Virus record (IMG/VR): IMGVR_UViG_3300008050_000131
Location: 1 to 35,906 of that record
Origin: a virus
Direction: 5' to 3' (one strand)
DNA: 35,906 nt
Positions 1 to 35,906 of this stretch are shown here, piece after piece. The notes below the pieces were generated by a model that saw only the letters and a program-made list of their open reading frames with translations, ran no database searches and was not told where the DNA came from. The position numbers were made by a program, and so were the translations under genes. The stretch's first letter is position 1. Each line of letters starts with the position of its first letter.

Positions 1-121
1 GCGCTCTTATTCCATCTTCTTCAGGAACCTCAGGTTCCAAGAGGATCTGATCTCTCAATTTGTTTTTTTGAGTGGTTAAATCTTTGATCTGATCTAAGAT
101 CTTTTTATATTCGGCAATCAT
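1..121 (-). CDS. Partial hypothetical protein, N-terminus only (runs off left edge)
   Basis: An open frame begins with ATG at 121-119 and stays open to base 1, giving about 40 residues. A Shine-Dalgarno AAGGA lies about 7 bases upstream, which supports the start. The visible part begins MIAEYKKILDQIKDL and is rich in Lys, Asp, Gln and Leu with a heptad-like spacing, so a short coiled coil is likely. An acidic stretch with EPEVPEED follows. It lies 53 bases downstream of the SF2 helicase stop and belongs to the same leftward replication transcript. I do not recognise the family, and the rest of the gene is outside the window. Confidence 0.6.
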   Translation of the reverse strand, partial: MIAEYKKILDQIKDLTTQKNKLRDQILLEPEVPEEDGIRA

Positions 122-174
122 GTCTCTGTCCTTATTTTTACGATTTAAAGTCTAATTATAACTTTGTTGAAAAG

Positions 175-1437
175 TCAAACATATTTATAAGAATGTCTCT
201 CGTAGACCTTTCTTCTCGCCCACCAGTATGCTGTAAGTACCTCTATTCTTGAATCAACGATGTCTAGAACAATAGGAGACTTTTTATTTGGCGAATCCCT
301 CAAGATTCTACCTACGGATTGAGTAATAGAAGTCTTAGGAGTGGCTAAAATAAGAGTGTCTAACTCAGGGATGTCTAACCCCTCTTGAGCCATAGCGTAT
401 GTACCTACAATTACATCGGCCCTAGAAGAGATCACCCTAGCCTTTGAGGTCATTCCACCAATATATTTATCAACAGTAAAATCCTCGGTCACGAGTTCTT
501 TGAGGAGACTAACCATCTCTTTTACATGAGCGACTCTTTCACTCAAGATTAAAATCTTTCTCCCTGTCTTTAAAGCCCTTAAACAATAAGTGACTATAAG
601 ATCAGTCCTCTCAGGAACTTTCGACACCATAGTGACCAATTTTGAAGTATTAACCTCCCCATTCCAGAGCTTATAAGAGCGGGGCGCAAAATGAGTATCA
701 GTATCAATCCTCCAGATTGAAGGAACCCTAGTATGTCCTTCCATCTCATAGACAATCGGCCCTATGTGGAGGAAGATAATCTCCTGAAGACCATCTTTTC
801 TTTCGGGGGTAGCGGTAAGTCCTATCCTAAACCTAGCAGGCATCTTTGAGATTGCTTCCTGCCACATCGGTGCGCCATATCGATGAGTCTCATCGCAGAT
901 GAGTGTCCCGAACATCCTATAGATTGAAGGGTCGTACTCCCTCTTAGGATTTACGAGACTCTGAACCATCCCGATCACAATATCTTCGTCTCCTGTAGGG
1001 ATAATATCCCTCTGCCACAAACCTACCTTTGCCTCTGGGAGAAACGTCTTAATGCGATCTACCCATTGGTCGACTAAGAAAGACTTGTGGACTAAAACTA
1101 AGGCCGTTCGATTTAACCTCCTGATTATATCAAGACCCATCACCGTCTTACCCTTACCGCAGGGAGCATATAGAACCGCTCCCGTTCCTCTCTCTCTTAA
1201 ATGATTCATAACGGCTTCTACAGCAGGCTTCTGTTCATCCCGTAGAGAGATGGGTGTAAATTCAGATAACTCCTCTCCAAGCGTCTCTAAAGGGTCTTTA
1301 TGGGCAAACCCCTCATAGCCTCTCGGTACGAGTAACCCCTCTGAAGATTCCTTATAGAGAAGGTGGTCTTCTTCTTTCCTTAGAGTAAGACTCTCTAGGT
1401 CACTTAAAGACCAATCTTTCTTTAGACCCCACCCCAT
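175..1437 (-). CDS. SF2 DNA/RNA helicase (UvsW-like, DEAD/DEAH superfamily)
   Basis: This is a 420-residue ATP-dependent superfamily 2 helicase, probably acting on branched or stalled DNA during phage replication and recombination. Visible motifs in order: a Q-motif-like RDEQKPAVEAV near residue 66; Walker A APCGKGKT near 92; motif II DETH (a DExH box); motif III-like GLTATPERKDG; a second RecA-like lobe with VGTYAMAQEGLDIPELD; and motif VI QSVGRILR with the arginine finger. The length and two-lobe layout fit phage T4 UvsW-type and similar restriction-helicase-like enzymes. The ATG overlaps the polymerase stop by one base (TAATG), so translation is probably coupled. The family is clear; the specific UvsW role is inferred. 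Confidence 0.9.
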   Translation of the reverse strand: MGWGLKKDWSLSDLESLTLRKEEDHLLYKESSEGLLVPRGYEGFAHKDPLETLGEELSEFTPISLRDEQKPAVEAVMNHLRERGTGAVLYAPCGKGKTVMGLDIIRRLNRTALVLVHKSFLVDQWVDRIKTFLPEAKVGLWQRDIIPTGDEDIVIGMVQSLVNPKREYDPSIYRMFGTLICDETHRYGAPMWQEAISKMPARFRIGLTATPERKDGLQEIIFLHIGPIVYEMEGHTRVPSIWRIDTDTHFAPRSYKLWNGEVNTSKLVTMVSKVPERTDLIVTYCLRALKTGRKILILSERVAHVKEMVSLLKELVTEDFTVDKYIGGMTSKARVISSRADVIVGTYAMAQEGLDIPELDTLILATPKTSITQSVGRILRDSPNKKSPIVLDIVDSRIEVLTAYWWARRKVYERHSYKYV

Positions 1438-3266
1438 TATTTAGCCTCTGCCCATGAGTCACCTATCGCAGGCTCTGCTATTAAAGGAACCTTTAGAGTC
1501 ACGCAATTCTCCATCTCATATTGAAGAGTTTTTGCAATGTACTCAGCAATACTCTCCTTCGCTTCTACGACCACTTCATCATGAACCTGTCCAATGATCC
1601 GACAGTCTTCTACCGTATACCCCTCACTCCTAACTCGCCTATGGAAGTTCCGCATACCGATCTTGATGATGTCACTAGCGGAACCCTGAACCTGAGTATT
1701 GATCGCTTGTCTCTCTGCTCCGTTACTCTCTCCCTTATCCTTAGAATTAATCTTTGGGAGAGGTCTTCTTCTCCCTGTGACCGTCCAAGTAAATCCCTTT
1801 CTCCTAACTCCTGCAATAAGATGGTCTTGGAATTGAGCTACACCTGCATATTTTTCAAAATATCTATCAATATAATCTTGCGCTTCCTCCTGAGTCTTCT
1901 TTATTCGGTTCCCAAGAGTCTTCGCACCCATCTTGTAGATAAGACCAAAGTTTATCTCTTTAGCATTATAACGAGCGCAATTACAAGCATCTGCCGTCAT
2001 CTGATGAATATCACCGTTATCTTTATAAATACCCATCATCACTGGGTCTTCACTTAGGTGTGCAGTGACCCTCAATTCTACCTGTGAGTAATCGGCAACA
2101 ATCAATTTATACCCTTCCTCACAGATAAAGGCTCTTCTTAAAGCATCCCCTTCGGGTGTCCTAGATGATGGTATATTCTGCATATTAGGGTTAGAGGAGG
2201 ACATTCTTCCTGTCCCTGTACCCCATTGATTAAATGACCCATGCACTCGTCCTTCATCATCAGCAAACAGGACTAACTTTGTACTGTAGGTAGATACCAT
2301 CTTAGAGAACCTCCGATAGTCTAATACCCACTCCGCGACCTCTCTCCCTCTATCAGTCGTACCCTCAATCTCTCCCTCTTTCCATTTTAAGAGATTGTCC
2401 TTAGCTGTCGAGTATTGCTTACTAGCACCCTTTTTAAGTCCAACAACACCCCAAATTCTCCCGCAGAGATTATTCGATAACCATTTACTTGAACTAATCA
2501 GCGCATCAGAACCAAAAATAGACTTAAAATTATCCTCGATCTCCTTCGCCTTCGCTTCCATTACAATCCCAGCTTTTTTTATGTTTGATGTGTCAATCTT
2601 AAAGCCATAATGTTCCATCTCTTCAACAATCCTCATAATAGGCATTTCTAACTCCTTAAAAACTTTAACATTTAAAGGGGTTAATTCAGGATATAAGACA
2701 CCGACTAACTTTAAGAGATAAACCGCGTCATCGATTGCATACTTCCCCATCATTCCGACAGGAACCTCACAGTTTTTAAAACTCTTAAACTGCTTAAAAC
2801 TCCCCATCTCATGCCCTAAAATTCGTTTTACGAGACTCTTTAACCCATGCCCACCCTCGCGCTCTGGTTCTAATAACCATGAGACACAGAGGGTGTCTAA
2901 GACCTCGCAGGAGAAGTTCTCGACATCAAGTCCCTCATTCCTTAATACCTTCAGATCAAACTTAGCATTGTGAATCCAAATAGTGTTCCCAGAATCCATG
3001 AAGATTTGGTTCAGTAAACTAAACGCCTCCTGCCGAGGAGCGTTCTTAGGAGCTACTGAGAATAAGTCATCCCCCTGTTCATGCGCTATCGGGACATACC
3101 ATCCTCTATAACCCTCATCAGTTTTCACACTCAAAGAGTAGCCGATGGCGCGTCTATTAAAAGACAAACCATCAGTCTCGGTATCAAAACTAAACTCGGT
3201 GAAATTCTTGAGGTATCGTTGTAATGATTCTAAATCAGACGACTCAGTTAAAATACCAGACTGCAT
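1437..3266 (-). CDS. Family A DNA polymerase with 3'-5' exonuclease domain
   Basis: This is a 609-residue replicative polymerase of the Pol I/T7 type. The N-terminal third carries the proofreading exonuclease: ExoI FDTETDGL (Asp28, Glu30), ExoII WIHNAKFDLK and ExoIII YAIDDAVYLLK. The polymerase domain has motif A VADYSQVELR, motif B with Arg-x3-Lys followed by NFGLIY, and motif C QVHDEVVVE. Phe occupies the position that sets dideoxy discrimination (E. coli Phe762). The interval between DIH and the motif B Arg is about nine residues shorter than in E. coli Pol I and close to that of T7. The usually invariant Gly after the O-helix Tyr is Lys here (IYKMG). There is no 5' nuclease domain. A GGAG lies just upstream of the ATG. 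Confidence 0.95.
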   Translation of the reverse strand: MQSGILTESSDLESLQRYLKNFTEFSFDTETDGLSFNRRAIGYSLSVKTDEGYRGWYVPIAHEQGDDLFSVAPKNAPRQEAFSLLNQIFMDSGNTIWIHNAKFDLKVLRNEGLDVENFSCEVLDTLCVSWLLEPEREGGHGLKSLVKRILGHEMGSFKQFKSFKNCEVPVGMMGKYAIDDAVYLLKLVGVLYPELTPLNVKVFKELEMPIMRIVEEMEHYGFKIDTSNIKKAGIVMEAKAKEIEDNFKSIFGSDALISSSKWLSNNLCGRIWGVVGLKKGASKQYSTAKDNLLKWKEGEIEGTTDRGREVAEWVLDYRRFSKMVSTYSTKLVLFADDEGRVHGSFNQWGTGTGRMSSSNPNMQNIPSSRTPEGDALRRAFICEEGYKLIVADYSQVELRVTAHLSEDPVMMGIYKDNGDIHQMTADACNCARYNAKEINFGLIYKMGAKTLGNRIKKTQEEAQDYIDRYFEKYAGVAQFQDHLIAGVRRKGFTWTVTGRRRPLPKINSKDKGESNGAERQAINTQVQGSASDIIKIGMRNFHRRVRSEGYTVEDCRIIGQVHDEVVVEAKESIAEYIAKTLQYEMENCVTLKVPLIAEPAIGDSWAEAK

Positions 3267-3307
3267 ATGCTCTCCATTATTGCCCCTAAAGGCGAGTTAT
3301 TCTTCTA

Positions 3308-4066
3308 TTAAAATGGTATTTTTCCATCATTAGGATTTTGGTTCTTACTGTTAAAATAAGAGTCGCCCTGTGAAGGAGACGAACCATTGTTACTCCAAGA
3401 AGATTGCGAAGAATTATTCTCTCCTTTATCACTCCAAGAGGAGGTTTCTTTCGGGGTATTACCCCCACCCCAACTACTATTATCTGTAGCGGGATTGAAT
3501 ACTGCCTCTAATTCTACTCTCGTCTTCGGCTTTAAGACCTCAAGGTAATTAAAAGGAACCTCTTCTGGCTCTGAATGATCTAGGTACTCAAGCATCGAAC
3601 CCACTGCGGGAGACTTGTCCCCCATACGACTCACATTAAACACTCGCCCTCTTAGTGAACCATGTCGACTCATTAACTTTTCAATTTGCTTGTAGATGGG
3701 TGCAGATCGCTTAACCACGAACAATTTCAATTCATCTTTGTGTTGGGTTCCCTTTTTATCTGTCCATTCGCTGTGGTCGATGATTGTGAAAACAGCTACT
3801 CTGGAAGCTCGATAACCCATCTCTTTCAAGAGGTCGTCTTCAGGTTTGAAAGGTCTTGTGAACCAATTTCTCCAATGACCGTTCAAGTTCAATTGATACT
3901 CCTCAATGAAGAGTGGAGAAGTAATCTTCGTATCACCGCACATCACAGTCGTATCATCTACGAACGTGATTGTTTTCTCTGAATCCTTTGGCATCCAAAA
4001 CCGATTCACATAATTCTTCTTTGGTCGTTGGGCCTCAAAACCCTCATCGTTATTAAACCAAGTCAT
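3308..4066 (-). CDS. Single-stranded DNA-binding protein (SSB-like)
   Basis: This 252-residue protein sits between primase and polymerase. I chose the ATG at 4066 because AAAGGAG lies eight bases upstream; an in-frame start at 4090 has no such site. The first ~190 residues look like one compact beta-rich domain with many aromatic residues (NYVNRFWM, WRNWFTRPF), as expected for an OB-fold that stacks on DNA bases. The last ~60 residues are a Ser/Asn/Gly/Gln-rich disordered linker. The chain ends in DGKIPF, which resembles the bacterial SSB C-terminal tip (DDDIPF) that docks partner proteins. Family assignment rests on position, architecture and the tail rather than a clear domain match. The 81-base leader (4067-4147) is the longest gap in the replication block, so an own promoter is possible, but I could not pick out convincing boxes. 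Confidence 0.7.
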   Translation of the reverse strand: MTWFNNDEGFEAQRPKKNYVNRFWMPKDSEKTITFVDDTTVMCGDTKITSPLFIEEYQLNLNGHWRNWFTRPFKPEDDLLKEMGYRASRVAVFTIIDHSEWTDKKGTQHKDELKLFVVKRSAPIYKQIEKLMSRHGSLRGRVFNVSRMGDKSPAVGSMLEYLDHSEPEEVPFNYLEVLKPKTRVELEAVFNPATDNSSWGGGNTPKETSSWSDKGENNSSQSSWSNNGSSPSQGDSYFNSKNQNPNDGKIPF

Positions 4067-4147
4067 ATTTGCTCCTTTATGGCATTTCAATGTTGGTAGG
4101 TTATGTTTAACATTTTATTTACAATAAGAAAAGTGTTTTTTAACTAT

Positions 4148-5104
4148 TCATAAAAACCTTGAGTTCTCAAGTGTATAGAGGATCTCTTCTGTAGAACATT
4201 CCCCAAAGTCTTTTTTATTGACCTCCTTTATAGAACCAACCTTTGTCATGACATGAGGTGAGATAAGTTCCTTTGCTAAGGAGGCTCCACGCTCACCTGC
4301 TTCATCATTATCAAAACAAAGAATAACTTCAGTAGAGAATTTTAAAATTAACTCCGTTTGTTCAGAGGTGATGGAAGCACCAAGTATCGAGACTACACCG
4401 TATTGATTATCTTTCCCCTGAACTTGGAGAGCCTGCTCTGTAATAACCGCATCGAGTACGCCCTCAACTACAATTATTTTTCTCTGCGTATTTATTAAAT
4501 GCGCTCCTAAAACCTGCTTCCCTTTCTTCATCTCCCAGTAGTTCAAATACTTTGGGTGCGCCCCGTTTATACTACGACCAACACACCCCCATAACCGCCC
4601 TTGATAATCTCTAACAGGGAATACGGCCCTCTTGCGATCTTTATCGAACCCCAAGCCCCACCTCTTCGCTGTCTCAATAGAGACTCCCCTCTTCATTAAG
4701 TACCTTGGAATATGACCACTAAACGGAGCGAAGAGGGATTCATCGAAGGGTTTCAATTTCTTCTTCTTCTTTGCTAAATAACTCATACCGTTTAACCCCT
4801 CCATGATCTCCTCTGATTCCATCAGGAGACAAGCATCTACAGCGGGTGACCAATAGGGGTCATGGTGAGCGAGTCGCTTATAAAGAAAGCTCAATTTTCT
4901 AGCCTTAAACCCACAAGTGAAACAATTCACCAATACACTTGTATCGGTTATCTTGATACCCATCGAAGGTCTTGAGTCTTTATTTGATGAATGAAGAGGG
5001 GAATAAGGTGCAAGGGGGCAACCAATACCGATGTTTGATTCACCTCTCCTCATCTTAAAGCCTGAGATCCGTAGTATCTCCTCTACCTTTTCTTCTTTAG
5101 TCAT
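4148..5104 (-). CDS. DnaG-like DNA primase (CHC2 zinc finger plus TOPRIM)
   Basis: This 318-residue primase makes RNA primers for the phage fork. The N-terminus has a CHC2-type zinc site: Cys29, His38, Cys61 and Cys64 (C-x8-H, then C-x2-C). A middle region contains FDESLFAPFSGHIPRYLMKRG and GLGFDKDRKRAVFPVRD, typical of the DnaG RNA-polymerase core. The TOPRIM fold follows with IIVVEGVLDA (Glu214) and the metal-binding acid cluster FDNDEAG (Asp265, Asp267). It is shorter than bacterial DnaG and lacks the C-terminal helicase-binding domain, as in many phage primases. A run of five lysines (residues 112-116) is unusual and may contact DNA. Start and stop overlap the neighbouring helicase gene by one base. 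Confidence 0.9.
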   Translation of the reverse strand: MTKEEKVEEILRISGFKMRRGESNIGIGCPLAPYSPLHSSNKDSRPSMGIKITDTSVLVNCFTCGFKARKLSFLYKRLAHHDPYWSPAVDACLLMESEEIMEGLNGMSYLAKKKKKLKPFDESLFAPFSGHIPRYLMKRGVSIETAKRWGLGFDKDRKRAVFPVRDYQGRLWGCVGRSINGAHPKYLNYWEMKKGKQVLGAHLINTQRKIIVVEGVLDAVITEQALQVQGKDNQYGVVSILGASITSEQTELILKFSTEVILCFDNDEAGERGASLAKELISPHVMTKVGSIKEVNKKDFGECSTEEILYTLENSRFL

Positions 5105-6333
5105 TAGAAGGTCACTGACCCAAAGTCGGACTCTTCGACTTCGTTAAATGTCATCGTTCCCATATCCCAATCACACTCTATCTCTGGGCGTTCGCCCTCT
5201 CTCTGCTTTAAGACCTTCAGCGTCATCCTCTTATTCAATCGCTGATCCTCGTCTTGGAATAACCCTAAGATCACATCCGCGTCTTTGGCGATGTCCCCAT
5301 ATGCAATATGACTCGCATCTCCCTTAGAATTATCAGCCTGTCGGTTAAACTGAACCGTAGCCATAATTGGAACCTGAACACGCTTACTTAACTTTTTTAG
5401 ATCCCTTGAGATGTTCCCGATCTTTAACCAATTATCTCGCGCTCTCTGGTCATCATCCATCAGGTACATACCATCGATGTAAACGATGTCAGGCTTATGA
5501 CGCTCAATCTTCGCTGAGACATGACTCACCCCCCCACTCTCCTCACCTACAATGAATAATTCTCCCTTTCCCTTCATTGGGTTCTTAACCGCCTTACTCC
5601 ACTCAGCCTCTTTAAATGAATTTAGCGACCCTTTTCTCAAGTCTTGATATGAGAGGTCAAACTCTAATGCGTCAAAGCGTCTAGCGACTTGTCTCGAAGG
5701 CATCTCCTTTGTAAAGTATAGAACTCTCAAACCCTCCTTCAGATTTCGATGCGCGAGGATGTTCGTCAACCATGTCTTTCCTACACCCTGACGAGCGACT
5801 ACCAAGATGAACTCCCCATCATGGAAACCTTGAGTAGCTTCATCTAAGGTGGGGAATGGGGTCGTATACCCATCAATACCTTTGTTCTGTTGGAGTTTTA
5901 AATACTCCGCGTATCTCTCTTCTGCGGTAGCGTTCCAATCAACATCGGCTTCTGATGCCGTTGAGTCCTCGATCTGCCTCACCGCTTCTCTTAATCGATC
6001 AACAGCCTCCTCCACGTTTTTCTCGTTTAGATGTCCGTAAGCCTCACTTACTGCGGTTACCGTCAAATTGAAAGCGTGTTTCCTCTTTAATTGCTCGATG
6101 TAATAACTGAGGGGTTCATGTGGAGGGAAGTCCCATGTGTAATCTGGGAACTCTTGGTTTAAGGCATCAACACTTGGCCCAAGTCCATGCTTCTTAGAGT
6201 AGGACTGACAGAATGACCACATTTTTGTGTAGACACCCTCAAAGAGGTCTTCGGTCACTGCGTTCTCATACGCTTTGGTGTAGAGATTTGGATCTCCAAC
6301 GCATAGATCAATTATACTTTTTTCAATGTTCAT
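5104..6333 (-). CDS. DnaB-like replicative DNA helicase
   Basis: This is a 409-residue hexameric helicase of the RecA/DnaB fold that would unwind the fork 5'-3'. An N-terminal helical domain (about residues 1-135) is followed by the motor. The motor shows FPTLDEATQGFHDGEFILV leading into Walker A ARQGVGKTW (Ala in place of the first Gly, as in several phage helicases), FTKEMPSRQVARR, Walker B DIVYIDGMYLM, and the VPIMATVQFNRQA segment matching DnaB motif H4. A GYGDIAKDADVI-like segment (AYGDIAKDADVILGL) gives the expected late motif. The gene lies directly between a small unknown gene and primase, so helicase, loader and primase are co-expressed. An AAGGA lies upstream of the ATG, which overlaps the preceding stop by four bases. 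Confidence 0.92.
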   Translation of the reverse strand: MNIEKSIIDLCVGDPNLYTKAYENAVTEDLFEGVYTKMWSFCQSYSKKHGLGPSVDALNQEFPDYTWDFPPHEPLSYYIEQLKRKHAFNLTVTAVSEAYGHLNEKNVEEAVDRLREAVRQIEDSTASEADVDWNATAEERYAEYLKLQQNKGIDGYTTPFPTLDEATQGFHDGEFILVVARQGVGKTWLTNILAHRNLKEGLRVLYFTKEMPSRQVARRFDALEFDLSYQDLRKGSLNSFKEAEWSKAVKNPMKGKGELFIVGEESGGVSHVSAKIERHKPDIVYIDGMYLMDDDQRARDNWLKIGNISRDLKKLSKRVQVPIMATVQFNRQADNSKGDASHIAYGDIAKDADVILGLFQDEDQRLNKRMTLKVLKQREGERPEIECDWDMGTMTFNEVEESDFGSVTF

Positions 6334-6686
6334 TTTCTGTATTTCCTTGGAAGGGATGCTGTGTACTGAACAATATCGGTTGAAACAAGAGAAGTATCAT
6401 CTACAACCATCTCAATAACCCGCTGATCTGTTCTTAATGTCTCTCGACAATCATAAATAGTTTTAAATGTTAGATGGTCATAGTCCTTTAAGAGAGCGAT
6501 AGGCTCTTGATCAATATAGATAATTATGGGTTTTACCCTCTCAGATAAAGACCACAAAAACCCCTCTCTTATGACTTCATATCTCTTAGGCCCAATCAAA
6601 AGTTTTCTACCCACATATTTAAGGACAACTTCTGAATGAACCCAGACTGAAGGAGAGAAGGTGTTTCCAATAGAACCTCTTAACAT
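6330..6686 (-). CDS. Hypothetical protein between helicase and helicase loader
   Basis: This 118-residue protein is of unknown function. It has no recognisable motif, signal peptide or membrane segment. Alternating hydrophobic stretches such as KPIIIYIDQEPIALLKD and IVQYTASLPRKYRK suggest a small alpha/beta protein with a basic C-terminus. It overlaps the loader stop by one base (TAATG) and the helicase start by four, so it is translated with the replisome and could be an accessory or adaptor of helicase loading. That role is inferred only from position. Confidence 0.75.
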   Translation of the reverse strand: MLRGSIGNTFSPSVWVHSEVVLKYVGRKLLIGPKRYEVIREGFLWSLSERVKPIIIYIDQEPIALLKDYDHLTFKTIYDCRETLRTDQRVIEMVVDDTSLVSTDIVQYTASLPRKYRK

Positions 6687-7306
6687 TAGAGAAGTGTCCT
6701 AGCCTTATCTTTAGAAGACGCGAGTCTCCTGTCTTCACCCTTCATCTCCACCGCGACCATACACTCCATCGCTAATGATGCTGTAGAGTTCTTATAACGC
6801 TCCTTAAACGCGCTTGGAGAGAGGTTTGTAGTTATGAAGGTAGGTAGACACTCTCTACTCCTCTTGCGGAGCATATTCTCAAAACAGAGTTCAGCCCAAC
6901 CACTTCCCTTCCCAGAGTATTCTTTACCTAGATCCTCTAAGAGTAGGAAGTCAACCTTCTCTACTCGTTGAGTGATCGAGTTATCTTCGTCAAACCTCGA
7001 TCCGTCAATGTAGGAAACCTTCAAGACATCGCTGAGAATACAGTAAGAAGAGTAGCCTCTCTTTGTGACCTCTTTTAAGAGCGCACAAGAAGCATGGGTC
7101 TTTCCAACACCATTAGCCCCATATAGAAAAATCCCCCAACCGCTGTCGTAATTGTTGGAGAGGTCTTTAACGTAATTCCTGAAGATGGTCTTGATCTGGG
7201 ATTCTGGGAAGTCAGTCATCTCTGCCCCCCAATATCTCTTACCAATGTTCATTCGCCTTAGCATATGCTGTGTCAATTCTGTGTTTTTAGGTGTCTTATG
7301 GTTCAT
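6686..7306 (-). CDS. DnaC/DnaI-like AAA+ helicase loader
   Basis: This 206-residue ATPase probably loads the DnaB-like helicase encoded just downstream. It shows Walker A LYGANGVGKTH (about residues 62-72), Walker B FLLLEDLG, a sensor-1 ITTNL preceded by Pro-Thr, and a late arginine in SLAMECMVAVEMKGEDRR, the usual DnaC box VII/VIII region. The N-terminal ~40 residues are short, so the helicase-binding domain is reduced. The ATG at 7306 is preferred over an in-frame TTG at 7309. The start lies within the last 11 bases of the upstream gene, which fits coupled translation. Confidence 0.9.
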   Translation of the reverse strand: MNHKTPKNTELTQHMLRRMNIGKRYWGAEMTDFPESQIKTIFRNYVKDLSNNYDSGWGIFLYGANGVGKTHASCALLKEVTKRGYSSYCILSDVLKVSYIDGSRFDEDNSITQRVEKVDFLLLEDLGKEYSGKGSGWAELCFENMLRKRSRECLPTFITTNLSPSAFKERYKNSTASLAMECMVAVEMKGEDRRLASSKDKARTLL

Positions 7307-7550
7307 CAATCACATCCACATTTTGTCGTACGATATTATAAGATAACGCCAAAGCTCTCGCTTGTCTTGGCGCGGATAAACAGGAGTATTCATGTGAGAC
7401 AATACGAGGTCTACCTCCAATAAACTCTTTGTCGTAAACAACAATCTTTGTTCTTTCTCCTTTCAGGTGAATCTCCATCATCCTAAAGTTTTTTAATACT
7501 TCAGGACTATAAGAACCCTTATGTCCGATATTTTCTTTGTCTAAATTCAT
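7296..7550 (-). CDS. Hypothetical protein, small, replication block
   Basis: This 84-residue protein is of unknown role. The frame is open up to 7643, but that part lies inside the C-terminal codons of the neighbouring initiator-like gene. The ATG at 7550, one base after that gene's stop codon, is the sensible start. The product is basic in the middle (LKNFRMMEIHLKGERTKIVVYDKE) and resembles a small beta-alpha fold. It ends VIDEP. It overlaps the loader start. No family recognised. Confidence 0.7.
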   Translation of the reverse strand: MNLDKENIGHKGSYSPEVLKNFRMMEIHLKGERTKIVVYDKEFIGGRPRIVSHEYSCLSAPRQARALALSYNIVRQNVDVIDEP

Positions 7551-7551
7551 C

Positions 7552-8445
7552 TTACCATCCAATCTCTTCGCCCTCTGGGCGAGAATCTTTCTCTGTGTCG
7601 TACTGTGAACCCCATGAAGGCTTATCTTCAATTTCACCGTCAATTATCATAGGGAATATACTGTTTCGGAACCCCCAAAATATGGGCATACTCGGATAAC
7701 CATTAATCTTAAACTTAGAAGAGATCTTCTCCCAGTCTCGTATACAAGAGATTAAAACCTGCGCCACAATTTCTGGACTGTAAATGTTTATAAGCTCCTT
7801 AACGTGCTTTAGATCTCTACCAAAGAATCTTGGAGGTGGCGACTTCCACTTTTTCTGCCACTCCATTGCTACCACTAATTCCATGTCCTTAGAATTGTAA
7901 TGAGTAGGCTCTTTATCTAAGAAACTCTGAAGCCTCTTCCAGTGAGAGGGAGAGGTTTGGACAGGTGTCCTCCCCTTAGACTTATCTTTGGCGAGTTTCA
8001 TCGAAGCATCAATTAAACCTTTAAGTCTAGAGACACCTTCAGGTGGCGCGGGAGTATCCTTTCCATCACACTCAAGTGAAACACTGCCCCCAGAATACCA
8101 ATTCTGTGGTTCAGGTTCAGGATCAGCGATCCCCACTAAGCTCCGCACAGTAACCAATAATGGTGTGAAGTCATAGGTTTTGTCTCTCCCTGATAATTTA
8201 GGAATCAGATACCCTTTGTAACTTAATGACCTGAGATAGGTTCTAATCGTTTGTTCTGACTTACCCGTCTTCTCGGCAAAAAATCTTGTTGAGGGGAAGG
8301 GGTTTTTACCCATCCAAGAATAATCCATCAGGTGGATGATGAGCATAGCCTCTTCCATAGAGATGTTAAGACTAGAATACTTATCTAAGAGTATCCGACA
8401 GAAAGGCGCAAATCCTCTTTCATCGATCCCATGCCACCGAATCAT
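7552..8445 (-). CDS. Winged-helix replication initiator/organiser-like protein
   Basis: This 297-residue protein has an N-terminal winged helix-turn-helix. Residues ~28-90 read as helix, turn, recognition helix and wing: STRFFAEKTGKSEQTIRTYL followed by SLSYKGYLIPKLSGRDKTY. Proline-rich linkers follow (residues ~108-135), then a second domain with PPRFFGRDLKHVKELI that resembles the C-terminal region of phage replisome-organiser/DnaD-like proteins. Together with the loader, helicase and primase just downstream this suggests origin recognition, as with other phage initiator-loader pairs. A transcriptional regulator is the alternative. The ATG overlaps the previous stop by four bases (ATGA). 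Confidence 0.65.
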   Translation of the reverse strand: MIRWHGIDERGFAPFCRILLDKYSSLNISMEEAMLIIHLMDYSWMGKNPFPSTRFFAEKTGKSEQTIRTYLRSLSYKGYLIPKLSGRDKTYDFTPLLVTVRSLVGIADPEPEPQNWYSGGSVSLECDGKDTPAPPEGVSRLKGLIDASMKLAKDKSKGRTPVQTSPSHWKRLQSFLDKEPTHYNSKDMELVVAMEWQKKWKSPPPRFFGRDLKHVKELINIYSPEIVAQVLISCIRDWEKISSKFKINGYPSMPIFWGFRNSIFPMIIDGEIEDKPSWGSQYDTEKDSRPEGEEIGW

Positions 8446-8675
8446 ACTCTACTCTTTTCTTCTTCAATCGGTTCATGATGATCTGTTAAATCACAATCAA
8501 AAATCTCTTCCTCTCCTCTTAGTGATCTTGAGATCTTCAACAGGATTTTCTCATCCTCTAGGTCTGTCTCTGCATGGAGCATTATGGTTTCAATCACCAT
8601 ATCAGCGAGTTTTCTTGCAGGTCGATACCGCAAGTCGATTATAAATTTCTTCTGTTCAGCGTCTATCCTGATCAT
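8442..8675 (-). CDS. Hypothetical small acidic protein, first gene of replication block
   Basis: This 77-residue protein starts at an ATG with a strong AAGGAGGT site. It begins MIRIDAEQKKFIIDLRYRPA and is strongly acidic toward the C-terminus (GEEEIFDCDLTDHHEPIEEE). No motif was recognised. As the first gene after a short untranslated gap with a candidate promoter, it may head the replication operon. Its stop overlaps the initiator-like gene by four bases. Confidence 0.7.
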   Translation of the reverse strand: MIRIDAEQKKFIIDLRYRPARKLADMVIETIMLHAETDLEDEKILLKISRSLRGEEEIFDCDLTDHHEPIEEEKSRV

Positions 8676-8700
8676 GTGACCTCCTTAGTGGCTACTCACA

Positions 8701-8729
8701 CAATTAGACCCTAAAAACCAAAACGTCAA
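8701..8729 (-). promoter_or_regulatory. Candidate sigma70-type promoter for replication operon
   Basis: Within the 60-base gap 8676-8735, the minus strand carries TTGACG (8729-8724), a near-consensus -35 box. About 17 bases further is the weak -10-like TAATTG (8706-8701). It lies just upstream of the ribosome-binding site of the first replication gene. The -10 match is poor, so this is only a candidate. Confidence 0.25.
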
Positions 8730-8735
8730 TAAAAA

Positions 8736-9020
8736 TTATAGATGTTTTTTATAAACTCCCATTGTGATCCTTGAACCGATTAAAGAATCCTTTAGATCCC
8801 AGTCCCCCACTCTAGTGGGTATCCTCCCACCACCCATAAAATGAAGAACAACTGTCTTCTTACAACCTCTAAAACTTATGTCTTTCAATACTTTAACTGT
8901 TATAAGACTTACCTCCTCCCCAAGAAGAGAAGGATCATCACACATAAAAGAGTTTATACTTCTCGCCAAAAGATTTAGATAAGGTCTACGGTTAATGAGT
9001 GTCTTTTCAACAACTTTCAT
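8736..9020 (-). CDS. Hypothetical protein, junction region
   Basis: This 94-residue protein has no recognised family. I chose the ATG at 9020, with an AGGTGG about six bases upstream; an upstream GTG at 9029 sits too close to GGAG. It starts MKVVEKTLINRRPYLNLLAR and contains GCKKTVVLHFMGGGRIPTRV, then a basic end. No membrane segment or signal. Its first codons are repeated in the upstream intergenic gap (see the repeat at 9000-9067). Confidence 0.65.
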   Translation of the reverse strand: MKVVEKTLINRRPYLNLLARSINSFMCDDPSLLGEEVSLITVKVLKDISFRGCKKTVVLHFMGGGRIPTRVGDWDLKDSLIGSRITMGVYKKHL

Positions 9021-9067
9021 ATCTACCACCTCTCCTTAAGGGTTAAATATGTCTTTTCGACAACTTT
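9000..9067. repeat. Direct repeat of the 5' end of the 8736-9020 gene
   Basis: An 18-base element, TGTCTTTTCAACAACTTT on the plus strand, occurs at 9000-9017 and again at 9050-9067 with one mismatch (G for A), exactly 50 bases apart. The first copy is the opening codons of the gene (KVVEKT). The second follows directly after the stop of the next gene and still reads KVVEKT in its own frame. Confidence 0.75.
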
Positions 9068-9352
9068 TTAGCAATTCTGATCCTCAGAGGAGAAGATTAA
9101 TTTCTCCAAAAGAGGTCTGTGATCCTCTTCTAAGACTAGACCCCACCTGTCAGGCGACCAAGGCACACACTCCTCACTATCAGAAAAGTAATCATAACCG
9201 TAGACATCCCCTGAGAGACAACTTGGATTAAAATAGACCTCCTCATCCCCATAAAAGATCACAAGACCAAAATCTAAAAACTGGTCGGATACAGCAACTA
9301 AAGTGTACCCATCAAGGGAAGTAAAACTTCCTAGAGACTCTAACTGTTTCAT
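9068..9352 (-). CDS. Hypothetical acidic protein
   Basis: This 94-residue, strongly acidic protein has a clear Shine-Dalgarno (GAGGAGAG) before the ATG. Sequence features are aromatic/acidic runs such as GDVYGYDYFSDSEECVPW and FGLVIFYGDEEVYF, with a Cys near the C-terminus. Small acidic phage proteins often mimic DNA or bind host enzymes, but nothing here shows that specifically. It lies directly downstream of the AT/CG repeat tract, so its expression might be set by that element. Confidence 0.7.
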   Translation of the reverse strand: MKQLESLGSFTSLDGYTLVAVSDQFLDFGLVIFYGDEEVYFNPSCLSGDVYGYDYFSDSEECVPWSPDRWGLVLEEDHRPLLEKLIFSSEDQNC

Positions 9353-9373
9353 AATCTCTCCTCTTCTTTAAGA

Positions 9374-9424
9374 ATATATATATTATATTATATATAAAAA
9401 CGCGCACACGCGCACACGCGCACG
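9374..9424. repeat. Alternating AT tract followed by triple CGCGCACA repeat
   Basis: In the gap 9353-9443, a nearly pure alternating A/T stretch (9374-9396) is followed by AAAA and then three tandem 8-base units CGCGCACA, CGCGCACA, CGCGCACG (9401-9424). The second part is an uninterrupted alternating purine-pyrimidine run, the type able to adopt Z-DNA. The first is easily melted. No hairpin terminator or tRNA is present. Confidence 0.9.
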
Positions 9425-9443
9425 AGGAGAGTTCCTAGAAGAC

Positions 9444-9803
9444 TCAAGGTCTATAAAACAACCAACAGTATCTCTGCCTAGATTGAAGATACCCTTCAGT
9501 TTGATCAAAGAGATGAGCTTCTTGTTCAAAACAGATTCTTCGGTAAGCCTCTCGCCCAGATCTATACTTTATTAACCCAATTAGAAAGTCAACCAAGTAG
9601 ATCAAGAGAAACCCAACCACAAAAGTCTCCAAATACTGTTGGAAATGGATCGTCTCGTGGCGTTTTAGCCTTTCCCCGACCCTACCCCTAGAGAACACAA
9701 TAAAGAACGCTGTAATCGCAGATATGTTGATCGGAGAAACCTTTGATAACCAAATAGGTATCTTCGAGTTCTCGATGAATATCGGTTTAAGGTTCCTTAG
9801 CAT
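9444..9803 (-). CDS. Membrane protein with HExxH zinc-metalloprotease signature
   Basis: This 119-residue protein has an N-terminal hydrophobic segment (about 26-37), a conserved-looking RHETIHFQQYLE containing HExxH (His49, Glu50, His53), a transmembrane helix (about 62-78) and a C-terminal FEQEAH. I recall similar small proteins from other myoviruses ending in a segment like FEQEAY. Gluzincin-type enzymes use HExxH plus a downstream Glu, and Glu93 or Glu95 could be that third ligand. The target is unknown; membrane location suggests an envelope or lysis role. AAGGAG precedes the ATG, and the start lies inside the end of the frameshifted gene upstream. Confidence 0.7.
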   Translation of the reverse strand: MLRNLKPIFIENSKIPIWLSKVSPINISAITAFFIVFSRGRVGERLKRHETIHFQQYLETFVVGFLLIYLVDFLIGLIKYRSGREAYRRICFEQEAHLFDQTEGYLQSRQRYCWLFYRP

Positions 9804-10066
9804 CCTCTAACTCCTTAACCCTATGCTGTAACTTCCCGATCTCTAGGAGACATACTGCGATTAAGGACTCTAGGTCTATGTAACCTAATTCACCCTCAAT
9901 CAAAGATTCAGTCTTTACCAACCGATCTCCTCTTCGCGGGAATCCTTTATTATTTAGTATCTTATGTATACTTAAATCGTCTACAAGAACACGAGAAGCC
10001 TTTAAAAAAAGGTAAGTCTCTTTCTTTTATACGTTTATAACTATATGGGTTTTTTACTGTTTTCAA
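9787..10066 (-). pseudogene. Small gene apparently interrupted by +1 frameshift at a T7 run
   Basis: A TTG at 10066 with GGGGGAAA upstream opens a frame beginning MKTVKNPYSYKRIKERDL. It stops soon after a run of seven T on the coding strand (plus-strand A7, 10004-10010). The +1 frame then continues without a stop for about 70 codons: SIHKILNNKGFPRRGDR, then LVKTESLIEGELGYIDLE, and a Leu/Glu-rich coiled-coil end (GKLQHRVKELEDAKEP). The two parts join into one plausible ~92-residue protein if one T is removed. An internal TTG at 9921 with AGAGGAG five bases upstream could instead start a separate 44-residue protein. It may be a sequencing indel, a programmed slip or a dead gene. The family is not recognised. 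Confidence 0.5.
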
Positions 10067-10404
10067 TGATTTCCCCCAAACCAAAAACAGCCATGAAGAT
10101 CCCCGATACTCTTGGGAACTACCGCCCCATTCTCGTCAAGAGCGCAGGGCCGTAAGACTCCCATTACGGGGCTGATAGAAGTCAAGGATATGTCTCCTGA
10201 TCCATCCAACCCAATCCGCGTTGGTTCTGTCGAAGCGTATTGGAAGGGTAATTTAATTTGAACTTTCCCATGAATCATCAATGTTAAATCCTTCCCACCC
10301 TCAACGCTCTCTTCATGAACCACAACACTCGTGATCCCATTTGTTATGTAAATGTCGCCTACTTCGTTTGTTGACGCGGAGTCTACTCTTTCCATAATTC
10401 TCAT
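10063..10404 (-). CDS. Hypothetical structural protein downstream of adhesin pair
   Basis: This 113-residue protein has a GAGAGGG ribosome-binding site. It is beta-rich, with IYITNGITSVVVHEE, LTLMIHGKVQIKLPF and many Gly/Thr/Ser residues. It ends LHGCFWFGGNH. No signal or membrane helix. Its place at the end of the fibre block, 13 bases after the 209-residue adhesin, suggests a tail-fibre tip or fibre-assembly helper. No family is recognised, and the function is open. Confidence 0.65.
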   Translation of the reverse strand: MRIMERVDSASTNEVGDIYITNGITSVVVHEESVEGGKDLTLMIHGKVQIKLPFQYASTEPTRIGLDGSGDISLTSISPVMGVLRPCALDENGAVVPKSIGDLHGCFWFGGNH

Positions 10405-10417
10405 AATTAAACCCTCT

Positions 10418-11047
10418 CTATGTTAGTTTTAAAATCTCAGTTTCAGCACCCACGCAGGTGATACCGTAAAAAGATGAATTGTAGCCGTTATTTGTGGAGG
10501 AATAACTAGGGTGATTCTTCCCATGCATTATGCCTGCTGTATTTATACCGCTCCAATAGTCATCACTCGTAAGAACAAAATCTAGCCCCAGCGTCACATG
10601 AAAAAGCCCCCCTTGCTCGAAATTTGTGCATCTTGTTGTTGGAGCAAAAGCTATAGAGCTTGCCGAAGTGCTGGACGGGAGATCTGAGGTCACCGTAACA
10701 CCGCTTATACCCGTAAATGTAGGGTAAGATAAATGAGTCCAATATACGTCACTGCTCCTATAGTTTACTCTAAGCTTGACGCTATACGTTCCTGAGTCAA
10801 AATATCCATCTCCCACTCTCCCATAAATGTTGCTCTTTAGATCATTCCTCACCACAACCCACGCCAAAGGATCCACAGTCGTTCCGTAAGTAGGGTTTGG
10901 GTGTCTACGGTCACACCACCCATCAGTCTGTACATAATCGAAACGATAAAAGCCATATGAAGAACTAGAGAAGTCAGGTTTGATCATGTGGAATCTGCCG
11001 AGATCACCACTTGTACTACCGCCTCCGCTACTTTGTATATATGTCAT
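10418..11047 (-). CDS. Putative tail-tip adhesin, paralogue B
   Basis: This 209-residue protein is a tandem paralogue of the gene directly upstream. It starts MTYIQSSGGGSTSGDLGRFH, a Gly/Ser-rich attachment-like segment, and then FHMIKPD. The middle is rich in Tyr, Ser, Thr and Trp and is clearly diverged from its twin. A shared block reads FEQGGLFHVTLGLDFV, and the end reads CVGAETEILKLT. No enzyme motif. The abundance of aromatics and beta propensity suggest a carbohydrate- or surface-binding tip, which is inference. AGGGAAG precedes the ATG. Confidence 0.65.
   Translation of the reverse strand: MTYIQSSGGGSTSGDLGRFHMIKPDFSSSSYGFYRFDYVQTDGWCDRRHPNPTYGTTVDPLAWVVVRNDLKSNIYGRVGDGYFDSGTYSVKLRVNYRSSDVYWTHLSYPTFTGISGVTVTSDLPSSTSASSIAFAPTTRCTNFEQGGLFHVTLGLDFVLTSDDYWSGINTAGIMHGKNHPSYSSTNNGYNSSFYGITCVGAETEILKLT
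10974..11047 (-). repeat. 74-base near-identical 5' end of paralogue B
   Basis: This stretch matches 11667-11740 over 74 bases with one mismatch. It covers the start codon and the first ~24 codons of the adhesin gene. Confidence 0.9.
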
Positions 11048-11062
11048 AACTCTTCCCTTTCT

Positions 11063-11740
11063 CTAGGCTAGTTTAATAATTTTAGTTTCAGCACCCGAAC
11101 AAATCAGCCCGTACATCCCCGAGGTTTTCATCGGATTGTTCGTTGCACTGTACGAGGCACTGTCTTTCCCATGCATCAAATCAGTGTAAATCCCTCTCCA
11201 CGCCTTGTCGCTCTCGAACACAAACTGCAGGGACAGAGATATGTGAAAAAGCCCCCCTTGCTCGAAGTAATCACAAACCGTTGTCGGAGCAAACGCGACC
11301 GCGCTATTAGCACTAGAGGTCGGGAGATCTGTTGAGAATGTCGTTCCGCTTTCTCTTGTTGTAAAGTTTGGATAAGTGAAGTGTGTATAGTCTACGGAGG
11401 ATTTCTTATAATTGAACCGTAAAAATACATTATAAGTACCTGCCTCAAAATAACCGTCCCGATAAGAGTTTGCAAAAGACGAACCGCTAGGCCAAGTGTA
11501 GGCCCCGCTTTTCAAATCATTACGCGCCACATTCCAAGCAAGAGGATCTACAGATACATATCCAGCCGATGGGTTTGGGTGCTCACGTTCACACCAGCCA
11601 TCGTTTGTGCTGTTTTGTGAGTTGGACATCCAGTAGTATTTATACCCGCTGTTATAACTCGTATAATCAGGTTTGATCATGTGGAATCTTCCGAGATCAC
11701 CACTTGTACTACCGCCTCCGCTACTTTGTATATATGTCAT
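11063..11740 (-). CDS. Putative tail-tip adhesin, paralogue A
   Basis: This 225-residue protein shares with its downstream twin the first ~25 residues, the frame DPLAW..ARNDLKS, FEQGGLFHISLSLQFV, LMHGK, and the end GAETKIIKLA. The intervening regions differ, with a longer insert (SGSSFANSYRDGYFEAGTY). This fits a duplicated receptor-binding or decoration protein in which the scaffold is kept and surface loops vary. It follows the collagen-like fibre by ten bases and has GAGGAG before the ATG. No reverse transcriptase or template repeat is nearby, so this is not a diversity-generating element. Confidence 0.65.
   Translation of the reverse strand: MTYIQSSGGGSTSGDLGRFHMIKPDYTSYNSGYKYYWMSNSQNSTNDGWCEREHPNPSAGYVSVDPLAWNVARNDLKSGAYTWPSGSSFANSYRDGYFEAGTYNVFLRFNYKKSSVDYTHFTYPNFTTRESGTTFSTDLPTSSANSAVAFAPTTVCDYFEQGGLFHISLSLQFVFESDKAWRGIYTDLMHGKDSASYSATNNPMKTSGMYGLICSGAETKIIKLA
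11667..11740 (-). repeat. 74-base near-identical 5' end of paralogue A
   Basis: This is the partner of 10974-11047, with one mismatch in 74 bases. The strong conservation at the start and divergence beyond it suggest a recent duplication or gene conversion limited to the N-terminal region. Confidence 0.9.
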
Positions 11741-11750
11741 AAGAGTCTCC

Positions 11751-14700
11751 TCAGATCACAAAATAATTAGACCCGTCACATACTACAGTGACAGAATCAT
11801 ATTGAGTAGATAGGACAAACGAAGAAGCTCCGTCAATCGTTCCTGATGCAGTGTCAATCGTCACCGCTCCAGCCCCTACGCTCTTGATGTTATATTTAAA
11901 ACCACTCGCTGAAGCGGGATCAGGTAGAGTGATTGTCGAGGCACTCCCCGCATTTATCAAGTAGATCTCCTCATATATTGGCGCACCGCTCGGTGCGCTC
12001 AAGGCTGTAGTCCCTGTGAGTGAAGAGTTTAACTCTGATGAGTTAGGGATCGCCACATCTTCAAAAGCACCGTATCCCGTAGTCCCGCCCGTACTGTTCC
12101 ATTGCAGAATACGCCCGTCAGTAATGTTTAGGTCGAACTCTGTAGCCGTTGCGGATTTCGTTAAGTCGAGAGGGAGAGGCTGATTCAGCCCGAAGTCACA
12201 ATACCAAACTTCTTTATGAGAAGAGGAAACCGTATTTTGCTCATTCTGAACACAAGTCAGTTCTAGCGTTGAGAGAGTCTGCAAGAAGATTTTCTCAGCA
12301 CTGGAGCCTCCCTGCGTCAACCCATCAAAAATGTAACTCTGGTCTTGATTATTTCCAAGTCCTATTTGAACTGTACCTGTTCCACCCCCGCGCATAATCT
12401 TTATTCTATGCCCTAGTTTTGGATCCTCAGGCATTGAGATAGTGAGAGTTCCTGCGCTCCATGTTGACGGAATAAAGACTATGTCCCCCGCCTTGGGGAA
12501 ATACCCCGTAGCAGTGTTATCGACAGTCACAACGTTCCACGCACCAATGTCTGATTTAACAGGGGTGACGGTGATTGCCGTTGTTCCTAAGGTAAATGAG
12601 GCGGGCCTAGTAACCACACACTCATAGCCTGACCATACATCGTTTTCGACATAGACCCGCGTTCCGTTTTTGATCTCTGCGTCAGAATCAAATGAAGATA
12701 AGCGAGTGAAGACAACTGAGGTTACGCCATAGACGGTTAGTGCGCTTGTTACTTCGTATAACCCACAGGCTTGAGGCTGGAGTGTCGAACTCAAATAGAT
12801 CCCGCCTCCGAACAGAATAGTGTCTCCCTGCGAAAGACTCGTCCCCGAACCGATCCCCAAGAAACCCACATTCCGTTGCCACCAAACATCATCGGTTGAC
12901 GTGCTCTGACTCTGATGAGCAATAGAGATCGTTGTGTCCGTAATCGCGTTTGCTGTCACTGTTCCGAACGTAGCATAGTCAACGGTAAGGTGTTCAGCGG
13001 GTGCGCCTTCAGACCCAGTAGGCCCCGTAGGCCCCGTAGGCCCAGCAGGCCCCGTAGGCCCCGTAGGCCCCGTAGACCCCGTAGGCCCCGTAGACCCAGC
13101 AGGCCCCTCTAGAGAGCCTCCTGAAATCCACCCGCTCTGGTTGTAAGGGGATGTCCCGTCATACATTAGAAAAACGTTCTCATCTACTCCTGAGAACTGT
13201 GAGATGACGGCACTCCCCAACTGTGGAGTGAAGGTTCCCCCGCCAATAACAGAAAAAGGAGGACTACCACTAAATACGGAATCTGTACCGATCTCCCCTT
13301 CAAAAGTAATGCCTGCTCCATCAGTTCCTGCTGGGCCTACTAGCCCTTGTATACCTTGTGGACCTTGAGCACCATCAGTTCCATCGCCCCCTTGGGGGCC
13401 TGTGGGTCCTGCGGGTCCAACTGCCCCATCGGGGCCTATGGCTCCTTGTGGGCCTTGTACCCCTTGAGGTCCAACAGGCCCTTGTGATCCTTGTGGTCCC
13501 TGTATTGAACCTCCAGAGACAAAGCCATGTATTCCGCTAGTCGTTGTACCATCATGGATATGGAGAGAGTCATCAAGTTCTACTAGCCACGCATCGCCTA
13601 TTGTGCCACCAGCCTCTAGATCATTGGTCGTTGGCTTTGTCCCTTTAAAGTTTATTCCTGTGCCTGCTACTCCTTGGATGCCTTGGACTCCTTGTGCTCC
13701 AGCATCACCTGATACACCCTGTGTACCTTGGTCGCCTTGAGGTCCCTGTGCTCCTTGTGGCCCATCGGGACCTGTGGGACCTGTGCCTCCTGTATTTCCT
13801 GTTGGGCCTGTTGGTCCTATTGCGCCTTGTGGTCCTATTGCGCCTTGTGGGCCTTGTGGGCCTTGCGTCCCCTGATTTCCTTGAGGGCCAATTTCTCCCT
13901 GTACGCCTTGGTCGCCTGTTGGCCCTTGCCCTGAAGCAGGCATGATCAACTCTGTTAAGTTATTAGTGCCGAGACGTGTGTACGCTACTGTAGCGTCAAA
14001 CACATTCCCCTTATTAATGTAAGTCTTCGCATTCTCAGGGAAGTCGCTGTCTACGGTGACATAGATGCCGTACACATTGTCAGCCCTGCCTTGATTGGCA
14101 GAGGTACTCGTATTATCAATGATGAAGTGTGAGAAGGTGGCCTCAGACCGAATGTTGGTAGCTCCAGCAATGTAAATCTGCCCATATGCGTCTGCATTGC
14201 CTCCCCACGAGGTAAACTCACTGAACGCGGTGTTGATTATGGTGTTGCCTTTGACAGTGAAGTCGGAGACGTGCCATCCCATGATACCCGAACCCCAAGT
14301 GTCTTGGATCCGATTATTGAGAACCCGATTGTCACAGCCCCCTATAGAGACTATACCATGTTGTCCTGCTTCTACGATGAAGTTGCCCTCTATAACAAAC
14401 CCTGTGCAACCCTCTTCTCCATCGTAGGATCCCGATGCTAAATAAATGCCGTTATCAAGCACATGATGTACCTCATTGTTGGCGATTACTCCGTTGGTGC
14501 AGTCTTGGACTCTTAGTCCTCTAAGGCAGTAACTTACGATGCACTCTCGGATTTCGAGAGGCCCGCACCCTTCAATCCTACATGCACCCCCGTTAGACGT
14601 ATCAGTACCCGCGTATATGGCGTTGCACTCAGCCTGCGTCTTACCGTTGTTGATATGGTGGTCTAAAATACCCTTAGATCCGCACTTTGTAAAGTGTACG

Positions 14701-16331
14701 TTTAAGCACTTAACAGACCCACTTGTCTTAAAGTAGAATCCATATTTCGAGTCCTGAATAGTGAGATTTTCTACATGGATACCCCCACTTTTGTTCTCTA
14801 GTTTCAAGCCATCGGACGTAATTCCTGAGTTAGATGTCCCCCGTAGACGAACGCTGTCTCTGTTTGCTCCAATGAACGACAATTTGCCCGTCCAAGCGGT
14901 ATCGTCATCCAACCCATCGGTATAGTAGTCACCAGAATTAAAGAAGAACGTAGTGTTCGCGGTGGGATTCGCGATGACATCCGCGAGGGCGCGATTCCAC
15001 GCACCTGCAAAAGTCTTAAAAGGCTCTGCTTGTGAACCTGATTCGTTCCCACTCCACGATGAATCTAAGTAGATTACATTCCCTTCGAGTTTGGGTGAGA
15101 CGATTACGGTGTTATCGACTTCTTCCCAGTCCTCTTGAGTGCCTCTGTCGAACAGATCCCCTGCGCGGAGTGATGCGTCATGACCCGTCATTGTCTGATA
15201 AAACGAGAGCCACTTGGAGAGAGAAACCTCTGATAACTCGTTAGTGGTAGCATGAGTGTTGATCTCGGCCTTCAACTGAGGAAGAGTGAGAACACTGCCT
15301 TGTCGCTCATTGAGATCTCGGATAATTCTAGGAATAGTGGCCTTGTTTCTCTTCCTGAACTTGGCTTTACCGCCCTCGATAGAGATCTTGTGATCGTCAC
15401 CTACCCATAAAGAGTTATCAGAGATGAAAGCATCACGTATCTTGTACTCGGCAGATCCGATGTCGTATGTATCATTAGTAGTTGGGATGATATGACCGCC
15501 AAGAGCTATCGAAGATAGATTTGAAGTGCCTGAAACAAACAGGTCACCAACGCGGTTCGCGGAAGACCCTATGTTGGGCAACAGAGAAGCAGAATCGGGA
15601 ATAAAATCCCCTAAGCCCGAATCCTCTGTCCAATTTTGGAAGCCAACTCCATCAGCACCCGCAGGGCCAGTTGCTCCTACTGCGCCATCAGCACCCGCAG
15701 GCCCCGTTGCTCCTACTGCTCCTACTGCTCCGTCAGCACCCGCAGGGCCAGTTGAGCCTGCATTTCCTTGGATGCCCTGAATACCCTGAATACCCTGAAT
15801 ACCATCTGAGCCATCAGCACCAGTTGGCCCCTGTATTGAGCCTCCATCGACAAAACTAGAGCCATCCCATATGTGAAGTGAGTCATCTTCTTGAACGAGG
15901 TACGCATCGCCTACAGAATTACCCGATATAGGGAGATTCCCCTCAGTAGTAATATCGCCCTTAAAGGTGATTCCCGACCCAGTAGCACCTTGTGGCCCTG
16001 TTGGCCCCGCGACACCCTGTGGCCCATCAACGCCTTGTGCGCCTTGTGCGCCTTGTGCGCCTTGTGCGCCTTGTGGCCCTGTTGGGCCTGTTGGGCCTGT
16101 GGGGCCAGGATTTGAATCTACATAACTCTTAGTAGCCTCCTGAGAGGGAGGAACCGTAGTGCTAGGAGAGGTCATCCCCACGAGGGGTGTATTGTCTGCA
16201 GGCGTTACGGAAGCACCGTTAATCGTTAAGGAGCCATCCAGATCCACATCTTTTGCATACAGAGCCTTGTAACGCTTTGTTGTGGAGCCTAAGTCATGAG
16301 TTTTATCGTCTTTAGTTCTAATACTAGGCAT
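11751..16331 (-). CDS. Large tail fibre with collagen-like blocks and beta-helix
   Basis: This 1526-residue protein starts at the ATG at 16331, after GGAGG. Layout: an N-terminal fibre-type segment (1-75) with EATKSYVDS; collagen-like Gly-X-Y blocks at 76-120, 168-230, 803-890, 945-1007 and 1076-1109; an intermediate domain (about 240-330) with [16 protein letters not shown] and SLWVGDDHK, a pattern I recall from marine phage fibres; a right-handed parallel beta-helix (about 480-780) of repeated GI-x-N/V-x-N units; and a C-terminal beta domain. Between collagen blocks, a ~45-residue module ([T/N]FKG, then GDA[YW]LVE.DDSLH and a GGSIQGP-type end) occurs at about 120-168 and 892-945, with a diverged copy at about 1008-1075. 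It is probably a trimeric host-recognition fibre, with triple-helical shafts and a possible glycan-active beta-helix. Confidence 0.85.
13005..13106 (-). repeat. Collagen-like block V (9-base repeats)
   Basis: Encodes Gly-X-Y repeats mostly of GPT/GPA/GST type. On the plus strand, GTAGGCCCC 9-mers recur almost unchanged. Confidence 0.9.
13311..13499 (-). repeat. Collagen-like block IV
   Basis: Encodes Gly-X-Y repeats (GPQ, GPV, GAI, GPA, GIQ) inside the large fibre. The codons are more varied than in block V. Confidence 0.85.
13662..13925 (-). repeat. Collagen-like block III, the longest
   Basis: Encodes about 88 residues of Gly-X-Y ([12 protein letters not shown]), directly after the beta-helix of the large fibre. 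Confidence 0.9.
15642..15830 (-). repeat. Collagen-like block II
   Basis: Encodes Gly-X-Y including repeats of [12 protein letters not shown]. It holds a GIQ run whose 9-base unit CCCTGAATA is repeated almost exactly (about 15774-15800). Confidence 0.9.
15972..16106 (-). repeat. Collagen-like block I with perfect 9-base tandem
   Basis: Encodes GPT then GAQ repeats. Five exact tandem copies of CGCCTTGTG lie at 16031-16075 on the plus strand. Confidence 0.9.
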
Positions 16332-16332
16332 A

Positions 16333-16755
16333 TTAACCTCCAAAAATCATTTCTGTGTTACCAACAGACCAAGAGAAGCTCTCTTCTGGGAAACCCGTTG
16401 GGAGTGAGTGGAATATAATATCCCCTGTCAAGGCTTGAAGCGATGTTCCGCCTGTATGGCCTGTGATTATGTCCGTAGCGACATAATCATCACCCTCAAG
16501 AGGAAAAAGTGTCGAAGCGGGTATCGTAACACTTAGATCTTGATCGTCTACATACTTCTTAGTGGCTACATGCGTATCCAGTGAGGGATCAGGAACATGG
16601 AAAGCTGAAACCGAAGAGAAGTCGAAAGTGCCTGTCATATCAAGTTTACCAACAGGAATTGAACCCGCTAACTTGTCTGCGGTCACTGCACCGTCTGCAA
16701 TCTTTGCTTCTACGATTGCGGAATCCGCTAATTGTTTACCTTTAATTAAGGCCAT
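16333..16755 (-). CDS. Tail fibre-type protein (shaft/attachment)
   Basis: This 140-residue fibre-type protein begins MALIKGKQLADSAIVEAKIA, followed by DGAVTADKLAG. This repeated AD/KL pattern is common in phage fibre N-terminal regions. THVATKKYVDDQD resembles the KKYVD motif of tail-fibre repeats. The rest is a small beta domain ending EMIFGG. AAGGAG precedes the ATG, and its stop lies next to the start of the large collagen-like fibre. It is probably a connector or co-fibre of that protein. Confidence 0.75.
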   Translation of the reverse strand: MALIKGKQLADSAIVEAKIADGAVTADKLAGSIPVGKLDMTGTFDFSSVSAFHVPDPSLDTHVATKKYVDDQDLSVTIPASTLFPLEGDDYVATDIITGHTGGTSLQALTGDIIFHSLPTGFPEESFSWSVGNTEMIFGG

Positions 16756-16791
16756 TTTCTTTCTCCTTAAATCTGCACATAATGATAGCAG

Positions 16792-17568
16792 TTAAACTCT
16801 AAACCACCCAATATTTACATTGGCGTATCTTAAAAAAATCGTTTCTTTGTCGGCTAATATAACATCAGAACTCACTCCATCGATGTTGTGCGCTCCATGC
16901 TTTATGGTCACATTCTCCCCCCCGAAGCGAGAGATTACAACGACATCACCCAGTGAAGGGGTAATAGGTAAGGAAGCTAAGAGCGCATTTGCAGAGGTAT
17001 CGAGGATATATGCTCTCTGTACCTCTGTGTCCACATTAGCCGTTAAGAGACTCGTGGGGAGGTTTGGTTGTGCCGTAGATGCGATGGTCACACCTGTGCC
17101 GTTTGATGTGATAGAGATGTCCGTACCACCCGTAAGTTTCTTGTTCACAAACTTACTGTCATTGCGGATTAATAGATCTCCTGCTGTCGCCCCCTCAATC
17201 GTAACATCCGTAAGATGCGTAAGAGAGGTAACGTCACCGCCCATAGGGACAGAACCATACGCGCTCTTAGGAGAATACCATACCGCCAAGATCTCTTCTG
17301 GTTCCAAGACCACAGGACTTATCCATGTGATCGTCTTTCCGTCTAGACTATAATCAACACCATACTCAGCTACGACAGAATTATAGTGTATCTGTAAGAC
17401 GTAATCTCCGTCTCTATCCGTTGTCGGCTCACTAGGGATAACAAACGTATTAGAGATAGGATCAGGTACAGTAAACGTAACCTTCTCCCATGTAGCCTCT
17501 ACAGGTATTGAGATCGGGTTCTCGTAAACCTCAACATTCGTAATGTTTGGATATACATCTACTCTCAT
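16792..17568 (-). CDS. Tail fibre/baseplate-proximal beta-structured protein
   Basis: This 258-residue protein has two halves. The N-terminal half (1-105) is a beta domain with VTFTVPDPI and YSLDGKTITWISP, like the receptor-side domains of fibres. The C-terminal half (about 115-258) has SLTHLTDVTIEGATAGDLLIRN, a repeat-like motif common in fibres, and a jelly-roll-like end (PSLGDVVVISRFGGENVTIK) resembling the C-terminal domain of the large fibre. The start overlaps the previous stop (ATGA) with GAGGT upstream. No enzyme motif is seen. Confidence 0.7.
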   Translation of the reverse strand: MRVDVYPNITNVEVYENPISIPVEATWEKVTFTVPDPISNTFVIPSEPTTDRDGDYVLQIHYNSVVAEYGVDYSLDGKTITWISPVVLEPEEILAVWYSPKSAYGSVPMGGDVTSLTHLTDVTIEGATAGDLLIRNDSKFVNKKLTGGTDISITSNGTGVTIASTAQPNLPTSLLTANVDTEVQRAYILDTSANALLASLPITPSLGDVVVISRFGGENVTIKHGAHNIDGVSSDVILADKETIFLRYANVNIGWFRV

Positions 17569-17918
17569 CGTGTTACCTCGCCTTCAATTCTACATCGACC
17601 TTTGATCAGTTTTGTGACGACATTCTCAGCAGATTTTACTTCTAAGTCGTATACCGCCACCGATGGAGGGAGTAGTGCAGTTTGCTCATAACCTATGGTT
17701 AGATTAATCGCGCCCTGTGTTTCATATATTTGAATCTGATCTGAGTCAGAACTATCTAATTCTAAGAGAACGACACTCGAACCCGTTGAAGATCTAATCT
17801 GCATCTTCGCAGAGTAACCTGCCATATTTATTGGATTATTCGCGCTGTTCAACCAGTACAAAGCCAATTTATATGTGCTTCCCTGCTCAACAGTTATATT
17901 GTAAATTCCTGAAATCAT
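17565..17918 (-). CDS. Small beta-sandwich phage structural protein
   Basis: This 117-residue protein has a pattern I recall from common phage neck or fibre-associated proteins: NITVEQGSTYKLALYW, MAGYSAKMQIRSSTGS, INLTIGYEQTALLPP and AVYDLEVKSAENVVTKLIKG. The ATG at 17918 has GAAGGG upstream and overlaps the lipoprotein stop (ATGA); an upstream ATG at 17939 is less likely. It is probably part of the fibre or baseplate periphery. The exact role is unknown. Confidence 0.65.
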   Translation of the reverse strand: MISGIYNITVEQGSTYKLALYWLNSANNPINMAGYSAKMQIRSSTGSSVVLLELDSSDSDQIQIYETQGAINLTIGYEQTALLPPSVAVYDLEVKSAENVVTKLIKGRCRIEGEVTR

Positions 17919-18184
17919 TCTTGAATCCCTTCTATACAAAGATCTAACGCTATAAGAAGTTCTTCTTCTTGGGACATTCTCAAGAGCATCCAGTCCTTAG
18001 AGACAGTAAAACTACCATCTTCGTTCTCGGTTATATCTGACTTTTCAACAACTATTACCACTTCACTAGGCTCTTTTTCTTTTTCGAGAAGAGCGCAGAG
18101 CGGAGCGCAACCGCTTATCGTGACGAGTCCAAGAGATAGACACAAGCTCCGCAGAATCTGCGGTGTTAAGTTTTTTAATCTCAT
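17915..18184 (-). CDS. Lipoprotein, candidate outer-membrane spanin (o-spanin)
   Basis: This 89-residue protein has a classic lipoprotein signal. A basic N-terminus and hydrophobic core lead to ISGC with Cys26 as the lipidated residue. The mature part contains an acidic EKSDITENEDGSFTVSKD and ends with a Leu/Glu helix. The ATG at 18184 has a strong GAGGAAGG six bases upstream, better than the in-frame ATG at 18226. Its first 119 bases lie inside the preceding small membrane-protein gene in another frame, as Rz1 lies inside Rz. With the holin upstream this suggests outer-membrane disruption at lysis. The lipobox is visible; the spanin role is inferred. Confidence 0.6.
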   Translation of the reverse strand: MRLKNLTPQILRSLCLSLGLVTISGCAPLCALLEKEKEPSEVVIVVEKSDITENEDGSFTVSKDWMLLRMSQEEELLIALDLCIEGIQE

Positions 18185-18287
18185 TATAAACCTTCCTCTT
18201 AGGTGGTTCATCAGTGATTTTATCACAAAAGTGGTCTAAAAGCAGAGGGACTATCATTGATAAGATCCCGATGATTGCTTCAATCAT
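18066..18287 (-). CDS. Small membrane protein, possible inner-membrane spanin-like partner
   Basis: This 73-residue protein starts ATG in an ATGA overlap with the holin stop. One N-terminal transmembrane helix (about 4-20: AIIGILSMIVPLLLDHF) is followed by a charged, very basic tail (RSALRSSRKRKRA). The second half overlaps the lipoprotein gene in another frame. The location and overlap resemble the i-spanin of Rz/Rz1, but the tail is shorter than usual and shows no long coiled coil. It could instead be a holin modulator. Confidence 0.5.
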   Translation of the reverse strand: MIEAIIGILSMIVPLLLDHFCDKITDEPPKRKVYNEIKKLNTADSAELVSISWTRHDKRLRSALRSSRKRKRA

Positions 18288-18652
18288 ACATCTAACTTCT
18301 TCTCTCCTGTCGCCCCAACAGATTTTAATTGGCCCAATTCCTCGTCAATCATTCTGACAAGATCATTCTTTTTTAGTTTGGGATACATCACCGCCAAGTT
18401 ATCTAGAACCCACTCACCTTTAGAGGCTCCAGAGACAGGGTTCTGCTCAACCTTAGCCTTACGAGAGGCCCATTCTTCGGCTCCCGCGATAGCCATACGG
18501 ATACCCTGTCGAACCATACCCATCTTATCTTCTTCGAGTTTTATCCCCAACCTCTTCGTAAGAAGCATCGCCCCATAGGAAGCAATCGCTGTCAGAAGCG
18601 CACCGAAGACAGGGATTAATTGTTCCGCAATTTGTTGGAATATACTTTCCAT
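18284..18652 (-). CDS. Phage holin, LLH family
   Basis: This 122-residue protein has an N-terminal hydrophobic helix (about 9-32, LIPVFGALLTAIASYGAMLL), then a long amphipathic region with KMGMVRQGIRMAIAGAEEWASR and a basic C-terminus. This arrangement matches LLH-type phage holins, which form membrane lesions that time lysis. GGAG precedes the ATG just after the stop of the large tail protein. It is the head of the lysis block with the two overlapping genes that follow. No endolysin follows in this block. Confidence 0.75.
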   Translation of the reverse strand: MESIFQQIAEQLIPVFGALLTAIASYGAMLLTKRLGIKLEEDKMGMVRQGIRMAIAGAEEWASRKAKVEQNPVSGASKGEWVLDNLAVMYPKLKKNDLVRMIDEELGQLKSVGATGEKKLDV

Positions 18653-18661
18653 GATGATCTC

Positions 18662-21600
18662 CTAGTTCTTTGTACTTAAAATGGAGTGAGTTTTAATCGG
18701 TGCAGAATCAATCTCTACACCATAATGACGCTCGTTGACCGCATCTGAAGAATGACGCTCACTAGGACGATTGACCTCTAATGTCGCTGAGATATGACAC
18801 CCCGCCACAGAAGGAACGTGTTCGATATTAACAACATCATTAGTATCATGTAGTTTTGCGCCATAATGACCTGTATAGAGAACGAAGACTAACTCATGAT
18901 CACCCGCCATCGTTAATTCGTTAGCAGTGGGAATCATATCTAAGAGATTCAACGAGGTTCCGTTGATGTCAGAGGACAACGCTAATCCGTTAGTCGCGGA
19001 ATTAGTGTGCGCTCTATTTAACTCGTTGATCAGGTCGATCTCCATACCAGAATTTCTTGGATGTTCTGTGTCCTTAAAGAGAGCTTCTGTGACTACACTG
19101 TCTTGTGCATGATTAAACGTATAGTCGAATGGATCTACCGCGTAAGTATCACCCATTGAACTCGTCTTTACAGTCGCAACAGAGTAATTGTAAGCCTTAT
19201 TACGACTACTGGTAAGATGTGCGGTTTTTTCGTTCGTACCCCCTGTCGAGTCAGAAATCATCCCATAAAGGTGGCTGACCTTATCGTAATTAGGATGTCC
19301 TACGGAAGCGGAAGCAGGGTGCATAGAACCGAGATGGAGAAACGGCTTCTTATTAGGGTCTGTAGGCCCACTGGTGAACGCTTTATCGACAATAGAAGTC
19401 CCTGTCCTATCATGAACCAAAAAGATCTCTGTGAGCGATTTAGGCATTGGCGAGACTTCTGAATAGTTTGTTGGTCTAGAGTGAAGAACCCTGAGAGAAC
19501 AATTCCAAAGAAGTTTATGCTGTAGTCCCATGTCATTGATCGCAGTAAACACTCCCATGATAGGTGACTCAAACTGAGCCAAGTCCATCTGGTAACGCGC
19601 ATATTGGAATGGATCTCTAAAGACATCCCCATCAGTATCGTGACTATTGTGAACTAGAACACCTGTTTTGTGGATAGCTCCAATACCAAGATTAAAGGGA
19701 GACAGGAACCCTGATCGGTTACCGTTCCCACCTAGAGCAGTACCCATATCACCAACAAACAGAGTATCCGTTGGGTTATCAGGCCCAATCGCAGGTGGAG
19801 TGTTATAACCAATCCCCTGAATTTGACCTCCACTAGTATAGTCTCCTGCTAGAGCGAAGGGCATTGAATAGTCATAGTCTGCTGAAAGATTAGCGTCATC
19901 AAGTCCTGTAGCAAACGAAGTTCTCACAAGATCAACGATACCCGCGACAGTCCTCGTTCTAATCGCAGAACGCATCACAGGCACACTCCACGCATCAAAA
20001 CCTGCCTGTAGTCCTGTTGGGAGGTTTGACGCAAGACCATACGCTTCACCTTCCCAATAAACACTCTTGTCGTCATAAGGAAAACTATCGTCTTCAATTT
20101 GAGCAACATCGTTCCAATACGCATGAGAATAATTCTCTATAAACGTATGGAACCCGACATGAGGTTCTGGGGTAGCATCCGTATCTTGCGCTTGTTGAGC
20201 GAACATTCTTGAAGCAGGTAAGAAAACAGGCCCAACTTCTTTATTAAGATCATTCAATGTAGGGATAGAGGGAAATGATAGATCCATTAAAGGGTCATTA
20301 ATTAATGTCCCATTGTCCATTGTATATTGACGATTATTACTGTTTGCCCCACCCGTCATATGTCTATGTGTAGAATGAATTGGGTATGGGAACAATGTAG
20401 TATTTATAGTCGTAGAATCAGTCTGTACATCAACTTGTCCACCAATCCCATCCCAAGTGGATGAAGTATCAGTGTGACTTGCGGGACTCCCTGTATATTC
20501 TGCAAGAGTATGATCGTTTACTCCATCATTATAAGTGTAAGCAGACCCTGTGCTTGGCACGAGTGCAGGAATTATCAAAGATCGTCTACCCCATTTAGGG
20601 TAAAGCGTTACCCTGAAATTGTTATTATTCCCATCCTGTGTCGGGTATAGTATTGCAGTATTAGGGGAACTCGGTGCAGGAGCTTGGATATGGTTCTGTG
20701 CGGGGTGATACCAATGCACGAACGGCTGATGCTCATGTCCAAACGGCAGGTCAAGATCATCTACCGCCCCGATAGCCAATACGGTCGTGTCAACCCCACT
20801 ATCAGTACGAGTCTCGGTATGACTCGGACTTGTACTCTGTACCAATGGTTGATTATTACCGTTTATCAACTTCTGAGTGTCACCAAGACCATGTGCGACC
20901 TTCAGTAGAGCCTCAATACCCTCCGCCATAACAAAGGAGTTCTCAAGGATACTGTGTTGATGCTTCGGCATCGTCATCCAATGAGTCAAAGAGAGGGGTT
21001 CAATCCGCACAAAAAGATTAAGATTGTCCACTAAGAGGTTCCGAGGATAACCTCTGGAGTCGACCTCCGCAGGATAGAAGTCACCAATGTGATAGCGTAA
21101 CTTCATAGACGTACATCGATTAGTCCATGTGTCTAAAGCCATATCAGATAAAAGGTTAGCCGAAGATGTTGTATTATTGACATTAAAACGATTCCAAGGC
21201 CCATACTCTTTATCAACATCCTGATCCTCAGTATATAGAGACATTACGCCCCCATCATGCTGATATTGTTTCATTAACTCTTTAGGGTCAAATAGTGAAA
21301 CGTCTTTAGGGATGAATTTCCTATAATCTTCTCCTGCACTTATCGCTGTATCCTCAACGGTAAGATACGAGTACGAGTCAAGAAACACATTTGACCTATC
21401 AGCTTGTGCAGAGTTCTGAAGATAAGGAATCCTGAAAGAATTACTTGATGCTTGTAAGAGTGAAGAACCATGAAGAAACATGGTTACGGCTTCAGTCGCT
21501 GAAGTAACACGAGTTTCACTAATCGTAAATAAATCTGCACTGTTATGTGCTGTAGTCTTTATCGCCAATTTTCTGAAGTTAATACCGTTCAAGAAAGCCA

Positions 21601-23635
21601 CAGCTTGTGCTGGGCCTTCATCCCACGCCCTCACAGAAACGTCCGTTGTGTTGTTATTGTTCAGACCCGATGCTTCTTTCTTATAGAAACTCCAACCGAG
21701 ATCCTCATCGTTTACCCCAACCGTATGTGATGCTCTCGCGCCTTTTTCTCGGATAAGGTAACTAGACGTACCAGACACAAACCCTGTCTCTTCTGTAGTA
21801 GTCGCTAGAGGGTTCAATGGGACAACGCTTCCTGCGCCATAACCCGCTTGTGCGAAGCCTGTAGTCGTACCCGCTAATTGATAGTTTACTGCGCTCGGAA
21901 TACGAGCATCCGCGCCCGTCTTCCCAAGCGCACTACCAAGACCACTCATACCCAACAAAACTTGATCTAGGAAAGAGAGGTGAGAGGCGACACTACCAAA
22001 AACGAGTGGTGCTGTGTCCCCATATAAAAGACCTCCCTTAACCCCAAATAGAGTTCTACTCTGAAGGTTATCTGCGCTTAGATCCGCCTGTGTATGGAAC
22101 ACCCTCGGTGGAGCTAAGAAAGAACCCTCTTGTTGTGTAGCGTCAGAGCGACCCGCATCTTCAAAAGGCCAACCAAAGTTCACTCTCGCATGGACAATAG
22201 GAGCGACTTGATTGTCTGTGATATGTCCAAGATAGAAGTAAGGAGATAAAGTCTCGTTTGGCGCATTCGCTTCACTCTTACTCTCAGAGTAATGGATGTT
22301 TAGTAACTGTACATCATTAGTACCGTCATTCGCGTCTAACGCCTCCAACATAACCGCTTTAAGGAAGGCCCATGACATTCTATCAATCTGCGCTTCTTGT
22401 GCAGTAAAGAAGTGCATAGGAGAGATACTCATATTTGAGAATGGAGAGTTCTGCTGATCCATATCAGAGTATGGAGAAGCATTATTACTGTAGTAAGACT
22501 TCCAGAACTGAGATTGAGTATTGATCTTAGAGGTCATATCCACAGAATCAAACATCGTCTGATTGTCTAGTTTTCTCTCTTGATTGAGGTAACTCATGAT
22601 GTGATAAGGCTTTAAACTTGTATTGTTTCCCTCGCCATCAACAGAACCTCTGTATTTACAAACCCTTACGCACCATCTTAATTGTGTCCTGTGTGTCGTC
22701 TCAAACCCAAGTGCAGAAGATTGAATAGAGGTGTCCTCTTCTGAGGAGATGTCTTCATCAAACACCTGAACATACATCAATAATTGTGGAAGACCTGTGG
22801 TTAATCCCGCGACCTTTGAAGCGTCTTGAGTTTGTGTCGCATCATATAAATCCCTGTACTCTTTAAGAGTATTAGAGGGGATTATTACATACTCATCTCC
22901 AATCGCAGGGATTGCAGAGAAGGCTACGCCCACAGTTAATGTAGACCCAGAAACTCCTGTTAATACCTGCTCTTCTCCTGAGAGCGCACCACTCGTAAAC
23001 CTTACTCGACAACCGCCTTCAGTGATGTTGGCAATAAAATCTTTCGTAGTATCTGTGATCGCATCATCCGCTTGTGAAGCAACAGAAGCACTATCAGGAC
23101 TTACCACAATCGAACGATTAATACCTAAAAGTCTCTTCTTATCATTCGTCCCAAAATTCTTATTTTCATCTAAAAACACAAGAGTAGAAGTAGGGTCTGT
23201 AATTGTTCCCTTATACATATAATTCGAGAAGACTCGATCATTTGCAGAAGTGACGGTTAAGTCTTGAATCTTCCCGTAATCGAATATGATGGATTTATCT
23301 AAGGAGTCTACGTCCTTTAATGACGCAGTATCAATCACACCCTTAAAGGTATCTAATCTACCTAAAGACAAAGCGAAATTATCTTGGTTCCTATTCGAGA
23401 CTACACTCGTGGACTCCACCGACATGACCGCCCAGTCTTTAAAATCTAATTGTGGTGGCCCATATCCCATCTTCTCAATGAGTGTCGAAGTGGTTTGTGC
23501 AGATAAAGCTGAAGACGCATCATTAAGATCAACGTCTAAGATAGGTTTACCCTGCTGAAAAACTACATTCTTATAACCCTTAGTCTTATCAAAGGAATGA
23601 TTCGGATTACTTAGATTAGGTGATGATGAGGGCAT
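18662..23635 (-). CDS. Giant baseplate/tail protein with DUF6519-like N-terminus
   Basis: This 1657-residue protein starts with SFDKTKGYKNVVFQQGKPI, which resembles the N-terminal QQGR-type segment I recall from DUF6519 baseplate/tail proteins (FDPTKHYSGVRMQQG-like). After residues ~180-240, a fibre-like VASQADDAITDTTKDFI leads to a hydrophilic, Asn/Asp/Ser-rich body without clear repeats. Phrases such as SHLSFLDQVLLGMSGLG and GMEIDLINELNRAHTNSA are mildly amphipathic. No enzyme signature is seen. It has AGGAG before the ATG, follows the 189-residue baseplate protein by two bases and precedes the holin. It is likely a large baseplate-associated or tail-spike protein; function is inferred from position. 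Confidence 0.7.
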   Translation of the reverse strand: MPSSSPNLSNPNHSFDKTKGYKNVVFQQGKPILDVDLNDASSALSAQTTSTLIEKMGYGPPQLDFKDWAVMSVESTSVVSNRNQDNFALSLGRLDTFKGVIDTASLKDVDSLDKSIIFDYGKIQDLTVTSANDRVFSNYMYKGTITDPTSTLVFLDENKNFGTNDKKRLLGINRSIVVSPDSASVASQADDAITDTTKDFIANITEGGCRVRFTSGALSGEEQVLTGVSGSTLTVGVAFSAIPAIGDEYVIIPSNTLKEYRDLYDATQTQDASKVAGLTTGLPQLLMYVQVFDEDISSEEDTSIQSSALGFETTHRTQLRWCVRVCKYRGSVDGEGNNTSLKPYHIMSYLNQERKLDNQTMFDSVDMTSKINTQSQFWKSYYSNNASPYSDMDQQNSPFSNMSISPMHFFTAQEAQIDRMSWAFLKAVMLEALDANDGTNDVQLLNIHYSESKSEANAPNETLSPYFYLGHITDNQVAPIVHARVNFGWPFEDAGRSDATQQEGSFLAPPRVFHTQADLSADNLQSRTLFGVKGGLLYGDTAPLVFGSVASHLSFLDQVLLGMSGLGSALGKTGADARIPSAVNYQLAGTTTGFAQAGYGAGSVVPLNPLATTTEETGFVSGTSSYLIREKGARASHTVGVNDEDLGWSFYKKEASGLNNNNTTDVSVRAWDEGPAQAVAFLNGINFRKLAIKTTAHNSADLFTISETRVTSATEAVTMFLHGSSLLQASSNSFRIPYLQNSAQADRSNVFLDSYSYLTVEDTAISAGEDYRKFIPKDVSLFDPKELMKQYQHDGGVMSLYTEDQDVDKEYGPWNRFNVNNTTSSANLLSDMALDTWTNRCTSMKLRYHIGDFYPAEVDSRGYPRNLLVDNLNLFVRIEPLSLTHWMTMPKHQHSILENSFVMAEGIEALLKVAHGLGDTQKLINGNNQPLVQSTSPSHTETRTDSGVDTTVLAIGAVDDLDLPFGHEHQPFVHWYHPAQNHIQAPAPSSPNTAILYPTQDGNNNNFRVTLYPKWGRRSLIIPALVPSTGSAYTYNDGVNDHTLAEYTGSPASHTDTSSTWDGIGGQVDVQTDSTTINTTLFPYPIHSTHRHMTGGANSNNRQYTMDNGTLINDPLMDLSFPSIPTLNDLNKEVGPVFLPASRMFAQQAQDTDATPEPHVGFHTFIENYSHAYWNDVAQIEDDSFPYDDKSVYWEGEAYGLASNLPTGLQAGFDAWSVPVMRSAIRTRTVAGIVDLVRTSFATGLDDANLSADYDYSMPFALAGDYTSGGQIQGIGYNTPPAIGPDNPTDTLFVGDMGTALGGNGNRSGFLSPFNLGIGAIHKTGVLVHNSHDTDGDVFRDPFQYARYQMDLAQFESPIMGVFTAINDMGLQHKLLWNCSLRVLHSRPTNYSEVSPMPKSLTEIFLVHDRTGTSIVDKAFTSGPTDPNKKPFLHLGSMHPASASVGHPNYDKVSHLYGMISDSTGGTNEKTAHLTSSRNKAYNYSVATVKTSSMGDTYAVDPFDYTFNHAQDSVVTEALFKDTEHPRNSGMEIDLINELNRAHTNSATNGLALSSDINGTSLNLLDMIPTANELTMAGDHELVFVLYTGHYGAKLHDTNDVVNIEHVPSVAGCHISATLEVNRPSERHSSDAVNERHYGVEIDSAPIKTHSILSTKN

Positions 23636-23637
23636 AA

Positions 23638-24207
23638 TTAACTCCTATTTATTGAGAACTGAATGTCGACTTCTCGGTCGATCACTAGCGTATTGTCTTT
23701 TTGAATGAGCGGATGGGTGATCCAATTAAACATCGTCCCTGTATCCGCGTTTGCAGTAGTCTCTCCCCCAAATAACCCAAACTCCCTAAGATCCCCGTTT
23801 GCGTCATTCGCGCCCAGAGTGATCTCCATCTTAAATCTAGGTGAGATCGATTGTGGATTCAACACCACTCCCCCGTTATCAAGGAAAGTAAAGTTATCCG
23901 CAGTAATCGCGATCCGAGCAATCTCAGAGGTCAACGTAGTTTGTGTTACAGGCTTATTTACATTATTCGGATCTGCATCCCATGCGACATCCCCCGACCC
24001 AAATGCGATATAATTTATTGCGCCAAAATTGATGAAAAGACCATTTGTATTGGTCGATGCGTCAATCAGTTGTGCCGTAATTAGATTAAGAGCAGAATCT
24101 TGAATTTGATTCTTTCTCCAAGGAGAGACAATCGTCTTATCGAACCCATTAATCGTCTTATATCTAAACGTGTCTCTATATCTACCGATAGCTTCTACAA
24201 GAATCAT
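23638..24207 (-). CDS. Baseplate-proximal tail fibre-type protein
   Basis: This 189-residue protein has an N-terminal helix-like part, FGAINYIAFGSGD, ITADNFTFLDNGG, then DANGDLREFGLFGGE and MFNWITHPLIQKDN followed by VIDREVDIQFSI. I recall this arrangement (ND/GDLREFGLFGG and FNWI.HP) from phage proteins that follow gpI and link the baseplate to fibres. GAGGT precedes the ATG. The role as a fibre-attachment or wedge component is inferred. Confidence 0.7.
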   Translation of the reverse strand: MILVEAIGRYRDTFRYKTINGFDKTIVSPWRKNQIQDSALNLITAQLIDASTNTNGLFINFGAINYIAFGSGDVAWDADPNNVNKPVTQTTLTSEIARIAITADNFTFLDNGGVVLNPQSISPRFKMEITLGANDANGDLREFGLFGGETTANADTGTMFNWITHPLIQKDNTLVIDREVDIQFSINRS

Positions 24208-24215
24208 TTTTACCT

Positions 24216-25667
24216 CTATGCGAATGCTGTATGGAAAGTTCTACCCGCAGGAGAACTAAGACCCGAAGACCAAGTTACATTTACAGGATCTTGATTAGGG
24301 TCAATATGGGGGTAAGTATACAATAAAGGAATGTTACTTGTGTCAGAAAGTGATTCCAAGATGTCAAGACTCCCTAAATCATCAGAAGCTCTAAGCGGTG
24401 AATCCGCATAATCATCGCTGATATTTAATACAAGACTCTCTGTAAAGTTCTCAAGAGCCTGCAAAGAGAAATCCGCGTAGTGTATGCCCAAATAGGGCAG
24501 TAGCCTATGGATCTTCTCAATCGCTAGATTATTTAGAAGAGGCTGACCAGATCCAAGAGGGGTAGTAAGAAGAATCAGAACACCAAATAATGAACGCCAA
24601 TCCTCGCCTGTTAAGGACATCATCACTCTATAATTGTCCGTAGGTAATCCTTCGATCCGTACCGAGTTAGGATCACTCAAATCTACGGTTCCATTAAACG
24701 GAACAGAATTAACAATATCTGCCCAGACACCATCAGTAGCCTCTACCCAACCCGCAGGTGGGTTCCCTGCTTGTATAGCGTCCTCTTCTGTCGCAGTGTA
24801 AAGGATATAATTGAACCCAAGATAAATCTCTACGTCCCAACCTGTGAGGGTCTGAAGAGATAACTCAAAAGCATCATTCGTACCCTTACTGCGCCATATA
24901 TCAATGGCGTTCGATGTCTCTTTTCTCCTCCTCACCTCTCTTAACTCAAAGTTTGTAGGCCACCCTAACAGGTGGTCAATGTAAGGGATAAAGGAAGCAT
25001 CAACAGATTCTACTTTATAACTCTCATCTTGAAACTTCTTAGTCCTTTGGTTCACCTCATCAAGAGACTTTCCGAAAGTCTGCAATAAGTTAAATAGTGC
25101 GTCCCCATTACGAGCATCTAAAATCTTAACGCCTCTAGGCATATAATCAAAGAGAGATACCCCCATAGAAGACTCACCAGAGTCAAGACCGAAGGTGCGG
25201 TCATGTGATGCGAGTGGTGAGAAACACCATAACGTATTATTGTTTACATCTGTACCCTCATAAAACACCGTATAATACCACGTTTGATGTTGGTTACTCG
25301 TCAGGTGGTCGAGGTGTAGAAAGTATGTATCTCTCTCGACTAAACCTAGATTTGCAGAGAGATCTTCATCAACGACTAAGACTGCCGTTGTGTCTTGATA
25401 GTCTCTTGGAAACTCTTTGGTTTTTCTGAGAACCTTAATCTTGCCCGTTAAGGTAAACCCGTTCTCATCTTTAGGGAGCGTATAATAAACCCTTATATGG
25501 TCACCTGTGACGATCTCAGTAGGAAACAGATCATCAGGAACAGTACCCACAACGAGATTACTCGGCTCTACCTTAAAGTGTTTCTTATACCCTAAACGAG
25601 TAAAGGGTTTAACTCCCGCGCCAATTTCTCTTACAAAAGAGAACTGCCACGACTCATGGGTAGACAT
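24216..25667 (-). CDS. Tail protein I family baseplate wedge protein
   Basis: This 483-residue protein lies directly after baseplate J with a one-base overlap (TAATG). It shows a gpI-like core: GVSLFDYMPRGVKILD, then NLLQTFGKSLDEVNQRTKKF and ASFIPYIDHLLGWPTNF, followed by RRRKETSNAIDIWRSKGTN. The last is the typical helical and RKG region where wedge proteins pair with gpJ. The N-terminal 130 residues are an added beta domain; the C-terminal half has YADFSLQALENFTE-like segments. Longer than P2 gpI, as in many larger myoviruses. It is part of the wedge that forms the baseplate rim. Confidence 0.82.
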   Translation of the reverse strand: MSTHESWQFSFVREIGAGVKPFTRLGYKKHFKVEPSNLVVGTVPDDLFPTEIVTGDHIRVYYTLPKDENGFTLTGKIKVLRKTKEFPRDYQDTTAVLVVDEDLSANLGLVERDTYFLHLDHLTSNQHQTWYYTVFYEGTDVNNNTLWCFSPLASHDRTFGLDSGESSMGVSLFDYMPRGVKILDARNGDALFNLLQTFGKSLDEVNQRTKKFQDESYKVESVDASFIPYIDHLLGWPTNFELREVRRRKETSNAIDIWRSKGTNDAFELSLQTLTGWDVEIYLGFNYILYTATEEDAIQAGNPPAGWVEATDGVWADIVNSVPFNGTVDLSDPNSVRIEGLPTDNYRVMMSLTGEDWRSLFGVLILLTTPLGSGQPLLNNLAIEKIHRLLPYLGIHYADFSLQALENFTESLVLNISDDYADSPLRASDDLGSLDILESLSDTSNIPLLYTYPHIDPNQDPVNVTWSSGLSSPAGRTFHTAFA

Positions 25668-27571
25668 TAAATACCTCCTCTAAAAGAGAGGTTAAATTGT
25701 TCATCGAGTAGATTACCGTCTGCGCCTATCGGAGCCACAATGATCTCATGAGGCTTCGCATCTATATTCCCTAGATAATCGTCTAGAGAAAAGTCCCAGA
25801 GGTCGCCCTGTTGAGGAACAGTCGCCCCCGTAGTTATCGTTATGGAGAATTGAACTAACTCAGGAGCTTGATTGTTCTGAGGATTACTAATGTACCTCGT
25901 CACCGTCTCTTCTATACCCGCAGTAAAGATTTGATCTGCACCCAGACTCGTTTGAACATAAGAACCGCTAGAGGTTAAAAGTTTGAAAGTATTAGCCCCT
26001 AACCATACGACTCTATAAGTCTCGGATCTCGTTTGTATATTTATCCCTGTGATCTCCATCAAAGAGTTATCAAAAGCGTCTTCAGAACCAGATAGCCTCC
26101 TTAAAGAAGGTATCCTGTGGAACGCGGTGACATCTAAATAGTCTACCCCTTGAGTGTTCTCAATGGCTTGGATCACTGCGGATAATGGTAACCCTTCTCC
26201 AAACTCATCAGTGACATTAGAGAATAAATCCTGAAGAGATAATTCTACTCCAAACTCAACGCCATCTCTCAACATATTAGGGTAAACATGAATGATCGCC
26301 TCAAAATAAGGATTGATCGCTGTAGGTGCTATGACCTCTAATTTAGTCGGGACAGGCATTCTCTGAGAGACATACCTACCTACAACCCCTATTGCCCCCC
26401 AACCCGCGTTAAGATTAGAATACCACCTACCTGTAGGAATCGGATTGTTACCCTCTGTAGCCACATATAAATTAACCTCTATTGGCGCGTCTCCTCTACT
26501 CGCCCTCGCTGACCTCACACCTACGGAGGGTGTACTCTTTGCGATAGTCTCAAAGTCCCCAAGAGTAACAGCACGATCAAGAGCGCGAAGCGATAACGGC
26601 CCGTTCTTCTTGGCTGTCTCTACTGACTCTGGATTAACACCCCCAGACGGCTGACTTAGATTGTAAACAGAGGAAACCCCGATAACAGAGTCATACTTGA
26701 TGATGCTCCCGACACCCGCTCTGTTTGTCTCTGTCCCACCATCGATCCGATACGATACAAGGATAACACCTCCTATCGTTGGGATCTTTCCGTTTACCCC
26801 ATCACCAAAAGTGATCGTAACCTCTTCGGTCGAGAGGAATTTATAAACAAAAACCTCTGAAGTAGGCTCTGTACCTAGAAAAGAGGTCTTACCTTCCCAT
26901 ATATTCCCATTAACCGTTAAAGAGACTGCGCTTCCATCAACGGGATCTAAACATACAGGAGACGATGAGAGTAGGAAAGACTGGTCAGGTTCTCCGTTTG
27001 AAACCCCTAGACCCTCACTTACAAGTGAACCTCCTGTGAAGATTAGAGAATCATTAGTGCTAAACGTCTCTCCACTAAATGTCCTTTGCGCCTTACTTAA
27101 TTCGTAAGAGACACAATAAGACCCCAAAGCACCTAATAGTACAGGTGTGTTAAGCTGATAACTCAACGAACCTACCGCCTCATTAGAATCAGTCCTTACC
27201 GTAAAACCAGCGGGTAGTAAGACATTATTGAGATTCGTTCTGATGATCATACCTACAGTCGCAGGAGACGCAGGACTTAACTCATAACCAATCAATCTTA
27301 ATAGATCGACAACCGCCTCTCTTGTCTGTGCGGAGGCTAAATAAGACTCATTCTGCGCCCTATCAATTCCATAACTTAAAACGTCACCGAGATAAGCCAC
27401 TGCTTCAAGAATCGTAACTCCAATATCGCTTGGCTCTCGATCCGTCCACAAAGGATTTAATTTAGTCGCTAGAAGTAATAATTCATCCCTTATAGAAGAG
27501 AAGTCCCTAGTCGTATAGTCGATTTGTATAGGTAACCCACCTAATGATGATGGCTCTGGGCGAAGGGGCAT
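25667..27571 (-). CDS. Baseplate J-like protein (gpJ/gp6 family)
   Basis: This 634-residue baseplate wedge protein begins IQIDYTTRDFSSIRDELLLL, then WTDREPSDIGVTILEAVAYL, the standard gpJ N-terminus. NRAGVGSIIKYDSV is the classic domain motif of Baseplate_J proteins. GPLSLRALDRAVTLGDFE and the following ARASRGD match the family's central region. The C-terminal ~230 residues (PTKLEVIAPTA through the Gly-rich end) form a variable beta domain. GGAG precedes the ATG, 3 bases after the gp25 stop. gpJ pairs with gpI in the wedge around the hub. Confidence 0.95.
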   Translation of the reverse strand: MPLRPEPSSLGGLPIQIDYTTRDFSSIRDELLLLATKLNPLWTDREPSDIGVTILEAVAYLGDVLSYGIDRAQNESYLASAQTREAVVDLLRLIGYELSPASPATVGMIIRTNLNNVLLPAGFTVRTDSNEAVGSLSYQLNTPVLLGALGSYCVSYELSKAQRTFSGETFSTNDSLIFTGGSLVSEGLGVSNGEPDQSFLLSSSPVCLDPVDGSAVSLTVNGNIWEGKTSFLGTEPTSEVFVYKFLSTEEVTITFGDGVNGKIPTIGGVILVSYRIDGGTETNRAGVGSIIKYDSVIGVSSVYNLSQPSGGVNPESVETAKKNGPLSLRALDRAVTLGDFETIAKSTPSVGVRSARASRGDAPIEVNLYVATEGNNPIPTGRWYSNLNAGWGAIGVVGRYVSQRMPVPTKLEVIAPTAINPYFEAIIHVYPNMLRDGVEFGVELSLQDLFSNVTDEFGEGLPLSAVIQAIENTQGVDYLDVTAFHRIPSLRRLSGSEDAFDNSLMEITGINIQTRSETYRVVWLGANTFKLLTSSGSYVQTSLGADQIFTAGIEETVTRYISNPQNNQAPELVQFSITITTGATVPQQGDLWDFSLDDYLGNIDAKPHEIIVAPIGADGNLLDEQFNLSFRGGI

Positions 27572-27574
27572 AAT

Positions 27575-27943
27575 CTACTCCTCTACGATTAGTGAAAGAT
27601 CGTGGTACTCTGTACCTGTGTCTATTTTAAAGGTCATATTAATTAATAACTTACCTTTATCTGTGGGAGTCAAATCAACGGAGATAACACTGACCCTCGA
27701 TTCGGATAACTCAACACCTGTTCTTATGTAGTTTTGTAACTCTTGTCCACTCTGAGAATCTATCGATTTAAAGAGGTATAAATAACCAAGACTACCAACA
27801 TTAGGCGACATAACGCGCTCACCCATAGAGGTGAGAATAATCGCTTTTATGTTGTCTTTTATCTTATCAATACCCGTTGACTCTATAAAAGAACCTCTGG
27901 GGCCAATTCTAAGCGGAAAACTTAATCCTTTTAGTATCGCCAT
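27575..27943 (-). CDS. Baseplate wedge protein gp25/gpW family
   Basis: This 122-residue protein shows the gp25-like pattern: GLSFPLRIGPRGSFIESTG, DNIKAIILTSMGERVM, then SPNVGSLGYLYLF and an acidic C-terminus with INMTFKIDTG. The ERVM-x4-GS-x-GYLYLF block corresponds to the conserved EPR-like loop region and fold of gp25. It is a small wedge protein that initiates sheath assembly from the baseplate. GAGGAAT precedes the ATG, and it lies directly before gpJ in the usual order. Confidence 0.92.
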   Translation of the reverse strand: MAILKGLSFPLRIGPRGSFIESTGIDKIKDNIKAIILTSMGERVMSPNVGSLGYLYLFKSIDSQSGQELQNYIRTGVELSESRVSVISVDLTPTDKGKLLINMTFKIDTGTEYHDLSLIVEE

Positions 27944-27946
27944 AGT

Positions 27947-29197
27947 TTATTCCTCTCTCTGAGTCCATTGGGTTTTACCACGCCTGATCTCTACGAACTT
28001 ATTATAGTTCTCTTGAGTCCTACCCGTTCCGCCTTCAAGATCTTCTTTTAGATCTTCTCCTGCGATCATATTAATAATAGTTTGGATACGAGAAAATTCA
28101 GTATCTACGCCTGCTTGTATGTGCATAGCTACACCGCCCCCAAAACTATATTCCTGTCCCAATTGTCGAGAGGTGTTTAGGATATTCTCTCCTGTACTCT
28201 TTAAAAGAATATCCTTCTCATATGTCTCCGACTTTGGATAAGAAGGGTGAAGAGGGGCATTGATAACTGCCCTCCCAAAGTCCTCACTGTCCCCTTTACC
28301 AGCACAAATAAACAACGCTAGAGGAGAACCAAAAGTAAAGAAGTCTATCAAAGACGCGATAGTCGAGATTAATTGAGTAGCAAGTTCTGTTATCCGAGAT
28401 ATACGGAGATTAACGGTACGAATTATCTCATTGATCTTATCAAAAAAACCTTTAAGTGTAGATAACTGAAGGAGAGTCTCTGTTAATCCATACAGTAACT
28501 TTTTAAAAATAGGTATGTCAGAAAGAGCATATGTCTTTCCCCAATCAGGAGCCATACCAGAACCACCCCCCTCCACCCTAAACTCTAAATCCGTAAAGGG
28601 GTCATTCAATTTACCTAGACCCATCAGGTCATCACTAAGGCCGTCAAACCCCCTAAACTTCTTTAGAATATTATCAAAAACTTCCATCAAAGCATTAAGA
28701 TCAGGTAACGACCATATACCTACAACCACCGCACCATGACCGTCCTTATTTAATATAGGTCTATTATTGTCCTCTTTATCGAGATATGACATACCGATGT
28801 CGTACAAAATCTCGTTTGGCCTTCTTCTAGATTTAGGTGACGTAGGGAAGTGGTAAAGAAACGATAACGAAGTCCCCTGTAACAATTCTATTAATTGCTC
28901 AAGGATCTCGTTCACTAAAATGTAAACCCCCTGAAGAACGTCTACTGAGATCCTCAGAACTAATGCCAAAAGATCTACAGCACTACTAAGTAAATCAACC
29001 ACTCCCTGCAATACCGCTAACCCCGTTAAGATTCCCTCACTTGCAGTCTCTATTATTTCAGGGATCGGAGATAACTTTTCTCTTATCTGTTCTTCAGTTA
29101 GACCCCGTACCCATTTTAGTTCAAAGTCTGATGGGAGAGCCTCTACAGCACTCTCAATATCATCTTCTCTTGTTAATCCTCTTTGACTTGTGGGCAT
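27947..29197 (-). CDS. Baseplate-operon protein of unknown function, hydrophobic helical core
   Basis: This 416-residue protein has a long helical hydrophobic stretch at about 55-110 (TGLAVLQGVVDLLSSAVDLL, VYILVNEILEQLIELL) and another at about 265-300 (IRTVNLRISRITELATQLIS). The ends are hydrophilic. It sits where other phages have a gp53 or hub-associated component, between the cyclase gene and gp25. The hydrophobic stretches could form an amphipathic core rather than true membrane helices. No family recognised. Its ATG lies 38 bases inside the previous gene. Confidence 0.7.
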   Translation of the reverse strand: MPTSQRGLTREDDIESAVEALPSDFELKWVRGLTEEQIREKLSPIPEIIETASEGILTGLAVLQGVVDLLSSAVDLLALVLRISVDVLQGVYILVNEILEQLIELLQGTSLSFLYHFPTSPKSRRRPNEILYDIGMSYLDKEDNNRPILNKDGHGAVVVGIWSLPDLNALMEVFDNILKKFRGFDGLSDDLMGLGKLNDPFTDLEFRVEGGGSGMAPDWGKTYALSDIPIFKKLLYGLTETLLQLSTLKGFFDKINEIIRTVNLRISRITELATQLISTIASLIDFFTFGSPLALFICAGKGDSEDFGRAVINAPLHPSYPKSETYEKDILLKSTGENILNTSRQLGQEYSFGGGVAMHIQAGVDTEFSRIQTIINMIAGEDLKEDLEGGTGRTQENYNKFVEIRRGKTQWTQREE

Positions 29198-29516
29198 TGG
29201 TGATCTCTCTTGCTAATTGTGCTTTTATCATTGTCTTTGCGTGGTGGGTTTCTTTTTTTATTGAGGCCCAAGTGATAAAGTCTAATGTGTCTACTGCGGT
29301 AGATTTAACTAATGAAGAATCTCCTGTCCCGCTTTCAAGAAGAGTTTTAAAATCCTCAAGACCTTCTTTTAATTTTACCATAAATTCTTCTTTTGTTTGG
29401 CCTTTCTTATCCCAAGGAGTGATTAACCCCTTATCTAACCCTGTTATTAACTCCCCAACCTTCTCCTCTATATCGTTAATAGACTCTGTAGTTTTTGGAG
29501 TATTTTCTTCACTCAT
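29160..29516 (-). CDS. Hypothetical helical protein
   Basis: This 118-residue, charged protein is predicted helical by composition: EEKVGELITGLDKGLI, KEEFMVKLKEGLEDFKTLLE, then a basic end AHKSKRINKRR. There is no membrane segment or recognisable motif. It starts 27 bases after the cyclase stop and overlaps the following 416-residue gene by 38 bases. It may be a baseplate chaperone or tail assembly helper; that is only a guess from place and composition. Confidence 0.65.
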   Translation of the reverse strand: MSEENTPKTTESINDIEEKVGELITGLDKGLITPWDKKGQTKEEFMVKLKEGLEDFKTLLESGTGDSSLVKSTAVDTLDFITWASIKKETHHAKTMIKAQLAREITNAHKSKRINKRR

Positions 29517-29543
29517 CGCTGTGCCTTTTTTGTTGAAAAGTCA

Positions 29544-30362
29544 TTAATTATACACAATATGTTTGTCGATAAAATTAAGAACCGCTTCCTTTAACTCCCC
29601 AAACCATCTTAGATCAATATCGAAGAAGTCTAAATAGATCCACCGACAATCTGTCCAAACCGTATATGAGATTAACCATAGAGCGTACACAAATATTATG
29701 AAACCTAAGACCTGTTTTAAAAACCTTAAATAATCAGAACCACTCCAGTCCGTCCCCCATTTCGGTTTATTTACTCTTTTGACCTTCTCATTCTCTTTCG
29801 GAAGGGTAAAGTCAGAAGATTTAAACCCTACAGCGTGAATCATCATAGGGTTCTTAACTCCTTTTAGACGATAACTCCCCAAATTCTTAAAATGAGCACC
29901 CTTTGGAGTAAAGGAATTAAGACGGTTCTCAGATGCCCTTCTCGCAGAGGTTGAGAGTAACACCTGACCTCCACTAGCCAAACTCATTATTCTTGCGCCT
30001 ATCGGCTTCGCAAGACCCTCTACCTCTATTCTCTTCGCTCCTTGGTCGACATAGATCTTCTTATTCTTCTTTAGTACCACTTCTCCCCAATGTATTCCGA
30101 TTCTCGCCTTAAACCCTGTCCTTGCAGGGATTGATTGGTGGTAGGCGAGTGCAAAGTTCACTGCATCTATCGTTCGATCAAAGATCACTAAGAACCCATC
30201 CGTCTTATCAATCTCGATACCGTTAAATCGATAGATCATAGTCCTTACCAATTTATCATGATAAAAGAAAACCTGTGCTGATCTTCGACTCCCTACCCTC
30301 TCAATAAAACGAGTAGAATCAACTACGTCTAAGAGTAGGAGAGCTTTTAAAGAGGTTTCCAT
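29544..30362 (-). CDS. Class III nucleotidyl cyclase with C-terminal membrane anchor
   Basis: This 272-residue protein has a class III adenylate/guanylate-type cyclase domain over residues ~5-165. LLLDVVDST supplies the first metal Asp12, and EIDKTDGFLVIF the second, Asp55. GIHWGEVV, EVEGLAKPIGARIMSLASGG and LLS follow the fold's order. Arg124 matches the transition-state Arg of the canonical Asn-x3-Arg, but Asn is Pro120; Glu113 sits at the base-selecting position. From memory, this variant (ID[KR][ST]DG, EGLAKP) is close to cyclases annotated in bacteria as putative peptide modification system cyclases (TIGR04510). The tail has one transmembrane helix (about 218-236). It overlaps the upstream membrane protein by one base. 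The product nucleotide is unknown. Confidence 0.85.
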   Translation of the reverse strand: METSLKALLLLDVVDSTRFIERVGSRRSAQVFFYHDKLVRTMIYRFNGIEIDKTDGFLVIFDRTIDAVNFALAYHQSIPARTGFKARIGIHWGEVVLKKNKKIYVDQGAKRIEVEGLAKPIGARIMSLASGGQVLLSTSARRASENRLNSFTPKGAHFKNLGSYRLKGVKNPMMIHAVGFKSSDFTLPKENEKVKRVNKPKWGTDWSGSDYLRFLKQVLGFIIFVYALWLISYTVWTDCRWIYLDFFDIDLRWFGELKEAVLNFIDKHIVYN

Positions 30363-30670
30363 TACTTCTCTACTTTAGCCTGTAATTGTGCAACCGTAAC
30401 CTTTAAAGCGTTTAAGTCCTCCCAGATCTTAATTCGTCCATCCCTACATTGAGTCCCTATCTCTGTGTTCTTCTCAATGTAGGTATTAACTTTTTTTTCA
30501 ATAGAGTCCTCTAACGCATCTAACTTCTTCTCTTGTTGTTCGTTTAATTGAACTGCACTGGCTAGGTCGCTCTTAATACTATTTATAAGCGAAGAGATAT
30601 ACCAAATCACGCCTATAACAGACCCTAAGATGGATATAACCTGAATCAACATCTCTACAGTGATAGTCAT
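30362..30670 (-). CDS. Small membrane protein with coiled coil, cyclase-coupled
   Basis: This 102-residue protein begins with a transmembrane helix (about 7-27, MLIQVISILGSVIGVIWYIS) followed by a long coiled coil (about 35-102: LNEQQEKKLDALEDSIEKKV, ALKVTVAQLQAKVEK). A lone Cys sits mid-way. The ATG at 30670 is preferred because GGAGGT lies six bases upstream; one at 30673 is too near. Its stop overlaps the cyclase start (TAATG). It could be a partner or sensor of the cyclase, or have the topology of an i-spanin. Neither is proven. Confidence 0.65.
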   Translation of the reverse strand: MTITVEMLIQVISILGSVIGVIWYISSLINSIKSDLASAVQLNEQQEKKLDALEDSIEKKVNTYIEKNTEIGTQCRDGRIKIWEDLNALKVTVAQLQAKVEK

Positions 30671-30705
30671 CATGACCTCCTATTTTATCGCTAGTATACA
30701 ATAAT

Positions 30706-31035
30706 TTAAGAGATTGTACCTACACCTGTTCCTGTACCCGTACCACCACCTGTTATTGGGACAGTGTTCGATTGTGCGACCGCAGTACCTTGGACATTAA
30801 CAGTCGCAGGAGGGTGTAAGGTAGTTAGATTCGTATTCACAGTCGAACTAACCACTGCTCCTGTTGTAAGCCAAAGATGGATCGCTTGAGCGTATCCCTG
30901 CGCTCTCTGTGCGATAGAGGCTTTAGTTACAGGATCAATCACAGGAGGTACTCCGTTTTGAGTGTATGATTGGAGAATTAAAGTTTCATCTACTGCGATT
31001 AATGCCGTTGCTAAGGCTTCGGGGACAAGTGCCAT
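30706..31035 (-). CDS. Small protein with Gly/Thr-rich tail, after spike gene
   Basis: This 109-residue protein has a helical N-terminal half (EALATALIAVDETLILQSY, RAQGYAQAIHLWLTTG) and a short beta/low-complexity end, ITGGGTGTGTGVGTIS. GGAG precedes the ATG, 12 bases after the spike gene. It lies where many contractile tails encode a PAAR tip, but it shows no PAAR pattern. It may be a spike- or hub-associated structural protein. No family is recognised with certainty. Confidence 0.65.
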   Translation of the reverse strand: MALVPEALATALIAVDETLILQSYTQNGVPPVIDPVTKASIAQRAQGYAQAIHLWLTTGAVVSSTVNTNLTTLHPPATVNVQGTAVAQSNTVPITGGGTGTGTGVGTIS

Positions 31036-31047
31036 ATCTATTCTCCT

Positions 31048-32442
31048 TTAAACTTTTGAAAGAAAAACTGACTCACTTAGAATCAGTGGCTGTGTTGGTG
31101 CGGGTACTGTTAAAAATGTAGATTGTGCGGTAGTCAATGCGACATTGGCTAAAATTGAAGACGCTTGAAGAACAGGATTAGGCCCACCAAACCCTGTAGT
31201 CACCCCTCCCGATAACTGAAGCGTGGTGAAGAAGGTCTGTAAGGTACTCACGAGAGTGTTTAAGAATAAATTTAATTGTAGACCCATTACAGCAGGCTCT
31301 TTTGTAAGAGGTACAGGCCCAAGACCTAGTGTTACAGTCCTAAGAGCAGGAGTCAAATTACCTAAATAAACTTGACCCCCTAAACCCCCTCTCGCCTCTA
31401 CACCGTATACAGAGATGTTCTGAGTAGGATCTCCAGAGATAAACTTACTCGTACCGCCCGTTCCGACAATCGTACAAGACTCAGATACATACATTGGTTC
31501 AGGGATAGAGAGAGCGTTATTAAAGTTTAAATAACCCGTACCCGCGCCCACAAACTCAAAATCTCCAAAAGAAGATAGACTAAAATCACCGCCTGCGTTT
31601 ACCTCAAATAGATTCGCTAAGGTAGCAGTCAAACCCCCACCCGTTAAGTTTATATTGTCCTTTATCGTTACAGAACAATTACTCGCAGAATGAGTCTGTG
31701 ACCTCTTAATCTTTGTAGTGACATCACCATTCAAAATTGTTGAAAAGTCACCATCTACCTGTGAACTAACTGCACCTGAGATCTGTTGTCTCTTATCACC
31801 TGCAATAACCTCTACAGTGTTGGTCGAGCGCGTTCTGATATTCCCCTCCGCGATTATATTAACCGTCCCGTCTGGGAGTATCTCTATATGAGAACCCTTA
31901 GAGTGAAAGATCTGAACCCTCTCTCCACCCTCAGTGTCATCAAGTTCAAGCATATGACCCGCAGGAGTTCTGATGATGGTGACCTCTCCATACTCCGCTT
32001 CATAAGAAGACGCAGGTACTCCGAAGCTCCCCTTCATCCCATAATCACTACCATCATAATCAGCGCGACCATGAGCAGGCACAGGTGAGGATTCTAATTG
32101 ATACTCTGAAGACTCCTCAATCGCAGAACCGTCCGTAGAGTGACCATCAGTAATCTCGTCATAAAAACCCCCTACAAATATCGGATGCTCTACCATCCCC
32201 TCCTCACACTCTATCCAAACTAAAGAGCCGATGGGAGGTACGCTAAAGAATCCAGAATCTCTGCCCCCATACATAGGGAAACAGGGAGTAGCCCAAGGAC
32301 TCACACCTGTACCATATAACTCTACGTTCTCTACTCGGATTCGCCCTAACTTCTTAGGGTCTTGATTCTCAGCAACCCTCGCCCTGCGCTTCCCATAAAA
32401 ACGATTATAATACTTGTCTTCGTACTCGGATAAATGAAGCAT
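31048..32442 (-). CDS. Baseplate central spike protein (gpV/gp5 OB-fold type)
   Basis: This 464-residue spike has an N-terminal OB-fold matching gpV/gp5 (ENQDPKKLGRIRVENVELYG, then WATPCFPMYGGRDSGFFSVP, IGSLVWIECEEGMVEHPIFV, GGFY). From ~160, alternating hydrophobic residues (MLELDDTEGGERVQIFHSKG, HIEILPDGTVNIIAEGNI) fit a trimeric beta-helical needle of gp5/VgrG type, followed by a C-terminal domain. No lysozyme domain is present, unlike T4 gp5. GAGGAGAG precedes the ATG. It directly follows the hub gene, as expected for a hub-spike pair. Confidence 0.9.
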   Translation of the reverse strand: MLHLSEYEDKYYNRFYGKRRARVAENQDPKKLGRIRVENVELYGTGVSPWATPCFPMYGGRDSGFFSVPPIGSLVWIECEEGMVEHPIFVGGFYDEITDGHSTDGSAIEESSEYQLESSPVPAHGRADYDGSDYGMKGSFGVPASSYEAEYGEVTIIRTPAGHMLELDDTEGGERVQIFHSKGSHIEILPDGTVNIIAEGNIRTRSTNTVEVIAGDKRQQISGAVSSQVDGDFSTILNGDVTTKIKRSQTHSASNCSVTIKDNINLTGGGLTATLANLFEVNAGGDFSLSSFGDFEFVGAGTGYLNFNNALSIPEPMYVSESCTIVGTGGTSKFISGDPTQNISVYGVEARGGLGGQVYLGNLTPALRTVTLGLGPVPLTKEPAVMGLQLNLFLNTLVSTLQTFFTTLQLSGGVTTGFGGPNPVLQASSILANVALTTAQSTFLTVPAPTQPLILSESVFLSKV

Positions 32443-32460
32443 AACTAACTCTCCTCAAAC

Positions 32461-34617
32461 TCAGGAAAAGGATGTGTTCAATCGTGAAGTATTCCCCGTT
32501 AGTAAATCTTCACTCTCTTTCGGTACAAAAGCTGTCTTCTTCTTCTCGATTTTAGGTTCCGCGTCACCCTTTTTTCTAGTCTTAGAAGAAGGACTTCCCC
32601 CAGCCCTTCCACCATAACGATCTACAGTCTTCGAGGTCGCCTTCTTCGCAACTACCTTTGTATGAAACCCACTAACATCAATCGTATGCTCTTCGCTAGA
32701 TATAGAGTAATAACCATCGACTAAACTGTATAAATCAACAATCTCTAAAAGACGACCCACTCTTAATGTCCAATCTCCTACCTTCGTCTTCACACTTATA
32801 GAGGTCACGATCTTACCTGAAGACATTTTTCTTGAAGAGTTCCCCTGACCCGAAGGTTTATTCTCGCCACGAGCTTTCCCGTCTTGAGTCGTAGGTGCAT
32901 TATCCCTATCTTCTCCTTGTTGGTAAAGAGACTTCCCCCCAGATTCCTTTTTTGGTTTCTCTTTACCCTTCTCACGATAATTCTCTAAAACTATCCTAGA
33001 TGTTTTACTATCAACTTTTTCTACCTTAATCCTATTAGTTTTACTATGATTGATTGCTTGGTTTCTCATTTTCACGATATGGGCATAAGTCTCAGGGTCT
33101 GATCTAAAATAATCGTGATCTTCGTTAAGTGCGATTGTACTCTCGTTAAGAATCGACCTTTTTGGGACATTCGCACTCGTCTCTACAACCCATTCCATTT
33201 CGGGTTCGGTCGTAACCGTAGTAGTGACAGGTTCAACTTCTTCCTTCTTCTCGACTTTAACGGCATTAGGGTCTGTTAATGTCCATATTTTGACTTTTAT
33301 TTTGTCTTCACTAACGAAACTTAGGACTTTTATTACCTTATTAGATCGAGGCGATAATTCAAGAAAAGTTTCCTTACTAATCTCTCTAGTTTCACTTTCT
33401 ACAGTGCGCTTACCTACATTAACTTCCTTAAAAATATGGAATACTTCCCCCGCCCCAACGTCTGCTATTCCCTGAGATCTTTTGTCTCTAGCGTGTACTT
33501 CATAATCTTTTTCTTTTGGGAACGCTTTTCTCGCCTCCTCTATGTTTGAAAAAACAGCCCTAGTATAGGGGAATCCCACCTCGAATATCGAGTTATTTTT
33601 CGAGAAAACTCCATGTACCAGTTTTAAAAGAGTAGTATTATCCTCGCTTATCTCACCCGTCCCACCTTTTGCTTCTTGACTCAAACCTTTACGATAAGAA
33701 CCCCTAGAACGCTTTTTCTTTGGATACTTTTTCGTATATTCAATGGACGCGATTGGAGACGCAGGAAACCCATAAGTCATACGGTAGGCTTTTGCACCCC
33801 TCTTTATAAGATCTAATTTATAGGGAGAGGCTAATCGAATCTCCTCCCTCTCAGGGTTTACAAAAAAGTCTATTTTATATTTTGTTGATTCTGTCCATAC
33901 CAATGCCCCAAAGTTTAGCCCTGCGGTCACAATAGCGTCTTCAGCCTGTCTAACCTGATCTAATTCGTCTTCTAACAATTCCTTATAGTCGACCTTCATC
34001 CCAACGACACTCGCTAATTGTTCTATTCCAGACTTCCCATACTCCGCAGTGAACACCTCATTCGTATTGGTAGCAGAGAGACGATTACCCGCCTTCCCCT
34101 TAACCTTTAAGACCGCTGTACCCTCTTCAAAGGCAATCTTATGCTCATATACTACGAGGTTAGACCACTTGGTGTGTGCATTCCTATAACCCCATTTTAC
34201 ACTGAAGTTTGCGCCCATCTTAAATAGAGTAATCTTGTCTCGAACCTTTAACCCTTTTTTATCCCGATAATCAGGAACATACATCTCAAACTCAACAGTA
34301 GGGTACTTCCCTATCTCATTCTTTAAAACCACCTTTTTAAGACCTTTTCTCAAAGGCGACACTTCCCAGTGTGGTAGAGGTTGAAGAAATAATAAATCCT
34401 CATTGTCTCCTTTAAGATTAATCCAGACATAAGGCTCAAGTCGACCCTCTCCAATCATTGCATGAAAAGGCATAGAACCGTTTTGTGAAGTTATCTGTTC
34501 TTGGTCAAGAGCAAACCTCTTTGGTCTATAAACCTCTGTCTTTTTAGGAGAGCTTTTAGGTGGTTGTACTTTAGGTATTACCTTTGTCGGTGACCTTCTC
34601 TTAGTCGGCTTACCCAT
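32461..34617 (-). CDS. Baseplate hub protein (gpD/gp27-like, late control D family)
   Basis: This 718-residue protein starts with a Lys/Pro/Ser-rich basic leader (1-40). The gpD-like core includes HWEVSPLRKGLKKVVLKNE, VEFEMYVPDYRDKKGLKVRD and a WGYRN segment, typical of the gp27/VgrG hub beta-barrel. Near the end, ISVKTKVGDWTLRVGRLLEI and VDGYYSISSEEHTIDVSGFH form the second barrel and domain-ending pattern. A long charged central region (about 300-590) with low-complexity Lys/Glu is larger than in P2 gpD. The hub binds the spike encoded just after it and sits beneath the tail tube. Its ATG overlaps the LysM gene stop. Confidence 0.85.
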   Translation of the reverse strand: MGKPTKRRSPTKVIPKVQPPKSSPKKTEVYRPKRFALDQEQITSQNGSMPFHAMIGEGRLEPYVWINLKGDNEDLLFLQPLPHWEVSPLRKGLKKVVLKNEIGKYPTVEFEMYVPDYRDKKGLKVRDKITLFKMGANFSVKWGYRNAHTKWSNLVVYEHKIAFEEGTAVLKVKGKAGNRLSATNTNEVFTAEYGKSGIEQLASVVGMKVDYKELLEDELDQVRQAEDAIVTAGLNFGALVWTESTKYKIDFFVNPEREEIRLASPYKLDLIKRGAKAYRMTYGFPASPIASIEYTKKYPKKKRSRGSYRKGLSQEAKGGTGEISEDNTTLLKLVHGVFSKNNSIFEVGFPYTRAVFSNIEEARKAFPKEKDYEVHARDKRSQGIADVGAGEVFHIFKEVNVGKRTVESETREISKETFLELSPRSNKVIKVLSFVSEDKIKVKIWTLTDPNAVKVEKKEEVEPVTTTVTTEPEMEWVVETSANVPKRSILNESTIALNEDHDYFRSDPETYAHIVKMRNQAINHSKTNRIKVEKVDSKTSRIVLENYREKGKEKPKKESGGKSLYQQGEDRDNAPTTQDGKARGENKPSGQGNSSRKMSSGKIVTSISVKTKVGDWTLRVGRLLEIVDLYSLVDGYYSISSEEHTIDVSGFHTKVVAKKATSKTVDRYGGRAGGSPSSKTRKKGDAEPKIEKKKTAFVPKESEDLLTGNTSRLNTSFS

Positions 34618-34951
34618 TTGCGCCCCCAGTGTATGAGAAGACTTCCCTAGATGGAGGTATTATTACGTCATCCCCTTCTTTCAAGGATAAGGGATCTAAG
34701 AGAGGATTATAATCCGCAATAAACCACCAATAACGAGCGTCACCATAGTATTTTAAAGATAACTGATGGAAGTTCTCGCCCTGCTTTAATGTGTGTACTA
34801 GCGTCTCTAAGAGGCTCTTAAAGAACGTAGGGCGAGTGAAGGCTACCATCGTGTTCTTCTTAGGCTGAGAAGAGAGTATTCTGTCCTCTATCGCGTACTC
34901 TTCATAATGAAGGAAACCGTACTCTTTATATCTTGTAGTTAAATCAAACAT
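34610..34951 (-). CDS. LysM-domain baseplate protein (gp53-like)
   Basis: This 113-residue protein has a LysM fold in its second half: HTLKQGENFHQLSLKYYGDA, then RYWWFIADYNPLLDP and VIIPPS. This is the classic pattern of gp53/P2 gpX-type LysM baseplate proteins that link the hub to tape and wedges. The ATG at 34951 is preferred, with GGGGG upstream; an in-frame TTG at 34954 is also possible. Its stop lies inside the start of the hub gene. N-terminal residues ~1-55 are of unknown fold. Confidence 0.88.
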   Translation of the reverse strand: MFDLTTRYKEYGFLHYEEYAIEDRILSSQPKKNTMVAFTRPTFFKSLLETLVHTLKQGENFHQLSLKYYGDARYWWFIADYNPLLDPLSLKEGDDVIIPPSREVFSYTGGANG

Positions 34952-34954
34952 CAA

Positions 34955-35434
34955 TCAGCCCCCTATAAAAAACTTTAAATGCTGTACATCCTCACTAATA
35001 CCTCTTGATGTCTCAACAAACTCAATACTCGCTGTGGCATGAATCGGTGTTAAATTACTAACTCTTTCTATCTTTATATCTATAGAAGTAAAGACCCCAT
35101 ACCTATACCCATCAAATCCTGCCATATCTAAACTACACATATTTGGCGTGTTCTGTTCATAGTGGTCAAGTCTAGACACACGTTTAGGGAGTAACAGAGT
35201 CCTTAAAAAATCGAGTTTTTTCTGTATCCCTCCATGATGAAACAAGAACAATTCAAAACTAATCGTTGTAGGTTCTACCATTCCGAATTGCGCCAGTGGT
35301 AAGACCTGACCCTGACCCTCGCTCAGATTCCAATTCACTGCCCGTTTCTCGCTATAAGTCGTAGGATTAAAGAGAAACGTCATAGAGTTTTTATCTTCAC
35401 CTAGTTTTGTGATTGAACCTTTAAATTGAATCAT
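34955..35434 (-). CDS. CIS tube-like/tail tube-initiator protein
   Basis: This 159-residue protein contains MTFLFNPTTYSEKRAVNWNL, an N-terminal pattern of the contractile injection system tube (CIS_tube, Afp7-like) family. It continues with PTTISFELFLFHHGG, FDGYRYGVFTSIDIKIERVS and ATASIEFVETSRG. That family joins the tail tube to the baseplate hub in phages and phage-like injectosomes. The gene stands between tape measure and LysM protein, as in those systems. The ATG has GGAGAT upstream. The exact equivalence (T4 gp48/54-like or Afp7-like) is inferred. Confidence 0.8.
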   Translation of the reverse strand: MIQFKGSITKLGEDKNSMTFLFNPTTYSEKRAVNWNLSEGQGQVLPLAQFGMVEPTTISFELFLFHHGGIQKKLDFLRTLLLPKRVSRLDHYEQNTPNMCSLDMAGFDGYRYGVFTSIDIKIERVSNLTPIHATASIEFVETSRGISEDVQHLKFFIGG

Positions 35435-35443
35435 AACTATCTC

Positions 35444-35906
35444 CTATTGACCCATCATAGTATTGGGGTCAGTGAAGACATCCCAACCACCTTGTGGTTC
35501 TCCACCGATTGTTTGTCTTACGTCCTCAAGCTGTCTCTGAGACATATTCTTATCAAGATTTATTGTAACCTTTTGTTTATTATGTACGTTTGTAGTCTGC
35601 CCCTGCGGATTGGGGTTACTCGTTGTAGAGGGTGTACTACTACCAACACCTATGCCCAATTTCTTAGACACCGCCACCTCTTTATCATCATCCCACCAAC
35701 CCCCTAACCACGCCAGTCCCGCTACTAACCCTGCGATTAACCCGATAATTAGTATTATCGCCCCCGCTACTCCAAGAATCGGGGTTAAGAATCCCCACAT
35801 AGCGACCGCACCCGCCCATAATAAAGGAGCAACCATTGTAAGTAGAGGGAGTAATAGAGAGAGTCCCATAACCATATCAAAGATGGTCTTACCCCACCCC
35901 GACTCA
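35444..35906 (-). CDS. Tail tape-measure protein, C-terminal part (runs off right edge)
   Basis: The frame is open from 35906 (ESGWGKTIFDMVMGL) to the stop at 35444, about 153 residues. Two hydrophobic helices (LSLLLPLLTMVAPLLWAGAV; ILGVAGAIILIIGLIAGLVA) come first, then WLGGWWDDDKE, a Ser/Thr/Pro/Gln-rich linker and a final domain KVTINLDKNMSQRQLEDV. Hydrophobic helices near the C-terminus and the position just before the tube/LysM/hub genes fit a tape-measure protein, which sets tail length and assists DNA passage. The ATGs seen are internal, since upstream codons continue. Only the end is visible, so the assignment is moderate. Confidence 0.65.
   Translation of the reverse strand, partial: ESGWGKTIFDMVMGLSLLLPLLTMVAPLLWAGAVAMWGFLTPILGVAGAIILIIGLIAGLVAGLAWLGGWWDDDKEVAVSKKLGIGVGSSTPSTTSNPNPQGQTTNVHNKQKVTINLDKNMSQRQLEDVRQTIGGEPQGGWDVFTDPNTMMGQ

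Follow-up and report, generated by a model that had tools for sequence, protein, structure and literature searches.

On the host side of the phage-bacterium conflict, cyclic mononucleotides are known from Pycsar. A Pycsar system, formed by PycC with PycTM or PycTIR, places a gene for a cyclase of class III fold beside one for a membrane protein (PMC11224242), and Panoptes similarly combines a synthase, OptS, and a 2TM protein, OptE, in two genes (PMC12657218). The phage pair described here, a cyclase gene adjoining a gene for a small membrane protein, shares this arrangement. It departs from Pycsar in being phage-borne and in having a partner with no recognised nucleotide-binding domain, and from Panoptes in that OptS is an mCpol, not a class III cyclase, and OptE carries a beta-barrel nucleotide-binding domain. 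Membership in Pycsar was rejected, since the PycC models missed the cyclase studied here, P0001 (best E=0.005, for one relative), the nine phage contigs searched yielded no PF00027 receptor, and PADLOC gave no credible effector match for the partner.

Cellular counterparts are found in TIGR04510, 'putative peptide modification system cyclase', whose members in Acidobacteriota, Myxococcota and Rhodanobacteraceae relatives have the EIDK[TS]DGF and GAKPxEVEGLAKP motifs in common with the phage cyclases. These cellular proteins, like the phage ones, continue into a P-rich linker and, in several, a membrane helix; they then extend into long C-terminal regions with TPRs, mostly reaching 700-1400 aa, whereas the phage proteins stop after the helix. 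The nearest solved folds are the mycobacterial adenylyl cyclases Rv1900c/LipJ and Ma1120 (Z 23-24, 29-31% identity over the domain), which in contrast have no C-terminal membrane helix in their solved domains and differ from P0001 in the base-specifying residues. We know of no coiled-coil membrane gene linked to either. Marine phages also have an annotated adenylate cyclase in the pelagiphage curli clusters, linked to CsgG, FecR and histidine kinase genes and comparable with P0001 by annotation alone (PMC9599517). Uncultivated tailed phages share the class III cyclase fold with P0001, as in the Caudovirales entries A0A6J5RWB7 (named a predicted transmembrane sensor) and A0A6J5KRX6 of BFVD, at 13-14% identity. 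The kind of enzyme is already known, and phage cyclases have precedents (PMC9599517; BFVD entries).

The stretch of DNA analysed here, an IMG/VR viral contig of 35,906 bases, is referred to as the window. It encodes DNA polymerase A, a Toprim primase, a DnaB helicase, a DnaD-like protein and tail fibres, together with a contractile-tail baseplate that includes a CIS tube, a gp5-like spike, gp25 and a J-type wedge. Because replication, tail-fibre and contractile-tail baseplate genes are all present, the window represents a real tailed phage. The cyclase gene and its surroundings are arranged as follows.

25667..27571, minus strand: baseplate J-like wedge, used as query for finding related phages
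27575..27943, minus strand: gp25-like baseplate wedge
29160..29516, minus strand: p118, the gene after the p103 and cyclase pair (synteny)
29544..30362, minus strand: P0001, 272-aa predicted class III nucleotidyl cyclase, anchored in the membrane by its C-terminal part, ATG start
30362..30673, minus strand: p103, the gene before the cyclase, with one predicted N-terminal membrane helix and a coiled coil
30706..31035, minus strand: p109, a small gene separating the spike from the inserted pair (synteny)
31048..32442, minus strand: gp5-like spike (Phage_base_V)

A 416-aa gene adjoining gp25 (27947-29197, minus strand) has a homologue at the same place in related phages and returned no match in PHROG and Pfam searches. 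Elsewhere in the window, ARAGORN called a tRNA-Cys at 12768-12860, within the ORF of a 1530-aa tail fibre; this call is probably spurious.

The reading we favour, with slightly more confidence than doubt, is an active membrane-anchored class III cyclase working with the adjacent small membrane coiled-coil protein, its product acting on host receptors. A preliminary description of the locus had proposed a class III cyclase with metal-binding Asp12 and Asp55, transition-state Arg124 and a C-terminal membrane helix, and had missed the membrane coiled-coil partner. Profile searches bear out the class: P0001 matched NCBIfam TIGR04510 over residues 4-196 (E=3.8e-51), and the Pfam Guanylate_cyc match was sub-threshold (1.7e-3). 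The TIGR04510 score of 174.5 bits compares with a curated cut-off of 400 bits and covers positions 4-204 of the 814 in the profile only, so that P0001 is best described as a predicted homologue of the TIGR04510 catalytic domain, not a family member. Among solved sequences, the cyclase domain of Rv1900c/LipJ is the closest (E=1.3e-11). An AlphaFold2 model built from 24 aligned relatives reached a mean pLDDT of 92.7, mostly 94-98 in the catalytic domain, and superimposed on Rv1900c (1ybt) with Z 24.1 and an rmsd of 1.9 Å over 171 residues (VIA-align; residues 1-187 covered). By this model the catalytic domain adopts the class III cyclase fold. Our literature search found no measured activity for any TIGR04510-like domain, and one passing mention. 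Within P0001 the following features were delineated.

29823..30362, minus strand: catalytic domain, residues 1-180 (structure alignment and pLDDT)
30192..30215, minus strand: EIDKTDGF, residues 50-57, with the second metal Asp55 and the invariant Asp52 at the predicted base-specifying Lys position
29991..30041, minus strand: GAKRIEVEGLAKPIGAR, residues 108-124, with Glu113 (predicted base-specifying Asp position), Pro120 (Asn position) and catalytic Arg124
29655..29741, minus strand: predicted membrane helix, residues 208-236 (model helix and hydropathy)

The metal ligands D12 and D55 and the transition-state arginine R124 are intact in P0001 and in every one of the 87 phage and 17 cellular relatives, and EIDKTDGF, Glu113 and Pro120 all lie where the preliminary description had placed them. 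In the alignment of phage cyclases, D12, D36, R40, E50, I51, D52, D55, G56, R87, H91, A109, K110, E113, E115, G116, K119 and R124 are invariant in 87/87 sequences, and A123 likewise. The EIDKTDGF-type motif, first regarded as an altered lysine region peculiar to P0001, recurs, with only K/R and T/S exchanges, in 24 sequences from phages and cells and in the 87 phage sequences; it is instead the signature of the TIGR04510-like branch.

Known adenylyl cyclases specify their base with a Lys/Asp pair and known guanylyl cyclases with Glu/Cys. Counted from the common Gly48, Rv1900c reads GREVN and the window GIEID. We infer that D52 takes the base-specifying Lys/Asn position, occupying that of the adenine-binding Lys because the loop is one residue shorter, and that E113 takes the base-specifying Asp position. 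The D52/E113 pair differs from both known pairs, and the base is therefore uncertain.

The exchange of the base-specifying Lys for D52, and of the transition-state Asn for P120 in the window, could point to a relative that is catalytically dead or does not cyclise and has been retained to bind nucleotides or to serve as a membrane scaffold, perhaps as a decoy against host cyclic-nucleotide defences. We consider this quite improbable: none of the aligned phage or cellular sequences departs from D12, D55 and R124, the Asn is retained in most relatives, and a protein that only bound nucleotides would have no need of the transition-state Arg. Ma1120 has Ala at the Asn position, is active, and lost its activity when Asn was put in (PMC4215837), so that P120 is no argument for a dead enzyme. 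The transition-state Asn is usual in class III cyclases, not obligatory and hence not defining (PMC4215837). Position 120 is N in 82, P in 3 and S in 2 of the 87 phage cyclases, and Pro, a local substitution, is restricted to the small branch of the window plus one other sequence.

Support for a functional cyclase gene, as in the favoured reading, also comes from its relatives. These were recovered by a degenerate DNA search for EIDKTDGF and by profiles; exact 8-mer patterns from P0001 were too specific and gave no yield. The degenerate search identified a syntenic orthologue, 58% identical, in contig G001, and profiles recovered G002 and G003. Selection is given as pN and pS, dS being saturated in most pairs: between the window and G001, pS was 0.90 and pN 0.20 in the catalytic part, and closer pairs gave a catalytic-domain pN of 0.14-0.20 versus a pS of 0.70-0.90. 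Purifying selection is strong in the catalytic part, but the tail evolves fast. A syntenic orthologue in another contig, together with this selection, excludes a chance ORF.

A profile built from seven phage cyclases and run against IMG/VR detected at least 299 relatives in uncultivated viral contigs, of which the best 80 were kept. No cyclase at this similarity was found in the 50,697 GenBank phage records searched, but with the IMG/VR relatives the rarity previously ascribed to phage cyclases of this class finds no support for phages generally. The only GenBank match labelled 'phage', MT838110.1 ('Bacteriophage sp.', L002), was not accepted as a phage precedent; it is an unannotated GC-rich contig with bacterial-looking genes and a cyclase ORF of 892 aa. 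It has the look of a piece of bacterial DNA and bears two cyclase genes as well as one gene resembling those for aldehyde dehydrogenase.

The seven phage cyclases, placed in a tree alongside 17 cellular and two outgroup domains, fell on one side of a branch (98/99). With 21 phage representatives the same one-sided grouping appeared in every bootstrap tree, counting only phage and outgroup rows; with cellular rows included, the fork had 94/59. The sampled phage cyclases form one group in the tree, apparently one old phage family. Cellular relatives were sparse: at E<=1e-25 they were found in 1/199 Acidobacteriota and 7/189 Myxococcota genomes, always in ORFs >400 aa, whereas the phage cyclases end after the helix at about 274 aa. 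In the literature searched, which covered few subscription papers, we found neither this cyclase family and its spread described nor the constant association with a coiled-coil membrane protein.

The C-terminal membrane helix proposed for P0001 was recovered both in the model (208-236) and as a hydropathy peak (218-236); it is the single hydrophobic helix, C-terminal of the domain. One hydrophobic helix at about residue 215-243 was present in 7/7 lineage members first examined, and at the threshold used a helix was called in 68 of the 77 complete genes of the wider phage set. A strongly basic stretch precedes the helix in 6/7 lineage cyclases, which by the positive-inside rule would leave the catalytic domain in the cytoplasm; these flank charges imply a cytoplasmic catalytic domain for the lineage. 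The linker before the helix (LPxxxEKVKR in phages) is similar to its cellular counterpart (PPxxxKAxR), which suggests that the phage cyclase may correspond to the first half of a cellular protein composed of cyclase, helix and TPRs.

Ten related contigs were found via the baseplate J protein. Five of them (G001, G002, G004, G005 and G007) have the cyclase, among them all three that reach 73 kb or more; the five without it measure 13-61 kb and are possibly fragments. The cyclase is probably near-universal within the lineage. Its location between the spike and gp25 genes, as first described, is correct for the window but is not the norm of the lineage: p103 and the cyclase are inserted in the baseplate operon only in the window and G001, and the gene is sited elsewhere in the other cyclase-bearing contigs. 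Comparison of baseplate operons for presence or absence of the gene, as the preliminary description had advised, revealed the order spike-(p109)-p118-gp25 without the cyclase in eight relatives, the p118 homologue directly following spike/p109 where the insertion is lacking. The baseplate position is the exception in this lineage, most simply a relocation.

In G004, G005 and G007 a Cys/His-rich protein of 81-97 aa (CALCGLSPDxCPCYxHPPHxC...) is encoded directly before the cyclase; the G005 copy had no PHROG or Pfam match.

L040, 9107-9352, plus strand: Cys/His-rich gene
L041, 9166-9459, plus strand: Cys/His-rich gene
L039, 5712-5963, minus strand: Cys/His-rich gene

In L005 a long second frame of the MWILPK..LMWRSKPSSAKTW type lies across a gene for a DNA cytosine methyltransferase (4891-6027, plus strand, and 4895-6181, plus strand). 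Similar long frames lie near the cyclase in G004 and G005 (L040:5926-7536, plus strand; L039:7402-9273, minus strand), and the overlapping frame may be conserved.

The partner in the window is p103, whose stop codon TAA overlaps the ATG of the cyclase as TAATG. A 51% identical counterpart stands beside the cyclase in G001. In the window, G001, G002 and G003 the gene immediately before the cyclase encodes a one-helix coiled-coil protein; no two-helix gene of the kind described below was found in the available sequence of these four contigs. The window belongs to an outlying branch with a one-helix coiled-coil gene before the cyclase. The AlphaFold model of p103 was poor (pLDDT 65.9) and contained helices only. 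Comparison by hhalign gave no support for homology of p103 with the one-helix gene of G002/G003, nor with the two-helix protein, and we term the three analogous.

p103 matched PHROG 739, 'Rz-like spanin' (E=1.4e-7), as would fit a lysis-cassette component in which p103 is the spanin and the cyclase sets lysis timing. The flanks of p103, with no N-terminal positive charge and a Lys after the helix, nonetheless suggest a cytoplasmic, not a periplasmic, coiled coil; the sister genes match PHROG 739 weakly (E=0.002-0.013) or not at all, and the pair lies between terminase and portal genes in other phages. This role in lysis is highly improbable.

Most relatives of the favoured membrane-anchored cyclase have a different partner. 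Among the best 80 of the at least 299 loci, 76 encode a two-helix coiled-coil membrane protein downstream of the cyclase (75 at +1, one at +2), with a 4-nt gene overlap in 38 cases. This protein has about 153 aa, two membrane helices and a coiled coil, and its core is strongly conserved (RGWWFS...ENRDVLVGILGVxTGSISSMxAIASGRDPSEVE). The reciprocal search with the partner, again with the best 80 loci, placed the cyclase just upstream in 76/80; three contigs end too early for a verdict, and in L215 (contig G403) the order is swapped, with the cyclase just downstream. The two genes are adjacent in 77/77 testable loci, one with swapped order, in searches whose contigs overlap and whose patterns derive from related sequences (best 80 each), and which are not independent random samples. 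Both arrangements comprise a membrane protein, its coiled coil probably cytoplasmic, adjoining a membrane-anchored cyclase.

That a synthase of a nucleotide signal is almost always paired with a 2TM protein raises the main rival to our reading, the two-helix protein as effector of the signal. In such a self-contained cassette, with an architecture like that of PycC and PycTM or OptS and OptE, the cyclic nucleotide would open or restrain the neighbouring two-helix protein, which would permeabilise the membrane in superinfection exclusion, against competing phages, or in lysis timing. The second helix is strongly conserved (GILGVxTGSISSM), and PF18142, SLATT_fungal, was the best Pfam match of 2/3 tested 2TM proteins, sub-threshold at E=0.003; SLATT domains are predicted to form pores that respond to nucleotides (PMC7159879). 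The match is a lead, not an assignment; it scores 18.1 bits against a cut-off of 26.5 and could reflect a common 2TM-plus-coil pattern. The partner, moreover, has no recognisable nucleotide-binding domain, PADLOC gave no credible Pycsar or CBASS effector match for it, and the 2TM protein is absent from the window branch in the available sequence. We regard this explanation as unlikely.

A membrane-bound phage cyclic-nucleotide module remains the best reading. The cytoplasmic catalytic domain would dimerise as class III enzymes do, bind two metals through D12 and D55, and cyclise a nucleoside triphosphate, the other subunit supplying R124. The partner, which is p103 in the window and the two-helix protein in most relatives, would reside in the same membrane with its coiled coil in the cytoplasm. 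Given the gene linkage and topology, it most likely controls the cyclase, much as the signalling coiled coil does in membrane cyclases made of a single chain. Its product is probably a purine cNMP, which would be released into the infected cell and act on host cyclic-nucleotide receptors, a target we infer because no PF00027 cyclic-nucleotide receptor was found in the nine phage contigs searched, several of them incomplete. If true, phages also make cyclic-nucleotide signals for their own ends. The spread of the cyclase over hundreds of contigs, usually with a small membrane protein beside it, suggests an unstudied phage signalling system, and the two genes offer a concrete unit for expression, with catalytic residues kept and a membrane partner fixed.

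The pair occurs in differing contexts, namely between terminase and portal genes, beside kinase-like and methyltransferase genes, and on contigs of 102 and 376 kb. The terminase-like neighbour was named by tblastn to annotated phages; a PDB sequence search with it returned nothing useful. We tentatively propose, at somewhat less than even confidence, that several kinds of phages carry a two-gene cassette of a membrane-tethered class III cyclase and a two-helix protein gated by or gating it, which has moved between lineages as a unit, and that the window branch has a one-helix protein instead, its cassette relocated into the baseplate operon. In L122 (IMGVR_UViG_3300033182_000980; 375,691 bases), the cyclase-2TM pair lies at the start of the contig and part of a cyclase is matched again at the far end, as an end repeat in a circular jumbo phage would predict.
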